From assembly GCF_000186345.1 (NCBI RefSeq), contig NC_014962.1:3562450-3626449 (forward strand): a DNA stretch of 64,000 nt. Direction: 5' to 3'. The stretch is from Isosphaera pallida ATCC 43644 (GTDB lineage: Bacteria; Planctomycetota; Planctomycetia; Isosphaerales; Isosphaeraceae). The notes beneath the pieces are model-generated. The model saw nothing but the letters and a program-made list of their open reading frames with translations, made no database searches and was not told the origin of the DNA. The position numbers were made by a program, and so were the translations under genes. Below are positions 1 to 64,000 of this stretch, piece after piece; the first letter of the stretch is position 1, and each line of letters opens with the position of its first letter.

Positions 1-931
1 ACCAAAGGATGTTGTGTCGCACCACGCTGCCGCGAATTGAGTCGGGCCGGTGACGTTCGATGAGTTGGAGTTCGGGAGCCTGCCATTTTTGGCGGTCGTC
101 CCAACCATTGCGGTAGCAGGTGTTGTAGAGGATCGTCGCTACGCCGTCCATCACCCGGATGCCCGCGCCGCCGTTGTCGAACACCAGATTCGATTCGATT
201 CGCGCCGTGCCGCCGCCTCCAACGTCGAACATGATGCCGTTGCCGTCGGTGCGGTGCGACGAGGCGTCCACATTGTTGAAGCAGACGTTGCGGCGAATCA
301 CGTGGTGCGAACGTCCACCTCCCTCACCCTTGTTGTTCAAATGAATCCCGCTCGCCCAGCCGTCCCCCCAACCGTTTTCGTAGCAGATGTTGTCCTCGAC
401 GGTCAGGTGGGCGTCGTAGTCGGCGTGGGGATACGACGCATAGTTGAGACTTATGCCCGCTGCTCCGTTGGCGTGACAAATCATGCGCCGGATCGTCACA
501 TAACCGACATGCCGCGCGTCGATCCCCGCGCTGCGAAAGTGACACAGTTCCAAACCTTCGATGACCCATCCATCGTTTTCACGAAGCGCTAGGAACGACC
601 AAAACCGACGCTTTCCGTCCACAACAACCTTGTGGCCCGCGCGGGCGCGGACGGTGATGGGCAGGTCGGGACGTCCGTTGACCTTGGGAGTGAAATCACC
701 CTCGTGATAGGTCCCGGCGTGAATTTCCAGAACGTCGCCCGGGGCCGTCAGCGCCTTTAGGCCGCGGGTGAGAGTTCGAAACGGAGAGGACTCGTCGCCG
801 TTGTTGTGGTCATCGCCGCGGGGCGAGACGTGAACAACTCGGGAGGGGGGCGGTTCAATCGAGGCGGAAGTTGCTTCCATACCGAGAAGGAATGTTGCCA
901 AGGTGGTTGGAAGCAGCTTCGCCGGGTTCAT
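1..931 (-). CDS. Secreted right-handed parallel beta-helix (DUF1565-type) protein, 3' end cut by window
   Basis: An uninterrupted frame runs from an ATG at 929-931 to the window edge, giving about 310 residues without a stop, so the C-terminus lies outside. A GAGG about 8 bases before the ATG supports the start. Residues 1-28 look like a signal peptide. Residues about 33-76 carry the DUF1565 pattern (VSPRGDD, then NNG, SSPFRTL, PGDVLEIHAGTYHEG). After it come repeated short segments rich in Asn-Gly pairs (ICHANGAAGI, ICYENGWGDG, LVFDNGGAGI, TCYRNGWDD), which is how pectate-lyase-like beta-helix coils look. Such proteins are exported and bind or cleave polysaccharide; no catalytic residue can be assigned here. 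Transcribed away from the ribbon-helix-helix gene side with a 180-base gap. Confidence 0.85.
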   Translation of the reverse strand, partial: MNPAKLLPTTLATFLLGMEATSASIEPPPSRVVHVSPRGDDHNNGDESSPFRTLTRGLKALTAPGDVLEIHAGTYHEGDFTPKVNGRPDLPITVRARAGHKVVVDGKRRFWSFLALRENDGWVIEGLELCHFRSAGIDARHVGYVTIRRMICHANGAAGISLNYASYPHADYDAHLTVEDNICYENGWGDGWASGIHLNNKGEGGGRSHHVIRRNVCFNNVDASSHRTDGNGIMFDVGGGGTARIESNLVFDNGGAGIRVMDGVATILYNTCYRNGWDDRQKWQAPELQLIERHRPDSIRGSVVRHNILW

Positions 932-980
932 CTCGCAACCTCACCTTCTTCGCCGCCCTATCTAGCTGATCAGATGTTCG

Positions 981-1024
981 CTGGTGAGAGACCAGCCGAA
1001 CTCACACGCCTGGAAGGCGTGTGA
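981..1024. other. Two tandem hairpins between the beta-helix and ribbon-helix-helix genes
   Basis: 981-995 folds as CTGGT-GAGAG-ACCAG and 1002-1024 as a perfect 9-bp stem TCACACGCC with loop TGGAA. They sit after the ribbon-helix-helix stop (1111) and 50-98 bases before the beta-helix start, both genes on the minus strand. They could end transcription of the upstream gene or form a structured leader for the downstream one. No T-run follows on the minus strand, so an intrinsic terminator is not clear. Confidence 0.4.
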
Positions 1025-1110
1025 AACGTTCTCGACATCAAAGAAGAGTAGGAAAGGGTGGGCAACAAACTTCCACAATCAGCAATTCTTCTGTTTAGGT
1101 CAAGTGAAAT

Positions 1111-1344
1111 TCAATCGGTTGGGGTAGACGAGGGGTTTGGGGATTTGAGTTTGACACGCGAGGGGGAAGTGGTGTCGTTGGGTGGGTGGTTGGTCGAATC
1201 ATCGTGAGACTGCTGAACCGCCTGTTCAAGAATTCCCACGATCAGAGCGTTGAGCGAGGCTTTCTGCTCACGGGCGCGCGAAGCCAGGCGTTCGTGGAGC
1301 GCGGGGGGCATGCGGATTTGAAAGTGAACGACGGTTTCAGGCAT
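1111..1344 (-). CDS. Ribbon-helix-helix (Arc/CopG/HicB-like) DNA-binding protein
   Basis: A 77-residue protein. Residues 5-42 read as a ribbon-helix-helix fold: a short strand (VHFQIRMPP), helix one (ALHERLASRAREQ), the turn KAS, and helix two (LNALIVGILEQAV). The tail after residue 48 is polar and rich in Ser, Pro and Asn, likely disordered. The frame is open further upstream, but the ATG at 1344 is preceded by GAGGAG at good spacing, and the upstream extension has no domain character. Such proteins act as dimeric repressors, often as antitoxins. No toxin-like gene is next to it, so an orphan regulator is more likely than a toxin-antitoxin pair. Target unknown. Confidence 0.75.
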   Translation of the reverse strand: MPETVVHFQIRMPPALHERLASRAREQKASLNALIVGILEQAVQQSHDDSTNHPPNDTTSPSRVKLKSPNPSSTPTD

Positions 1345-1619
1345 CGGATCACGCTCCTCGACGCCTCGATTATGGTGGTCAAAGTGTTTCGCGGAAATCA
1401 CCCCGCCTGAAGACCACGTGTGGCGTCTTTTTCTCACTCGATCTTACACCAAAATCGTCTGGATTCGCCAGAGGGTCGTGGCGAGATGCTCGATTGACGC
1501 CACGCCTCAATTCAGCCAGCAATCGAACCATCCATGCCATCCTCTTCCAATCAAGTGAAGCCGGTCGGAATCGTTTGCGATGAGGCGGCGGGGGCGCAAG
1601 TCGAGATCGAACCCCTCCC

Positions 1620-1975
1620 ACAATGGTTGTGAAACCACGGAGTCGGGATGCTTGAAGCTACGGGTCGGGGCGAGCCTGTTTTCAGGGTAGTTCCCCTGTC
1701 CTTGAGGACTCAACAAGAGAGAGCCGGTTCGGCGTCGAAAGAAAAACAAAAAATTTCTTCGACAGCCCCTTGCTTCAAGCGCTTGGGTGACTAGAACGAA
1801 GGCGTGGGGTTGACGGACTGGAACCGAACCCTTGAGATTCAACCGGAGTCGACTTTGCGGGACGTTCACGCAAGTTGGGCGGAAGGCGTGAACAACTCAC
1901 CTCGGGGGTGGGATCCCGCAAGTCGTAACAGGGTCGCAGTCGGTTCTCTCGAATCGGCTGCGACCCTTGTTGTTT
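1620..1975 (+). ncRNA. Candidate structured non-coding RNA, class unknown
   Basis: Read on the plus strand, the stretch ends in a branched fold. An outer stem pairs 1851-1862 with 1914-1924 (11 bp, one bulged T). It encloses a hairpin 1864-1871/1886-1893 (8 bp, 14-base loop) and a smaller CACC/GGTG hairpin at 1898-1910. Seven bases later a long terminator-like hairpin follows (1932-1965). Upstream hairpins include one with a GTGA (GNRA) tetraloop. I compared it by eye with RNase P, tmRNA, SRP and 6S signatures and found no match. The strand is inferred from the T-rich run after the last hairpin. The existence of a transcript is inference. Confidence 0.35.
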
Positions 1976-1976
1976 G
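1932..1976 (+). terminator. Strong terminator-like hairpin with T-rich tail
   Basis: GGTCGCAGT at 1932-1940 pairs with GCTGCGACC at 1957-1965 (one T-G wobble). Inside it CGGTTC pairs with GAATCG around a TCTC loop, for about 15 pairs in all. The plus strand continues CTTGTTGTTTG, T-rich but not a pure T-run. No coding gene lies upstream on that strand, which is the main reason to suspect an RNA gene ending here. Confidence 0.45.
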
Positions 1977-2165
1977 AGGGGGCTTGAACCTAGGCGCGAT
2001 AGAAGGAGAACTGGTATCCACGGAGTGGCGTGGATCTTCGAGCCGGTCTGCCCACGTTGCGCGCGAAGTGGAGGCAATGGCGCGATAGGAGCGTGAAGAC
2101 AGGGGGGGGCTGCAACGGAGCCCGGTCCAATTGTGCGAAGGGTGACAAAACCACCGCGTGTGAAG

Positions 2166-2179
2166 CTCGACGGGTCGAG
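2166..2179 (-). terminator. Small hairpin just after the sigma factor stop
   Basis: CTCGA-CGGG-TCGAG lies 22 bases downstream of the sigma factor stop codon (2201-2203, minus strand). It is short and lacks a T-run, so it is a weak terminator candidate at best. Confidence 0.25.
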
Positions 2180-2200
2180 TTCAAGAGCGCAATCAATAAT

Positions 2201-2776
2201 TCAATCCTGATCGCGGCGGGCGGCTTGGCGGAGTTTGCGACGGGCTTTGGAGAGGATTGGGCCGACGCTGCTTTCGGGGATGCTGAGGCGTTGGCCGATT
2301 TGGCGATAGGTCATTTGCTTGAGGTGATACATCCGCACCACTTCGGCGTCGCGGTCGGACAGGAGGCGAAGCAAGCGTTCCACCTCGTCGGCCGGCAGGG
2401 TGGGTTCGACTTCGTAGGGGAAATCCTCAATTGAGGCGCGATGGGCGGTGGAGTGACCGAGTTCGGCCTCGCGTTGTCGTTGGACCACCGCGCGGATGCA
2501 AACGCGGCGGGCGATCACGGCCAAGTAGGTTGGAAGCGAGGATTTGCCCTGAAAGCGACGCAACACCGCGTAGTCGTGTTCCACAATCCGTTTGAACACC
2601 TCGGCCGCCAGATCCTCCATGTCTTCAACAGAAAAGATCAAGCTGCGGGCGTGTCCAACGTGCTGAATGACGTGGTAAATCAAGCCCGCGTAGCGATCGA
2701 CGAACTCGTGCCAGGCACCATGTTCGTGCTTGAGGCAACGGTCCAGAAGACGGCGGTCCACATCGGCGAGGGGCAC
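2201..2776 (-). CDS. ECF-type RNA polymerase sigma factor
   Basis: A 191-residue protein starting at GTG (2774-2776) with GGGAGG 8 bases ahead. It redirects RNA polymerase to a small promoter set. Region 2 spans about residues 20-105: the 2.2/2.3 part reads EDLAAEVFKRIVEHDYAVLRRF and then LPTYLAVIARRVCI, the usual ECF core-binding and -10 recognition helices. A linker of about 25 residues follows. Region 4 (about 130-185) ends in a helix-turn-helix: RQIGQRLSIPESSVGPILSKAR. There is no regions 1 or 3, as expected of ECF factors. No anti-sigma gene is adjacent, and the divergent neighbour is a response regulator, so its control cannot be read from context. The regulon is unknown. Confidence 0.85.
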   Translation of the reverse strand: MPLADVDRRLLDRCLKHEHGAWHEFVDRYAGLIYHVIQHVGHARSLIFSVEDMEDLAAEVFKRIVEHDYAVLRRFQGKSSLPTYLAVIARRVCIRAVVQRQREAELGHSTAHRASIEDFPYEVEPTLPADEVERLLRLLSDRDAEVVRMYHLKQMTYRQIGQRLSIPESSVGPILSKARRKLRQAARRDQD

Positions 2777-2976
2777 AGACGAGCCTCCCTAGGGCACCGA
2801 ACAAATCGGATTAGGCTCAACGACGCGATTGGGGATCTTGCTTCAATGTACCGCGCCGACGGGCCGGAACAAGCCATCCGAACTCAACTTGGTCGAGTTC
2901 TGGGCCAAACCCGATCCCGAGCGTGATCCGATCCCCAGCGTCTTCACGGAGAGACGTTTGGGATTCGATCCAACGC

Positions 2977-2987
2977 GGTTAGAATGA
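2977..2987 (+). promoter_or_regulatory. Possible -10 element (GTTAGAATG type) for the response regulator
   Basis: GGTTAGAATGA lies about 85 bases before the response regulator ATG. A TTGGGA about 16 bases upstream could serve as -35. The same nine bases recur upstream of thrC (37252-37260, minus) and of the small membrane protein gene (24689-24697, minus). Confidence 0.3.
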
Positions 2988-3072
2988 CCCACCCAGGGCC
3001 AGCGGGATCGGCGGTTTTATTTATCGAGCCGACGGCGGCCGTCAAGCGATCCGATCGAAGAGGACGAGTTCA

Positions 3073-3576
3073 ATGTCAATGGTTGATTCCGCCGCTCTTT
3101 CACCCGCGCCCCCACCCATCATTTTGATCGCTGACGACAACCCGCAAAACGTCGAGTTGCTGGAAGCCTATCTCGCCGAGATCGACTGCGAGATCGTGAC
3201 CGCCGCCGACGGCGAGGCCGCCCTCAAAGCCGTCGAACGCCATCGCCCTGACTTAATCCTGCTCGATATTATGATGCCCAAGCTCTCCGGTTTCGAGGTG
3301 TGTCGCAAACTCCGCGAAAATCCCGCGACCCGCGACATCTTGGTGTTAATGGTCACCGCGCTCAACGAAGCTTCTGATTTCGATCGGGGAGTTCAAGCCG
3401 GTACCGACGACTTTTTGACCAAGCCCATCAACAAAATCGAGTTGCTGTGCCGAATCCGTTGCCTGCTCAAAGTACGTCACCTCAAAAATCAACTGGACCG
3501 GACCTTGGCCTATCTCGCTCAAGTCGAACAAGTTAGTCGAGGCGCGGGAACGATCCCGGAGACCAAACCCTTTTAG
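3073..3576 (+). CDS. Stand-alone response regulator (PleD-like receiver domain)
   Basis: A 167-residue protein that is almost entirely one CheY-like receiver domain (about residues 16-135). The acidic pair is D21/D22, the phospho-acceptor is D65 (LILLDIMMPK), the switch Thr is T95 and the conserved Lys is K117 (LTKPIN), so the phosphorylation site is complete. The rest (136-167) is a short helix and loose tail; there is no DNA-binding or GGDEF output domain. Such single-domain regulators pass phosphate or bind partner proteins. AGAGGACGAG sits just before the ATG. No histidine kinase is adjacent, so its partner must be elsewhere. It is divergent from the ECF sigma gene with a 296-base gap. 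Confidence 0.9.
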   Translation: MSMVDSAALSPAPPPIILIADDNPQNVELLEAYLAEIDCEIVTAADGEAALKAVERHRPDLILLDIMMPKLSGFEVCRKLRENPATRDILVLMVTALNEASDFDRGVQAGTDDFLTKPINKIELLCRIRCLLKVRHLKNQLDRTLAYLAQVEQVSRGAGTIPETKPF

Positions 3577-3758
3577 GCAAAAGGAAAGCAAGATCGAATC
3601 GCTCCGGGTTGCTTGGTTCGCGTTCCTCTCCAGACTCAAACGAGCTGGCTCTAGGTTCCCAGCAAGTTCAACGACGGCCCCGCCACGTTCCGCCCCGCGA
3701 CATGACGTGGCGTCCATTCGTTCCGTTCCTTGTCCGAGCATTGAAGCGAGATCAATCC

Positions 3759-5300
3759 ATGCGCGTCGGTTGGTTGGGTGATCGGCACGAGGCCGAGTGG
3801 ATCGAAGCGCTGGAGCGTTATGGAGTCGAAGCCATCGACGCTCCCCGCCATGCGAATGTCAGCTCCCGCTGGGATGTGGTGATCGCCTGGGGTCGCGCGG
3901 CACGTCGTCAAGCGCGGGCTTGGGCCCACGAGGGACGTGTGGGCAGGATCATCGCGCCGGTGTCGGCGTCTCGTTGGGGCGAGGAGCGTCCCGAGGGAGT
4001 CGAAACCCGTCAGGATGATCCTCCGCAATGGGTGGTCGATCATCCCTGGTGTTTGGCGCGTTGGGTGGGCGAGTCGTTGAGCAGACGGGGACGCCCGTGG
4101 CTGATTGCTGGTCCGCCCGCGTCGGCGCGCTGCACTGGCGGTCCTTCAGAACCGTCGTTGGCCGCACGGCCGGGATTGACACTTCCTCCACCTCATGCCC
4201 GCGTGGTCGTGGTGGCTCTGGACACCCCCGCCTTGTCGCGGGCGGGTGATCAGGGTCGCGGTCGGGATCGTTGGAGGACAGCAGTGATGTCGCCCGAGGC
4301 CGTCCTCACCCGGCTGTTCAAACGCCTCGTCGCGTTGGACCGTCCCGGCGAGTTGCGTCTGGCGGTGTTGGGTGCGGGCGTCTTGGCGCGAAGACTCCGC
4401 GAAGAGATTGCGGGGATACCTGGCGTCCTGGTCGAGTCGGTCGAGGAGGCCGGCAATCTGGGGCCGTCCGACTGGAACGATTCGCTTCGTCGTTGCGACT
4501 TGGCCCTTGTCGTCCGCCCCCGCTCTCCGGAGCGAGGCCGGGCGATTCTGGAGGCGACCCGCGTTCTCGCCCCAAGAGTCGCCTGGTTAGATGAGACCGA
4601 CCATCTGATCGACCGGATGACCCAGGCTGGAGCCGTGGGCTGGACCCAGGCGTTGAACGTCGCCGCCGTCTCCGAAGTCGATCGGCGTCTCGCCGTGCGT
4701 TGTCTCGGGGCCGACAACCGCGCCGCCCTCCTCTTGGAACGGTTGGAACAGGCGCGCGAGCGTTACGAATCCAGCCGTCGGGGACGCTTGCGCGTCGTGT
4801 TCAAGGACCACCTTCCTCCACCCGCCTTCATGCCTTTGGATTTGCCGTCTCAGCGTCCCGAAGGGCGTTCGCGGGTTCGCGTGGTTGCCTTAAGGGAAGG
4901 ACGCGGCTTTGTTTCCTGGGCGATTCACCCCGAGGATCGCGCGGCCGCCCAATCCTGGCTGGGGATGGACCTGATCCGCGCCGTTTTGGTCCTCCGACTT
5001 TACGACGTGGAGGGAATCGAGTTTCATGGTCGAGATGCTCACCGTGTGGTCGATATCGAACTCGACCCTGGACGCGATCATCAAGCGTTTCTCTTTCCCG
5101 ACCTTGGACGCTCCTACGCCGCGGCGTTGGGATACCGAACCGACCGCGCGGTGTTCCATGTTCTAGCCCACGGACCGATCGTTCGTTCCGCCGGTGGCGA
5201 GGGCCGGGTCGATCACGCGGGACTGCGGCGAATCCACGTCGCCCCGCGCGCTGTGTTGACGGTCGGGTCTGGCCGTCGGGTCGTAGAGGAGGGAGCGTGA
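3759..5300 (+). CDS. DUF4912-domain protein with unrecognised N-terminal region
   Basis: A 513-residue protein. Residues about 375-480 match the DUF4912 pattern (GRGFVSWAIHPED, AVLVLRLYDVEGIEF, DLGRSYAAALGYRTDRAVFHVLAHG). The first 370 residues are not recognised: they contain a segment that reads like a degenerate Rossmann or glycosyltransferase-like part (MRVGWLGDRHEAEW, VVIAWGRAARRQ) and another strand-helix stretch near 200-300. The frame is open back to 3609. I prefer the ATG at 3759 because the protein-like sequence begins there, though the ribosome site is weak. The next gene starts one base after the stop, so the two are surely co-transcribed. DUF4912 genes beside GH57/DUF1957 genes are a known pairing in other bacteria. 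Role unknown, probably polysaccharide-linked. Confidence 0.75.
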   Translation: MRVGWLGDRHEAEWIEALERYGVEAIDAPRHANVSSRWDVVIAWGRAARRQARAWAHEGRVGRIIAPVSASRWGEERPEGVETRQDDPPQWVVDHPWCLARWVGESLSRRGRPWLIAGPPASARCTGGPSEPSLAARPGLTLPPPHARVVVVALDTPALSRAGDQGRGRDRWRTAVMSPEAVLTRLFKRLVALDRPGELRLAVLGAGVLARRLREEIAGIPGVLVESVEEAGNLGPSDWNDSLRRCDLALVVRPRSPERGRAILEATRVLAPRVAWLDETDHLIDRMTQAGAVGWTQALNVAAVSEVDRRLAVRCLGADNRAALLLERLEQARERYESSRRGRLRVVFKDHLPPPAFMPLDLPSQRPEGRSRVRVVALREGRGFVSWAIHPEDRAAAQSWLGMDLIRAVLVLRLYDVEGIEFHGRDAHRVVDIELDPGRDHQAFLFPDLGRSYAAALGYRTDRAVFHVLAHGPIVRSAGGEGRVDHAGLRRIHVAPRAVLTVGSGRRVVEEGA

Positions 5301-5301
5301 C

Positions 5302-6855
5302 ATGATCGACCCCCGCCCTGGACGCCTCGGCCTGGTTCTGCTATTCCACCATCGTCTCCCTTCCCTAGGGATGTCCGTCGGGGCCGACTGGGCGTGCCGC
5401 GCCGTCGAGTATGACTGGCCTACGCTGTTGGCCATCGAGTCAGCCGTCTCCAAATCCCCCGAACACGGCTTGACCGTCGCCGTCTCACCCGCTTGGACGG
5501 CTCTGGCCAATGATCCAGTGGCCCAATCCCTGGTCCGTTGGGAACTGGTGCGACGCGCCGAGGAGGCCCCCGGAGAAGCCGAACGCGCCCGTCGTCGGCA
5601 TCTCAACGATCAGGTTCTGGGACGCCTGAGACTCGATGCCGTGGGTTTGCTCAGTCGCCTTGCCCGCTCCGGGGCGATCGAGTTGGTGGCTGCGGCAGCT
5701 TCCCACGCCTGGCTGCCCAATTTCGAATCCTCGCGGGTTTTCCTCAACGCCGCGGTGGGAGCGGCCCTGAACGACCACGCCCGCGCTTACGGTCTGGCCT
5801 CCGACGGCTTCGTCTGTCCCTTCGGCGGCGTCTTCCCGACTCTGGATCGCGTCGTGGCCCGCTTCGGAGCCCGCTACCAACTGGTCGAGGCCGACACCCT
5901 CACGCGCGGCGGACAAACGCCGCCCGGCGGCTGCGCTGGGGTTCTCATCGCTTCCACCGGAGTCGCTTCCCTGGGGATCGACCCCGTTCCTACCGCCCCT
6001 CTCATCGACCCCGACCAACCCGGCGTCGCCTGGCTAGAAGATGCCGGCGACCCCGTCGAAACGAGGTCGGACGGACCCCACCCGCGCACCCACGCCCACG
6101 ACCATCCCTATCCTCCCCGCTGGAGCACCAGTCCGTCTTTGGGGATCCTGGACGCGGACTCCGACCAACTGGCCGCCGCCCTCGCCGAAGGGTTCCTCGC
6201 CCGCTGGGCCACCCGCGTGGATCACGAATCTAAACGACTCCATCCCCTCACACCCGACGATCCCCCCCCCTTGGGGTTGACCTTGGTCTCCGCACGCGAC
6301 TTGGGAGGACGTTTTGCCGTGGGCGCGGGCTGGCTCGGTCATGTTCTGACCAAGTTGGGTCGCCGCGAAATCTCGCCCGCCCTCACGTCCCGCTGGCGAG
6401 GCGTTACCCCCGGACGTTTTCTCGACGATCATCCCGCCGCGGTCCTAGGACGACCCGGCCCCAGCCTGGGCGAGTGGTGGTCCGTTCGCCCGGGCGATTC
6501 CAACCTCGTCGAGGAATGTCGGCGCGCCGCTGACCGGTTGGCCGAACGTCTGGAAACCTTGGCTCCCCTGCTCCGCCCCGCGTCGCGCCAGCCCAACGAC
6601 GCCGTGATCATCAAACGCATCCTCGCATGCATGACCAAACAGATGTTACTCGCCGCCTCGATCGACTGGTCCTCCCGCGATGGCCACGATCTTCCCCAAC
6701 GCGTCGCCCTCAACACTGCCTTCGAACGCCTTGACGCCTTCGCCGAACTCGACGCCATGCTCTCGGCCCGCTGCGTCGATCTCGAACGTCTCGACGCCCT
6801 CAACTCTGGCCCCGCCTTCTTGCCCGACCTCGACCTCGACGCCCTGATGGTTTGA
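5302..6855 (+). CDS. GH57/DUF1957-like protein, catalytic Glu lost
   Basis: A 517-residue protein with the layout of GH57 alpha-glucan branching enzymes. Motif 1 is seen at 15-20 (FHHRLP for HAHLP), followed by the helix ending in VAVSPAWTALANDP. Motif 2 is at 130-140 (AAASHAWLPNF). Motif 3 at 169-184 (GFVCPFGGVFPTLDRV) aligns with the family GIWLPECAYYPGLDEL, but the nucleophile Glu after Pro173 is Phe174. I find no FDAELFGHWW-like motif 4 either. The C-terminal helical DUF1957 part survives (MTKQMLLAASIDWSSRD, then helices). So the fold is kept while the chemistry is very probably gone; a carbohydrate-binding or regulatory role with the DUF4912 partner is inference. Slightly shorter than most family members. 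Confidence 0.75.
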   Translation: MIDPRPGRLGLVLLFHHRLPSLGMSVGADWACRAVEYDWPTLLAIESAVSKSPEHGLTVAVSPAWTALANDPVAQSLVRWELVRRAEEAPGEAERARRRHLNDQVLGRLRLDAVGLLSRLARSGAIELVAAAASHAWLPNFESSRVFLNAAVGAALNDHARAYGLASDGFVCPFGGVFPTLDRVVARFGARYQLVEADTLTRGGQTPPGGCAGVLIASTGVASLGIDPVPTAPLIDPDQPGVAWLEDAGDPVETRSDGPHPRTHAHDHPYPPRWSTSPSLGILDADSDQLAAALAEGFLARWATRVDHESKRLHPLTPDDPPPLGLTLVSARDLGGRFAVGAGWLGHVLTKLGRREISPALTSRWRGVTPGRFLDDHPAAVLGRPGPSLGEWWSVRPGDSNLVEECRRAADRLAERLETLAPLLRPASRQPNDAVIIKRILACMTKQMLLAASIDWSSRDGHDLPQRVALNTAFERLDAFAELDAMLSARCVDLERLDALNSGPAFLPDLDLDALMV

Positions 6856-7069
6856 AATGGTTCAATAATGATCCTCTCCTTGATCTCAAAGATTTCAGCA
6901 TGTCGAATCCACCAAGCCGACTTGAGAGTCCAAGGACGATGCAAGACACCCGTTTGAATGATTCGGGACTGGTTCCTCTGCCTCAAACAAAAAACGGGTC
7001 GGCGGCGAGTCTGGTCAGGCAGCGTGGGGGGGGTGGGGGTAAACTAGTGTCGAGGATTTTCATTTTTCA

Positions 7070-7642
7070 ATGGTTGCTGAGGAACCGCGACGCGACCCGA
7101 TGAGGCAATCCCGTTTCAACCCGCCCCGACCTTCTCCCGAGCCGATCCCTTGGCCCTCCGATTTGCCCGTCTTGGCTGGTAACGGGGAAACCAAAGCCAA
7201 ACCGGACGTGGAGGCGGGGAGGTGGCGATGGCTGGGGATCATGGTGGTGGGGGCGGGAGCAATCGCCCTGGCCTTTGCCGTGGGTTGGATCGTCCAACGA
7301 CGCCGACGGATCAACCGACCCGGTTCCGCTTTGGAGTCGGCCTCGAACGCTCTGACGCGGGCGGTCGCGGCGTTCGATCCTGAAGCAATTCCCACGCGGT
7401 TCGATCCCCGCGAATGTCGATCGCGGTTGGAACAATGGATTGGGAGGGAGAGCGCGGGGGAGTGGGTTGACGTTTACGATCTCGTTCAGAAGTTGAAATA
7501 TGGTTCGTTCGACGGCGTGGACAAGTCGGCCGATGTCGAGGAGTTGGCGGCGCGGGCCGAGGCGATTGCGCGTCAGGCGGAGGCCATTCGACTCAACGAG
7601 GTCGCCTCAGGCGTTGACGGACCAGATCGGGTAGGAACTTGA
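7070..7642 (+). CDS. Single-pass membrane protein, unknown
   Basis: A 190-residue protein that I do not recognise. Residues 1-50 are Pro- and Arg-rich and probably cytoplasmic. Residues 53-72 form one hydrophobic segment (WLGIMVVGAGAIALAFAVGW), flanked on the C-side by QRRRR. The remaining 115 residues are helical and acidic, with an Ala/Glu-rich end (DVEELAARAEAIARQAEAIR) that may form a coiled coil. Start choice is uncertain: ATG 7070 has GAGGA rather far upstream, ATG 7100 has nothing better. The last 50 bases overlap the end of the convergent DUF885 gene. Confidence 0.6.
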   Translation: MVAEEPRRDPMRQSRFNPPRPSPEPIPWPSDLPVLAGNGETKAKPDVEAGRWRWLGIMVVGAGAIALAFAVGWIVQRRRRINRPGSALESASNALTRAVAAFDPEAIPTRFDPRECRSRLEQWIGRESAGEWVDVYDLVQKLKYGSFDGVDKSADVEELAARAEAIARQAEAIRLNEVASGVDGPDRVGT

Positions 7643-9449
7643 CTGGGATTGTGCCGTGATCCAGCACCGCCTCGTGGTAGCGTCCCAGATCGAACCGTTC
7701 CCCCTGCTCGCGCTGAATGGTCTGGCGGAGACGGTGAAACGCGACCCGCCCCACGAAGTAGGTAGAAAGCTGACAGGAACTGAGCTTGGCCCGAATCACC
7801 TTGCCGACCGCCTCGCCCTCGGACTGAAACGCAGTGTTCATCAAAAGATCCATTGCTTGTTCGTCGGTGAGAGTGCCGGCGTGCATATCGTGATCAAGGA
7901 TTGCGTTGACGACCGCGCGAAGGTAAAACTTGAGTTGATTCAAGCGCAAAACTAGGTCGCCGTCTCCGAAACCTAGATCGAGCATCATCTGCTCGCAGTA
8001 GACGGCCCAGCCTTCGGCAAAGACTCCGGAGGACAAGATGCGGCGAATCTTGGAGGGGTGGCGGTTGCTGTATTCCAGCTGGACGTAGTGGCCGGGATAG
8101 GCTTCATGGATCGTCAGAATTTGAAGCATGGCCGGGTTGTATTCCCGAAAAAAACTCTCGACCCGTTCAGGTGTCCAGTCGGCCGGCGGCGGGCTGACGG
8201 CGTATTCGGAGCGTCCTTGGGGATCAAGCGGTGGGGCGGGGTTGAGGTAGGCCACTGAGAAGCCGCGGAGGAACTCGGGCATTTCACGGATGTCGCAGCG
8301 ATCGGGCTCGGGGAGACGCAGAATGTCTCGATTCCGAATGAAGGTTTTGATGGTCTGGACCGTGGCGCGGACATCCTCGACCAGGGTTTCGGTGGAGCCG
8401 TGGTTTTTGGAGGACTCCTCCAACACGGCGCGGATGAGTTCGGCGCGTCCGGGCGGGTCGTCGGGAGGGGGGACATTACCGGGGAACAAACGCGGCCAGA
8501 GTTGCCGGGCGATGACGGCCATTTCGGCGACGACCTTGTCGGCCTCGGCGCGGGCTTCGGCGATGACTTCGTCGGCGGTCATGCCGGCATCCAATTCATT
8601 GTGGAGCTTGACGGCAAACCGTTCGGGACCGATTCGCCATTCCCCGTTGGCTTGGGGCAGGAGATCGTTTTCTAGGAAGGCAACCAGTTCGCGGGCCGCC
8701 TGAGCGCACGCGCGGGCCGCCTGAGCGAAAGTGGAGTCGGGGTCGTTGGGACATCCCGCCAGATCGAGGAGATCCGATTCGAAGAAACGCACCGCTCCCT
8801 TGGCCTGAAGCAGGCCGGTCTCGGCAAAGACCCGAGGGGTCTCCGCGGTCAGGTTGGCCCGTGCGGCCTTGACCACGGCAGGGATCGCTGCCATGCGTCG
8901 TTCCAGCAAAGGCAGCAGGTGCTCGCGGGGCGTGGTGGCCTGGGTGAGCGGTCCATAAAGGCTTTCGGTCATGATTGCCACATAGACGCGGGGATCGGTC
9001 CGCCAGGTCGGAAAGGTTTCGGCTAGCCAGATTTCGCGCTTGAGATGATGGTGCAAAATTTGAAAGTCGATCTGACCATCCGGCGAGAGCTTGTCGAAGG
9101 GAATCGAGGTTTCGAGGTCGGCCAGGGCACGGCGATCCCGTTCCAAACGTCGCGCGAAGGCCTGAGCAGAGAGCTCGTCGAGTCGGTCGTCGAAGCGATG
9201 GTCGCCAGCGCGGGTGGCGGCGGTCGGGGAGTCCTCAAAGACGCGCTCGAGATAGGCGTCAAACCATTCGGTCAGACGTTGATCGGTCTCGGTCTCGGTC
9301 GCGTTGGACATGGGGCGATCCCAACGAACGGCGGGCACGGATGAGCCAACGTGATTGGGTGATGCAAGCGAGGTTGGTTCGCCACTTGTCCAAGCCAGGA
9401 ACAGCGGCGTGGTTGAGGTGAGAAGTCGAACGAAACTGAGTGGACGCAT
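7593..9449 (-). CDS. DUF885 family protein, putative exported zinc peptidase
   Basis: A 618-residue protein starting at ATG 9447-9449; the frame extends 60 bases further but a signal-peptide-like stretch (MRPLSFVRLLTSTTPLFLAW) begins at this Met. The body matches DUF885: helical N-terminal half with RLTEWFDAYLERVFEDSPTA, and the zinc-site-like motif H448EAYPGH454 followed by the GVFAEGWAVYCEQMM helix that supplies a further Glu. By family this is a metallo-carboxypeptidase-like or aminopeptidase-like enzyme acting outside the cytoplasm; its substrate cannot be read here. C-terminal GTIPVKFLPDLVRQRL is also a usual family ending. Its last 16 codons overlap the last 16 codons of the convergent membrane protein gene. 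Confidence 0.85.
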   Translation of the reverse strand: MRPLSFVRLLTSTTPLFLAWTSGEPTSLASPNHVGSSVPAVRWDRPMSNATETETDQRLTEWFDAYLERVFEDSPTAATRAGDHRFDDRLDELSAQAFARRLERDRRALADLETSIPFDKLSPDGQIDFQILHHHLKREIWLAETFPTWRTDPRVYVAIMTESLYGPLTQATTPREHLLPLLERRMAAIPAVVKAARANLTAETPRVFAETGLLQAKGAVRFFESDLLDLAGCPNDPDSTFAQAARACAQAARELVAFLENDLLPQANGEWRIGPERFAVKLHNELDAGMTADEVIAEARAEADKVVAEMAVIARQLWPRLFPGNVPPPDDPPGRAELIRAVLEESSKNHGSTETLVEDVRATVQTIKTFIRNRDILRLPEPDRCDIREMPEFLRGFSVAYLNPAPPLDPQGRSEYAVSPPPADWTPERVESFFREYNPAMLQILTIHEAYPGHYVQLEYSNRHPSKIRRILSSGVFAEGWAVYCEQMMLDLGFGDGDLVLRLNQLKFYLRAVVNAILDHDMHAGTLTDEQAMDLLMNTAFQSEGEAVGKVIRAKLSSCQLSTYFVGRVAFHRLRQTIQREQGERFDLGRYHEAVLDHGTIPVKFLPDLVRQRLRRPR

Positions 9450-9634
9450 GGTGGTCGCAACCTTGGGATCGGAGAAGGCGACGGCGGCGCGATTCGCCTC
9501 CCCAGTCATCGGAGAGCAGCGAATCGGCCGCCGGAGAGGGATTGGTTAGAAACGAGTGGAGTTCGCCGTGGTGGTCGCGGGAGGATGGGATTTGGGTGAA
9601 GGTGGTTGGTCCGCGTTGTAGGGAATTGGTGCGT

Positions 9635-9880
9635 TCAATTGATGCCGGGAGGAGCGGCGTAACCACCTTTGGAGGGGTTGACCTTGCGGGCGTCCGGGAA
9701 CGTGGGGCGACCGGCCTCGACCGCGGTGGCGGAACTCTTGAGGTCGGCTTCCGTGGCAGGCACGGGAGGCGGCAGGTTGTCGCCGGGGTTGCTGCCGCAG
9801 CCCGCTGGAGCGACCATCACGAGAACCGCGACCGCCAGCGCTGCTGTCAAACGATGAGGAATCTTAGGATCAAGCGACAT
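9635..9880 (-). CDS. Small lipoprotein, unknown
   Basis: An 81-residue protein with a clear lipoprotein signal: a charged start, a hydrophobic stretch (LTAALAVAVLVMV), and a lipobox APAGC with Cys28 as the lipidation site. The mature part is only about 54 residues, Pro- and Ala-rich, with no known domain. GAGGTTCCC precedes the ATG. Small lipoproteins of this type are common in planctomycetes. It lies between DUF885 and the hydroxyacyl-CoA dehydrogenase gene on the same strand, but the gaps of about 100 and 185 bases do not force an operon. Confidence 0.75.
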   Translation of the reverse strand: MSLDPKIPHRLTAALAVAVLVMVAPAGCGSNPGDNLPPPVPATEADLKSSATAVEAGRPTFPDARKVNPSKGGYAAPPGIN

Positions 9881-9987
9881 GGGAACCTCGTGGGGACGTT
9901 ACCCTTGAATCGATGGGTGAGAAACGGAGCCAACGGGTTGCATGGTAGCGACGGTTCGGCTTCGTTGGAACCCGGTTGGTCTCCCCA

Positions 9988-10929
9988 TCAACGGGATGAG
10001 GAGGGGCGGGCCTTGTCGTAGACGAAGAACCCGCGTCCGGTCTTGCGACCAAGCCAACCGGCGGCCACCTGACGGCGCAACAAATGGGCGGGCCGATACT
10101 TGGAGTCGCCGAAGCCTTCATGAAGGACGGTCATAATGGCCAAACAGGTGTCCAGACCAATGAAATCGGCCAACGCCAGCGGACCCATCGGTTGATTGGT
10201 GCCCAACATCATGGCGCGGTCGATGTCTTCGGCGGTGGCGACGCCGTCGTCGAGCGCCTGAATCGCCTCGTTGATCATGGGCATCAACACACGGTTGACC
10301 AAAAATCCCGGCGTGTCTTTGGCTTCAACCACCGTTTTGCCCATCGATTCGGCGGCCAGCCGCACGACGCGAAAGGTTTCGTCGGAGGTTTGCAGGCCGC
10401 GAATGGCTTCCACCAACGTCATAACCGGCACAGGGTGCATGAAATGCATCCCAGCGACCTTGGCAGGCCGTCGGGTGGCAGCGGCTAAGAGGGTGATGGA
10501 AATCGAGGAGGTGTTGGAGGTGAGGATCGTATTGGCCGGGGCCGCCGCGTCCAACCGTCGAAACATTTCTTGTTTGAGCGTGATCTGTTCGGAGACCGCC
10601 TCAACGATAAGGTCCAACGCGGGGACCGACTCGGCCAGTGCCTCGGGGGATTCGAATGGTTCAAGACGTTCGAGAATGGCCCGACGTTGCTCTTCGGTCG
10701 TTTTTCCTTTGGCGACGCGTTCGGCCAGACGGGCGGCGATCGTGTCAATGGCGTTGCGGACCACCTCCAGCGATTGGTCGGCCAAGCCCACCCGCCAACC
10801 GTGGGCCGCGGCGTTCCAAGCGATCCCTGAACCCATCTGGCCGGTGCCCACCACCCCCAACCGTCCCGGTGGGAGGGGAGGCGGCGGCGTCCCCACGGCC
10901 GAGGGGATTGAAGACGGTTCCAAACTCAT
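9988..10929 (-). CDS. 3-hydroxyacyl-CoA dehydrogenase (3-hydroxybutyryl-CoA dehydrogenase type)
   Basis: A 313-residue protein that oxidises L-3-hydroxyacyl-CoA to 3-ketoacyl-CoA with NAD, in fatty acid breakdown or butyrate-type pathways. Residues about 24-38 form the NAD site (LGVVGTGQMGSGIAW). NTSSISITLLAAATRRPAKVAGMHFMHPVPVM carries the catalytic His region in two parts; most relatives have HFFNP where this has HFMHP, an Asn to His change. The C-terminal dimerisation domain reads NRVLMPMINEAIQALDDG and MGPLALADFIGLD. GGAGGGGATCG just before the ATG supports the start. The first 20 residues are Pro-rich and extra compared with the family. No acyl-CoA partner genes lie nearby, so the pathway is not resolved. 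Confidence 0.92.
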   Translation of the reverse strand: MSLEPSSIPSAVGTPPPPLPPGRLGVVGTGQMGSGIAWNAAAHGWRVGLADQSLEVVRNAIDTIAARLAERVAKGKTTEEQRRAILERLEPFESPEALAESVPALDLIVEAVSEQITLKQEMFRRLDAAAPANTILTSNTSSISITLLAAATRRPAKVAGMHFMHPVPVMTLVEAIRGLQTSDETFRVVRLAAESMGKTVVEAKDTPGFLVNRVLMPMINEAIQALDDGVATAEDIDRAMMLGTNQPMGPLALADFIGLDTCLAIMTVLHEGFGDSKYRPAHLLRRQVAAGWLGRKTGRGFFVYDKARPSSSR

Positions 10930-11072
10930 TCGATCCCCTCCTCCAACACGACCGAACAGACCTGAACCGTTTCACAAAACGGGTCAAGTGGTCGAGCCGT
11001 GCGTGGTCGCCGGATCAAATGACGACCCGGCATGCCTCTTCAAGCTCAAAGCACAGCGCGACGGTTTGGGCC

Positions 11073-11603
11073 TTACTCCTCTCCGTCGCGGATGCGGGGG
11101 GCAATCCGGGCATACTTGTGACAGTTGACGCAGTTGATGGTCATCTGGGTGGAGGCGACGGTGGCGGCGTCCAGGTTACGGTTTTGGGCGTGTTTGACGA
11201 GGTCCTGAGCCAGGTTTTGGAATTCGCCCGAATAACGGACATAGTCAGTGTTGGGCAGCATGACCACTTCCCACTCGGCCGCCTCGCTGAGACGCCTGAG
11301 GCTGCGTCCCGCCTCGATGATCAGGTCGTAATTCTCCAACACCAGACCTTCCAACAGCTTTTGCGAATATTCGAGCTTCTGCCGCATGAACCGCGCACGT
11401 TTATCATCATCCTGGGTTGGCGTCGCCGGAGCAATGCCGACGCTGGAGACCGAAGCATGGGCCACCGAGGCAGGGACTGGGCGATTAGTTGGGAGGAGAA
11501 CGGCTCCCAGACCTATCAACCCCAGAGCTGCGATGGGGACTAGGAACCGGACGCGGAACCTTGGGTTGGAGGTGAAATCGGAATTGGTCATGAGCGAGTT
11601 CAT
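11073..11603 (-). CDS. Membrane-anchored or exported cytochrome c'-like monohaem protein
   Basis: A 176-residue protein. Residues 17-38 are hydrophobic (FRVRFLVPIAALGLIGLGAV) and serve as signal or anchor. The rest is helical, with one haem site near the C-terminus: C158-V-N-C161-H162, followed by KYARIAPR. A late CxxCH in a four-helix protein is the arrangement of class II cytochromes (c' type). It would act in the periplasm in electron transfer or gas/oxidant binding; which is not readable. Met5 is an alternative start. Notably the GGGAG ribosome site lies in a small hairpin (see 11607-11619). A stop at 11073 is followed by the hydroxyacyl-CoA dehydrogenase start 144 bases on. Confidence 0.75.
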   Translation of the reverse strand: MNSLMTNSDFTSNPRFRVRFLVPIAALGLIGLGAVLLPTNRPVPASVAHASVSSVGIAPATPTQDDDKRARFMRQKLEYSQKLLEGLVLENYDLIIEAGRSLRRLSEAAEWEVVMLPNTDYVRYSGEFQNLAQDLVKHAQNRNLDAATVASTQMTINCVNCHKYARIAPRIRDGEE

Positions 11604-11606
11604 TTG

Positions 11607-11619
11607 CGGGAATCTCCCG
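11607..11619 (-). promoter_or_regulatory. Hairpin covering the cytochrome ribosome site
   Basis: On the minus strand CGGGA-GAT-TCCCG forms a 5-bp stem that contains the GGGAG ribosome-binding bases, 4-8 bases before the ATG region. It could lower translation unless opened. The stem is short, so the effect is uncertain. Confidence 0.3.
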
Positions 11620-11856
11620 ATGGGTCAAGCCGCGAAGCGGCGGGGCATGGTCGTTTGGGGATGAACGAGCGGCGTGACTTCGACGACCGTTAAACCTCGA
11701 TAGGGCGGGAACGTTGTGACATGAGGCCTTACTCTAGCCGGGTTGGTCCTTGGGGGGCAACTCCTCGTAGGTCAACGAGGAAGCGGTTTGATTTGGCTTG
11801 AGCCGATCCTCCCGGCTTGTCTCGATGTGGATGGTCTGAGCGCGGGTTGATTTGGA

Positions 11857-13398
11857 TCAGGCCAGAGCGGCGCGAGCGCGTTCGATCACCGGCGCGTCGG
11901 GGGCGCGGGAGCCGATGGCGTTGAACAGCGAGGCGGCGGCCAGGCGGGTCGTAGTGTCGAGGTCCGCGGCCAGACGCGCCTCTTCCCAGGCGGCGGCCTG
12001 GAACTTGTAGTCGTGACTGTCCCGTCCCTTGCGGACGATCAGCCGTCGGGCCGCGCTGAACAGCGCTTCGGGGTCGCCGCCTCGCTTTACAAAGCCGAGC
12101 GCGAGTCCCGCAGCGCGGCCGCGGTCGCGGGAGACCGCCTCGAAGATTTCCTGGAGTGCCTCGGGCGAGTCGGTCGCCGCGGTCGAGTCCACGGGTTGCA
12201 AGGCGTCGATGCGGGGGGCGTCGGGATCGACGCCGACTCGATTGCGGTACAACGGCAGCCAGCCGGCGGCTTGCAGCAGGCTCAGGCGACGGGTGGTCGG
12301 ATCGCTCGAGAGGGTGAAGATGGCCCGCAGCGCGTTGGTTGCAGTGACGGCGTGAAGTGAGACGATGCCCGGCTTACGCATCAGCAGTTCCATGGCCACT
12401 AGACGCACTGCGTCCCAGGCGGCTTCGGGGGCGAGTCCCTTGTTGATCGCCTCGGCCATCGCTGCGGGGGCGCGGTCCGATTCGATCGTTCGCAGGGTGT
12501 CGACCAGACTGCGGGTGGCTCCCGCGTCGAGCCGGCCGAGTGTCCAGTCGTCCCGAAGCGTGTTGGCCTGTTCCAAACTGGAGGCGTAGGGACCCAGAGG
12601 CACGCGGGAGCGGTCCCCCTGGAGGTCGAGCAAACCAAAGGCCAGCGAGCGCAGGGTGGGCTCGGCGTGCTGCCAACCGAACGTCTGGAGGGTTCGCCAG
12701 CATTGCATGGCGAAGATCGGTTTGTGGCCGATGTTGCGTTGGTCGCGGACCGCAGCGCGCCAGAACGGTTCCATCGCGGCGGCGGCTCCTTGCGTGCGGG
12801 CCACGGCTGCGGCGGCCAAGTCGGCTCCCTCGTCGTCCCAGGCGTCGAAGGCGGCAGTGAGCCGTTCGATCGCCTGGTCAGGGGTGGTCAGACGCGCCTC
12901 GTCCACCGCTGCGAGGTTCCAGTCCCCTTCGCGGACATCAGCCGCCTGGGAACTCTTGAAGGTGTCCAGCGCCCAGAAGAGGGGTAGCAAGCGGTCCTCG
13001 GGGTCTGCCGCCAGGCTGAGGGAATGGGCCGAGTAGAGGCTTAGCACAGTATGGAACTTGAAGCCAACTGGGCGGGGCTTGACGTTGCGGATGCCGGCAA
13101 GGAAAACCCCCAGGGTGAGGTCAGCTGGTGCCATCGCGCCGGTTTTGAGCTTGTGGGCCGCCTCTTCGATGAGGTGTTCGCGGGCGGTGTCCTCGATGAA
13201 CCGCACGATCGGTTCGATTTCGGGACGGAACTGCACCCGTGCCGGGTCGAGCCGCCAAAGCGACCGTGGCCCCGTGGCGCGGGCGAGCGCTTCGGGCACG
13301 ACGGTTGGTCCCCAAGAGGCCGTCACGCCCACTCCCAGCCCCAGACCCGCTTGCTTGAGAAAGGTCCGACGATCCGAGAAACGACGGGGTGTCGTCAT
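11857..13398 (-). CDS. Tat-exported protein of unknown function
   Basis: A 513-residue protein with a twin-arginine signal: R10-R11-T-F-L-K, then a hydrophobic stretch (AGLGLGVGVTASWG) and an Ala-rich cleavage region. ATG 13396-13398 has GGGAGG 9 bases ahead. The mature protein is almost all helical, with recurring patterns such as HTVLSLYSAHSLSL, FWALDTFKSS, GHKPIFAMQCWRTLQTFGW and HAVTATNALRAIF. Several conserved-looking His residues sit in helices, which recalls questin-oxidase-like helical oxygenases, but this is a weak resemblance only. Tat export suggests a cofactor-bound or pre-folded protein. No partner gene is near. Confidence 0.7.
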   Translation of the reverse strand: MTTPRRFSDRRTFLKQAGLGLGVGVTASWGPTVVPEALARATGPRSLWRLDPARVQFRPEIEPIVRFIEDTAREHLIEEAAHKLKTGAMAPADLTLGVFLAGIRNVKPRPVGFKFHTVLSLYSAHSLSLAADPEDRLLPLFWALDTFKSSQAADVREGDWNLAAVDEARLTTPDQAIERLTAAFDAWDDEGADLAAAAVARTQGAAAAMEPFWRAAVRDQRNIGHKPIFAMQCWRTLQTFGWQHAEPTLRSLAFGLLDLQGDRSRVPLGPYASSLEQANTLRDDWTLGRLDAGATRSLVDTLRTIESDRAPAAMAEAINKGLAPEAAWDAVRLVAMELLMRKPGIVSLHAVTATNALRAIFTLSSDPTTRRLSLLQAAGWLPLYRNRVGVDPDAPRIDALQPVDSTAATDSPEALQEIFEAVSRDRGRAAGLALGFVKRGGDPEALFSAARRLIVRKGRDSHDYKFQAAAWEEARLAADLDTTTRLAAASLFNAIGSRAPDAPVIERARAALA

Positions 13399-13895
13399 AG
13401 CTGGAAGCCTCCCGCACGAATAGCCGATGAAACGGGGAGAACGTCGAGAAACGGGCGATTCGCCATTGTTCCCCTCTCCTGCGTTGAGGGGACTCGCCAA
13501 TGCGTCTTGATCGCCGAGATCCCGCGAAAGCATGGTCTCACTGCGATTCCACGCGATGACGGTGGAGCCCAGATACAAGCACTCCGACCCCTTGTGCGAC
13601 CGTATTCCTACCCTAACCGTCGCTTTCTTCGGACGGAAGAGGCGCGTTTGCTTGGCTGGTGGGAGGCAGGCAACGGCCTGGTCGGACGCTTCGAGGCGTA
13701 TTCGCGGGGCGGGGAATCGTAGCCGTGCCCGACTTGGCCGCATAAGATCACGGGGCCGACGTCGTAACGAGGCGATCTCCTTGGGTTTCCCGCGCGTCCT
13801 CGGACTTGACCCGATCCAACTCGACCTGCCGCGCGACGGATGGAATCGGTTGGATCGACGCGGGGGCCGCTTCTCTTTGGCTTGAATTGGTAAGC
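13399..13895. other. 0.5-kb divergent gap between the Tat protein and a membrane protein
   Basis: No gene is supported. A 6-bp hairpin CCCCTC/GAGGGG at 13471-13491 and a GGCGATTCGCC palindrome at 13455-13465 lie in the leader of the Tat protein gene (minus sense). CATAAGATC near 13741 may be part of the plus-strand promoter. Otherwise nothing is recognised. Confidence 0.5.
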
Positions 13896-14558
13896 ATGTC
13901 GAATCGCTTTTCTTCCGCGGATGGACGATCACCGGAACCCGCCTCGCAACATGAGAAGAAGGAGGAGGAGGGCGACTCGTTGGCGTGGGGTCATCCCGAT
14001 CCGCCTTCGCTGCTTCGTTTGTTGATCGACGCGATAGGGGGGGCGGTCGAGGGGGTGGTGGTCGGGTTGGCGGCCGGCGTGGTGGTGGCGTTGGTTAATG
14101 TGTTTGTGGGTGTCCTGACGCTGTTTTGTTGCGTGTTCTTTCTGCTGTATCCCCTGTTGATTCCGGTGACGTTGCACGGTCCTCTCTTCGGGGCGGTCGC
14201 CGGATTGGTCGCGGGTGGCTTGGCCGCGCTCCAGGCTCGTCTCGACGTAGCGCGGGGTCGGATTCATCGGCGTCCCTGGGGACCGATGATCGCCTCGGGA
14301 ACCGTCGCCTTCCTCGCCGCCGGGATACTAATTACTTGGGGGGCGCGAGTTCATCCCGAGTTTCGCCTCGATTGGGGACTCTCAACCCTTCCGGTTCACC
14401 AGGCGTTCACGCTGGGCGAGACCTACGAGGTGGCCGTCGCCGTAGGCAGCCTGCTGGCGGCTGGACTCGGGGTCTTCGTCGCCTGGTTTGTTCACCAACG
14501 TCGCCGACGCGCCTGGACCGCCAAACAGCCTCGTTCCACCGTCCCCGATCTGGATTGA
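13896..14558 (+). CDS. Multi-pass membrane protein, unknown
   Basis: A 220-residue protein I do not recognise. The first 35 residues are polar and acidic. Hydrophobic segments follow at about 42-65 (LLRLLIDAIGGAVEGVVVGL onward), 66-95 (VFVGVLTLFCCVFFLLYPLL), 97-115 (rich in Gly/Ala), 135-152 (ASGTVAFLAAGILITW) and 182-205, so four to five membrane passes. The tail is Arg-rich and cytoplasmic. The ATG at 13896 follows a weak ribosome site; the frame is open further upstream but without protein-like character. No function is proposed. Confidence 0.65.
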   Translation: MSNRFSSADGRSPEPASQHEKKEEEGDSLAWGHPDPPSLLRLLIDAIGGAVEGVVVGLAAGVVVALVNVFVGVLTLFCCVFFLLYPLLIPVTLHGPLFGAVAGLVAGGLAALQARLDVARGRIHRRPWGPMIASGTVAFLAAGILITWGARVHPEFRLDWGLSTLPVHQAFTLGETYEVAVAVGSLLAAGLGVFVAWFVHQRRRRAWTAKQPRSTVPDLD

Positions 14559-14848
14559 ATTGATCAACGACCGACCCGCGCAGGGGATCCGACTCGCCAC
14601 GAAAGCGTCTGGGACACGCTCCATCGCCAACGGTCTCCGTGGGCAGCTCGGCGCGTACCCGCGCTTGCTTGCCCTTGGTCGTAATGCCGCGAGCCGCTGG
14701 TGATCATGGCGGAACGAGTTCGATCCCATGTGAAGCGAGGCGGGACCAATTGTTCCGGTTTCGATCCCTCGCCATCGAATCCCTGTTCCGGGGGGCATGA
14801 TGACACAATGGTGATTGGGCTCAAGGTCGGAGAGCCAGGACAACTAGG

Positions 14849-15880
14849 ATGTTGGCCTTCGCGTTGTCCTTCATGGTCGCGGGTTCGGCGGCGGCCGCGT
14901 GCGGTGTGGCGACCACGGCAGCCGGCGGGGCCGAGGGTCAGGAGAACGCCACTTCCAAACGTCCCAACGTGGTGATCGTCCTGACCGACGATCACGGTTT
15001 GGGCGACTTCTCGTTCACCGGCAACCCGGTCCTCAAGGCACCCGCGTTCGACGCCTTGGCGCAGCAGGCGGTGCGTTTGACCGATTTCTACGTCGCGCCG
15101 ATGTGTTCGCCCACCCGTGGGCAGCTTATGACGGGCCTGGCGGCCTTGCGCAACGGCGCGACTTCGGTGACGGCGGGTCGGACGTTCATACGAACCGATT
15201 TGCCGACCTTGCCTGAGGCGTTTCAGCGGGCCAGTTATCGCACCGGCTTGTTCGGCAAGTGGCACCTGGGGGGCGCTGATCCCCATCGCCCGATGGACAG
15301 GGGATTCGACACCGCCATTGACCACCTAGGTTGGGGTCAGCTGTACAGCACTCCCGAGTTCGATTGGCCGTTGTTCGATGGTCGGCTGTTTCGCAACGGG
15401 GTCGAAGAACGCTAACGAGGCCACTGCACCGATGCTTGGTTCGACGAGGCGATGGCCTGGATCAAGCGTTGCGCCGAGCGAAACGAGCCGTTTTTCTGCG
15501 ATCTGGCCACCAACGCGCCGCACCCGCCCCACATCGACGAGGAGAAGGACATCGCCCCCTATCGCAAGCCCGACCAGCCGGCCGGTTTTTTCGGAGTGAT
15601 CGCTCATATCGACAATCGCTTTGGTGACTTCGATCAGTTCCACAGCGACAATGGGCTGGTGGATGAAACGATTGTCGTGGTGATGACCGACAACGGCGGG
15701 ACCGCCGGCGTGGGTTTGTCCAACGCGGGACTGCAGGGGGGCAAGACCACCTCCTACGAGGGCGGTCACCGGGTTCCATGTTGGATTCGCTGGCCCTCGG
15801 GGAGGCTGGGGTCGCCGCGCGACGTGACCCCGCCGATTCAGATCATGGACCTGTTTCCTACCTTCGTGGACTTCTTCTGA
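14849..15880 (+). pseudogene. Arylsulfatase, broken by an in-frame stop and truncated at the C-terminus
   Basis: Starts with a signal peptide, then the sulfatase N-domain RPNVVIVLTDDHGLGDF, the metal Asp pair, and the formylglycine motif C86-S-P-T-R90. KWHLGG and DRGFD follow. At 15413-15415 a TAA interrupts the frame exactly where relatives read NGVEER-Y-EG-xCTD. After it the same frame continues (GHCTDAWFDEAMAW, LATNAPHPPH, TDNGG, GGHRVPCWIRWPSG, IMDLFPTFVDF) and stops at 15880, about 100 residues short of a usual enzyme. The bases around the stop differ from the expected TACGAGGGC by one added A and one missing G, i.e. two balancing indels. Both halves are otherwise well kept, so the decay looks recent. 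No transposon is seen at the break. Confidence 0.85.
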
Positions 15881-15904
15881 TGGTCTTCGGTGGGGGGGGA
15901 TGGA

Positions 15905-16522
15905 TCAAACCCAACGCTCGGGGAACCCTCGTTCACGAAGGCGGTTGCGCAGCCGATGCAAACGGACCCTCAACACATCCGGGTCGAGCTTCATCGCTCG
16001 GGCAACCTCGGCAGTGCTATGGCCCATCAGCCTCATCTCGATCAATTTGCGCTCCACGGGATCGAGGCTGCGACACAAATGAGCCAGTTGATCCTCCATC
16101 TGGGTCATCAAGGTAGGGTCGGTCTCGCCGCTAACCAGACGGTGGAATTCGTCGGTCCGCGAACTGCCGCTCTTGGCGATCGTCTCGGCTCGAAGCTGAC
16201 GGCGAAGCTTACGCCATTTGCGCGCCACCTTGCGCCGGACAATCGTCAAAGCCAGAGCCAGCAGTTGTTCTGGGTCGCTGCACTGGTATTGATCCCGCTT
16301 CATGCCTCGCAAGATGCTGCGATGCACCGATTGGACCAAATCCAACGAATCGAAGTAGGGACGCAACGCCGGACCCAACAACGCCCGCGCGGCGGTGCGG
16401 ACCTCCGGTTCGTAGCGTTGAATGATCAGCGAGAGGGCCGCCATGTCACCCCGCGAGGCTCGATCAAACACCTCCGCGAACTCGTCTGAACCGGTGTGAC
16501 TTGGATCCCCCGCGTTGGACAT
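15905..16522 (-). CDS. ECF-type sigma factor (planctomycete type)
   Basis: A 205-residue sigma factor from ATG 16520-16522, which has GAGGAG 11 bases ahead. ATG at 16570 is an alternative; the frame is open further but reads as low-complexity Pro/Arg. Region 2: FAEVFDRASRGDMAALSLII, then YFDSLDLVQSVHRSILRGM, then a helix LLALALTIVRRKVARKWRK. Region 4: SLDPVERKLIEMRLMGHSTA with the helix-turn-helix VARAMKLDPDVLRVRLHRLR. Such factors are abundant in planctomycetes and differ from classical ECF groups in the region 2 sequence. It is divergent from dtd and ends only 25 bases from the broken sulfatase. No anti-sigma partner is adjacent. Confidence 0.8.
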   Translation of the reverse strand: MSNAGDPSHTGSDEFAEVFDRASRGDMAALSLIIQRYEPEVRTAARALLGPALRPYFDSLDLVQSVHRSILRGMKRDQYQCSDPEQLLALALTIVRRKVARKWRKLRRQLRAETIAKSGSSRTDEFHRLVSGETDPTLMTQMEDQLAHLCRSLDPVERKLIEMRLMGHSTAEVARAMKLDPDVLRVRLHRLRNRLRERGFPERWV

Positions 16523-16665
16523 CTCGCGTGTCACTCCTCGGTTCTCCGTTGATTGCCCATTCGAATTCATTTTAACAAGATCTTGACCTACTTCCGATGG
16601 CGTGGCCGACACCGCAGTGTCGTTTTTCAAGATCAGGTCTTTTTTTGCGACGCGAGGGAAATCTG

Positions 16666-17106
16666 ATGCGAATTGTTTTGCAACGGGTGAGTCGAGCGGA
16701 AGTTCGGGTGGCCGGCGAGGTGGTGGGGCGAATTGACCGGGGATGGCTGGCCTTGGTGGGAGTGGCGCGGGGGGACGAGGCATCGCATGCCGATTATCTG
16801 GCGGCCAAGGTGGCGGGATTGCGAGGCTTCGCGGATGAGGCGGGGAAGATGAACCGCTCGGTTGTCGAGGTTGGCGGCGCGGTGTTGGTGGTCAGCCAAT
16901 TCACCTTATTGGGTGATTGTCGAGCGGGACGGCGGCCCAGTTTCACCGAATCGGCCGATCCGGTCTTGGCCGAAACGCTTTATGAGCGGTTCATCGCCCA
17001 GCTTCGGACCACCGGGTTGACCGTCGCCACCGGAGTCTTCCGCGCCGAGATGGAGGTGGAGCTGGTCAACGACGGCCCCGTTACGTTTCTGTTGGAGAGT
17101 CGCTAG
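16666..17106 (+). CDS. dtd: D-aminoacyl-tRNA deacylase
   Basis: A 146-residue protein, the usual length. It removes D-amino acids (and Gly from tRNA-Ala) from mischarged tRNA in the cytoplasm. The two hallmark motifs are present: SQFTLLGDCRAGRRPSF near residue 80 and NDGPVTFLLE at the C-terminus, whose Gly-Pro pair forms the chiral-proofreading pocket. The N-terminus MRIVLQRVSRAEVRVAGEVV is typical. GAGGGAAATCTG directly before the ATG at 16666 fixes the start. It is transcribed divergently from the sigma factor gene with 143 bases between. Confidence 0.95.
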   Translation: MRIVLQRVSRAEVRVAGEVVGRIDRGWLALVGVARGDEASHADYLAAKVAGLRGFADEAGKMNRSVVEVGGAVLVVSQFTLLGDCRAGRRPSFTESADPVLAETLYERFIAQLRTTGLTVATGVFRAEMEVELVNDGPVTFLLESR

Positions 17107-17433
17107 GCTCTCCTGACCCTTCCTCCGAAGTTCCAGGAACCGGCGGCCACGGCCCACCACGCGACATTCTACCTCGTTGGGAGGGAGTCCGAAGTCGCGT
17201 GTTTCCGGTCCTTCCAGTTCTCCGCCAGCACGTGTGCTTCCTCCGCGTCGGAGATGGTCCACGAGCCGCGATGCGGCACTGCCTCGGAGTCGCGTCGGCA
17301 AGCCCGACAGCGACCGTTCGAGATCAAGGGCGTTGGGGTTGAAGCGACGTTGACGCGGATCAGAATCCCCTTGAAGTGAAGATTGAAGAGTTGGCTCATC
17401 AAGATTTGCAATAGTTTGGGTTCGGGCAAGCGA
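17107..17433. other. Gap between dtd and glpK, with a doubtful small frame
   Basis: A minus-strand frame of 76 codons runs from an ATG at 17399 to a stop at 17169, just downstream of glpK. It begins MSQLFNLHFKGILIRVNV and contains a CRAC, but has no clear ribosome site and no family I know. I do not call it a gene. No terminator with a T-run is evident. Confidence 0.4.
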
Positions 17434-18939
17434 TCAGTCGTGTCGCCATCCTTTGGAACGTTCGACCGCCTCGCGCCAGCGGGCTAGACGGGCTTGAGCC
17501 TGCGAGGGAGCCAGACGGGGTTCGAAGCGTTCGGCGGCGCGCCAGACGCCTTCGAGTTCGGTTTCGTCGCGCCAAAGTCCCGCTCCCAGACCCGCAAACA
17601 GGGCCGCGCCCAAGGCGGTGGTTTCGGTGACGGCGGGCCGCACCACCGCAACACCCAACAGGTCGGCTTGGAACTGCATTAAGGTCCGGTTGACCGACGC
17701 ACCGCCATCGACCCGGAGTTCCCCAAGATCGAAGCCAGAGCCTTCGATGTCGGCCCGCATCGCGTGTAGCGCTTCGGCGACCTGGAAGGCAATCGACTCC
17801 AGCGCGGCTCGGGCAAGGTGGGCGGCGTTGGTGCCGCGACCAATGCCAATGAGGGTGCCTGACGCGTGGGGATCCCAGTCGGGCACGCCCAAACCGACGA
17901 AGGCCGGGACGAAATACACCCCGCCGCTATCGGGCACCGAGGTGGCCAGAGCCTCGACCTCGGCGGAGGAGCGAATCAAGCCCAAGCCGTCGCGAAGCCA
18001 TTGAACCACGGCCCCTCCGATGAAGACGGCTCCCTCCAACGCGTAAACCAATGAGCGTTCCGCTCCGAGGCACCAGGCGGCGGTGGTCAAGAGGCGGTGG
18101 CGAGAGGGGCGTGGATCGTCACCCAGGTTCATCAGCACAAAGCAGCCTGTGCCATACGTACATTTGGACATGCCAGGGTAAAAGCAAACTTGACCCGCTA
18201 GCGCCGCTTGTTGATCGCCCAGAATGGCGGCGATCGGTCGGCCCACCGGTCCCAGAGGGTGCGACACCTCGCCGATCACTCCCTGGGATGGAACCAGGTC
18301 GGGCAGAAGCGGCCGGGGAATGTTCAAAATGCCGAGCAGATCGTCGTCCCAGTCGCCGGTGCGCAGGTTGAACAACAGGGTGCGGGAGGCGTTGGAGGGG
18401 TCGGTGACGTGGCGTTGGCCCTGGGTCAATTGCCACACCAGCCAGGAATCGACAGTGCCGAAGGCCAGTTCGCCCCGTTCGGCCCGGGCGCGGAGGTCGG
18501 GATGGTGTTCCAGCATCCAGGCCAGCTTGGTGCCCGAGAAATAGGGATCCAGACATAAGCCGGTTCGTTGAGTGAACAGGGGCTCGACCCCCCGGGCGCG
18601 TAGCCGTTCGCAAAGCTCGGCAGTGCGGCGATCCTGCCAGACAATTGCCGGACCGACCGGCGTTCCGGTGGCGCGCTCCCAGATCAGGGTGGTTTCTCTC
18701 TGGTTGGCAATCCCCACTGCCGCGAGTTGGTCGGGACCGATTCGGGCTTGAGCCAGCGCTTCGGAAATCACCCCCGCCTGACTCGACCAAAGATCCATCG
18801 GGTCGTGTTCCACCCAACCCGGATGCGGATAGTGCTGGGGAAACTCGCGCTGACCCATCCCTTGGATCATGCCCTCCGTGTCGAAGACAATCGCCCGGGA
18901 ACTCGTTGTTCCCTGATCCAGCGCCAGCAGAAACGACAC
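17434..18939 (-). CDS. glpK: Glycerol kinase
   Basis: A 501-residue enzyme that phosphorylates glycerol with ATP to sn-glycerol 3-phosphate, in the cytoplasm. N-terminal FGGY domain: [16 protein letters not shown]; glycerol-contacting parts [22 protein letters not shown] and GYFSGTK-like [16 protein letters not shown]-terminal FGGY domain: [22 protein letters not shown], the [20 protein letters not shown] signature, and [21 protein letters not shown]. The start is GTG at 18937-18939 with a near-perfect AAAGGAGGT ahead. No facilitator (glpF) or glycerol-phosphate dehydrogenase is next to it, so it seems to be transcribed alone. Confidence 0.96.
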
Positions 18940-19097
18940 GATGGACCTCCTTTGCCTGGCAAGGGTGGGGTTGACCCAAGCCCCGGGGGCTTGGACTTAG
19001 TGCCCGAGAAGACGAGCGGGAAAACAACAAAGCCAATTCGTCGAAGGTGGCTTGAAGGACGCGGCCGACCGAGGCGGACGTGTGATGTCGAATGAAT

Positions 19098-19151
19098 AAC
19101 CCCATTGTCGTTCCACCGATCGCGGCGACCGACGGCGACGACAATGGGGTT
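19098..19151 (-). terminator. 14-bp inverted repeat downstream of the Gfo/Idh/MocA gene
   Basis: AACCCCATTGTCGT at 19098-19111 is perfectly repeated in inverse at 19138-19151, with a 26-base loop that itself can pair partly. It begins 45 bases after the oxidoreductase stop. On the minus strand it is followed by TATTCATTC, moderately T-rich. A terminator is the simplest reading. Confidence 0.5.
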
Positions 19152-19195
19152 GGGCGACACTCACCTCATCGGAGACGGTGGAGCAGATCCGCCAA

Positions 19196-20464
<1,269 letters not shown>

Positions 20465-20791
20465 GGCGCGATGCCCTTTCGAGATGGAGGAGACGGGTAG
20501 GGAATCTTTACGATGGCGTGTTGCGTCATTCGTGCCGGACACGTTCCAACCCAACCGTCAAAAGCCCACAAGGATGAAAAGGGTTGGAAAGGTACCGGTT
20601 CAATCTTGTTGAAACCTGCTGGGAAGGGGGGATCAGGAAAAACCGATTCGATCGAATCCGTTGACGGTTGGATTCACGACCGCGGGATGGAATCAGGCGG
20701 GAGACAGGACACAGGGAGGTAGGCGGAGGTGGGGGATCAGCGCGTTGACCGGCCCCGCTTGAGACCTTGGGACGAGCGCGATCGGACTTAC
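20465..20791. other. 0.33-kb gap upstream of the Gfo/Idh/MocA gene
   Basis: No gene is seen. It contains a perfect 14-bp palindrome GATTCGATCGAATC at 20645-20658 and a bulged hairpin GGTTCAA/TTGAAACC at 20597-20616. The palindrome could be an operator for the downstream minus-strand gene; this is inference. Confidence 0.4.
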
Positions 20792-21928
20792 TTACTTGGC
20801 TCCCTTGCCCTTGACGACCTTGGATTTGAAGCCGACAAGATTGGGCTGTTCCTTCAACGGCCGAACGATCCGAAATCCCACGAAGGTGGCTTCGGTGTGC
20901 CACCAGATCGATTGGGGACGCTGTGGGTCCTGCAAACTCCACTCGCGATCGGAAGCCCGGCGCGCCGCCGAGCGCAGCGCCTCAGCGTCGTCGTCCCAGG
21001 AGCCGCCCCGCACCACGTGGGGGTACTCTCGTTCGTCGGGCAGGTGAACCGGGCCTTTGATGGGTCCGGTCCCCATCGACGCGAGTTGACCGTACCACGA
21101 GGGGTCATACCGATCAAGCACCCATTCGGCGACATTGCCGTGCATATCGAACAGACCCCAGGCATTTGGCTTCTTTTTGCCAACTTTCTGGGGGCCTTCG
21201 GCATTCTCCACATACCAGGCGTACTCGCCTAGTTCCTCGGGATCCGCGCCGAAGGAATAGGGGGTGACGCTGCCGGCGCGGCAGGCGTATTCCCATTCGG
21301 CTTCGGTGGGCAGGCGGTAGACCTGACCGGTCTTCTCCGAGAGCCAGCGGCAGTATTCCATCGCGGCGTGGTGGGTGATGCAGATGACCGGCTGGTTGCG
21401 TCGTCCCAGACCGAAGGTTTCGTCGGCGTAGGGACGGGTGGGACGGGTCACTGCGTCGGCACGACGTTCGGTGGGGGGGAGGTTCTCATTGCGCAATCCT
21501 TTGAGTTCTTTGAGCTTGATGTCCTGGGAGAAGGCGAAGAGATCGTATTCGTCCCAGGTCACTTCATACTTACCCATCCAGAAAGGGGCGATCTCGACTT
21601 CGATCTGCGGTCCCTCATCGTCCGCCCGGTTCTCCTCATCCTCGGGGCTGCCCATCTTGAAGACCCCCCCCTTGACGGGAACCATCTCGAATGCCACATC
21701 GGTGTAGGGGATGGTCAGCTTGTAGGGCTTCATCTCCGCTTCGGTGGTCGCCTGGGATTCCGGTGGCAAGGGCGGTCCGGCCAATTCGGGGGCCGTTTCC
21801 TGGCCGCTGGCTGGGGTCATTGCCCAGCTAACAAGAGTCCCCCATGTCACCAACCCGACCCACGCGCGGCTCGTGTTCAACGTCTTGAACTTGCCCGCCG
21901 CGCCGAGCCGCTGGTACCACCTTGTCAT
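20792..21928 (-). CDS. SUMF1 (formylglycine-generating enzyme-like) domain protein
   Basis: A 378-residue exported protein. Start ATG 21926-21928 has GGGAG 9 bases ahead. Residues 25-45 are a signal peptide (LVTWGTLVSWAMTPASG). The SUMF1/FGE-sulfatase domain fills about 70-370: FEMVPVKGGVFKMGSPEDEE, FWMGKYEVTWDEYDLF, CRWLSEKTGQVYRLPTEAEW, WGLFDMHGNVAEWVLD, VVRGGSWDDDAEALRSAARR and TFVGFRIVRP. The two active-site Cys of true formylglycine-generating enzymes near the C-terminus are missing, so it should not activate sulfatases. Such proteins are common as exported binding or scaffold proteins in planctomycetes. Its start codon shares bases with the divergent ApbE gene. Confidence 0.88.
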   Translation of the reverse strand: MTRWYQRLGAAGKFKTLNTSRAWVGLVTWGTLVSWAMTPASGQETAPELAGPPLPPESQATTEAEMKPYKLTIPYTDVAFEMVPVKGGVFKMGSPEDEENRADDEGPQIEVEIAPFWMGKYEVTWDEYDLFAFSQDIKLKELKGLRNENLPPTERRADAVTRPTRPYADETFGLGRRNQPVICITHHAAMEYCRWLSEKTGQVYRLPTEAEWEYACRAGSVTPYSFGADPEELGEYAWYVENAEGPQKVGKKKPNAWGLFDMHGNVAEWVLDRYDPSWYGQLASMGTGPIKGPVHLPDEREYPHVVRGGSWDDDAEALRSAARRASDREWSLQDPQRPQSIWWHTEATFVGFRIVRPLKEQPNLVGFKSKVVKGKGAK

Positions 21929-23132
21929 GACACATTCTCCCAATTGTGAAATCCCGCGCGAACTGGACCGCGCATTCGATGCTCCGACGCACGGGGGAAC
22001 CTGGGGCGGCGATCGTCCCGCTATTCCCAGTGGGCCAAAGCGTCTCGCGGTTCAACCGGCATGGGTTCGATGGACGTGGTTCCTGGCGATGATCGCCTCT
22101 TGGACCACGGTGTCGCTTGCGGGGACCAATTCCCGGTGCCAATCCGCGTCGCTGACCGAACCTCCGTCGCACCGCGTCGAGCTTAGCGCTCCCCGGATGG
22201 GGACGACCTTCACCGTGATTTTATACGGTCCCCAACCCGACGACGCCAGACGCGCTGCCCAGGAGGCGCTCGATCATGTCGAAACGCTCAACGCGATCCT
22301 CAGCGATTACGACCCTGAGAGCGAGTTGATGGCCTTTCGCGGTCGGGCCGGAGACGGCGCTTGGGTCGAACTCTCTCAACCCCTGTTCGAGTGTTTGAGT
22401 CGCTCCCGTGAGTTGGCCGAACGGACAGGAGGGGCGTTCGACCCCACTGCGGCCCCGGTGATTCGGCTCTGGAGGCGGGCTCGCCGCACTGGTGAACGTC
22501 CGCGGGAGGACTTGCTCCGCGACGCGCGCGAGCGGGTCGATTGGCGGGCGCTGGAACTCGACCCCGGTCGTCGCGCTGGTCGTCTGACTCGGGAACGGGT
22601 GGGGGTGGATCTGGGCGGGATTGCCAAGGGGTATGCCGCCGACGCCGCCCATCGTCTGCTGGTTGAACGAGGCTATCCCTGCTGTCTGGTGGCTGCCTCA
22701 GGGGATCTCAGGCTGGGTGACCCCCCTCCCGGCCAAAACGGCTGGATTGTGGCCTTGGAAACCCTGAAACCCATGACCACACCTTCGGCCATCGTCGCCG
22801 ATTCGGCTCCGCCCCCCCCTACCCTGAGCCTGTCGCGCTGCGGGATCTCGACCTCGGGCGACGCTGAGCAGTTCGTGGTCATCGACGGTGTGCGTTATTC
22901 GCACATCATCGACCCCCGCACCGGCGAACCGCTCACCACCCGGATGAGCGTCACTGTGATCGCCCCTGACGCGACCACCTCCGACTCCTGGGCCACCGCC
23001 CTGGCCGTTCTCGGCCCCGAGAAGGGGTTGGCCCTGCTCCGCCCCGAGGATCGTTTGGATGTTCGCTTCGCCATTCTCGACGACCAGAACCGCCTACGCA
23101 TCACCACCACCCCAGGATTCGGGGATCGTTGA
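21927..23132 (+). CDS. apbE: FAD:protein FMN transferase (ApbE family)
   Basis: A 401-residue protein. ApbE enzymes attach FMN covalently to Thr/Ser of exported redox subunits. Residues about 48-66 form a signal or anchor segment (WVRWTWFLAMIASWTTVSLAG). Family motifs: APRMGTTFTVILYG, then ILSDYDPESELMAF, GGAFDPTAAPV, the flavin-site DLGGIAKGYAADAA, ASGDLRLGD, and the nucleotide-binding HIIDPRTGEPLTTR. ATG 21927 is the first start in frame, with no good ribosome site. The N-terminal 45 residues are longer than usual for a signal peptide, so the true start may be an unseen non-ATG codon. The ATG overlaps the start codon of the divergent SUMF1 gene. No target redox complex is nearby. Confidence 0.88.
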   Translation: MTHSPNCEIPRELDRAFDAPTHGGTWGGDRPAIPSGPKRLAVQPAWVRWTWFLAMIASWTTVSLAGTNSRCQSASLTEPPSHRVELSAPRMGTTFTVILYGPQPDDARRAAQEALDHVETLNAILSDYDPESELMAFRGRAGDGAWVELSQPLFECLSRSRELAERTGGAFDPTAAPVIRLWRRARRTGERPREDLLRDARERVDWRALELDPGRRAGRLTRERVGVDLGGIAKGYAADAAHRLLVERGYPCCLVAASGDLRLGDPPPGQNGWIVALETLKPMTTPSAIVADSAPPPPTLSLSRCGISTSGDAEQFVVIDGVRYSHIIDPRTGEPLTTRMSVTVIAPDATTSDSWATALAVLGPEKGLALLRPEDRLDVRFAILDDQNRLRITTTPGFGDR

Positions 23133-23170
23133 GACGTCTTGAGTTCAGAGAAACCCTCAAATCGCTGTTG

Positions 23171-23941
23171 TCAATCCACCAACTCCAACGTCGCCCACAA
23201 TGAGGGATCCTCGCCGATGGGGAAGTCCTTGCCGACCCCCCAGAAGTCGTCGTGGCTCAACGGGTGGAAGACCTGGAGCATGAACCCCAAACGGCGGTTG
23301 ACTTCAGGATCGAAGCCGTAAACCACCGTGGCCGGGAGTTCCAGGTCGATTGCCCAACCGCGCCCGTCGTCAAGCAATTCTGCGTGGCTGGTCACCTGGT
23401 CGAGCGGCACGTTGGGCGGTTCGGCCAAAGCGCGGGCGATCGGCTTGCGTTGGAGCTGGACCTTCCAAGCGTCCACGCCGCGACGACCGCCCGAGGGTTC
23501 CAAATTGGCTAGGAATCGTGAGCAATACCGCGAAGCGCGGTGGATGTCCCGCGTGTCCCGCGTGTCGATCCAGACTTGAAAGCCTGACGATCGAAACGGT
23601 TGATCTTGGTTGAACACCAGCGCGGTCCGCCCTTCGACCCTCAGCCTTAGCCCTTGAGGACGCCAGCCCACCCAAGCGGTGGAGAGGCGCTGAGGGGCCA
23701 CTATCCCTGGCACGTCGGGCAGGCGGTGAGTGTCATCAAGCGGGGGCAATTGAGATTGGACCGACGCCGGATCGCCTGGAGCCGCTCCCGCTTTGGCCTT
23801 GCGACGCCCTCGGGACGGTTCCCCACCTACCCGAGGGCACCGAAACGACCAGCGGAACCAAAACGGGGTGGGGATAAGACCCGCTCCCACCGTGGAGCTT
23901 AGGGGTTCCGTCGGCTTTTCGACCGCTTCAACGTCGTTCAT
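23171..23941 (-). CDS. Carbohydrate-binding-like (CBM9/DOMON fold) protein, unknown
   Basis: A 256-residue protein whose ATG at 23939-23941 follows a perfect AGGAGGTTTTCACGG. The first 75 residues are loose and basic. From about residue 90 the sequence resembles the beta-sandwich seen in CBM9-like/DOMON proteins of planctomycetes: PQRLSTAWVGWRPQGLRLRV, SSGFQVWIDTRDTRDIHRAS, GWAIDLELPATVVYGFDP, RRLGFMLQVFHPLSHDDFW, and LWATLELVD at the end. There is no obvious signal peptide, so the location is unclear. The resemblance is by pattern only. It converges with apbE, with 38 bases between the stops. Confidence 0.6.
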   Translation of the reverse strand: MNDVEAVEKPTEPLSSTVGAGLIPTPFWFRWSFRCPRVGGEPSRGRRKAKAGAAPGDPASVQSQLPPLDDTHRLPDVPGIVAPQRLSTAWVGWRPQGLRLRVEGRTALVFNQDQPFRSSGFQVWIDTRDTRDIHRASRYCSRFLANLEPSGGRRGVDAWKVQLQRKPIARALAEPPNVPLDQVTSHAELLDDGRGWAIDLELPATVVYGFDPEVNRRLGFMLQVFHPLSHDDFWGVGKDFPIGEDPSLWATLELVD

Positions 23942-24010
23942 CCGTGAAAACCTCCTGACGGGGTGCGATTGGCCACCCGCCTCATTAAAAGAGAATCTCA
24001 TCTCATCAAA

Positions 24011-24493
24011 TCAGCTCAGATCGCGGTCCACGTAGGGCTTGGCGGAAGCCTGACCACTCAAACGATCGACGCCGACCGCGTCGCCATTCCATTTGGACTC
24101 ATTCCTACGCTTGTTTGAGTGCGGGGATCTAGTCGCGGGATCGTCCGCTTGGCTTTCAGTGGTGTCGTGGTCGTTCGAGCGCATCGCCAACGCGCCAAAG
24201 AGGGAAAAGACGCCGATGCAAACCAAAACCACTCCAACCAGAGAGGTTCCCTCAAGTCGTAGGTCGAACATCAACCCAATCGCCGCCAAGACTGACGCGG
24301 CAGTGAAGCGGTTCCATGCCCAGCCGGGGTCGGTCTGATCGCTTGGACGCGGTACGATCAGCGAGACGGCGAGGGCGTACAACACACCCGGAAAGAGATG
24401 ATTGGTGAGGAAGCAGATTCCTAAACCGATCAGGAAGACCGCGCCGGAAATCTGGTTGCCGCGCGAAGCCAGGTAGGATTTGAGAGATGGCAT
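24011..24493 (-). CDS. Small membrane protein, unknown
   Basis: A 160-residue protein from ATG 24491-24493 (AAGG 9 bases ahead). It has three hydrophobic segments: about 15-33 (ISGAVFLIGLGICFLTNH), 36-50 (LYALAVSLIVP) and 63-105, which may be two passes (ASVLAAIGLMFDL and LVGVVLVCIGVFSLFGAL). The arrangement resembles the short membrane domain of LiaF-like proteins. The last 55 residues are hydrophilic, rich in Asp, Ser and Arg. It lies 9 bases after the start-side region of the preceding gene's upstream end, same strand, so the two may be one transcript. A GTTAGAATG element sits about 196 bases upstream. Confidence 0.65.
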   Translation of the reverse strand: MPSLKSYLASRGNQISGAVFLIGLGICFLTNHLFPGVLYALAVSLIVPRPSDQTDPGWAWNRFTAASVLAAIGLMFDLRLEGTSLVGVVLVCIGVFSLFGALAMRSNDHDTTESQADDPATRSPHSNKRRNESKWNGDAVGVDRLSGQASAKPYVDRDLS

Positions 24494-24688
24494 GTCTTCG
24501 ACCTTTCGAGGGGAGACGAGCGAAATCAGGTCGCGGAGGTTGGGGTGGATCGGGTCGCGGTTGGGAGGATGTTGGAGAATCACGACTGAAGAGGAGAACC
24601 AGAAGAGAATTGTGGAACCACCCGCTTCTGATCTGGTCGAGGCGGAGCCAAGTCGAAACCCGAAGGTGGGTTGGACGCGATTCCAGCT

Positions 24689-24697
24689 CATTCTAAC
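24689..24697 (-). promoter_or_regulatory. GTTAGAATG element upstream of the small membrane protein
   Basis: On the minus strand GTTAGAATG, containing a -10-like TAGAAT, lies in the gap between ribH and the membrane protein gene. A leader of about 185 bases would result. The same nonamer occurs at 37252-37260 and 2978-2986. Confidence 0.3.
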
Positions 24698-24871
24698 CCG
24701 TTGAGGATTGTCGTGACGACGAGTCTTCGATCGCCACGACGGCCCTTCCCCCTGCCGGACATGGGTCGCAAATCACCGTTCTTGCCGGGTTCGTTGGGCA
24801 AGTTCAGCGGTCGTGGTCGAGGCCGCATCAGGTAGGGGGTGGGGAGCGAGCCGCGGGGTGCCGCGACCCGG

Positions 24872-25414
24872 TCAAGCCGTCGTGAAGCCGAAGTTCGCTT
24901 TGCCGGCCTGATCGAGACGCTCGAAGAGGTTGACCATCTCTAGCGCTGTCATGGCCGCCTCCGATCCTTTGTTGCCTGCTTTGAGACCGGCCCGATTGAG
25001 CGCTTGTTCGACGGTGTCGGTGGTCAAGACGCCGAAGATAATCGGCAGGCCGGTTTGAACCGAGACACTCATCAGTCCCGAGGCGGCTTGACCGGCAACA
25101 TGGTCATAGTGGCCCGTCTCGCCCCGGATGACACAACCCAGACACACGATCGCGCGGTGACGTCGCGCCTCGGCCAGACGAAGCGCAGTGACGGGCAACT
25201 CGAACGAGCCGGGCACGCGGACGAGGTCCAGACGGTCGGCGGACACACCGAACCGCTCGAAGGTTTCCAGGCACCCTTTTACCAGAGCGTCCACCACCAA
25301 CTCGTTGTAACGGGCTGCCACAATGGCGAAACGGCCCTCTATTGGAGCAAGCGCAACTCCCTCATAACGAGTGGGTCCTGTAGCCCGGCTGGAGGATGAC
25401 GATGACGAACTCAT
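24872..25414 (-). CDS. ribH: 6,7-dimethyl-8-ribityllumazine synthase
   Basis: A 180-residue enzyme for the penultimate step of riboflavin synthesis, joining ribitylaminouracil with dihydroxybutanone phosphate; it forms pentamers or 60-mers in the cytoplasm. Motifs: FAIVAARYNELVVDALVKG, the substrate-binding VRVPGSFELPVTALRLAE, IVCLGCVIRGETGHYDHVA with the catalytic His region, and LPIIFGVLTTDTVEQALNRA, then AGNKGSEAA. The N-terminus has eight Ser in a row after Met1, encoded by mixed TCN codons, and is about 20 residues longer than a compact family member. No other rib genes are adjacent. Confidence 0.95.
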   Translation of the reverse strand: MSSSSSSSSRATGPTRYEGVALAPIEGRFAIVAARYNELVVDALVKGCLETFERFGVSADRLDLVRVPGSFELPVTALRLAEARRHRAIVCLGCVIRGETGHYDHVAGQAASGLMSVSVQTGLPIIFGVLTTDTVEQALNRAGLKAGNKGSEAAMTALEMVNLFERLDQAGKANFGFTTA

Positions 25415-25893
25415 GCGCGAGTGGTTTCTCCGGAAGCGGCGGTGATCGGCCAGCGTGGGTGCCGGCGTGGTAGTCGGATGGCGGTGGTGGCATTGTGATC
25501 CTCCCGCCGTTGGGGGGCAAGTCGGTTCCTCGGCGTGGCCTGGTTCGGCTTGTCGTCTCGACGGGGTTGGGTTATGCCATTCGATCGTTCTCCACGTCGA
25601 CGAACCCGATGGCTCGGGCGGTCGTATCGCAAAAGGCGTCGCATCACGAGAGTCCGAGTGGTTCCCGTTCTTGCCTCAAATGGGCGGAGGCGGCGAAGTG
25701 GGGAGGGTGAGGCGTTCTCACCAACAGGTCGCGGGACCTGCGCGGGATGGGGTCGGCTTGGGGTCCAAATCAAAGGGCCGTGGTTTCAAGGTCGTTGGGT
25801 GTTGCTTCTCTGTTCCGTCGCGGACGGGGGGAGTGGTCGTTCGGACCGCGCGGCCGCGTTCCTCTCGCGCGACTGCCGGGAGTCTGGTCTGGC
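25415..25893. other. 0.48-kb divergent gap between ribH and a glycosyltransferase
   Basis: No gene is supported; frames that stay open on either strand are Arg/Pro-rich and lack ribosome sites. A small perfect hairpin AGGTC-GCGG-GACCT lies at 25725-25738. I see no tRNA or riboswitch signature (no FMN-box pattern before ribH). Confidence 0.5.
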
Positions 25894-26817
25894 ATGACGA
25901 GCCACGGTCGCAAACCCCCCTCCCAATTCCCGTCTTCCTCCGTGGATTTCCCCGCCATCCAGGACGGCCGGGAGGAGCCGACCGGCCAGGCCTCTCCCGC
26001 CTCCATCCCCAACCACCCCCCACCCGTTCGCGCTCCACGCATCCTTATCTCATTGGCGACCTTCAACGAGGCGGGCAATCTTCGGCCTCTGGTCGAGGCG
26101 ATCCACCAATTCCTCCCCGAGGCCGACGTGCTGGTGATTGACGACAATTCTCCCGACGGCACCGGCCGCATCGCCGACGAACTGGCCGCCGCCTCGCCCC
26201 GGGTCCGGGTGCTGCACCGCCCCGCCAAGCTCGGTCTGGGCACCGCGATCCTGGCGGCGATGCGCGACGCCATTGAGCATGATTACGACTACTATATCAA
26301 CATGGATGCCGACTTCAGCCACCCGCCCCGATTCCTCCCGGACCTGATCGCCGGTATGGATCGTTACGACGTGATGATCGGATCCCGCTACGTTCCCGGT
26401 GGCGGCGTTGAGGGGGAGTTCGGTCTCAAGCGACGGTTCATGTCCACTGGAATCAACATGTACGCTCGGCTTTTCCTCGGGTTGCGCACCCGGGACAACT
26501 CTGGGTCCTACCGTTGCTATCGGGTTTCCAAGCTGAAGCGGATGAACTTGGATCGAGTCAAAAGCCGAGGTTACTCGTTCATGGAGGAAATCCTGTTTTG
26601 GTGTCGTCACGCCGGTTGCCGATTCGGCGAGACTCCCATCCTGTTTGAGAATCGCCGCTCGGGCGTCTCCAAGATTCATGCGGGCGAGGCCGTCAAGGCG
26701 CTTTGGATCATCGCCGAGTTGGGGATTCGGCGCGTGTTGGGGTTGATTCCGCCCCCTGCGTCCCAGGAGGGGCCGGAGGATTCGACGACGAATACGAATG
26801 GACCGGTCGCCGGGTGA
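25894..26817 (+). CDS. GT2 glycosyltransferase, polyprenol-phosphate mannose synthase type
   Basis: A 307-residue protein that by family transfers a sugar (mannose or glucose) from a nucleotide donor to polyprenyl phosphate at the inner face of the membrane. The first 48 residues are Pro/Ser-rich and extra. The GT-A domain follows: ILISLATFNEAGNLRPLVEA, then ADVLVIDDNSPDGTGRIADE, the metal site YYINMDADFSHPPRFLPD, VMIGSRYVPGGGVEG, and SFMEEILFWCRHAGCRFGE. There is no C-terminal membrane domain, as in DPM1-type enzymes. GGGAG lies 11 bases before ATG 25894. It converges with the giant gene. Donor and lipid are inferred from the family. Confidence 0.88.
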   Translation: MTSHGRKPPSQFPSSSVDFPAIQDGREEPTGQASPASIPNHPPPVRAPRILISLATFNEAGNLRPLVEAIHQFLPEADVLVIDDNSPDGTGRIADELAAASPRVRVLHRPAKLGLGTAILAAMRDAIEHDYDYYINMDADFSHPPRFLPDLIAGMDRYDVMIGSRYVPGGGVEGEFGLKRRFMSTGINMYARLFLGLRTRDNSGSYRCYRVSKLKRMNLDRVKSRGYSFMEEILFWCRHAGCRFGETPILFENRRSGVSKIHAGEAVKALWIIAELGIRRVLGLIPPPASQEGPEDSTTNTNGPVAG

Positions 26818-26936
26818 AAGCGTGGTGCGCGTGAAGGAACCCTGTGGAACGCCCCTCTTCATTCAAGTCAAACGGAAGGCAAAACGCCTGGATAGAAAGC
26901 CGAGGTTGCCAAGGCGCGCTGGTCGGCTTGGCTTTT

Positions 26937-29900
26937 TCAGGTGGACTTGGCTCGTGCCGCCAGGGGACCCACCAGCAGCGCCGGAGGGATGAGGAGCAGA
27001 ACCACGGGGTTGAGCCAAAGGGTCCAACTCCACCAAATGAGGGTGGCTAGCCAACTGGCGAGACGCAGCGTTCGGGTGTCGCGATCGGCCAGCCACCAGG
27101 ACTCCCAGGAACGTCGATAACCTTCCAAGCGTGCGGCCAACCCCGCGTTGGGGGAGGTTGGGGAGGAAGGGGCGTGGCTGGCGGCGTGGGCCGCTTCCAA
27201 ACCGGATCCGCGCCGAGAAGGGGACGGGGTCGTGGTCCCCGCGCTCGCCAGAGCTAGGCCGACCAACACGGCGATTGCACCCACCACCGCCACCGGGGCG
27301 GCCAGGCGTTCTTGGAGGTTATCGCGAAGATCCTCTCCAGTGGTGGAAGTCGCCCGCGTTTCCAATCGTTGATCGTCCCGAATCCAGTAGGCTTCGAGAT
27401 CGAGATGCGTCGGCGCGGCGGTGATCGCGTCGAAGGCCGGCGGCTCGTTGGCTTGCTCCGTGGTGGCGGCATGGTCAATGGCCCAAACTCCTCGTCCGCC
27501 TCGTGGGGGTTCGATGGCGTGAAGCCGGGCGACGGGGCGGCGGGGGTCGGGGGAGGATGCGGGCGCAAGATCAGGTTGCGGCGTCTTGGGGGAGGAGTTC
27601 GCGGTCGTCGGGGGGGGGGCGGGGAGGGTTGGAGTCTCAGACGCGCCGAAGCTCTCAATCCGCCATTGGTCCAGGCGTTGGGTCAGGCGTTGGGTGAGGA
27701 TCCGCAGAGGGAGCGGCGTGTCTGGCGTGTTCCAGACGCGAAGCGCGGTGACGAGGTCGCGGCGATGATCCTGAAAGTCGCAGTCCCAGGAGGAGCGATG
27801 CTCCCAGGTGGGGCTGGCCGCGGCCGAGGCGATCAGGCGTTCGAGGCGATCCGCTTGAAACTCGGGGAAGGCGCGGAGCGTCACCCGCGCGTGGCGAGTT
27901 CCCAGAGTGGGAACCAGGGCAGGCGGTTCGGCGTCGAGCCAGACCATCCAGGGCAAGGGCCGGTCGCCGCGGCTCAGTTGCGGCAGCCGTAGGCCCCAGA
28001 CCGCAGCGGGAGCCGTAGGAGCGTTGGTGTCGGTCGGGGGAACGAGCAGCTGGGGATCAAGCCGAGAGGCGGGGGCGGTCCAGACGAGTTCCCAAACTTC
28101 GCGTCGTCGGCCCGCCGCGGGCAGTCGCCAGCGTTGCGAGGGGCGAGTTTGAATCACGGCCGAATGGCCGTCGCGGGTGACCGCCAGCAAACGCGCGCGC
28201 GCCGGTGGCGTGATCCAGATAGGGTCGGCAGCGCGGGGTCCGGTCGCCGGGGCGGGCCAAATTCGAGTCACGCCCACTACGCTGGGCAAACCAAATTCGG
28301 TCAGCGGATCAAGCCGGGGATCAGCGACCCGAGCGAGCAAACGCTGAATCGTGTGACCATCGGGCTCGGTTAGGGAATCCAACCCTCGCAGCACGAGGCG
28401 GGCCTCAGGCGAAGAAGTTCGCAACTGTCGATCGACTCGACCCGCCGGGGCCACCGCGAACTGGGACACCGTGGTCCGTCGCGTCGTCGTCTCGGTCCAA
28501 TCCCGCTGATCAACTACGATCACCCCCCCTCCTGTCGCGTCGGCCCAACTCAGGTCGGTTTCCCGTTGGATCGCCTCGCCCGTGATCCAGCCATCCACCC
28601 CGTCCGACCCGCTGCCCGAAGCGCTCCAACCAACCGCGTCAATCCGCAAGGTCGGCAGGGGGCGTTCAAATCGGAATCGGGTGGCATCCAAAGAAGCAAG
28701 AATCTTAATGTGCGTATTCCATTCCGCCCAAACTGGTTCCGACGGGATCAACCACCAAGCGGGTCGGTTGGCGATGCCCCAGGCGCGGGCTTCTTCCGGC
28801 TTCAGGGCCACCAGGTTGAATGCGCCCGCGACGCTGGGCGTGATTCGTGGAGATCCAGCGGCTTCTGAAGGGGCGTCGAGACTCACGACGATTCCGTTCA
28901 GCGCACGTCCAGGCGCGCTGACCCGCATCTGGACCAGCACGCCATCGGCGTTCAGACCCGAGACAGCGGCTTGTTCGGTGACGGCGCGGACCTTGGGCGG
29001 CGGCGACTTGAGCACCAGTTCCGGCGGGGGCGCGTCGGCCTTGATGGTGAGCCGCAAGGGCGATCGTCCGGTGGGGAGGGGGGAGGTGGTGGGAGCGTTC
29101 TGGGCGGTCTCGTTGGAGGCTGTTGCGTCGCCGTGTGAGGCCGGTTCCAGGATCAGGTCTCGGGCGGAGGCAAGTTCGATCGTGCCGGTGGCGCTGAGGG
29201 ATTCTCGACCGGCGGTACGCGGCCAGGGGGCGACGATCCGAAGAGGTTGAGCGAGGGTGGGAGGGATCGGCAGCCACCCCTCGACCACCACCGAGGCGGA
29301 CTCGCCCGAGACTGGGTTGGGGCTGGGCGGGATGTCGTCGCTTCGCCCCGCGGAGCGGGGATCGGATGGGGAGCGGGTCACTAGAGTCAGACGATCGGGA
29401 CGGGAACGCCTCCAGGAAACCAGACGACCACCGGACACGCTGACGATCCGGCTCTCCGGCGGCAGAGCCAGACCCGGTTCAATCAGGGTCGGGCGTCCCA
29501 GAAGGTCCGGCTCCAACAGCATTCGGAACCGCAAACGACCGGGCTCTGCCTCCAATCGAACTGTGGCCTCGCCTAGGGTGACCGGTTCTGGAGGAGCCAC
29601 GCGAACCTCGATTCCGGTCAATTCCGACCAGGAATCGAACCGCGCTGCGCCGGCCAGGGTCATTCCGTCCTGGGGCAGTTCTTGCCAACGGCGATTGAAC
29701 TCAGCGTCGCTCATCCCGCGCTCGGGATCCTGTCCCGGCGGAGGGGATTGGAAGCGGCGTCGGAAATCGTCCTCCCAGCCGGGAGGGCGTCGCAATGCCA
29801 CCGCACCGCTGACCGAGCCAAGTCCCTCCAAGTCGAGGGCGGGAAACCGTCGCGTCGGGGACGCGCTGGGTTTGACGTCGGTGTTGGCGTTGGGGTCGGG

Positions 29901-32900
29901 CGCGGAGGAGGCAGGAGCCAGCGCCGCCGAACGTCTCCAAATCAGCTCCACCACCTGACCGGGCTTTGGAGGGGGCTGAAACTCCAGGCGGGTACGGCGC
30001 GGGCCGTCGGACTGGAATAACACCCGCCCCGGTCCTCGGGCCTGTCGCAGGCTCAGGTCGGGGGGAACGGTCAGAGTCAGACTGGCGTAGGGAGAGGCCG
30101 AAGCCAGATCGGTTCCGGCGGGAGCTGTTCCATCGTTGGGAGGGGGCAGGTTGCGAGGGGTCAGGCGCATTCGCACCAGGTCGCCGCCTGGCTCGGCGTC
30201 CCAGAGCGCAAGGATGTCCCAGGAAGCATTCAAGCGGTTGGCCTCTGGCGCGGCGGTGGCGGGGTTGGTCAGGTTGACGTTGGGAGGCGACAAATCTCCG
30301 GTCGTCTTGGAATCGAGCCAACGCCACTGCAACACGGTTTGCGCTCCCAGTGGAACGCCGACCGGCGGGGGGAGGTGCTCGCCCCCCGCCAGGAGCGTGG
30401 GAGAGGGCGTGAAAGGCGTGGGCGGTGCGGGAACCAGGGCCAATCCGAGTCCTTCGGCGACGACGCCCCGCGCCAGGGCTGCGGGAGTGATCGCCAGCCG
30501 TTGACTCGGATCAACCACCAGGCGCTCCAGAATAAGTTCAACCGTCTCGAAACGATCCGACTGCGGTGGGAGACTCTCCGGGGGAAGGGGATCGGAGCCA
30601 ACCGCGGGGTCGGGCGTGATCCAGACCCGCCCCTCCTGCCCGCCGGAACGGATTTCGATGGGAACAGGTTCGCCGTTCAAACGAGCACGCGGCTCCAGAG
30701 CGCCTTGGAGTGGGAACGACCAGGATTGAACCCGTCCCCGTTCGACCTGAAGGGTCCAAATCGTGCGGACGCGAACAAGCGGCGTGGGTCGAGGCGCGTC
30801 GGAGTCAAGGTTAGGATCAGGCGAGTCCAGATAATGATGAATCGCTACGGCAGCCACCGGGGCGGGTAACCAGTGGTTGATCCAGGCACGAGTTTGGGCC
30901 ACCCAGGAAGAATCGCGCTCGTCGTCCCCCCGAGCCACCCGGACAAAAGCCCTTGGGGGGCCGCTTTGAGGGGAGGAAGCAGAGGCCGCCTCGGGAGGGT
31001 CGAGGGCGGAACCGCGGAGCGGACCAATTCCGGCTCCCCCGCCGACGGCGAGGGTGGCGGCCAGCAGCCACGCGGTTCCACCGCGCCCGGGCGGCGTTAG
31101 GGTGCGCGCCATCGACGAACCGCCGCGGCGAGGGTGTCGCCAAGCTCGGGCGATCCCGGCGATTCTTCGCCCTAGGCCGCGACCCACCACCAGAGCCAGC
31201 AGAACCGAACCGCCCAGAAACAGGCCCGGCACCAGTCCGTCAACCAAGTCGGGGCGAATCGCCGCGCTGCCCAAGATCAAGACCGACATCCCCACCAACG
31301 CCGCCCAGAGGATCGGCCAGCCTCGTCGAATCATCAAAGAAAGCGTCGCTGCCACGAGGGTGGCAATTCCCAGCGTCAGGGGCAACGCCACTCGGTTGTC
31401 GTGATAGGTCAGTCGCACGCGGGCCGGCCAGGCGGACGCGGTGAAGCGGTCGCAATGAGTCGAGCCCTCCTCCTCGACCCCAAACCCATGTTGGGGACTC
31501 CCTTGACTCGAAGGGTCCGCCGCGAATCGTTTCCAGGCGGTGACGCTTGCGATTCGTCGGGCCGAGTCCCATCCCCAGACCCGAGCCTCCCGGATCGCCT
31601 CGGCCAGATTGACCGGATCAAACCGGCTTCGAAGGAATTCCATCGCGTCGAACGAGGATGCGGCCTCCCAACCCAAACCGATCGTTTGACGGAGCCACCA
31701 CCTGCTTGAGCTCTTCGCGTGGTGACCCGAATCGCTCAAAACGCCGCTGTCACCGGGCGGGGACGACCTCGACCCATCGGCGCGGGGACGCTCGGTCAAC
31801 CAAAGGGCGTCGCCAACCTCCAGGGCCACAAGGTGGAGGCTTTCGAAGATGTCGTTGGGATGTTCTCCTAGGGTGACGAGGGTTTCCGGTGCCAAAGCCA
31901 GGCGGTCGAACGCAGCGCGATCGATGAGGACGGGGCGGTCGGGGCGGTCCAGGCGCTCTAAAAGGTCACCCAGGCCAATCGTGGGTCTAGGACCGTCGGG
32001 CCGAGGATTCTCCAGAATGAGGAGCTTACGGTCCTCGACCGACCAGCGGGGCTGTTGAATGGTGATGGTCGGTTCTCCACCAAGCCTGCCTCGCGGCTCG
32101 GCGGAAACTACGGGCGGCGGTGAGCGGTCGAGGCGATCGAGCTTGACGCCGCGTCCCTCCCAGGCGCTGAGACGCCATGAGCTAGGACGGACCACCTCCC
32201 AGGTCCATTCCAGACAAGTCCACGAGACCAAGGGACGGACCAGTTCCACCCGGGGGGAACTGGTGGTCTCAGCCCAATCGAAGGGCCACGCCGGGCGTGT
32301 GGGCGACCAATCAACGCTGGGGCGTTCATAAGCGATGGTGAGCAGGCGACGCGGGGTGCGCTGGGGTTGAGGAGTCCAATCAAAGCGCCAGCGGTTGAAG
32401 TCCGCGGGATCATCGCCCGAGGCGTGGTCCAAACCCGACGGCGTCAGGGGCTGTCCTTCCAGTTCCGCCCCCAACAGACGGGCATCTTTGGGAAGGCCAA
32501 TCTCCAGACCGACGGTTCGGGTCGTTGAATCGTTGGGGAGGGCGGGTTCGACCAACATCAGGGTCAAGTCGTGGCGAACCGGTCCCCGCGCCATTTTGGA
32601 GACGGTCACTCGAGCCTGTTGGATGAGGCCGGTTGCCGTGACCGGTTGATTCCGATGGGTCGTGACGTGGCCGCGCGTCGCCGAGACATCCACCAGGAAC
32701 GCGCGCGCCGCGGCGTAGGACGTGGGAGGGGCGATGGTTGAAGTGGATGGATCAAGTTCGGCGAACCAGGCGTCGCCCAGACTGGGAGCCACTTCGATCC
32801 AATCGGGTTGGGGTTGCCAGTCCAAATCGAGATCGTCGCTCAAGGCCACCGCCAACCGATCCAGACCAGCGCGGCGTTGGAGGAAGCAAACCGAAGGCGG

Positions 32901-35600
32901 CGCGCCGTCGCCCGACCAAGGGAGGCTTAGATTGAGCGTCAAGCGGGCGGGACGTCGTCCCTCGGGCAGATCGACCACCGCCACCAAGGCCGTTGCTTGG
33001 GAAGAGGCTGCGGTTTGGGCGCGGGGATCGATATCGGTTGAGATGAACGGTCTCCAAAGCTGGATCGCGCCGCTGATCCGAGGCCAAGCGACCACGATCT
33101 CCCGGAGGTTCCAGAGGCGCACGCGGGGAATGAGGGGGGCCGCGAAACTCATGCCGGAAGGATCGGCTTCGTCGAGCGGTTCGACCGTCCAGCTGGGCGC
33201 GAAGCTTGGGTCGTGGGGATCGCACCCGCTCATGAGCAGGGTGACGCGAGCCGCGCCCTGAGTGAGCGCCCGAACCGTTAGGTGAACTTGGTCGGCCTCG
33301 AAGCGGTAGAGGTGCAGGGCGTGGGTTTGAGGGGTGTCGAGGGTGTCGTCGATCCACGCGGCGGGTCGCGGAGGGGGGGGATGATCGCCCTGGGGAGTCA
33401 GTCGCTCGTCCAGCCAGGTCCAAGCCAGGTCGCTTTTCAGGCCTTGAGCCAGCCCCACCGGATTGGGCGGGGTTCGCCAAGCCAGTTGCTCTGAGGCGTC
33501 GGGGTGGGCGACGGTCGAAAGATCGGGTCGGACGTGAATTCCATCTCGGCTCCAAACCACCCACTGGTCTAACGCGACGATCGCCTGGCGGGGACGCAGA
33601 CGCGGCAGTTCGAATCGTCGGCGGGTGGTCCCGCCAACCACCCGCCGGGATTCCTGAGTGGTGGCGGCGGGCGGGAGACCCTGACCGACCCAGCGGGCTT
33701 GGATCTTGAGCGGTTCAGTGGCTCCCAGATCGTTGCGGACCCGTGCAGCGATGACGCGGTCCCCGCCATCGGTTTCCGAGGCGGGTTCGATCCGCCAGGC
33801 GGTAGGGCGTTCCGAGGAACCCGAACGCACTGAAATGACCTTCCAGCCTGGACTCAGACCAACCACCCAGGGCTCGACATGGCGATTGGCGGGATCGATT
33901 GCAAGCGTGGCCACGAAGGTGGGGGCGATGCCCGCGCGATCCACCCAAATTTGACCCTGGATCGTCAACGACGGCTCTGAACACGCTCGCGCGGGTTCCA
34001 ATACCAGGGCTGCCACCGAGCCGGGGCCGTGGGGCTCGAATTCGAGGATCGCTGCCGCTCCGGGGAACGGCAAGGCGGTCGGATCGTTGGCCGTGGGGAC
34101 GCTGGGCAACAGGCGTCCTCGCTCCAGACGGCAGGAAGCCACCACCCGCGAGGCGTCTAAACCTACCGTGATTCGCCCCGAGCGCCAGGTCTGCGAGGTG
34201 GGTCGAATCCAGGGCAACGGCCAAGCTCGACCGGTCTCCACCGCCAACGCCGCTTCGACTTTGAGATACACCGGCTGCCGGGGCGCTTCAGTGAACCGCA
34301 GTTCCAACTGTTTAACGTTGGCGCGCTCTGGGTTCGTCGCAACGTCGGGGGAGGTTCCGGCGGCTGGGTCAATCAGGCTGGTTGCGGTTTCGCGCAGACC
34401 CTCGGCGACCACCTGAAGCACCTCTAAACGCGGATCCAACTCCAGCATCAGACGGTCCGTGGGAGTGGGACCAGGGTTCCAGACCCAATCAGCCACCACG
34501 CGGGCTTGGGAGCCGAGGATCGCTACGCGGATCGGACCTCCCAAGTCACCGCGCAGCCAGGGAGCCGGCGGAGCCGCGTCGGTTCGCCGCAGACGGATCG
34601 TCACCCCGCTTTGAACCCCTTCCACCACCCAGTCGCGGGTCGTGACGTCCGAAGACGAGGCCGCGTTGGATTGGGAACCTTGGGGTTCGACGGCCGCATC
34701 GCCAAGACGAGCCCGCCGAAGCGTGGGACCAATGGTCATCGTTTCAGCAGAGCCGATCGCCGCGTTGGCGTTGGGTTCGCCGAGAGATTTGAGTGAAGCC
34801 TCACCCGCCTCCACGCTGGAGGCCGATGCCGATAGGGACGAGGCCAGGATTGGTTCGATCTCCTGAGGCAACCGCAGAGTCAACCGCTGGGGGCGGATCT
34901 CCAACGCGGCCAACTGAAACTCCACCCGGTCTTCAGCAACGAATGCCGTGGAGGGCGCGATCCAGTGAAGTATGACGACTTGTTGGCCAGATGATCTGAT
35001 GCGTAGGCGATGCCCACCCTGATCGTCCACCACCAACGCGCCCGGCGGTTCTACAGCCAGCACTGGCCAGGACCAACCTGGCAGAGGTAAATCCACTCGG
35101 TCGGGCCAGTCGCCGCCGGGGTGGGCGATGGTGAACCGGCTCCACCCCGTCAGCCGGTTGGTTTGAACCTCGAAGACCCCGAAATGATCGGCCCGGACGA
35201 TACGCGGTGGCTGTCTCCTCATGCGTTCGAGTCTGGCCAGTTCATCGCTCCGCGCTGCGAAGCGGGACGGTTCGGATTCAACCCGCTCATCGGGCCTGTG
35301 GGGATCGTTCGACTCCAAAGGGCCAGGTGACGACCGCTCCGGCGTTGTCGGCGGTGTCGGTGGCGTCGAGGAGGGCGTGGTGTCGGCGGGCGGGGACGGC
35401 GGTTGCGCTTCGGTTGGGGAACCTTGCCCATAACCCTCGGCCAGCCCAACGACCAAAACCAGCAGCAGGATCGAGACGGGGAGTGATCCCGATCGAACCG
35501 AGCGTCGCCGAAACGGCGTCGAACCGAAGACGGCGGGATCGATCTGGGCGTTCAAGTGGCGTGTTGGAGTCAAAGGCGTGCGAATCAACAGAGCAAACAT
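26937..35600 (-). CDS. Giant secreted and membrane-anchored protein, apparent head-to-tail fusion
   Basis: One frame of 2887 codons without a stop. Residues about 38-60 form a signal peptide (LPVSILLLVLVVGLAEGYG), followed by a Pro/Thr/Ser-rich linker to about 115. Residues 120-1400 are strand-rich with no domain I recognise. About 1407-1475 holds two to three membrane segments (LPLTLGIATLVAATLSLM, ILWAALVGMSVLILGSAAI, GLFLGGSVLLALVVG), then an Arg-rich stretch. At M1497 (31110-31112) a second signal-like sequence begins (GGTAWLLAATLAVGGGAG), followed by another strand-rich ectodomain with Pro-rich linkers and C-terminal membrane segments (about 2740-2885). Each half alone looks like a complete exported, C-anchored protein. 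Only GGCGG, no real ribosome site, precedes M1497. Function unknown; probably at the envelope. Confidence 0.75.
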   Translation of the reverse strand: MFALLIRTPLTPTRHLNAQIDPAVFGSTPFRRRSVRSGSLPVSILLLVLVVGLAEGYGQGSPTEAQPPSPPADTTPSSTPPTPPTTPERSSPGPLESNDPHRPDERVESEPSRFAARSDELARLERMRRQPPRIVRADHFGVFEVQTNRLTGWSRFTIAHPGGDWPDRVDLPLPGWSWPVLAVEPPGALVVDDQGGHRLRIRSSGQQVVILHWIAPSTAFVAEDRVEFQLAALEIRPQRLTLRLPQEIEPILASSLSASASSVEAGEASLKSLGEPNANAAIGSAETMTIGPTLRRARLGDAAVEPQGSQSNAASSSDVTTRDWVVEGVQSGVTIRLRRTDAAPPAPWLRGDLGGPIRVAILGSQARVVADWVWNPGPTPTDRLMLELDPRLEVLQVVAEGLRETATSLIDPAAGTSPDVATNPERANVKQLELRFTEAPRQPVYLKVEAALAVETGRAWPLPWIRPTSQTWRSGRITVGLDASRVVASCRLERGRLLPSVPTANDPTALPFPGAAAILEFEPHGPGSVAALVLEPARACSEPSLTIQGQIWVDRAGIAPTFVATLAIDPANRHVEPWVVGLSPGWKVISVRSGSSERPTAWRIEPASETDGGDRVIAARVRNDLGATEPLKIQARWVGQGLPPAATTQESRRVVGGTTRRRFELPRLRPRQAIVALDQWVVWSRDGIHVRPDLSTVAHPDASEQLAWRTPPNPVGLAQGLKSDLAWTWLDERLTPQGDHPPPPRPAAWIDDTLDTPQTHALHLYRFEADQVHLTVRALTQGAARVTLLMSGCDPHDPSFAPSWTVEPLDEADPSGMSFAAPLIPRVRLWNLREIVVAWPRISGAIQLWRPFISTDIDPRAQTAASSQATALVAVVDLPEGRRPARLTLNLSLPWSGDGAPPSVCFLQRRAGLDRLAVALSDDLDLDWQPQPDWIEVAPSLGDAWFAELDPSTSTIAPPTSYAAARAFLVDVSATRGHVTTHRNQPVTATGLIQQARVTVSKMARGPVRHDLTLMLVEPALPNDSTTRTVGLEIGLPKDARLLGAELEGQPLTPSGLDHASGDDPADFNRWRFDWTPQPQRTPRRLLTIAYERPSVDWSPTRPAWPFDWAETTSSPRVELVRPLVSWTCLEWTWEVVRPSSWRLSAWEGRGVKLDRLDRSPPPVVSAEPRGRLGGEPTITIQQPRWSVEDRKLLILENPRPDGPRPTIGLGDLLERLDRPDRPVLIDRAAFDRLALAPETLVTLGEHPNDIFESLHLVALEVGDALWLTERPRADGSRSSPPGDSGVLSDSGHHAKSSSRWWLRQTIGLGWEAASSFDAMEFLRSRFDPVNLAEAIREARVWGWDSARRIASVTAWKRFAADPSSQGSPQHGFGVEEEGSTHCDRFTASAWPARVRLTYHDNRVALPLTLGIATLVAATLSLMIRRGWPILWAALVGMSVLILGSAAIRPDLVDGLVPGLFLGGSVLLALVVGRGLGRRIAGIARAWRHPRRGGSSMARTLTPPGRGGTAWLLAATLAVGGGAGIGPLRGSALDPPEAASASSPQSGPPRAFVRVARGDDERDSSWVAQTRAWINHWLPAPVAAVAIHHYLDSPDPNLDSDAPRPTPLVRVRTIWTLQVERGRVQSWSFPLQGALEPRARLNGEPVPIEIRSGGQEGRVWITPDPAVGSDPLPPESLPPQSDRFETVELILERLVVDPSQRLAITPAALARGVVAEGLGLALVPAPPTPFTPSPTLLAGGEHLPPPVGVPLGAQTVLQWRWLDSKTTGDLSPPNVNLTNPATAAPEANRLNASWDILALWDAEPGGDLVRMRLTPRNLPPPNDGTAPAGTDLASASPYASLTLTVPPDLSLRQARGPGRVLFQSDGPRRTRLEFQPPPKPGQVVELIWRRSAALAPASSAPDPNANTDVKPSASPTRRFPALDLEGLGSVSGAVALRRPPGWEDDFRRRFQSPPPGQDPERGMSDAEFNRRWQELPQDGMTLAGAARFDSWSELTGIEVRVAPPEPVTLGEATVRLEAEPGRLRFRMLLEPDLLGRPTLIEPGLALPPESRIVSVSGGRLVSWRRSRPDRLTLVTRSPSDPRSAGRSDDIPPSPNPVSGESASVVVEGWLPIPPTLAQPLRIVAPWPRTAGRESLSATGTIELASARDLILEPASHGDATASNETAQNAPTTSPLPTGRSPLRLTIKADAPPPELVLKSPPPKVRAVTEQAAVSGLNADGVLVQMRVSAPGRALNGIVVSLDAPSEAAGSPRITPSVAGAFNLVALKPEEARAWGIANRPAWWLIPSEPVWAEWNTHIKILASLDATRFRFERPLPTLRIDAVGWSASGSGSDGVDGWITGEAIQRETDLSWADATGGGVIVVDQRDWTETTTRRTTVSQFAVAPAGRVDRQLRTSSPEARLVLRGLDSLTEPDGHTIQRLLARVADPRLDPLTEFGLPSVVGVTRIWPAPATGPRAADPIWITPPARARLLAVTRDGHSAVIQTRPSQRWRLPAAGRRREVWELVWTAPASRLDPQLLVPPTDTNAPTAPAAVWGLRLPQLSRGDRPLPWMVWLDAEPPALVPTLGTRHARVTLRAFPEFQADRLERLIASAAASPTWEHRSSWDCDFQDHRRDLVTALRVWNTPDTPLPLRILTQRLTQRLDQWRIESFGASETPTLPAPPPTTANSSPKTPQPDLAPASSPDPRRPVARLHAIEPPRGGRGVWAIDHAATTEQANEPPAFDAITAAPTHLDLEAYWIRDDQRLETRATSTTGEDLRDNLQERLAAPVAVVGAIAVLVGLALASAGTTTPSPSRRGSGLEAAHAASHAPSSPTSPNAGLAARLEGYRRSWESWWLADRDTRTLRLASWLATLIWWSWTLWLNPVVLLLIPPALLVGPLAARAKST

Positions 35601-35680
35601 CGTCGCAGGCGTTTGTCCAAAGAGGAGAAGGACGGAGAGGCGGGCTTAAGACCACAACGGGATTCCAAACCGATCCGGCC

Positions 35681-37162
35681 CTAGTCAGCCTCCCCCTCCC
35701 TCCGCGCGGAGTCAGGTCCAGCGTCAGCCGAATACAACGCGATCGAACGAATAATGTCATCGAGATCATTGGGGACGACCACGGGGCGATTGGCGAATCC
35801 CGCCCGCAGTACGCCGCGCTTGCCCAACACATGATCGAACAGGTCGCGGTCGCCGGAGTGATAGGCGACGGTGGCGTTGGGGTCTTTGAGTTGGTGGCCG
35901 GTCAGCACGCACACCACTTGGTCGGACGGGGCGATGATCCCTTCGCGACGCAGCCTTCGAGCTCCGGCGACGCTGGCCGCGCTGGCCGGTTCGCAGCCCA
36001 GACCGCCCGACCCCACCTGCGCTTTGGCGTCTAAAATCTCCTGATCGCTGACCTGAGTGACCACCCCGTCGCAGACGCTCAGCGCCCGCAGGCATTTCTT
36101 CAAGTTGACCGGTCGATTGATCTCGATGGCCGACGCGATGGTGTCGGCCTTGACCCCCTCGGCGTCCAGACTCCGATAATAGCCGTCGGCGAGCCTGAGG
36201 TCCGGCTCACCGTCGCACCAACGCATCCCCGCCTGGTTGTAGAGGTGATCAAGCGTCGAAGCCCCAGCCGCGTTGACCACCGCTAACCGGGGCAGCCTCT
36301 TCAACAACCCCAGCTCCTTGAGCTCGGCGAACGCCTTGCCGAACGCCGAGGAGTTGCCCAAGTTGCCGCCGGGCACCACGATCCAGTCGGGAGGCTCCCA
36401 GTTTGAAGCCTCCAAAACCCGATACATGATCGTTTTCTGACCTTCGAGCCGAAATGGATTCACCGAGTTCATGAGGTAGATGCCCAAGCGGTCGGCCACC
36501 TGGCGGACTCGGGCCATTGCGTCGTCGAAGTCGCCCACGATCTGGATGGTCAACGCGCCGTGATCGAGTGCCTGGGCAAGTTTGCCGTAGGCGATTTTGC
36601 CCGAGCCGATGAAGATGATCGCCTTGAAGCCGTGAGGCGTGGCCGAACAGTAGACCGCTAGGGCCGCGGAGGTATTGCCGGTGCTCGCGCAGGCGACCCG
36701 CCGGGCTCCGACCATCCGGGCGTGGGTGAAAGCGGCGGTCATGCCGTTGTCCTTGAAGCTGCCCGAGGGGTTCATTCCCTCGTATTGCAGCTTGAGGCGA
36801 CCTGCCTCGACCCCGACGTAGGAGGCCACCGCGTCGGCGGTTTGGAGCAAGGTTTGCCCCTCGCCGATGGTCACGATCGCCGACTCGGGCGCAAACGGCA
36901 ACAAACGGCGGAACCGCCAGACCCCCGAGAAGTTGAGCGGGTTGCCTCGATCCGACCAGGCCGCTTCAAACTCGTGCAGGCTGGTGGGTACCGGCAGACG
37001 GTCCCAGTCGTAGGTCACATCCAGCAAGTCGCCGCAGACTGGACAGGAAAACCGCGGTTCTTCAATCCCGAAGGTCGCGCCGCACGACAAGTTGAGGCAG
37101 CGCTGAAACGCGCCGTCCAGCCGATGGGCCGGATCGACCGAAGGGACCAAAACCGTGGTCAT
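35681..37162 (-). CDS. thrC: Threonine synthase
   Basis: A 493-residue PLP enzyme that turns O-phosphohomoserine into threonine in the cytoplasm. The N-terminus has a zinc-ribbon-like set of cysteines (C22, C27, C40, C43) seen in one threonine synthase class. The PLP Lys is K137 in [13 protein letters not shown]. Later motifs are [44 protein letters not shown] and the Gly-rich phosphate cradle. C-terminal [18 protein letters not shown] and [12 protein letters not shown] complete the fold. Starts at ATG 37160-37162, with AAAGGACGGG ahead. A GTTAGAATG element lies 90 bases upstream. No homoserine genes adjoin. Confidence 0.95.
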
Positions 37163-37251
37163 GGCGGGCGTCCCGTCCTTTCCATTCCATTCCCGACGAG
37201 GGATCGGTGGGGTTCAGGCGGCGACGAAACCCGACCCGTCGCGCCGAATCC

Positions 37252-37260
37252 CATTCTAAC
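37252..37260 (-). promoter_or_regulatory. GTTAGAATG element upstream of thrC
   Basis: The minus strand reads GCGTTAGAATGGG 90 bases before the thrC start. TAGAAT fits a -10 box; no convincing -35 is seen (TTCGCT about 17-19 bases away). Confidence 0.3.
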
Positions 37261-37519
37261 GCGCCGGTCCAGACAGCGAAGGCGGTTCGTCCCGTCCCGG
37301 GTGCGGCCAAGGCGGTTCCGGCCGCGGCTTTGGCGGGGGAATAGGGTTGAAATGCCGAGCGTTGGACCCGACAATCATGGAAGCGGAACAATCGATAACC
37401 AGGAACGGAGAGTGAGACGAGGAGGACGCACCAAGTCGATTCCTCTCGAATCGAGCGAGCGACCGTCCCGATTGGGTGGAAGGTGGAAGGGTTCAAGCTG
37501 GCTTAGGGAGAGTGAGGCC

Positions 37520-38305
37520 ATGCGTTTCGTTTTCCGCTTTAAAGCCCTCTCCCCTTGCGGGAACGGGCGAGTTCGTAGACGGGTGACCCCGTTGACTGCG
37601 TGCCTGGTCGCCATCATGGTGTTTGGTCTGGGTGGAGCGTCCATCCCCGCCCAGTCGTTTCCACCGGTCACGCCCCCGGTCCTGCCGAGCAGCGGATTCT
37701 GGACCGAGGTGATCACCGTGACGCCGGGCTGGTTGGTCTTGCAGGACTCCCTGGGTCGTCAATATCCATTGGCGGCCACGGCAGCGGGTTTCTACACCAT
37801 CCGCGCCTTGGTCGGTCCTGGCCAGATTCCGCCCAACTCGCTGGCGATGGTCTTCGGCACCGAGTTGCCCAACTCCATGATCGGAGCCGATCACGTCGAT
37901 CTGCTCGAAGGTCCGTTGCGCCTGGGGGCTCGGCCTGGCTTCGAGCGGGTGTTGGCCAATGGCATCAGCCAGGAAGAGTTCGCCATCCTCAATGCCTCCC
38001 CTCTCCTGCGCCCGTTGCTCGCACCTAGCCCCATCCTCGCGCTGGCTCCGCCGTCCTTCAACTTCCTGGTCGGCCCGCTGGTCTCGGCCGCTCCGGTTCA
38101 AGTCGCCTCGCCGGGGAGCAACCAAATTTTCACCATCGTGGCCAACAACCGCCCTCCCCGCATCTTCCGGGTCAACCGCGTTGCAGGCGACTTCAAGCCG
38201 ATTGCGGTAGGTGATCTGGTCTACGTTGTCCCCGCTCCGAGGCAAGCCTTGAGTCCCCGCACCTTGGTTCCCAGTGAGATCACGGTCTATAAGAATCTCC
38301 GCTAA
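37520..38305 (+). CDS. Secreted protein, unknown
   Basis: A 261-residue protein from ATG 37520, preceded by GGGAGAGTGAGG; the frame is open far upstream but overlaps thrC in antisense. The N-terminus is a signal peptide (basic start, then LTACLVAIMVFGLGGASIPA). The mature part is Pro-rich and strand-rich with no domain I recognise: FWTEVITVTPGWLVLQDSLG, QYPLAATAAGFYTIRALVGP, GDFKPIAVGDLVYVVPAP. The alternation of short strands suggests a small beta fold with an SH3-like or KOW-like end, but that is a guess. An AT-rich stretch follows directly after the stop. Confidence 0.65.
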   Translation: MRFVFRFKALSPCGNGRVRRRVTPLTACLVAIMVFGLGGASIPAQSFPPVTPPVLPSSGFWTEVITVTPGWLVLQDSLGRQYPLAATAAGFYTIRALVGPGQIPPNSLAMVFGTELPNSMIGADHVDLLEGPLRLGARPGFERVLANGISQEEFAILNASPLLRPLLAPSPILALAPPSFNFLVGPLVSAAPVQVASPGSNQIFTIVANNRPPRIFRVNRVAGDFKPIAVGDLVYVVPAPRQALSPRTLVPSEITVYKNLR

Positions 38306-38336
38306 ATATCATATATTATAAAATACAATCAAAAAC
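38303..38336 (+). promoter_or_regulatory. AT-rich island between the secreted protein and the AtuA gene
   Basis: About 34 bases of almost pure A/T (ATATCATATATTATAAAATA and on) in a genome of about 62% GC, starting at the stop codon and ending 50 bases before the AtuA ATG. TATATT/TATAAA could serve as a -10. A transcription start for the AtuA pair is the simplest reading. Confidence 0.4.
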
Positions 38337-38386
38337 ACCCGGCCGATTCCGACCTCCTCCTCTCCGAAGCCGGAGCGGTTTGAACG

Positions 38387-39826
38387 ATGAATGGCTCTCC
38401 GCCTTCTCCCGCCGAACCCTCCCCGCATTCGCCGTTGCGGATTGGCAACGGCGCGGGCTTCTGGGGCGATCAAATCGACGCTCCGGTGTTACTGGCCCAA
38501 GCGGGTGAACTCGATGCGCTGACCCTGGAATACCTCGCCGAGCTCACCCTGGGCATTCTTGGTCATCTCAGGCACCGCGATCCCGCCGCCGGCTTCGTCA
38601 CCGACTTCCCCCCCCTGCTCCGCCGCCTGGTCGCGCTGGACCAAGCCCACCCCGATCGTCCGCCCCTACGGATCGTAACCAACGCCGGTGGCCTCAACCC
38701 GCCTTCGCTGGCGCGATTGTCGGCCCAAACCTTGGTTGAGTCGAACCGGGGCGACGACCTGGTGGCGGTCGTGACCGGCGACGATGTGCGGGACCACCTG
38801 ACCTCGTGGCGAGCCGACGGCCTGACCCTGGCTCATCTGGAGACTGGCCAACCGATGCCCGAGGAGTTGCTCGGGCGACTCGCCGTGGCCAACGTCTATC
38901 TCGGCTCCCAACCAATCGCCCAGGCGTGGAGCCAGGGGGCCATCCTAATCTTGACTGGACGGGTCGCCGACGCCTCATTGACCGTGGGACCAGCCCGCGC
39001 CCATTTTGGTTGGCGGGCCGACGACTGGGACCGTTTGGCCGGAGCCAGCGCCGCAGGCCATCTGATCGAATGCGGAGCCCAAGCCACCGGCGGCCTCTGG
39101 CACGCCTGGGACGATCCGGCGCTGGACCTTTGGAATGTCGGCTACCCGATCGCCGAACTCACCGAGGACGGCTCGGCGGTCATCACCAAACCCCCCGGCA
39201 GCGGTGGCCTCGTCACCCCCGCCAACCTTGCCGAACAACTCGTCTACGAGATTGACGACCCCTCCGCCTACGTCACCCCCGACGTGATCGCTGACTTCGC
39301 CGCGACCCGTTTGGAGGTCGATCCCACCGGACCCGATCGAGTCCGCGTCACCGGCACCCGAGGCGCTCCGGCTCCCACAATGCTCAAACTCGCCTGCGTC
39401 GCGCGGGACGGCTGGACCTCCTCGGGATTGTTGGCCTACGTCGGTCCCCGCGCTGCGGCTAAGGCGCGTCACGCCGGAGAGATCGTCCGCCGTCGTTTGC
39501 AACGGGCCAACGCGCTTCCTCAAGGGTTTTTGGTCGAGGTGCTGGGTGATCTGGACATCCAACCCGGCGTGTTGAGCCACCCCCCCGGCTTCGAGCCCTG
39601 GGAGGTCGTGTTGCGAATCACTGCACGCGACCCCGACCGCGCTAAGGTCGAGCGTTTCACCCGCGAGATCGCCCCGCTGGTGCTGACGGGGCCCCCCGGT
39701 GTGGCCGGTTACGCCTCGGGACGCCCCGACGTCAAACCGGCTTTCGCCTACTGGCCCTCGCTGGTGCCCTGCAACCTCGTCACACCCTGCCTCGACCTAC
39801 GACCAGCCCGCGACTGGCTGGCTTGA
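38387..39826 (+). CDS. AtuA/DUF1446 family protein
   Basis: A 479-residue protein. Named after the acyclic terpene utilisation protein AtuA; family members are acyl-CoA or ester-related but their reaction is not settled. Motifs: LRIGNGAGFWGDQIDAPVLL, then LDALTLEYLAELTLGIL, VTNAGGLNPPSLARL, LGSQPIAQAWSQGAILILTG, VADASLTVGPARAHFGW, AGHLIECGAQATGGL and ELTEDGSAVITKPPGSGGLV. GGAG lies 11 bases before the ATG. In many relatives a small C-terminal domain is fused; here it is a separate gene right after, so the two products probably act as one complex. Confidence 0.88.
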   Translation: MNGSPPSPAEPSPHSPLRIGNGAGFWGDQIDAPVLLAQAGELDALTLEYLAELTLGILGHLRHRDPAAGFVTDFPPLLRRLVALDQAHPDRPPLRIVTNAGGLNPPSLARLSAQTLVESNRGDDLVAVVTGDDVRDHLTSWRADGLTLAHLETGQPMPEELLGRLAVANVYLGSQPIAQAWSQGAILILTGRVADASLTVGPARAHFGWRADDWDRLAGASAAGHLIECGAQATGGLWHAWDDPALDLWNVGYPIAELTEDGSAVITKPPGSGGLVTPANLAEQLVYEIDDPSAYVTPDVIADFAATRLEVDPTGPDRVRVTGTRGAPAPTMLKLACVARDGWTSSGLLAYVGPRAAAKARHAGEIVRRRLQRANALPQGFLVEVLGDLDIQPGVLSHPPGFEPWEVVLRITARDPDRAKVERFTREIAPLVLTGPPGVAGYASGRPDVKPAFAYWPSLVPCNLVTPCLDLRPARDWLA

Positions 39827-39912
39827 TCCGCACCATCGCGCCGCAATCCGCGATGGATAAGAGAAATCCACGATTGAGACGTCGTCCGCCCCTCCAGACA
39901 GGTCGTCCGCCC

Positions 39913-40269
39913 ATGTCTCTCCCCCGACCTACTCCCCCCCGCGCCTTGCGCGACCTGGCCCACGCGCGTTCCGGCGACAAGGGCAACCGGGCCAACGTCG
40001 GCGTGTTGGCGTTCGACGCCGAAGGATATGAACTGTTGCGCGCCCATCTAACCCCCGAGGCGCTCGCCTCCTTCCTCAAACCGTTGGGGATCGGAGAGGT
40101 TCGCCGCTACGATCTGCCCCATCTGCACGGGTTCAACTTCGTCATCGAGTCCGGCCTCTCCGGCGGCGCGGGCGGCTCGTTGCGGCTGGACACCCAGGGC
40201 AAAGCGTTGGCCGAAACCGTCCTCAATCTCCCGTGGCCGCCCCCGGAAAGCGCGCGGTTCAAGTCGTGA
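39913..40269 (+). CDS. AtuA-like ferredoxin-fold partner, small separate subunit
   Basis: A 118-residue protein from ATG 39913. It matches the small domain found at the end of AtuA proteins: LRDLAHARSGDKGNRANVGV (the SGDKG motif is diagnostic), then LLRAHLTPEALASFLKPL, VRRYDLPHLHGFNFVIE and the Gly-rich GLSGGAGGSLRLDTQGKALA. ATG 39853 or a TTG at 39823 are alternative starts, the latter overlapping the AtuA stop; none has a strong ribosome site. Its position just behind the AtuA gene shows a split of the usual fusion. Function follows that of the partner, unsettled. Confidence 0.82.
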   Translation: MSLPRPTPPRALRDLAHARSGDKGNRANVGVLAFDAEGYELLRAHLTPEALASFLKPLGIGEVRRYDLPHLHGFNFVIESGLSGGAGGSLRLDTQGKALAETVLNLPWPPPESARFKS

Positions 40270-40284
40270 CCAAAGCGAAATCTT

Positions 40285-40320
40285 GAGCTCAAAATATTTA
40301 AATATTCACAATTTCTGACA
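40285..40320 (+). promoter_or_regulatory. AT-rich island with a 14-bp palindrome before the PEP-CTERM gene
   Basis: AATATTTAAATATT at 40293-40306 is a perfect palindrome inside an A/T-rich stretch, about 108 bases upstream of the next ATG and 24 bases after the AtuA partner stop. It may be a promoter with an operator for the downstream gene. Confidence 0.4.
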
Positions 40321-40413
40321 ACATCCTCCTTGCAAAACAGCAGACGCCGTGGTACGTTGGCTTCGCCCTACCTCGGTGTCCGTGGTCAGTTCTTTCACTG
40401 GTGAGGAAGTTTC

Positions 40414-41310
40414 ATGGAATCTGACCAGGCGACAGCGCGGATGCGTCTCGCGTTGTTCGCGTATGTTGTGGCAGTGGCTATGGCGTTTGGGTTGGTTTGG
40501 GGAACCCGTGCGTCGGCGGCCACCATCGTGACCGCGTTTGACAGCACCTACACTGCTCCCAATCAATGGTTTGTCTCGCTCATCGCTAATGGGGGGACCG
40601 CGACCGTCCAAGACCTTACCGGGATGGGCGGCAACTTGGAGAACAACCAGCCACTGCCCGTCGGCGCGGCACGGTTGACGACGATCAACACCAACCCCTC
40701 CCGCGCCGAAGTGGCGATCGCCAATGGGATGTCTGGCTATGGAACCGCCGCTGCGTTGCTGCCGACGTTCACCGCGTCGTATCAATACTGGCGGGACAAT
40801 CTCCTCGGTGGCAACCAGGCGGCCGCGGCGTCGTTCAAACTGTCGTTTTTCAACCCATTTTCCGTCGATCCCGATCAAACCTTGACGCTGATTTACGAGC
40901 CGTACATCAATCTCGGCGGTAACCCCCCCTCCGGCCAATGGCTGAACGCGGCGATAGGTTACAACACGGGGCTGTTTTGGTCCAACGGTGGTCTGGGCGC
41001 GTCGAACAGTTCCGGTGGTCCTCCCTTTCGAACCCTCTCCGGGTGGTTGAGCACGTTGGGAACGGATTTCTCCAACGCCACCTTGGTCGCCATGTCGGTT
41101 GGAATTGGAACATTTAACCCTGGCGTGACCACCTACTTCGACGATGTTCAGATCAACGTTGGAACGTTGAATCTGGCCTACGACTTCAACCCCCAGCCGC
41201 TCGACAACGCGGTTCCCGAATCCTCAACGATGACGCTGAGCCTGATTTTGGCGGGTGCTGGGGTTGGGACCGCGGCGCGTCGGTGGCCACGATCGCCAGT
41301 CACTCAGTGA
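40414..41310 (+). CDS. Secreted PEP-CTERM-like protein
   Basis: A 298-residue protein. Signal peptide at about 10-35 (LALFAYVVAVAMAFGLVWGT, then ASAA). The mature part is Asn/Gly/Thr-rich and looks like one beta-sandwich (FDSTYTAPNQWFVSLIANGG, ASFKLSFFNPFSVDPDQTL, VTTYFDDVQINVGTLNLAYD), as in many PEP-CTERM proteins. The end has the tripartite sorting signal: VPESST in place of VPEPST, a hydrophobic run (LSLILAGAGVGTAA) and a basic RRWPR. Such proteins are handed to an exosortase and placed at the envelope; no exosortase is in the window. GAGGAAGTTTC before the ATG fixes the start. Confidence 0.8.
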   Translation: MESDQATARMRLALFAYVVAVAMAFGLVWGTRASAATIVTAFDSTYTAPNQWFVSLIANGGTATVQDLTGMGGNLENNQPLPVGAARLTTINTNPSRAEVAIANGMSGYGTAAALLPTFTASYQYWRDNLLGGNQAAAASFKLSFFNPFSVDPDQTLTLIYEPYINLGGNPPSGQWLNAAIGYNTGLFWSNGGLGASNSSGGPPFRTLSGWLSTLGTDFSNATLVAMSVGIGTFNPGVTTYFDDVQINVGTLNLAYDFNPQPLDNAVPESSTMTLSLILAGAGVGTAARRWPRSPVTQ

Positions 41311-41365
41311 GTTCCAAGGAACTCGGTGGATGGGACTTCGCGTCGGCGCGGTCCGAGTGAGCCGA

Positions 41366-42814
41366 TCACTCGGATCGCGTTGATGTTTGGACGGCCTCTT
41401 CCAGCTTGCGATAGAGCGACGAGAGACCCAGGCCAAGCCGTCGGGCCGCCTCCTTTTTGTCGCCGCCACAACGCTCCAACACTTTTCGAATATGTCCACG
41501 CTCGAAGTGAGCGACCGCCTCGCGCAAATCCTCGGGCATGTCGGAGTCGCAATCAGGGGAGGCGTTGTCCCGTCGAGCGACCAGGGGCGCGTCGGCGACG
41601 ACTCCGGGGAAGTCGTCGCGTGTGAGGATCGGCTCATCCGAGAGGATCATGGCTCGCTCGAGGGCGTTGTCCAACTCGCGGACGTTTCCCTTCCAGACAG
41701 CGCGGGTCAGCAGATCGAGGGCGGCGGGATCGACCGTCGGCGGGCGTTTGCCCAGCTTGGCGGCGTGACGCCGAATCAAGGAGGCGACCAAGTCAGGGAT
41801 GTCCTCACGTCGGTCGCGTAGCGGTGGAAGTTCAATGGTCAACACATTCAAGCGATAGTAAAGGTCTTCGCGGAATCGGCCCTCGGCCACCTCCCGCGCC
41901 AGGACCTTGTTCGTGGCGGCGACCACGCGGGCCTCGAACCGTTGGGCGCGGTTCGCTCCGATGGGCAAAACTTCCCGGGTCTCGATAGCGCGAAGCAGTT
42001 TGGCCTGGGTCGCAATCGGCATCTCGCCGATCTCGTCGAGGAAGACGGTGCCCGACCCGGCCGCGGCGAACAGGCCAACGTGGTCGCGGTCGGCCCCGGT
42101 GAACGCCCCTTTGACGTGACCAAAGAGTTGATTTTCCAACAGGTCGTGGGGGATCGCCGCGCAGTTGATCGCCAGGAAGGCAGCGTCCGGGTCGGTCCCC
42201 AGATCATGCAGAGCGCGGGCCACCAGTTCCTTGCCGGTGCCACTTTCCCCAAGAATCAAGACATGGCTGCGAGTGGGAGCGATTTTGTGGATCAGGGTTT
42301 TAACCCGACGCATTGCCGGGGTGGACCCCACCAATCCCTCGGGGTCGGAGGGACCATGAAGCCAGCGGCGGAGGGTTTGATTTTCGAGCGACAGACGACG
42401 CAGTTCGGTTAGGCGATCGAGTTTGGCGAGGAGTTCATCGAACAGGATCGGCTTCATCAAATAATCATGCGCCCCGCGTTGGAAAGCGGCCACGGCATTC
42501 TCGACGGTGGCGTAGGCGGTGATCATCACCACGAGAAGCCTCGGGTTGATGGCAAGTAGGCGGTCGAGCAAATCTAGGCCGTCGAGTCCGGGGAGTTGGA
42601 CATCGCAAAGCGCTAAATCGGGTTCGAACCATCGGGCGGTCTCTAACGCGGTGGGACCGTCGCAGGCAGTACGAACGTCGTAGCCTTCCTCTTTGAGGAA
42701 CTCTTGCAAGGTGCGGGCGATGACTTCCTCGTCGTCCACAATCAACACGCGGGTTCCCGCGCGTGGGGTCGAGTCGGATCGAATGTGAACAGGTCGTGGG
42801 TTCGATTCGGACAT
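41366..42814 (-). CDS. Sigma-54 dependent response regulator (NtrC/AtoC family)
   Basis: A 482-residue transcription activator. The receiver domain (about 20-135) is complete: acidic pair at D27/D28, phospho-acceptor D71, T99 and K121. The AAA+ domain (about 160-400) has Walker A GESGTGKE at 189-196, the sigma-54 contact loop GAFTGAD, Walker B TVFLDEIGEM, and arginine fingers in FREDLYYRLNV. The C-terminal Fis-type helix-turn-helix reads HIRKVLERCGGDKKEAARRLG and then LGLSSLYRKL. It would activate sigma-54 promoters when phosphorylated. It lies 63 bases after the histidine kinase gene, same strand, so the kinase is its partner. Target genes unknown. Confidence 0.95.
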   Translation of the reverse strand: MSESNPRPVHIRSDSTPRAGTRVLIVDDEEVIARTLQEFLKEEGYDVRTACDGPTALETARWFEPDLALCDVQLPGLDGLDLLDRLLAINPRLLVVMITAYATVENAVAAFQRGAHDYLMKPILFDELLAKLDRLTELRRLSLENQTLRRWLHGPSDPEGLVGSTPAMRRVKTLIHKIAPTRSHVLILGESGTGKELVARALHDLGTDPDAAFLAINCAAIPHDLLENQLFGHVKGAFTGADRDHVGLFAAAGSGTVFLDEIGEMPIATQAKLLRAIETREVLPIGANRAQRFEARVVAATNKVLAREVAEGRFREDLYYRLNVLTIELPPLRDRREDIPDLVASLIRRHAAKLGKRPPTVDPAALDLLTRAVWKGNVRELDNALERAMILSDEPILTRDDFPGVVADAPLVARRDNASPDCDSDMPEDLREAVAHFERGHIRKVLERCGGDKKEAARRLGLGLSSLYRKLEEAVQTSTRSE

Positions 42815-42877
42815 GATCGCGTCACATCGTCGGAAGAGAAGAGCGAGCGGAATGGATCGTTCTGAGTTTGGCCCAAA

Positions 42878-44332
42878 TCAAGACGCCCCCGCCGTCGTGG
42901 GAAGCGCCGGCGTGGACATCGAACCAGATGAGTCGAGCGGGGGGAAACGGGAGGCTTCGGCTCGTTCGAGACGCTCGGAAGGCAACCTGACCACGAACCC
43001 GGCTCCGCCCAGGGATCCCGGTTCATAAGTGATGGTGCCGCCGAGTTCTTCAACGATGCCCCGACAGACGAATAATCCCAAGCCGGTCCCCTGGCGCTTA
43101 GTGGTGTGGTGGGCCTCGAACAACAGGGGAATCTCGGCCTGAGGCACACCAGGTCCATCGTCATCAACCCGCAACACCAGTCCCGACGCTTGGGAACCCG
43201 TGGCATCGCCCTCCGCCACCACGCGGGCGCTCCAGAGGATGCGTCCACCTTTGCCAGTGGCGTCCAGCGCGTTCATCGTCAGGTTGAGAACGACCTGCAC
43301 CAGTTTGTCCTTGACCGCTCGCACTCGAGGCAAGTCGTCGGGCAGATCGGTCTCAATGATACGATTTTTAAACTGGTGGTAATATTTTGCGATGCTCAGC
43401 GCGTCGGCGACCACCTCGCGAAGCTGGACCGGGGTTTCCAGAGTCGAGGCTGGTCGGGAGAAGCCAACCAACTCGCGGAGGATCGTTTGGATTCGGATCA
43501 CCTGATTGCCGATGAGGTCGAGTTTTTCAGCGGTCGCAGGGTCGTCGTGCTTGCGCCGCAACATTTGGATGAGTGAGGAAATGGCGGTCAACGGGTTGCC
43601 AACTTCGTGGGCGATGCCGGCGGCGAGGAGTCCGAAAGCGGCCATTTTCTCTTGGTGTAGGGTGCGGGCCTGGGCCTGACGAAGCGCGGCGGTGCGTTCG
43701 GCCACGCGTTGTTCCAGTTGGTCGCGGTGACGTTCGAGGTCGTGGTTGAGCCGCTTGAGTTGAGCGCTGGTTCGTTTGAGCAAATCTGCCAGGGAGGAAC
43801 TGGTCCAGGTGACCCAGGCCAGAAGCGCGACCATCAGCGGCAGCGACGCTCCAGCTACGTCCCGGTCGGCCCGCAAGACCCAGCCCAACACCGCCAGGCT
43901 TAGGCAGTCGAAGCCGAAGGTCAGCCAGGAGTAACCGGGCGGGTAACGGAACGCACAGCAAATCAGTGAAAGAATATAGTAATATTGAAACGGGCTGGTT
44001 AGCCCGGTGTCGAAGTAGCAGAGGAGGCCGATGAAGGCGGCTTCCATTAGCGCGACGAACCGGGGCCAGTGGCGGAGGAAGACCCGGCCGTGGAGGTGAT
44101 GCCAGGTGTCCAGGGCAGCGAAGGCCGCTCCCAGCAGCAAAATGGCCCAGAGCGCTGCAGGTGAGGCAAGTCCCTCGCGGGTTTCGACTAGCACCAACCC
44201 GGCGATGATGCCGAACCAGCGGGTCTTGACAACGATCGCCTCCATCCCAGGAACCGGATCGTTCACCCACCGGGGCGTTGGGTCGGGTTCCGAACTCGTG
44301 GGTGGGGATAACGACGCGGTTGCCATGAGCAT
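42878..44332 (-). CDS. Membrane-bound sensor histidine kinase
   Basis: A 484-residue kinase. About five to six membrane segments fill residues 40-185 (for example LWAILLLGAAFAALDTW, FVALMEAAFIGLLCYF, YYILSLICCAFRYP); there is no large outer sensing domain, so it may sense within the membrane. A coiled coil (about 190-225) leads to HisKA with H242 in GIAHEVGNPLTAISSL. The ATPase part has the N box (LVQVVLNLTMNALDATGKG), G1 (VDDDGPGVPQ) and G2 (GTGLGLFVCRGIVEELGG). The last 30 residues are loose. Starts at ATG 44330-44332. Followed by its sigma-54 regulator; the signal sensed is unknown. Confidence 0.93.
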   Translation of the reverse strand: MLMATASLSPPTSSEPDPTPRWVNDPVPGMEAIVVKTRWFGIIAGLVLVETREGLASPAALWAILLLGAAFAALDTWHHLHGRVFLRHWPRFVALMEAAFIGLLCYFDTGLTSPFQYYYILSLICCAFRYPPGYSWLTFGFDCLSLAVLGWVLRADRDVAGASLPLMVALLAWVTWTSSSLADLLKRTSAQLKRLNHDLERHRDQLEQRVAERTAALRQAQARTLHQEKMAAFGLLAAGIAHEVGNPLTAISSLIQMLRRKHDDPATAEKLDLIGNQVIRIQTILRELVGFSRPASTLETPVQLREVVADALSIAKYYHQFKNRIIETDLPDDLPRVRAVKDKLVQVVLNLTMNALDATGKGGRILWSARVVAEGDATGSQASGLVLRVDDDGPGVPQAEIPLLFEAHHTTKRQGTGLGLFVCRGIVEELGGTITYEPGSLGGAGFVVRLPSERLERAEASRFPPLDSSGSMSTPALPTTAGAS

Positions 44333-44697
44333 CCATCAATTCGATTCGCTGACCAGGTGGAACGTTTCGATTCAAGTGATGGAATGGGGTTCGCGGGATG
44401 TTCCACGGTCGATTTGATTACGTCACATCAAGCGTCGCGGCCGTTCCAGTTGTGGTTATTGTATCCTGCCGGGGCGAGTCAATGGGGGGCTGGCCAAGAC
44501 TAAACGCGGGGTCTTCTCCGAAACGAGCTTGGGCGGATCGAGTCGCGCCGACTCCGACGCGATCCGATCCGCCCATGCGTGATGACCGCAGGATGGGTTT
44601 GGATGAGCTGAGCTAAGGCAAGGCAAGGCGAGGAGGTCAAGTGTGGCTCGGGGGTTGGAATGCGGAGTTCGCCGTCGTCCCGAGCAGGGAGAGCTCA
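44333..44697. other. 0.36-kb gap between the kinase and the DUF1559 gene
   Basis: Contains the long hairpin at 44531-44574 and a run of GGCAA-type direct repeats at 44614-44631 (AAGGCAAGGCAAGGCG). No gene is seen. Promoter signals for the kinase operon must lie near 44340-44460, but none is clear. Confidence 0.45.
44531..44574 (-). terminator. Long hairpin downstream of the DUF1559 gene
   Basis: GGGCGGATCG pairs with CGATCCGCCC (10 bp). After one mismatch the stem goes on with GTCGCG/CGCGAT for 6 more pairs, and a 10-base loop closes it. It lies 124 bases after the DUF1559 stop (minus strand). No T-run follows; termination is likely but not certain. Confidence 0.45.
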
Positions 44698-45783
44698 TCA
44701 ATATTCGTCAGCGCTGACGACTTCCTTGCCGTTGCGGGTGCCCAGCGCTTGCCAGACGCGGCGATTGACGCCGTTAGTGATGAAGCGAACCGAGCCGTCA
44801 CAGAAGGTGGCGTTGATGCCGCCCGGGTGAGCGCTGGAGGCCCCCATGATGCCAAGCGCCCCGGTGTCGCCGAAGGCGCAACCGTTGAAGGGATATTTGG
44901 TGTCGTTGGGGGTGCTGATGGTGTTGAAGCAGGTGGCGTAGAGCGAGCCAACGGCCCAGGAGAAGCCACGGAGGTTGGTGAAGCTGCCGCCGTTGAAGGC
45001 CGCGTTGCAGTTGGTTAGCGCGGTGTTGACCACCGGGGTGTAGAAATCGGCTCCGTTGGCCTGGAAGCTGGAGAGCTGGTGAAGCGTGGTGTCGTCGGGG
45101 ATGAAGGTGGAACTGGCTTCGTCGCGGACTGCGCCTTCGTTGCCGATGAGGGCTTCGGAGAAGGCGATGGTCTGGGAATTGCCGTCGCGGATCTGCTTGG
45201 TGCCGTAGGAGCGGTAGGCGGTGAAGACGCCGGTGGTTAGGTAGTTGGGCAGCTGGAGCGGATTGGGTGGCAGAGGCAGTTGGGGGAAGAACCCGGTGGT
45301 GGTGCCGATGCAGGCGAAGTAGTTGTTAGGCGCGTCGAAGGTCTGACCGGCGAAGGAACGCACGCTGCGAATCCCGTTGGGGTCGGAAGGACAGATGAAC
45401 GTGGATTGGAACGTGGTGCGTAGCGCCACGTTGGCTGAAACATCCCAAGAAAAGGAGGGGTTGATCTGGTTGAACAATGCTTGTTGTTCCAGTTGTGGTA
45501 GCATCGCTACCAAGGCGCTGAAGCCAAACTGTGGCTGATAGGCCGGGGTGAAGGAAGCGCTCGGTTGGGCTGAGGCACCCATCGGGAAGACCTGATAGGT
45601 GGATTCATAATTCAAAAGCGCCAGTCCGATTTGCTTGAGGTTGTTCTGACACTGAGCGCGACGGGCCGACTCGCGGGCCGACTGCACGGCGGGCAACAAC
45701 AGGCCGATTAACACGGCAATGATCGAAATAACCACCAGGAGTTCGATTAGGGTGAACCCCGGGCGACGGCGGGAAGACCGCAT
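44698..45783 (-). CDS. DUF1559 protein with type IV prepilin-like N-terminus
   Basis: A 361-residue protein from ATG 45781-45783, preceded by an excellent GGAGGAGGTTCCC. Prepilin cleavage motif [20 protein letters not shown] at residues 6-25, with the cut between Gly and Phe and the Glu at position 5 of the mature helix. It then has the DUF1559 region ([35 protein letters not shown]) and, near the end, the H-X9-DG motif: [20 protein letters not shown]. Such proteins are found in large families only in planctomycetes and relatives, exported through a pseudopilin pathway to the envelope; their role is unsettled. It seems monocistronic, ending before a long hairpin. Confidence 0.93.
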
Positions 45784-46155
45784 GGCGGGAACCTCCTCCG
45801 GCCCGGCGACGTGAGCCGACACGGGCGGAAAGCCAAAAATCCAAGTCATCGAACGCAAGAAAGCGGGGGATTGGACGAGCGACGCTGGTTTTGGACCAAA
45901 AGGTCCGTGGATTTGGATGGGGAAGACGACTGGAATCCGGGGAGGATTGGCGCGTGGGGCGGAGTTTCCCCCCTCACTCATGATTCAACGGACGCGACTC
46001 ATCGCGGTGACGATCGTTTTCTCCGAACCCTCCGCAGCACGTCCGCCTCTCCGCGTCGGCTTCTTTTCACTCTAACCTTTGGCATGCCTCCAAGCAAGAT
46101 GGTAACGCGGGACGCGAGCGTGGGCCGATGGATTGAGATTGATTGGTGAGGGGGG
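45784..46155. other. 0.37-kb gap upstream of the DUF1559 gene
   Basis: Holds the upstream region of the DUF1559 gene and the 3' flank of ymdB. A GTTAGAGTG, one base off the GTTAGAATG element, lies at 46070-46078 in minus sense, about 290 bases before the DUF1559 start. No gene is seen. Confidence 0.4.
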
Positions 46156-46962
46156 TTAGAGGGCCTCGGCTTCGTCTTGGGTGACGCGGACTCGTTCGAT
46201 TGAGCGAGCGGCTCCGCTGTCGGGGTCGATGGTCAGCAGGGCCCCGCAGAGCCGAGGGTCGCCGGTGGCGACATCGAAGTGATGCGGAACTTGGCTTAGG
46301 GTGGCGGCGAGGACGCGGTCGTAGCGTCGTCCCAGGATCGAGTCGTAGGGGCCGGTCATGCCGACGTCGGTGAGGTAGGCGGTGTGGTGGTCTAGGATTT
46401 GTTCGTCGGCAGTGGGGACATGGGTGTGGGTACCCAGCACGGCGGAGACGCGACCGGCCAGATAGCGGCCCATGAGTTGCTTATCGCTGGTGGCTTCGGC
46501 GTGGAAATCGACCAAGATGACCTTGACCGCCGAGCCGAGGCGTTCTAGCAAGCGGTCGGCGGCCCGGAAGGGGCAATCGACCGGTTTCATGAAGGTCCGG
46601 CCTAGCAAGGTGAAGACGGCCGCGGGGATTCCGCCGGGGAGTTCGACCAGCACCAGTTCGGGGCCGGGGGATTCGTTGGGGAAGTTGGCGGGCCGGCAGA
46701 TGGTCTTGGAGCGCTGAAAGATTTCGTAAATGTCGTCTTTGCGATAGACATGGTCTCCCATTGTGAAGGCGTCCACCCCGGCGACCGCCAACTCCTCATG
46801 GCCGCGCAGGTGCAGACCCGAGCCGTTGCAGGCGTTCTCGGCGTTACACACCACCCAATCGAGTTCCCAAAGGCGGCGGAGTTTGGGCAAGGCCGTGGCG
46901 ACGATGCGTCGTCCCGGATTGCCCACCACGTCACCGATGAACAACACCTTCAACAACGGCAT
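46156..46962 (-). CDS. ymdB: YmdB-type metallophosphoesterase (cyclic nucleotide phosphodiesterase)
   Basis: A 268-residue dinuclear metal phosphoesterase; the Bacillus member cleaves 2',3'-cyclic nucleotides and acts in signalling for biofilm and sporulation choices. All family blocks are present: FIGDVVGNPGRRIV, VVCNAENACNGSGL, AFTMGDHVYRKDDI, RPANFPNESPG, VDFHAEATSDKQLMGRYLAG, VLGTHTHVPTADEQIL and LTDVGMTGPYDSILG. GGAG lies 6 bases before the ATG. It is downstream of rny on the same strand, with a 430-base gap, which keeps the rny-ymdB neighbourhood known from Firmicutes. Confidence 0.94.
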   Translation of the reverse strand: MPLLKVLFIGDVVGNPGRRIVATALPKLRRLWELDWVVCNAENACNGSGLHLRGHEELAVAGVDAFTMGDHVYRKDDIYEIFQRSKTICRPANFPNESPGPELVLVELPGGIPAAVFTLLGRTFMKPVDCPFRAADRLLERLGSAVKVILVDFHAEATSDKQLMGRYLAGRVSAVLGTHTHVPTADEQILDHHTAYLTDVGMTGPYDSILGRRYDRVLAATLSQVPHHFDVATGDPRLCGALLTIDPDSGAARSIERVRVTQDEAEAL

Positions 46963-47189
46963 GACGGCTCCGAACCAGCCGGCGAGTAGGCGAAAGAGAA
47001 GAGGAACAGCGGAAGGAAGGGACGGCGGGTTGGGTTGATTTTCCGAGGTCGCCTCGACCTGATCCAGCGAGGGGCGACCGGTGAGATTGGATCGGCGAGA
47101 AAGGTGGGCCGACTCGACATTCCGCGTCGGGGAGATCGGTTCAATAAAGAAAAACTTCCCCGCTCGACCGACAGCCGGGCGGATCGAGT
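46963..47189. other. Gap upstream of ymdB
   Basis: About 230 bases with no coding signal. No terminator with a T-run or clear promoter is seen. Together with the doubtful small frame 47190-47411 it makes the 430-base distance between rny and ymdB. Confidence 0.4.
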
Positions 47190-47411
47190 TTACTTGAAGC
47201 GTCTCACTTCGACCGTCTCACCCTCATCTTTATCCATCATGGGAAGTGGGTCAACTTCCTGAACCCCCCCTCTCGATGAAACTTGGGTGAGTTCTTGGGA
47301 CAAGATGTGATCGTGCTGAGAAGGAGCCGTTGGACTTGGTTGACCTTGGCCTTCGATGAGGATCAGAATGGAGTCGCCCATCGCTCGCTTTAGTTTAAGC
47401 GAGGCCGTCAT
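47190..47411 (-). CDS. Possible small protein overlapping the end of rny
   Basis: A 73-codon frame that starts at an ATG inside the last codons of rny (17-base overlap, AGGAC just ahead) and ends 230 bases before ymdB. It begins MTASLKLKRAMGDSILILIE and ends with an acidic stretch (PMMDKDEGETVEVRRFK). It is not a family I recognise. A coupled start and a position between two genes that are usually neighbours argue for it; short length and no known homology argue against. Confidence 0.35.
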   Translation of the reverse strand: MTASLKLKRAMGDSILILIEGQGQPSPTAPSQHDHILSQELTQVSSRGGVQEVDPLPMMDKDEGETVEVRRFK

Positions 47412-49005
47412 GTCCTGGCGAGGCGATGGTGCCGGGACGGGCGATTTCGACGAAACGTTGTTCCCGAAGAAGTACGACACGAATTTCGCCGGTAGCGACC
47501 TGTTCCCTCAGGGCGCGGGCGATGTCCCGGCAAAGCGCCGCCGCGCGGGAATCGTCCACGGCGCGGGCGTCGACCAGTACCCGCAGTTCCCGGCCGGCCC
47601 GAACCGCGAACGCCTGATCGACCCCCTCGAATCCCAAGGCCACGGTTTCCAATTCCTCCAACCGCCGCAGATGACGATCGAGGGTGTCCCGTCGTGCGCC
47701 GGGACGCGCGGCGCTCAGGGCGTCAGCGGCCGCGACGATCGCGGTCAACGGGTGGTCGGCGCACACGGGGTCGTGATGTCCGAGGGCGGCATGAATCACT
47801 TCGGGGGCTTCGCCGTAGCGTCTGAGCAAGTCAGCCCCGGCGACGGTGTGGCCACCCTCGACTTCGGGACCGACCGCCTTACCCAGGTCGTGGAACAGCC
47901 CGCAACGCCGGGCCAGGAGGCCATCCAACCCGAGTTCGCCGGCAATGAGGCCGCAGAGGCGAGCCACCTCGATGGAGTGGCCCAGCACGTTCTGGGAGAA
48001 GCTGATGCGGTATTTCAAGCGTCCCAGATATTCCAGCAGCGGGTCGGCGGGCGTGGGGCCGTGGTCGGCCAAACCGGCTTCGGTCAGAGCGTCCCGGCCT
48101 TCCTCGACCAGACCCCGCTGAAGAGCCTCACGGGTCTCGGTCACCACCTCCTCGATTCGCCCGGGCTGGATGCGCCCTTCGCCAATGAGGATCTCCAAAC
48201 TGCGGCGGGCGATCTCGCGGCGGATCGGGTCAAAGCTAGTGAGCATGACCACGCCGGGGGTGTCATCCACCACCACATCCACTCCGGTGGCGCGCTCGAA
48301 GGCTCGAATGTTGCGTCCGTCCCGACCAATGATCCGCCCCTTTACCTCATCGCTCGGCAGGTCGATCAGGGCCATAGTCGATTCGGTCACATGGCCTGCG
48401 GCGTATCTCTGCAAGGCGATCCCTAGAATCCGCGTTGCCTGCTGACGCAGTTCGTCGCGCAAGCGGCGCTCATGACGCATGGTTAAGTCGAGCAATTCCT
48501 CGTCGAGTTCCCGCTGGACCTCCTCTAGCGCCAGCTGTCGGGCCTCCTCCACTGTCAACTGCGCCACCCGCCGCAAAGCCGCGACACGAGCCAGCCGCAA
48601 CTCCTCGAGTTCCCGCTCCTTGTCCTCCAGTTCCTCGACCCAACCCCGCGCCCGTTGCCTCAGCGCTTCGGCCTCCAGTTCCAGGTCGCGTACCTTTTCC
48701 AAGCGACGGTCGAGTTGTTCGGAACGACGGTCCAGGTCGGCTTCGCGTTCCTTGAGGGCTTGTCGGCGCTCGTCCAGTTCGGTTTCGATCTCCTCGCGCC
48801 GTTGAATCATCAAGCTCCGCGCTTCGAGTTCGGCGTCGCGCAAAATGGCCGCGGCCCGGCGCTGGGCGTCCTCCTGGATCTCGCGGGCCAGGGTTTGGAC
48901 TGTGGGCATGCCCAACTTCGAGAGAACGTAGTAGGCGGTGAACACGGCCACCACGAAGTAGGCGAATTGACCAATCGCCAAAAAAACCGACATCCACGAA
49001 AACAC
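47395..49005 (-). CDS. rny: Ribonuclease Y
   Basis: A 536-residue membrane-anchored endoribonuclease that starts mRNA decay. GTG 49003-49005 is the start, with AAGGAG upstream; ATG four codons later is the alternative. N-terminal membrane segment at about 5-28 (VFLAIGQFAYFVVAVFTAYY), then a long charged coiled coil (about 40-200, Glu/Arg-rich). The KH domain has GRIIGRDGRNIRAFE. The HD domain has VLGHSIEVARLCGLIAGELG, LFHDLGKAV, GGHTVAGADLLRRYGE and LGHHD, so the metal site is intact. The last 15 residues (after REQRFVEIAR) are an extra tail. Lies with ymdB downstream. A perfect palindrome TCGAAATTTCGA is 23-34 bases upstream of the start. Confidence 0.94.
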   Translation of the reverse strand: MFSWMSVFLAIGQFAYFVVAVFTAYYVLSKLGMPTVQTLAREIQEDAQRRAAAILRDAELEARSLMIQRREEIETELDERRQALKEREADLDRRSEQLDRRLEKVRDLELEAEALRQRARGWVEELEDKERELEELRLARVAALRRVAQLTVEEARQLALEEVQRELDEELLDLTMRHERRLRDELRQQATRILGIALQRYAAGHVTESTMALIDLPSDEVKGRIIGRDGRNIRAFERATGVDVVVDDTPGVVMLTSFDPIRREIARRSLEILIGEGRIQPGRIEEVVTETREALQRGLVEEGRDALTEAGLADHGPTPADPLLEYLGRLKYRISFSQNVLGHSIEVARLCGLIAGELGLDGLLARRCGLFHDLGKAVGPEVEGGHTVAGADLLRRYGEAPEVIHAALGHHDPVCADHPLTAIVAAADALSAARPGARRDTLDRHLRRLEELETVALGFEGVDQAFAVRAGRELRVLVDARAVDDSRAAALCRDIARALREQVATGEIRVVLLREQRFVEIARPGTIASPGHDGLA

Positions 49006-49027
49006 AGGCGCGCACGCTCCTTGTCAA

Positions 49028-49039
49028 TCGAAATTTCGA
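49028..49039. promoter_or_regulatory. Palindrome TCGAAATTTCGA upstream of rny
   Basis: A perfect 12-bp palindrome in the short gap (71 bases) between the antiporter gene end and the rny start. It could be an operator or part of the leader. Function is not known. Confidence 0.3.
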
Positions 49040-49076
49040 CATAATCCTATGTGAGGTCGCGCTCCCGGGTGCCTCG

Positions 49077-50966
49077 TCAGGCCGTGATCCGCGGTGGCGG
49101 GCCGTGGCGACGATGCTTCGACTTCTCGGGTGAGGGCGTCGCTTCAACCAAGTCGTCCTCGGGCGCGTCCGGGTTGGCTTGGACGGAGCGAGGGGGGGAG
49201 TCTTGATCCGCGGAGAGCTCCTCGTTGGGCAAAATCATCATACCGACCTGTTCAATTCGACAATCGGAACCCAATTCCCGGATCGACAACCGAATAGACT
49301 CGAACACCACGCCTTCGCCCAAGGCCGGCGTGACGCCGTGAGCTTGAAGACGGTGTCGGATCGCCTCGTCGAGAGTCAGATGGTCGGCGGCGTCGAGGTT
49401 GAGTCCGTAGCAGTCGCGCAACTGCCCCACCGTGGTGGAACCCCGCAGCGGAAACTCGATTTGGAGGGGAATTTCGCTGGAGGACGACGTTTCGGGGACA
49501 CCGCGACGGGCGAAGACCGCATCGACCAAGGGTCGAGTCTCGGGATCGAGAACGAAGATCAAATGGTCGCCGGCTTGAACGCGGGTGGAGCCTTGGGGCG
49601 GAATGATCGAACGACCGCGGGCGATCAGCGCGATCACCGCGCGATTGGGCAAAGCCAGATCGCGGACCGCCTTGCCCACCGCCGCAGAGTCCTCCGCGAT
49701 GGTGTATTCCATCACTTCGCCATCGACGTGCCGGAAGGAACTGATTTCCAACGTCACTGGCGGCGACGGCTCCAAGGGACGTTGCAGCCCAAGACGCGCT
49801 GCCAACGCCGGCAAGGTCCAGCCCTGACCCAGCGCGGAGACCAACACAATGAAGAAGACCACGTTGAACAGGAGAGGAGCCTCGGGTAAGCCGACGAAAA
49901 ACGGGAAGGTCGCCAGGGTGATCGGTACCGCGCCTTTGAGTCCGACCCAGGATAGAAAGATGAGTTCGCGTGCGTGGAAGCCACCGAACCGGAACGGGGC
50001 CAAGGTGAGTAGCACCGCCAGAGGCCGAGCCACCAGAATCAGGATGGCCGCCAGCATCAGACCGCGATCGGCCACGTTCCACAACTGACTGGGAAAGCTC
50101 AATAACCCCAGCACCACGAACATCACGATTTGAGCCAGCCAACCCACCGTGTTGTGGAACCGAATGATGCCGGTTCGCGCGGCGATGGGGCGGTTGCCCA
50201 ACACGATTCCCGTCAGGTAGATCGCCAGAAAGCCGCTGCCACCTAACAACGCCGTCGCCCCGAACGAGAGCAACCCCAGCGCTGACGCGAAAATCGGATA
50301 CAGACTCAAGGAATCGAGATCGATCCGGTTGATCAGCCAAGCCGAAACGAAGCCCAGTCCCAGGCCGACCGCTGCACCCAGTCCCATCTGGAGCGCGAAG
50401 AGGCCGAGCAATCCGGGCCCCCACTCCATGCCACCGGTGAGTACCTCGAGCAGTCCCACAGTGAGGAAGATCGCCATTGGGTCGTTGGCTCCGCTTTCCA
50501 GTTCCAGCGTCGCCCCAAGTCGTTCCGACAACCGGACGCCGCCCGAGCGAAGCGCTGCGAAGACCGCCGCGGCGTCGGTCGAACCAACGATCCCTCCCAG
50601 CAGCAGCCCCTCCAACAAACCGACGCCCAGAATCCAGCTGGCCGCGAGGCCGGTCACCACTGCGGTTAGCAACACGCCGACGGTCGCCAGCAAGAATGAG
50701 GGTTTCCAAGCCAGGCGAACCGCCTTGGCCGGAGTGCTGAGGCCGCCGTCGAACAGAATCAACGCCAGCGCCACCGTGCCGACCGCGTTGGCCTGGGCGT
50801 AGTTCTCGAACTCGATGCCGCCGATCCCCTCCGAACCGGCCAGCATCCCCAACCCTAAAAACAGCACCAACACCGGCACGCCAAACCGCGCCGAGAGCTT
50901 GCTGGAGACGATGCTCAACAAAATGAGGATCGCTCCGACCAGAATCACCTTTTCAATGGGTGGCAC
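49077..50966 (-). CDS. K+/H+ (or Na+/H+) antiporter of the NhaP2/CvrA type with TrkA_C domain
   Basis: A 629-residue protein if it starts at GTG 50964-50966 (AAGGACG ahead), or 651 from an ATG at 51032. The first 395 residues are the CPA1 transporter with about 12 membrane segments: SSKLSARFGVPVLVLFLGLG, GTVALALILFDGGLSTPAKA, GGIVGSTDAAAVFAALRSGG, LGATLELESGANDPMAIFLT, where the two adjacent Asn-Asp residues carry the ions. Residues about 410-500 are a TrkA_C domain (YTIAEDSAAVGKAVRDLALP, ARGRSIIPPQGSTRVQAGD). A CorC/HlyC-like end domain follows (LRDCYGLNLDAADHLTLDEA), as in NhaP2. It exports K+ or Na+ against protons in pH and ion balance. Confidence 0.9.
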   Translation of the reverse strand: MPPIEKVILVGAILILLSIVSSKLSARFGVPVLVLFLGLGMLAGSEGIGGIEFENYAQANAVGTVALALILFDGGLSTPAKAVRLAWKPSFLLATVGVLLTAVVTGLAASWILGVGLLEGLLLGGIVGSTDAAAVFAALRSGGVRLSERLGATLELESGANDPMAIFLTVGLLEVLTGGMEWGPGLLGLFALQMGLGAAVGLGLGFVSAWLINRIDLDSLSLYPIFASALGLLSFGATALLGGSGFLAIYLTGIVLGNRPIAARTGIIRFHNTVGWLAQIVMFVVLGLLSFPSQLWNVADRGLMLAAILILVARPLAVLLTLAPFRFGGFHARELIFLSWVGLKGAVPITLATFPFFVGLPEAPLLFNVVFFIVLVSALGQGWTLPALAARLGLQRPLEPSPPVTLEISSFRHVDGEVMEYTIAEDSAAVGKAVRDLALPNRAVIALIARGRSIIPPQGSTRVQAGDHLIFVLDPETRPLVDAVFARRGVPETSSSSEIPLQIEFPLRGSTTVGQLRDCYGLNLDAADHLTLDEAIRHRLQAHGVTPALGEGVVFESIRLSIRELGSDCRIEQVGMMILPNEELSADQDSPPRSVQANPDAPEDDLVEATPSPEKSKHRRHGPPPRITA

Positions 50967-51342
50967 GCGACGACGTCCTTGATGGATTCCAGTCGAGGGG
51001 AGGCGAAACCGGCGATCGGGAACGCAGGCCATCGCCCATCAAGCGGGGTGGCTTGGTCCAAGCGAACGGTGGCCTCGGTTCAAGAGTTGGAAAACCAAGT
51101 CGTCAAAGATAATGGCCATGGTTCTGAGGTTCAAGTGTCGGGACCATCGCAAGGAGGCCGCGTCGGGTCGGGACCACTCGACATGAAGTGGCGTTGGAGA
51201 TTTCGATTTTTTCTCAAGGTCAAGCCGTCGGTTTGACGGAAGAACCTTGCAAGCAGCGGGTCGATTTCCACCTCGACTCCTGTCGCCGACGTTCGTTTGG
51301 TGGCAGGCGAAGCTTTCTTCGTCAACTTTAGGACGCCTCATC
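50967..51342. other. 0.37-kb divergent gap before a Tat-exported protein
   Basis: Contains the upstream regions of the antiporter (minus) and the Tat protein gene (plus). The part 50967-51032 is coding only if the antiporter starts at its first ATG. No tRNA, hairpin terminator or promoter motif is clear. Confidence 0.4.
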
Positions 51343-52086
51343 ATGTCTAGATTCACTCGCCGCGACTGGCTCAAGACCACCTGCGCCTCCGGAGCCGCCG
51401 CTATTCTGCCCGCCGTCGATCTGTTCGCCGCTCAGCAAGGCTTTCGCTTCCAGCCGCTCCAATTGAACCCCCAGGCCATGCGTCACCTCAATCCCCGCGT
51501 CACGGCGTTGGACGAACACGAGAACCAGGCTCTTGATGCGCTCTTGAACCCTAACTTCCAGGGAGAACGGCAGGCGCTGCAAGCCGTGGATCGGGATCTG
51601 GAAGGTTTGCTGACCGACCCAGGCCGACCGGTCGGATTCGAACCCGGCGCGTTTCGTCAAGAAATCACCCAGATTCACGACGCAATCGTTCCCCTGTTGG
51701 GAGGCGTCATTCGTCAAACCACGGTGCTCACCATCATTCAACGAATCGACATCTTTGTAGGGCACTGGTACCCCGTCAATGATCTTTACGAAGTTCGCAA
51801 CTGCGAATTGAAAATTTGGAACATGCTGCAAAGCCCATCTCCAAATCTCCGTCTGATCGAACTTTACTGTCGGCATATCCGGTTCGAGTTGCAATCGCTG
51901 TTTCAGTTCCACCAATCCGGGGTCATCGGGTTCGGCACTCAGTGCGGTCAGTTGCTCGGCGTCATCCAGCGTGTGGAACAGAGCTGTCGGTTTGGTCAAA
52001 TCCGCGAGTGTGATCAAAATTTCATGCGATTCACGATGGCGACCGATCTATTCTGCCTCAAGTATTACCCCCAGTGGTGCGGGTGA
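51343..52086 (+). CDS. Tat-exported protein, unknown
   Basis: A 247-residue protein whose ATG at 51343 has AGGA about 10 bases ahead. Signal: TRRDWLKTTCASGAAAILPA with the twin arginines at residues 5-6. The mature protein is helical, with a strongly hydrophobic middle (VPLLGGVIRQTTVLTIIQRI), a Leu/Gln-rich later part (LIELYCRHIRFELQSLFQFH) and several Cys (CGQLLG, CRFGQIREC, FCLKYYPQWCG at the C-terminus) that may pair after export. I do not recognise the family. It is 105 bases ahead of the ADP-ribosylglycohydrolase gene on the same strand. Confidence 0.7.
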   Translation: MSRFTRRDWLKTTCASGAAAILPAVDLFAAQQGFRFQPLQLNPQAMRHLNPRVTALDEHENQALDALLNPNFQGERQALQAVDRDLEGLLTDPGRPVGFEPGAFRQEITQIHDAIVPLLGGVIRQTTVLTIIQRIDIFVGHWYPVNDLYEVRNCELKIWNMLQSPSPNLRLIELYCRHIRFELQSLFQFHQSGVIGFGTQCGQLLGVIQRVEQSCRFGQIRECDQNFMRFTMATDLFCLKYYPQWCG

Positions 52087-52191
52087 ACAAAGGCGGCCGT
52101 CGTGCGATCGCGGTTTTGACACTGAGAGGCATGACGATTTACTCTACAGAACAGAGGTTTTCCACCAACCCTTCTCCAATGAGAGTAAGCG

Positions 52192-53127
52192 ATGATGCCC
52201 ACTCGCGCCCAACGGATCGAGGGTGGTCTTTGGGGGCTACTGGTGGGGGATGCCGTGGGCGTACCCTACGAGTTCAAAAAGCCGGAGCAGATCCCGCCCC
52301 GCCATATGATCGACATGATTCCGCCTCCAGATTTCCCGCGCGCTCATCAGTCCATCCCGATTGGCTCCTGGTCGGACGACGGAGCGCAAGCCCTCGCTCT
52401 GCTGGACAGTCTGTTGGATCGAGGCCAGTTGGACCCCGACGACCTGGGCCGGCGTTTGATCGACTGGTTCAACGAGGGCCGCTACGCGGTGGGAGGGGTC
52501 GTGTTCGACCTGGGATTGCAGACCAGCCACGCCATTCGCAATCTCATATCGGGCGTTCCCGCCGACCGCTCGGGACCAAGCGAGGAGTCGGCCAACGGCA
52601 ACGGCTCACTCATGCGTGTCTTGCCGTTGGCGTTGTGGCACAACGGCGACGACGCCGAACTCGTTCGCGACGCCTTCGCCCAGTCGGCCGTAACGCATGG
52701 TCACCTTCGCTCCAAACTCTGCTGCGCTCTCAATTGCCTCTGGGCGCGGCGGCTGCTCGACGAGGCGGCCGACCCTTGGGCCGAAGCGGTCTTGGCGCTG
52801 CGAACAATCCTCGCCGGTGACCAGACCGCTTTAGAGGAACTCGAGACGGTGATTCGGCCTGACGATCCGCCTCATGGTCAGGGGACCGGCTATGTGTTGG
52901 ATTGTTTGCATTCGGCCCGGTTGTGCCTTGAGGCTGGAACTTATCCCGAGGTGATCCACGCGGCCATCGCGTTGGGCAACGACACCGATACCACCGCCTG
53001 CGTTGCCGGCGGCCTCGCCGGGATCCGCGACGGCGTGGCGGCCATTCCCAAGACTTGGCTTGATCAACTCCGCGACAAACACCAAGTTCAGCCTTTGCTC
53101 GATCGGTTGCTGGCGTTGCGGGCTTGA
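52192..53127 (+). CDS. ADP-ribosylglycohydrolase family protein (DraG-like)
   Basis: A 311-residue protein. The family removes ADP-ribose from proteins or small molecules with two magnesium ions. Motifs: EGGLWGLLVGDAVGVPYEF near the N-terminus, PIGSWSDDGAQALALLDSL, ANGNGSLMRVLPLALW, SAVTHGHLRSKLCCALNCLW and ALGNDTDTTACVAGGLAG near the end. The first metal motif is S-D-D-G where the best-studied enzymes have T/S-D-D-T; the second (D-x-D-T-T) is intact. The frame has two ATGs in a row at 52192; GAGAGTAAG lies ahead. Target unknown; no ADP-ribosyltransferase is in the window. Confidence 0.9.
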   Translation: MMPTRAQRIEGGLWGLLVGDAVGVPYEFKKPEQIPPRHMIDMIPPPDFPRAHQSIPIGSWSDDGAQALALLDSLLDRGQLDPDDLGRRLIDWFNEGRYAVGGVVFDLGLQTSHAIRNLISGVPADRSGPSEESANGNGSLMRVLPLALWHNGDDAELVRDAFAQSAVTHGHLRSKLCCALNCLWARRLLDEAADPWAEAVLALRTILAGDQTALEELETVIRPDDPPHGQGTGYVLDCLHSARLCLEAGTYPEVIHAAIALGNDTDTTACVAGGLAGIRDGVAAIPKTWLDQLRDKHQVQPLLDRLLALRA

Positions 53128-53297
53128 TTCGGAGGTCGAGGCAAACACCCTCGTCTCGACCACCCGATGAGGAGGGCAAGACGGAGATGGCAGGGGCCAG
53201 CGGTCTCGCCACTCGATTCGTCAAGGGTTTGCAATCGATCGAGTTTGGAAGATCCTCTCTTCAATGGAATTCGGTGTTTGAGGAAGCAACCACAATT

Positions 53298-55739
53298 CTA
53301 TTCGTCTTGAGGCAGAGGACGCTCCCCAGTGGCTCGAAATCGAGCGCGGATCCAGCCTGACTCGTCTGGAAGCCGCAGGGACTCAAGAGCGAATCCGGGA
53401 AACGCGAGCGTCTCCAGGGGAAAGGCGAACTCCTGTTGAATCACCGGGTTGAGGAAGGTGTTGAAGAAGAAGGTGGTCCGCTGTCCCGAGATCGTTTGGC
53501 CAGGTGTCCCGTTGATGATCGGAGTGATCGCGGGTTGGGAGAGGAGGACCCTGGCGATCACCAGCCGCAACGCCGGTCCCCGATACGGCTGGGGTCGGTT
53601 GTTTCGCTGGGCGAGGGTGGGGGACGCCGCGTCGGCCGGGTCTTTGGGAAGGTCATCCAAACCGGGCAGGTCGTCGGGGTTAGGGATGTCGCCGATCCGA
53701 GGCTCATCGTCGGGGTTGGGCATGAGAGCGTCGGGTGGGGTGGGAGGCGTCGTGGCGGGAGCGGTTTCGTTCTCGACGGCGGGCAACACCGTCTCGGTGC
53801 CAAAGCCGAGGCGGAAGGTGATGGTGACCTGAGCGGCTTCGACAATGACCTCTTCGGCTTGGTCGCCGGCGATCCTCTTGAAATCGTCGAGAGGGGGAAT
53901 CCTCAGGCGAAGATTTCGTAAAATCAACACCAACTGGCCTTCGGCATCGACCGTCACAATCGGCGGCGTCTTAGGGGTGTCGATCAGCAGGGTGAGACCC
54001 ACGGGCGCGGTTTTGGGGTCGGCTCCCGCCTCAATGCGTCGCCGCCAGTCCTCCAACGCCTGGTTCCAGGCGTTGTCGTTAGGATCATAAGTGAAGGTCT
54101 TGGGCTGGTTAACCTCCTTGAGATCCAGGGTGTCGAAGTTGACCAGCACGCGGTTGGGAGCGCGCTGCCTGAGACGGTCGATCACTCCCTGCGACAGGGT
54201 GTTGAGAATCGACGGGGCGTGCAGATCGACCACCAAACCCGGCTCGTTGGTTCTCAGATCAGCCGGCAACGGCCACGACGTGCCCAAGGGTAAGGGATCC
54301 CCCCATCGGAACTGGGCCGTGATCGAGGCGAAATCCGACTGGGTGGAGGGACTCAAATGGTCTAGACCAAGCGGAACCCCCAGCGCCTCATCAAGTCTGA
54401 GTCGGCGATCGCCCACCAGGAAGCGTCGTAGGTTGGCGTTACGCTTGGCCATTTGTTGGGCTAGACGTTCAGAACGTTCCTCACGTGCCTCGATCGGCAC
54501 CTGTCGGCGCACTTCTCCGATCGCGTTCTGGTAAATCAAGCTGCGAATCCGTTCGGCGTCGAATCCGATCGCTGCCAAGGCGGCCCGTCGCAGGCCGGTG
54601 CAAGGTTGAGGTTGGAGCCCCACGGCGATATCGGTGCAATGCTGGGACCGACCGTCAAGTGCCAGGCCGTTGGTGGAGAAGGCGGTAAAAATCGTAAGGA
54701 TCGACTGATCGTAGGTTGTCATCGAGGGTTCATACAAGCTGACGAGCAAACGGCCGCGGATGTCGCGGGCCACCTGGTCGCGGAAATCCAGCACGGGGGT
54801 CACGCTGGTCAGCGCTTGGGTGTTGGCGAAGGCGATCGCGTTGGGGGAAGGCAGCAAGGTGTAACCCAGCTTGGGTCCGGCGGTGATGTAGCTAACCCGC
54901 CCTTTGCGCACAATCGGACCATCGCGAACGAGAAGTTGGTCGAAGAGGGGGCGTGTCGTGTCCAAATCGGCGCGGATCCGAATGGTCTGCGCGTAATACG
55001 CTTCACGCCAGGCTTCCAACAAAGCGATGGCAGGCGGCCAGGCGTATTGGTTGACCGAGTCTTCCAGGTCGCGCGCGATCAAGGCGGCAGCTTGAGCGAC
55101 CTTGAGCCGAGCTTGGGTGAGGGCGGCCCGGCGTCGTTCGTCCCCCTCGATGCGGGGATCGATCGTCGGAGGCGTCTCCTGAAGACTCCAGACTCGGAAC
55201 AGGTCGGTTTCCAGAAAGCGATTCCAAGAAGCGGCATGGCCGGGATCGAATGCGAGGGGGGCCGCGCCAGGGTCAGGAGGCTGAAGCGCTTGAGTCAGCC
55301 GCACCACCGCGCGGGCCAGTTGGACCCGTGGTTCCAACCAAATCGCTAGCTGACGGCGCGGTTGATCTAATTCGGACCAGACGATGGAACGCAACTCGTG
55401 GGCCATTCGATCCAACCGTGCCAAGGCGTTCAATCGTTCCGAAAGGGTTCGAGCGTCTCGTTGACGGTCCAATTGCTCAATCAACCGGGCCACGGAATCC
55501 CGCCATGCCGGGAGATTGGGATCATCGGGAGCGATCGTTGGGAGCTCGGAGAAAGAATCGGGTTCACGCGCCACCGCCGCCTCAAGACGCTGGAGGAGCC
55601 GTGCCCAGGAGGAACGAACCGCTTGAGTGGCTTGGTCGTCGCCGCGAACCGAGCGGGTCGGCGTGAGGGTTGCCAGCGCCACCAAGATCAAACCGATTCC
55701 CGAGCGGATCGGTCCGGTTCCGATCACAGTCCACGGCAT
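53298..55739 (-). CDS. Large secreted protein, unknown
   Basis: An 813-residue protein from ATG 55737-55739, with GGGGGAATC ahead. A signal peptide is at about 8-32 (IGTGPIRSGIGLILVALATL). Residues 40-330 are helical with Arg-rich helices; residues 330-560 mix strands and helices (VSYITAGPKLGYTLLPSPNA, AEREERS-like Arg/Glu helices). Residues 560-700 are strand-rich (LVLILRNLRLRIPPLDDF, VEAAQVTITFRLGFG). An Asp/Pro-rich linker follows (PNPDDEPRIGDIPNPDDLPG). The end is another strand-rich part (YRGPALRLVIARVLLSQPAI and TFFFNTFLNPVIQQEFAFPL). No domain is recognised. It likely sits at the envelope; its size and layout resemble other planctomycete orphans. Confidence 0.65.
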   Translation of the reverse strand: MPWTVIGTGPIRSGIGLILVALATLTPTRSVRGDDQATQAVRSSWARLLQRLEAAVAREPDSFSELPTIAPDDPNLPAWRDSVARLIEQLDRQRDARTLSERLNALARLDRMAHELRSIVWSELDQPRRQLAIWLEPRVQLARAVVRLTQALQPPDPGAAPLAFDPGHAASWNRFLETDLFRVWSLQETPPTIDPRIEGDERRRAALTQARLKVAQAAALIARDLEDSVNQYAWPPAIALLEAWREAYYAQTIRIRADLDTTRPLFDQLLVRDGPIVRKGRVSYITAGPKLGYTLLPSPNAIAFANTQALTSVTPVLDFRDQVARDIRGRLLVSLYEPSMTTYDQSILTIFTAFSTNGLALDGRSQHCTDIAVGLQPQPCTGLRRAALAAIGFDAERIRSLIYQNAIGEVRRQVPIEAREERSERLAQQMAKRNANLRRFLVGDRRLRLDEALGVPLGLDHLSPSTQSDFASITAQFRWGDPLPLGTSWPLPADLRTNEPGLVVDLHAPSILNTLSQGVIDRLRQRAPNRVLVNFDTLDLKEVNQPKTFTYDPNDNAWNQALEDWRRRIEAGADPKTAPVGLTLLIDTPKTPPIVTVDAEGQLVLILRNLRLRIPPLDDFKRIAGDQAEEVIVEAAQVTITFRLGFGTETVLPAVENETAPATTPPTPPDALMPNPDDEPRIGDIPNPDDLPGLDDLPKDPADAASPTLAQRNNRPQPYRGPALRLVIARVLLSQPAITPIINGTPGQTISGQRTTFFFNTFLNPVIQQEFAFPLETLAFPGFALESLRLPDESGWIRARFRATGERPLPQDE

Positions 55740-56229
55740 TTTGATTCCCCCGAATCTGATCGCGTCGCTTTCAAACCAGAATCGCCCCACAACCTGAGTT
55801 TCGCATACCCTTGACCCAACGCTTGATGCGAATCGGAACAGGCGTGCTGCACGCAACCGCGCGACCGATCTTGACCGACGCGATCCGGTCAACCACTTCG
55901 ATTGGGTCAACGCCTTGGAATCGGTCCAATCGGTGGATCGGGTAGGTTCGTCGGTTTGGTGATTTTGGAAATTCTGGGTCAAAGGGTTTGAAGAATCGGG
56001 TGGAATCGAGTAAGTTCCCGGCAGAATCGACCCGATTTGGTCGATTCCGTTAGAACGACGTATGAAGTCTCAACCCAAGCGGTGAATCCCCGCGGTCAGG
56101 GGATTTGCTTGATCGCGGTTTGGTGATTGCATCTCTTTTTTTGTGCGGGCGCGGCGGAGTCGCCCCACGCCAACAGATGTACCACGGAACGAATTGACGA
56201 CGCGGATCGTCCGGGAGTTGACCTCGCTT
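55740..56229. other. 0.49-kb divergent gap before the matrixin-like protein
   Basis: No gene supported. Several AATCGG/GGGTCAA-like repeats make the sequence look locally repetitive (55905-56000) but they are too imperfect to call. GTTAGAACG, one base off the GTTAGAATG element, occurs at 56049-56057, 175 bases before the matrixin-like start. Confidence 0.4.
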
Positions 56230-57708
56230 ATGAAGATCCGTTCGAGCTATCGTGGAGACCGCCGCATCCGCCGCGGTTACCGACCCGAGTCCATGCAAAC
56301 CCTGGCGTTGGAACCCAAAACGCTGCTGAGTGGCTTTGGCTACGAGCCGGACGATAAGGCTCAAACCAGTTTCAGTCTCGTCGAGGATCAATCGGGCTGG
56401 TTGCTGGGTGATGTGACCATTCATCGCGAGTTCAACTCGCGGTTAGGGGCCGACTGGAAACGCGAGGTCGCCCGGGCGTTCCAAACCTGGGTGGTGTACG
56501 CTGACCTAGATATCGCCTGGTCTAACGACCTGTCCAATCCGATCAACTCGGTCGTCGGTCTGCCAGGGGCCTCGCGTCATGGTGACATCCGGGTTTCCGG
56601 CGGCAATCTTGGTTCGCCCAGTCGTCTCACTCAGACCCAACGGCACAATCCCGGTCGCACGTCGCCGGTGATTGCCGGGGAGATCCAATTCAACGTCAAC
56701 GCCAACTGGGGCGACGGTTCTAACGGCACGGTCGATTTATACTCCGTGGCGATTCAGGAGGTCGGGGCGATTCTGGGTCTGCCGGTCAATTGGAGTCCTG
56801 ACTCGGTAATGAATCCGGTGTACCGAGGGGTCCGCTCCGGTCCGTCTGCTCAGGACATCGCGGCGATTCAGGCGATTTACGGTCCTCGTCAGCCCGACGA
56901 GTTCAACGCGCGGGGACAGGGGACTTCGGCGGCCACGGCCGTTGATTTGAACGCCCGCCTGGGAGACCTCCAAGGCCAGCTGACCAACCTTGACCTGACG
57001 CGAATCGGCGAGACCGACTTCTTCCGCCTGAGTCTTCCGGCCAATTTCAGCGGGGAGCTGGCCGTCTCGGCCTTGGCCGACCGCAATAGCCTGTTGAGTC
57101 CCAAGGTGGTGGTGCGCGACGCTCAAACCGGCGCTCAACTTGCGTCCGCCGCCAATCCCGACTCGTTCGCCAACAACGTGACCGCGCGACTCAACCCCGG
57201 CGGCGGCCGCGTGTTGCTGATCGAGGTCAGCGGCGCGACCTCCGACGTGTTCGCGGTTGGTGAATACACGTTGGCGATCCAAACCAATCGCAACGGGGCG
57301 GCTATCCCCCCCGCGCCTCTTCCCGCCCCTGCCCGTCCCCAAACCCCACCATCTTTCTCTTCGCCTCCGGCAATCACCCGACCCAACCCGTCGGCTCCCA
57401 CTCCCACTCCTACTCCAGCTCCGAGCCCTACGCCAGAACCAGTTCGGGTCATCACCTGGAACCCCGCTCCGACTCCGGCACCCATGCCCACGGGGTCGCT
57501 TTCGCAGGCTGACCGATTGCGAATGATCTGGAGTCTCGCGCGTGGCGAGGCGATTCCCGCGATCACGCCTCCCACCGCGTCGCCTCCGCCTCAAGTCGTC
57601 CCGGTTCAATCGTCGCCGGTCGTGCCGATGCAAGCCCCTTCAACTCCGGTGACCACCTGGAAGCTGATCGACGAGTCCGATCACACCAATCGGTTCCGTG
57701 GTTGGTGA
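56230..57708 (+). CDS. Surface protein with a catalytically dead matrixin-like domain
   Basis: A 492-residue protein from ATG 56230 (GGGAG 12 bases ahead). Residues 15-36 form the planctomycete surface-protein N-terminus (RGYRPESMQTLALEPKTLLS). Residues 55-220 follow the matrixin fold: VTIHREFN, EVARAFQTWVVYADLDIAW, the strand AGEIQFNVNANW, the active helix and the Met-turn (SVMNPVYRG, then AQDIAAIQAIYGPR). The expected HExxHxxGxxH is QEVGAILGLPV at 176-186, so all three zinc His are replaced (Q176, A180, V186); only Glu177 and Gly183 remain. Residues 230-370 form a beta domain with DTGDDFFRLSLPA-like TDFFRLSLPANFSG (pre-peptidase C-terminal-like). The rest is a Pro/Thr-rich tail. Likely a binding or structural protein. 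Confidence 0.8.
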   Translation: MKIRSSYRGDRRIRRGYRPESMQTLALEPKTLLSGFGYEPDDKAQTSFSLVEDQSGWLLGDVTIHREFNSRLGADWKREVARAFQTWVVYADLDIAWSNDLSNPINSVVGLPGASRHGDIRVSGGNLGSPSRLTQTQRHNPGRTSPVIAGEIQFNVNANWGDGSNGTVDLYSVAIQEVGAILGLPVNWSPDSVMNPVYRGVRSGPSAQDIAAIQAIYGPRQPDEFNARGQGTSAATAVDLNARLGDLQGQLTNLDLTRIGETDFFRLSLPANFSGELAVSALADRNSLLSPKVVVRDAQTGAQLASAANPDSFANNVTARLNPGGGRVLLIEVSGATSDVFAVGEYTLAIQTNRNGAAIPPAPLPAPARPQTPPSFSSPPAITRPNPSAPTPTPTPAPSPTPEPVRVITWNPAPTPAPMPTGSLSQADRLRMIWSLARGEAIPAITPPTASPPPQVVPVQSSPVVPMQAPSTPVTTWKLIDESDHTNRFRGW

Positions 57709-57946
57709 CAACGCCAACCCCCGCACCTCGTAAGGGATGGGCGGAACGAGTATGATATCCGGATCGGGTCCGCGCCGTGGCGGGAACAACGGGGGTGACG
57801 CTTTGTCTCCTCGGCGCGCTTGTCGGAGGCGTGGACGCCGATCCGTTGGTTTCGATGGGTTCGTGTTTCCCTTGGTCGCGTCTTGAGCGGTTCCATTGGC
57901 TGGGACCTTCCCATGTCGCGTCTTTACGTTTTGGGAGCCTTCCTCC

Positions 57947-58564
57947 GTGGCTGAATACACCCTGCCGGCTCTGCCTTACGCCTATGATGCTCTGGAGCCT
58001 CACATCGACGCCCGGACGATGGAGATTCACCACACTAAGCACCACCAGGCGTACATTACTAACCTGAACAACGCGATTAAAGATCAGCCCGCGCTTCAAG
58101 ACCTGCCGATCGAGAAGCTGATCGCCGACCTCGGGGCGATTCCCGAGGCCATCCGCACCACGGTGCGCAACAATGGCGGTGGCCACGCCAACCACGCTCT
58201 GTTCTGGCAGATCATGTCGCCTAATGGTGGCGGTCAGCCGGTCGGCAAGCTGGCCGCGGCGATCGAGGGCGAATTGCACGGGTTCGACAGTTTCAAGGAT
58301 GCCTTCTCGAAGGCTGGCCTCAACCGTTTCGGCTCGGGTTGGGCCTGGCTGGCGCTGGACCCAAGCAAAAAGCTGGTGATTACCTCCACCCCCAACCAGG
58401 ACAGCCCGATCATGGAAGGCATGATCCCCCTGCTAGGGATGGATGTTTGGGAACATGCGTACTATCTGAAGTATCAGAACCGCCGTGCCGACTATATCGC
58501 CGCCTTCTTCAACGTGATCAACTGGCCGATGGTTGACGAGCTTTACGTCAAGGCGATGGGCTGA
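57947..58564 (+). CDS. sodA: Superoxide dismutase, manganese type
   Basis: A 205-residue enzyme that turns superoxide into oxygen and hydrogen peroxide. The GTG at 57947 is the start, with GGGAG 10 bases ahead; it yields the canonical [20 protein letters not shown]. Metal ligands are H28, H83 (in [10 protein letters not shown]), D166 and H170 ([12 protein letters not shown]). Gln151 in TPNQDSPI is the active-site Gln position typical of manganese enzymes rather than iron ones. The frame is open 17 codons upstream but with no family sequence. It lies between two surface-protein genes on the same strand. A hairpin follows the stop. Confidence 0.94.
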
Positions 58565-58972
58565 GGCCGACGATTCGGCTAGGGTCGCCTTGGTCCCCCG
58601 ACGGTTCCCTTCAACCCAAACCAACCGCGTCCCTTCCCCGTCTCAATGTTGAGTGGGCGAAGAGGCGCGGTTGATTTGAGTTAACGCCTTCCATTTTCAA
58701 TTCATGGACCGGGCCGGACGAGATCAAGCGTGTTGGATGATGAGGGCTGGGTTGCCTGATCGTTGTAATCGGACGGCTTGGAGCCGACCAGTTCCACGAT
58801 GGTGGAAAGGGCCGAACTTTGGCAGGGTGGCACGTCGATCTGACGAGTGACGTCGCCCGACGGGTCATGACATCCGCCCGATCTGCTCCGGGTGGGACGA
58901 GTGCCGTCGTACCAGTCGGCTCCCTTTCGGGCGCGACGAGCCAAACCGTAGGGATGTTCAGGGAGGAACCCG
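58565..58972. other. 0.41-kb gap between sodA and a surface protein
   Basis: Holds a terminator-like hairpin near 58622-58673 and the upstream region of the next gene. No coding region is supported. No recognised regulatory site is seen. Confidence 0.4.
58622..58673 (+). terminator. Two-part hairpin after sodA
   Basis: CAACCGCG (58622-58629) pairs with CGCGGTTG (58666-58673), and inside it CTCAA-TG-TTGAG forms a second small stem. The sequence continues ATTTGAGTTAA. It begins 58 bases after the sodA stop; a terminator is likely but no T-run follows. Confidence 0.4.
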
Positions 58973-60496
58973 ATGAGGCCAAACCGTCGCCCCCCCCGCC
59001 GCGTTCGACCAGGCGTGGACAGTGCGCACAAGCTGGAAGAGCGTCAGCTTTTGTCAACTGTCTCTTCGTTTTACGCCCTGAGCGTTCCCGCAGCGGTGGC
59101 TTCTTCTCCGTCGTCCACGACGGCGGCTTCTCCGTCCCTGGGTGTGTCGGCCGCGATCACTGACCCCGCCGCGTCAAATCCGATCGCTTTGGTTGGACCC
59201 CAAGCGGAACCCGCTGACATGATCCCGCAGTCTCAGGCCACCACCGCCGTTGACGGCGGGGGACGTGTCTCGGCCGCGTTCCGCGATGTGCGTGACCTGG
59301 GCAGCAGTCCCCGCGATTTGGCCAAGTTGCCCCCCGACCAGTTGCTTCGCTTCATCACCCCGACCGGCGACGGCCCGCTGCGGACCAAGCACTTCGAAAA
59401 TCGCTTCCAACGCGCCATCTTTCGGCCCCAGTTGCCCGAGGATCGTCCTCGGCAGCGAGTCGCCACCCAATTGCGTGACGGGGGCCGGATCATCGAGGTC
59501 ACCGACGCCGACCGCGAGCATTTCGTGGTGGGTGTGACTGGTCCGGGGATTGTTCGCGCGTTGCCGGCCCCCAATGGCCGCACCAATATCATTGTGGACG
59601 GCTCGACCGAGTACACCCAACTCATCATCACGCCTCGGCAACCCACTCAACCGTCCGACCAACGGTTTAGAGGTGGCGCGCACAACTTTTCGCTGGGACA
59701 GACTCGCCGCGACAGCGTGCTTCAAATCAACGATATTATCATCAACACCGGGCGCATCAACTCGATTTTGGGTTATCGCACCGCCGACATTTCAGGTCGG
59801 ATCGAGATCCGCGGCGGTCAGTTTCCGGTGGATCGCATCGCGGTGCGGTCGTTGCGTCCTGGCGCTCAGATCATCGTCGGCGGCGATCTGAACACGTTGG
59901 ACGTACTGGGCAATGTGGATCTCAACGGACCCAACGACGTGATTCAGGTGGGCCGCGACCTCAATTTGTTCAATGTCGGCGGTAACATGACTCTACGCAA
60001 CGGGGCCGAGCTGCGGGTGGGTCGTTCGATCGGTCAGATTCCCCAGCCGCCCAAGGGCAGCGCAACCGGCTCGAACGTGCGTCAACAGAATCAACCCGAA
60101 CGGGTGGCCGGCGACGCGCCGTTGCCTTCGCTGGTTGGCATGTATGTCAAGGGCAACCTCGTCATCGACCCTGAAAGTCTGTTGTCCGTCGGTCGGGGAC
60201 GCCAACCCGAGAACGTTCCGATTGTGGTCGAGGGGAACTTCAGCGGTTACGACCGCACCCGGGTGTTTCGTCCCGAGGGCACGGTCAACCAGTTCATCTC
60301 GCTGCTGACCGACAATCGCGCTTTGGTCTCCGGTCAGCTTGACTCCAGCCGCCTGAACCCACCCAACCTCAGCCCCGGGGACGTGGCAATTCTCAGCAGT
60401 TATGTGGATCTGTTCGTGTTAGGCAACGCCACCGATACGCCTCGGCTGCGCAACTTCAACGTGCCTCCCCTCCCCCAACCCAACCCGACTCCCTAA
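58973..60496 (+). CDS. Planctomycete surface protein with LEERQLLS N-terminus
   Basis: A 507-residue protein with an ideal ribosome site (GGGAGGAACCCG). The N-terminus is basic (MRPNRRPPRRVRPGVDSAHK) and then has LEERQLLS, the planctomycete surface-protein pattern also seen in the dead matrixin protein upstream. Residues 40-110 are Ala/Ser/Pro-rich. Residues 150-350 are strand-rich with coil-like repeats (VLQINDIIINTGRINSILGY, DISGRIEIRGGQFPVDRIAV, GAQIIVGGDLNTLDVLGNVD, VIQVGRDLNLFNVGGNMTLR), which suggests a beta-solenoid. The last 60 residues are looser and end in Pro. No enzyme motif is seen. Export through an unknown route of this N-terminal class is inferred. Confidence 0.78.
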   Translation: MRPNRRPPRRVRPGVDSAHKLEERQLLSTVSSFYALSVPAAVASSPSSTTAASPSLGVSAAITDPAASNPIALVGPQAEPADMIPQSQATTAVDGGGRVSAAFRDVRDLGSSPRDLAKLPPDQLLRFITPTGDGPLRTKHFENRFQRAIFRPQLPEDRPRQRVATQLRDGGRIIEVTDADREHFVVGVTGPGIVRALPAPNGRTNIIVDGSTEYTQLIITPRQPTQPSDQRFRGGAHNFSLGQTRRDSVLQINDIIINTGRINSILGYRTADISGRIEIRGGQFPVDRIAVRSLRPGAQIIVGGDLNTLDVLGNVDLNGPNDVIQVGRDLNLFNVGGNMTLRNGAELRVGRSIGQIPQPPKGSATGSNVRQQNQPERVAGDAPLPSLVGMYVKGNLVIDPESLLSVGRGRQPENVPIVVEGNFSGYDRTRVFRPEGTVNQFISLLTDNRALVSGQLDSSRLNPPNLSPGDVAILSSYVDLFVLGNATDTPRLRNFNVPPLPQPNPTP

Positions 60497-60690
60497 CCCA
60501 CCGTCACCGGGCGACCGTGGTTCTGCCCTGGCAGGTCCGGAACGGTTCAACCCCGATCAAACGGCCGGGACTCAACCTCTTTCATTCACGCCGCCGCTCA
60601 ACCCAACGCCCCAGCCCGAGCCGTTCTTGTCCTTTCGGCAATGAAGCGACGAGAACGGCTCGTTCGTCGCGTTACACCGGAGTCCGCCAC

Positions 60691-61410
60691 TTACACCGAG
60701 CCTTCCTCGTCAATGGGACGACTCCAAACATCCCAATTGGTGGGTTGCGAGACACCCTCGCGCAGCAGACTCAAGTAGGTCGATCGGCTAACAAGAAGCC
60801 CGCCATGCGCCTCGATGTGAGGCGAGGGGACTTGGGCGTCCAGGAACAGCCAGCCCTCAGCGCGTCCTCGTCGCATCAAAGCGGCCAGGGCAAGTTTGGA
60901 GGCATTATCCTCGGTGTGAAACATCGACTCGCCGAAAAAGCAGGCTCCTAGATGCAACCCGTAGATTCCACCCACCAGCCGCCCGTCCTTCCAGGCTTCG
61001 ACGCTGTGGGCGTAACCCCGGCGATGCAGTTCCGCATACGCTTCCAGCATTGCTGAACAAATCCAAGTGCCGAACTCATGTTTGCGACGCATGGTCGCAC
61101 ATCCACGCATCACCCCGATGAAGTCGGTGTCGGCTTTGATCTGGAAGGGGCGTTTGCGTTCCAAAGCGGCGGCCTTGCGGGTCAGCCGAAATCGTTCGGG
61201 CTGAAGGATCATGCGGGGGTGGGGGGAGTACCAACGCGGAGTGGGGTTGGCCGACCAAGGGAAGACGCCTGAGCGATAAGCCCGAACCAGCCGCCCTACG
61301 CTCAAATCGCCTCCCAACGCCACCAGACCGTCGGGACCAGCGTGACGAGGGTCAGGGAAGTTCAGCGACTCTCTCAGCACTGGCGGCAGCCGCCACCTGA
61401 TCCGGCTCAT
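60691..61410 (-). CDS. aat: Leucyl/phenylalanyl-tRNA-protein transferase
   Basis: A 239-residue enzyme that adds Leu or Phe to proteins with N-terminal Arg or Lys, marking them for ClpAP. Starts at ATG 61408-61410 with GGAGACCCG ahead. Family motifs: FPDPRHAGPDGLVALGGDLS, VRAYRSGVFPWSANPTPRWY, SPHPRMILQP, then DTDFIGVMRGCATMRR, WICSAMLEAYAELHRRGYAH, SVEAWKDGRLVGGIYGLHLG and FFGESMFHTEDNASKLAL. It lies 60 bases after the PfkB-family kinase stop on the same strand. No clpS/clpA is in the window. Confidence 0.95.
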   Translation of the reverse strand: MSRIRWRLPPVLRESLNFPDPRHAGPDGLVALGGDLSVGRLVRAYRSGVFPWSANPTPRWYSPHPRMILQPERFRLTRKAAALERKRPFQIKADTDFIGVMRGCATMRRKHEFGTWICSAMLEAYAELHRRGYAHSVEAWKDGRLVGGIYGLHLGACFFGESMFHTEDNASKLALAALMRRGRAEGWLFLDAQVPSPHIEAHGGLLVSRSTYLSLLREGVSQPTNWDVWSRPIDEEGSV

Positions 61411-61470
61411 GACGGGTCTCCAAGCTATGCCGTCGGGTCCACGCCGGGGTGTGGCACAACAATCCAACCA

Positions 61471-62379
61471 TCACTCTTGAATGGCGAGCATTTCTTGATA
61501 GTGGCGGAACCGCCGCTCGATCTCGGCCAGCTCGGTGCGCTGGAACCGTCTGAGGCTGAAATCCTCGACGTTGAAGCTGGCGACCACGGTGCCAAAGGCC
61601 ATCGCCCGCTTGAAGCCTTCAGAGTCGAGCCGCCCCGTGGCGGCCAGATAGCCCATGATGCCGCCCGCGAAGCTGTCCCCCGCGCCGGTGGGATCCACCA
61701 CCTCGCTCATGGGAAAGGCCGGCAGTGTGAAGGTGTCAGTGGCCGATAAGAACATTGAGCCATGTTCGCCTTTCTTGATGATCACAAACCGCGGGCCCAT
61801 GTCCAGGATTTTCCGCCCGGCCTTGACGAGGTTGACCTCCTGGGTGACCAGCCGGGCCTCGCCGTCGTTGAGGACCACACCGTCGATTTCGCGCCAGAGT
61901 TTCAGGAGGGCGTCGCGCTCGGTTTCAATCCAGAAGTTCATGGTGTCAGCCACCGCCAGCCGTTTGCGCTTGGCTTGACGCAGCACCTTGAGCTGAATAT
62001 TGGGGTCGATGTTGGCGAGGAAGACATAAGGGGTTTGGGCGTGGGATTCAGGCAAAGTCGGGTCGAAGTTGGTCAGCACGTTGAGTTGAGTCTCCAACGT
62101 TTGAGCCGAGTTCATGTCTCCCTCGTACTTGCCGCGCCAGCGGAAGGTTCGGCCGCCGGGTTGCACGATCAGGCCCGAGGTGTCCACACCGCGCGCTTCC
62201 AGAAGGTCCCGGTGGGCGTGTGGGAAATCCTCGCCGATGACCGCGATTAAACGCACCGGTGTGAAGAAGCTAGCCGCATATGAGAAAAAGGTCGCCGAGC
62301 CGCCCAAAGCGTCGGCCACATCACCATGCGGGGTCTCGACCGTATCCAGCGCCACGGTACCCACCACCAACAACGACAT
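61471..62379 (-). CDS. PfkB family carbohydrate or nucleoside kinase
   Basis: A 302-residue kinase with AGGAAGGGGACG before its ATG. PfkB motifs: LVVGTVALDTVETPHGDVAD and LGGSATFFSYAASFFTPVRL at the N-terminus (substrate site), and VVDPTGAGDSFAGGIMGYLA near the C-terminus with the catalytic Asp of GAGD. NFWIETERDALLKLWREIDG and VLNDGEARLVTQEVNLVKAG lie between, a pattern shared with an adenosine kinase-like subgroup annotated as sugar kinases. The exact substrate is not decided. It follows gltX on the same strand at a 124-base gap, which is AT-rich, so it may have its own promoter. Confidence 0.9.
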   Translation of the reverse strand: MSLLVVGTVALDTVETPHGDVADALGGSATFFSYAASFFTPVRLIAVIGEDFPHAHRDLLEARGVDTSGLIVQPGGRTFRWRGKYEGDMNSAQTLETQLNVLTNFDPTLPESHAQTPYVFLANIDPNIQLKVLRQAKRKRLAVADTMNFWIETERDALLKLWREIDGVVLNDGEARLVTQEVNLVKAGRKILDMGPRFVIIKKGEHGSMFLSATDTFTLPAFPMSEVVDPTGAGDSFAGGIMGYLAATGRLDSEGFKRAMAFGTVVASFNVEDFSLRRFQRTELAEIERRFRHYQEMLAIQE

Positions 62380-62394
62380 GGTTTCGTCCCCTTC

Positions 62395-62460
62395 CTATGT
62401 TCAAAGTCAGCTTAATGTCAATATAAATGATTGATTGATCCTAATGGATATTTGGCGATA
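62395..62460 (-). promoter_or_regulatory. AT-rich stretch upstream of the PfkB kinase
   Basis: About 65 bases unusually rich in A/T (TTAATGTCAATATAAATGATTG and on), just ahead of the kinase start. Several TATAAT-like or TATTT-like boxes are possible on the minus strand. A separate promoter for pfkB-aat is the simplest reading. Confidence 0.35.
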
Positions 62461-62503
62461 CGGTTCCTAGGTCGCTGATTCGGCAGGGGGGTAAAGGGAT
62501 GGC

Positions 62504-63973
62504 TCACGAGGCGACCCATTGGCGGGCTTTGGCGAGGCGTTGGCGGCAACCCTCGCGGCCCAGGATAGTGAGGCAGTCATACAGACCGGGACCAATTCCT
62601 TGGCCGGTGACTGCCACCCGCAGCGTGTTCACCACGTCGCCGATCTTGAGGCCCCGCGCTTCGCTGAGGTCGTGAACCGCTTTTTCCAGCGTGGCCTCGT
62701 CGAATGGTTCAGTGGTCGCCAGAAGGTCGTCAAGCGCTTCCAGCAGCGTTGCCGCGAACTCCTTGCGGAGCCGTTTTTTCCCTGCCTCTGGGTCGATGGT
62801 GAACCGCTCGATCGGCTCGAAGAAGAAGCGGCCCAGTTTGAGGATGTCGGAGAAGACCTTGAGCCGGTCTTGCAGGGCCAAGATCACCCGGTCGAGCCGC
62901 GTCAGGTCGTCCAGAGTGGGTGGTTCGCTGATCAAACCGGCGCGCTGGAGATAGGGTAGGACACCGTTGCGTTTGGCCTCCAGGCTGAGGGTACGCATCC
63001 ACTCCCCCTGGATCCAGAACAGCTTGTCGGGGTCATGGCTGGCAGGAGAGCTGTTGACTCGTTCCAGCGTGAATTTTTCGATGAGTTCGGCTCGACTGAA
63101 GATTTCCTGCTTGTCGTCGAAGCTCCAGCCCAAGCGGGCCAGATAGTTCATCATGGCCTCAGGAAGGTAACCAGCTTCGATATAGAAGTCGAGACCCACG
63201 GCTCCGTCGCGCTTGGAGAGTTTGACTTTGGAACCGGGCTTGGCCACGAACGGCACGTGGGCGAAGCTGGGCATTGGGCGTTCGCCCCGGAGGGCCTCGA
63301 AGATCAGCAGTTGCGAGAAGGTGTTGGTGAGATGTTCCTCAGCCCGGATGACGTGGGTGATCCCCATCTCCAGGTCGTCCACCGCCGAAGCGAAGTTGTA
63401 AAGCGGGCTGCCGTCGGGACGCGCCACCACGAAGTCGGAGAGGTCGTCGGTGCGCTGTTCGACCCGACCTTTGATGCGATCCTCCAACACCAGGGTTCGG
63501 CCCAGGGGCACCTTGAACCTTAGGGCATAGGGCCGGCCTTCGGCTTCGAATTGGGCGAGGGTGGCCGGGTCGATCGGCTTGCGGCGGAACCGATAGGGTT
63601 GCTTGCGTGCCTCAGCGGCCGCCTTGTCGGCGGCCCGTTCGTCCTCGGTGGAGAAATCTTTGTAAACCAATCCTTGGTCGAGTAGATGATGAAGCGCCCG
63701 TTGATAGAGGTCGCCGCGTTGGGATTGAAAGTAGGGACCGACTGGTCCACCAACCTCGGGTCCTTCGTCCCAGTCGATGCCGATCCATCGGAAGCCGTCG
63801 AGGATCAAGCGGACCGCCTCCTCGACATTCCGCGACTGATCGGTGTCGTCGATCCGCAGGATGAACTGGCCTCCCTGGGAGCGGGCGAATAGCCAGTTGA
63901 ACAGGGCGGTGCGGACGCCTCCGATGTGCAGGAAACCGGTGGGACTAGGGGCGAACCGGGTGCGGACGGTCAT
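62504..63973 (-). CDS. gltX: Glutamyl-tRNA synthetase (or nondiscriminating form)
   Basis: A 489-residue class I synthetase that charges tRNA-Glu in the cytoplasm. The HIGH motif is HIGG in FAPSPTGFLHIGGVRTALFN, and the KMSKS motif is KLSKRDG in GSKVKLSKRDGAVGLDFYIE. RIDDTDQSRNVEEAVRLILD is the glutamate- and ATP-binding part. The end is the helical anticodon-binding half (DLSEARGLKIGDVVNTLRVA and VTGQGIGPGLYDCLTILGRE). Starts at ATG 63971-63973 with the window edge 27 bases away, so its promoter is mostly outside. Whether it also makes Glu-tRNA-Gln cannot be told here; no gatCAB is in the window. Confidence 0.95.
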   Translation of the reverse strand: MTVRTRFAPSPTGFLHIGGVRTALFNWLFARSQGGQFILRIDDTDQSRNVEEAVRLILDGFRWIGIDWDEGPEVGGPVGPYFQSQRGDLYQRALHHLLDQGLVYKDFSTEDERAADKAAAEARKQPYRFRRKPIDPATLAQFEAEGRPYALRFKVPLGRTLVLEDRIKGRVEQRTDDLSDFVVARPDGSPLYNFASAVDDLEMGITHVIRAEEHLTNTFSQLLIFEALRGERPMPSFAHVPFVAKPGSKVKLSKRDGAVGLDFYIEAGYLPEAMMNYLARLGWSFDDKQEIFSRAELIEKFTLERVNSSPASHDPDKLFWIQGEWMRTLSLEAKRNGVLPYLQRAGLISEPPTLDDLTRLDRVILALQDRLKVFSDILKLGRFFFEPIERFTIDPEAGKKRLRKEFAATLLEALDDLLATTEPFDEATLEKAVHDLSEARGLKIGDVVNTLRVAVTGQGIGPGLYDCLTILGREGCRQRLAKARQWVAS

Positions 63974-64000
63974 GAGCGGGGGCAGTCTCGAAGGAAAGGG

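Follow-up and report, generated by a model that had tools for sequence, protein, structure and literature searches.

A gene of 2,887 codons in the planctomycete Isosphaera pallida ATCC 43644 raises the question of how many proteins are made from it. An earlier note on this DNA had offered three readings: a fusion gene for one giant protein that crosses the membrane more than once, a product that is cleaved, or two genes that share a frame. Here, the question is taken up through the layout of the frame, its relatives across the phylum, the segment that joins its two halves, and models of their structure.

Layout of the frame

The gene, called gene2 here, lies in a 64,000-nucleotide stretch of the chromosome (the window, to which positions refer). 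It is one unbroken open frame on the minus strand at 26937 to 35600, with an ATG start at 35600, 2,887 codons, and a stop at 26937 to 26939; an unbroken frame of 2,887 codons cannot be due to chance, and the gene has orthologs. Hydropathy analysis placed hydrophobic segments at residues 35 to 53, 1406 to 1424, 1430 to 1448, 1455 to 1473, 1510 to 1528, 2766 to 2784, and 2853 to 2884. This confirmed the layout proposed earlier without a strand, a single long frame with two anchored, exported halves. The first half, unit A, begins with a signal region (residues 1 to 55; 35436 to 35600) whose hydrophobic core is the segment at 35 to 53. It continues with an ectodomain (residues 56 to 1400; 31401 to 35435) that orthologs and a structural model delimit as a predicted string of beta-sandwiches. 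By hydropathy and positive-inside charges, it closes with three membrane helices and a predicted cytoplasmic C-terminal end (residues 1404 to 1476; 31173 to 31391), and the helices found at 1406 to 1473 agree with the earlier statement that the membrane segments of this half end near residue 1475. A signal-peptide-like segment follows at the joint (residues 1497 to 1532; 31005 to 31112), recognized by hydropathy, flank charges, and motif counts. The codon of M1497, at 31112, directly precedes the hydrophobic stretch at 1510 to 1528. The second half, unit B, has an ectodomain (residues 1533 to 2760; 27321 to 31004) identified as a paralog of unit A by profile alignment and a structural model. 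Its C-terminal membrane segments (residues 2764 to 2884; 26949 to 27311) were assigned from hydropathy and flank charges. Upstream of gene2 on the same strand, across a gap of 80 bp (35601 to 35680), is a gene at 35681 to 37162 that stands outside the gene2 system and that we take, from sequence features, to be threonine synthase-like; the two may be cotranscribed in I. pallida.

Homology of the units and a third unit

The halves compared as single sequences gave an E value of only 0.002, and profiles were therefore needed. Profile alignment with hhalign bore out the suspicion that the halves are paralogous, with a score of 136.9 and an E value of 2e-14 over 777 collinear columns. Control scores were 21.5 for a reversed alignment, at most 22.5 for column shuffles, and at most 49.6 for shuffles of 60-column blocks; with other alignments, the score of A against B was 180. 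On these profiles, the two units are paralogs of distant relationship that align collinearly over about 780 columns.

A one-unit gene, gene1, of about 1,040 to 1,340 codons lies directly upstream of gene2 in most relatives, sometimes overlapping it, and is homologous to both gene2 halves (scores of 224 to 322). Outside the Isosphaeraceae, the gene1 profile covers both gene2 units almost end to end, with, for example, 204 and 224 bits. The pair is separated in I. pallida, since gene1 is found there at chromosome positions 752,898 to 756,866 (L086:7899-11867), about 2.8 Mb from gene2. It adjoins an inositol monophosphatase gene, a neighbor that gene1 also has in some relatives.

Distribution of the fused frame

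A query of 750 residues from the first half was searched, at E values up to 1, against 45 genomes from the family and matched 27 of them, and the better matches were mostly in frames of about 2,200 to 2,850 codons. Full-length alignment of fetched loci showed that twelve relatives share the I. pallida gene2 layout at 20 to 25% identity: a signal peptide, a first ectodomain, three helices, a basic linker, a fourth hydrophobic segment, a second ectodomain, and C-terminal helices. A second genome collection yielded 19 named loci, including those of Singulisphaera acidiphila DSM 18658, Aquisphaera insulae, and Paludisphaera soli. A search of genome contigs with the single I. pallida protein gave no match, an alignment used as the query did, and a tblastn search of plasmids gave none. 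The joint lies in one open frame in all 32 copies of the final Isosphaeraceae set, in line with the earlier observation that neither a stop nor a frameshift interrupts it. Beyond the family, profiles of half A and half B matched 65 and 67, respectively, of 118 Planctomycetia genomes, mostly in frames of more than about 2,000 codons or in the neighboring one-unit gene. A phylum-wide search gave the same picture, with most copies outside the Isosphaeraceae fused across the joint. On these sequence comparisons, the A-B fusion is old and occurs across the phylum, not just in I. pallida.

Several loci depart from the common layout. In one Isosphaeraceae genus (L064:8813-15706 and L033:8085-14996), the unit B match stops near profile position 1005, no C-terminal helices were detected, and unit B may be released. 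Some genomes of family f3 (L055, L056, and L057) carry a gene2 shortened to about 1,585 to 1,842 codons with a reduced unit B, and C-terminal helices were not seen in the shortened gene2 of L056 and L057. Some genomes of family f2 have an extra, diverged two-unit locus of about 2,150 to 2,230 codons beside the main one (L124 from 3980 onward and L125 from 1742 onward). A lone unit-A-like gene with three C-terminal helices occurs at L134:9331-13707, with no unit B seen within about 290 nucleotides downstream; the same genome additionally carries a frame of the A-B type.

The segment at the joint

Net charges of the flanks alternate over the signal peptide and the six further segments in 29 Isosphaeraceae orthologs, matching the positive-inside rule. 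The topology predicted from them has both ectodomains outside, the third helix ending inside, and the joint segment running from inside to outside. On flank charges alone, module A is predicted to end in the cytoplasm, so that module B would need to be exported anew. Of the six segments, the one at the joint is shortest and has the lowest hydrophobicity, and the length of its hydrophobic run resembles that of the N-terminal signal peptide.

Candidate cut sites were counted as xxA↓[QED] (arrow, cut) within 16 residues after the segment and compared with shuffles, in 39 nonredundant copies from outside the Isosphaeraceae that, being orthologs, are not independent of one another. The motif followed the joint segment in 30 of the 39, against 10.1 expected from shuffles. 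For comparison, 213 membrane segments from elsewhere in these proteins had it 16 times against 16.6. At the N-terminal signal peptides encoded by these genes, the counts were 25/39 against 8.8 and 10/11 against 2.5. The internal segment thus resembles true signal peptides and not helices, since it shares the motif excess only with the former. Textbook-like examples from outside the Isosphaeraceae are IALLTILGAASVGYA↓QPPAS, SLTAAAAHA↓EEQ, and ASLAVA↓QQAA. Signal peptidase I substrates of Bacteroidetes typically have a Gln after the cut; this serves as a comparison only, since the rule is stated not to be general for related phyla (PMC5837995).

Within the Isosphaeraceae, only strict AxA was enriched at the joint (14/29 against 7.2; P = 0.001). 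It was not enriched at the N-terminal signal peptides of the same family, the positive control, and for that reason we rejected strict AxA as a sole test. The best candidate cut in I. pallida is GSA↓LD, between residues 1532 and 1533 (window positions 31005 and 31004), which has an Arg at position -4 and is among the less canonical sites. Support for a signal peptidase site, as read from these motifs, is weaker within the Isosphaeraceae than outside. Taken with the flank charges, the motif counts indicate that the second signal-like sequence described earlier at M1497 is real and conserved, in that it behaves like a signal peptide.

A natural split

In one genome from another part of the phylum (L127, G191), unit A stops soon after its three helices and, after a gap of about 38 nucleotides, unit B is a gene of its own. 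That gene starts with an N-terminal signal peptide, MNRVIVRVCVLAACLAVVLRSAVRA↓EES, the counterpart of the internal segment, which suggests that unit B is exported and works on its own in that species. The clean split is known from this single genome, a draft assembly, and may be a secondary fission and not the ancestral state, since most of the G191 relatives that gave matches have the fused form. We did not accept a second candidate, L128:6973-15747 (G143), as a clean split. Both of its frames, for unit A and for unit B, are interrupted in the helix region, where the frame for unit A stops, in what looks like a frameshift, either a sequence error or real. Other short unit B frames from the phylum-wide search mostly begin near a contig start and were not accepted as splits.

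Cleavage and its alternatives

Two anchored modules in one frame, with a signal peptidase I-type site after the internal segment that is clearest outside the Isosphaeraceae, point to a likely reading of gene2: two tandem paralogous units that would make up a membrane polyprotein, which signal peptidase I would split into two anchored proteins. The N-terminal signal peptide would export unit A, and the three helices would hold it in the membrane, with the end of unit A predicted to lie in the cytoplasm. The joint segment, as a signal peptide that has been kept, would then initiate export again, with a cut by signal peptidase I behind it; A and B would result as individual anchored proteins, in a constant 1:1 proportion. 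Of the three readings in the earlier note, a cleaved product is thus the best supported.

The joint segment could also be kept as a fourth helix, a signal anchor, in a single uncleaved giant chain with six membrane helices and both ectodomains on it. This arrangement would have the same flank-charge topology, it agrees with a frame that is continuous in all family members, and in a few copies, such as L028, the joint segment is hydrophobic but shows no clear site. A cleavage-type motif that is conserved at the joint segment and absent from the other helices argues against it, as does the short hydrophobic core of that segment, and we regard the uncleaved chain as unlikely. Far less probable is a second translation start near 31112 that would give two products from one frame. 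M1497 directly precedes the signal-like segment, and a Met near the joint occurs in some relatives too; yet only 11 of 32 Isosphaeraceae and 11 of 41 other copies have such a linker Met (GTG and TTG starts lie outside this count), so that separate translation of the second half lacks conservation, and the idea of two genes sharing a frame is not supported. As had been remarked earlier, no Shine-Dalgarno-like sequence was seen ahead of M1497, although initiation without one is possible. For a recent accidental fusion specific to I. pallida, or an assembly artifact, nothing was found in favor. We exclude both for practical purposes because the identical fused frame recurs across the family and the phylum. 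What stands of the fusion gene proposed earlier is a two-unit origin, seen in the deeper comparison; a recent, genome-specific event does not, since relatives have one conserved fused gene.

Fold of the units

AlphaFold models of the S. acidiphila ortholog, built from 17 sequences for unit A and 20 for unit B, reached pLDDT values of 75.9 and 77.7 and pTM values of 0.38 and 0.42; with pTM this low, the relative placement of domains is unreliable. In both models, beta-sandwiches follow one another in a string, and a hairpin and membrane helices come after them. A domain of both units resembles the N-terminal beta-sandwich domain of M1 aminopeptidases (Z of about 13 and root mean square deviation [rmsd] of about 3 Å over about 140 to 160 residues). 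The HEXXH motif is absent from the I. pallida gene2 protein and from all but one row of the unit alignments, so the gene2 product is not an M1 protease; the GxMEN catalytic motif is also absent from the I. pallida protein. Both unit models further matched OST1/ribophorin I in VIA-align (Z of about 13 over about 295 to 316 residues), at a high rmsd of about 7 Å for A and 18 Å for B. The likeness lies in a membrane-anchored pair of M1-N-like beta-sandwiches. OST1, in contrast, is a subunit of the oligosaccharyltransferase of the eukaryotic endoplasmic reticulum, and the gene2 units are longer, with several membrane helices each. Profile searches of the PDB detected no sequence similarity to OST1.

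Searches of PDB sequences, run with the protein and with profiles of the units, gave no match for the units and noise for gene1, and Pfam, NCBIfam, and PHROGs returned nothing beyond sub-threshold noise for the gene2 protein. An LptF/LptG permease candidate (12.6 bits against a Pfam gathering score of 27.9) was rejected, as were matches to integrin alpha, which had low TM-scores and a generic multi-sandwich arrangement. The models suggest that the units probably serve as an envelope scaffold, and catalysis is possible too; A and B would probably act in this role together with the gene1 unit.

Discussion

The closest mechanistic precedent is FbcH of Bradyrhizobium, the cytochrome b/c1 precursor, in which one bacterial gene encodes a membrane protein and a second exported protein with an internal signal sequence, cut into two subunits. 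Gene2 differs from it in encoding other proteins, in that its parts are paralogs, in its total length of about 2,200 to 2,900 amino acids, and in its phylum-wide occurrence, with cleavage deduced from sequence. To our knowledge, polyproteins for membrane proteins are rare in cellular bacteria. At even odds, in our estimate, the family is an ancient polyprotein over much of the phylum: three homologous giant membrane-anchored beta-sandwich proteins, gene1 and an A-B precursor that carries its own signal and is cut by signal peptidase I. This would fix the proportions of the subunits in an envelope complex that is characteristic of Planctomycetota and so far undescribed.

I. pallida has 16 "giant genes" above 5 kb, and planctomycetes are rich in such genes, according to an extract of the paper on them (PMC5352709). 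Gene2 falls in the same size class; that category is defined by length, and the extract describes neither the gene2 family nor its joint. The gene2 polyprotein would combine large size with great age and a wide distribution in a phylum noted for its unusual envelope. Genes listed as hypothetical giants would thereby become a defined family of three units, with a maturation step that can be tested, and the automatic annotation of such genes as encoding a single protein may be wrong.
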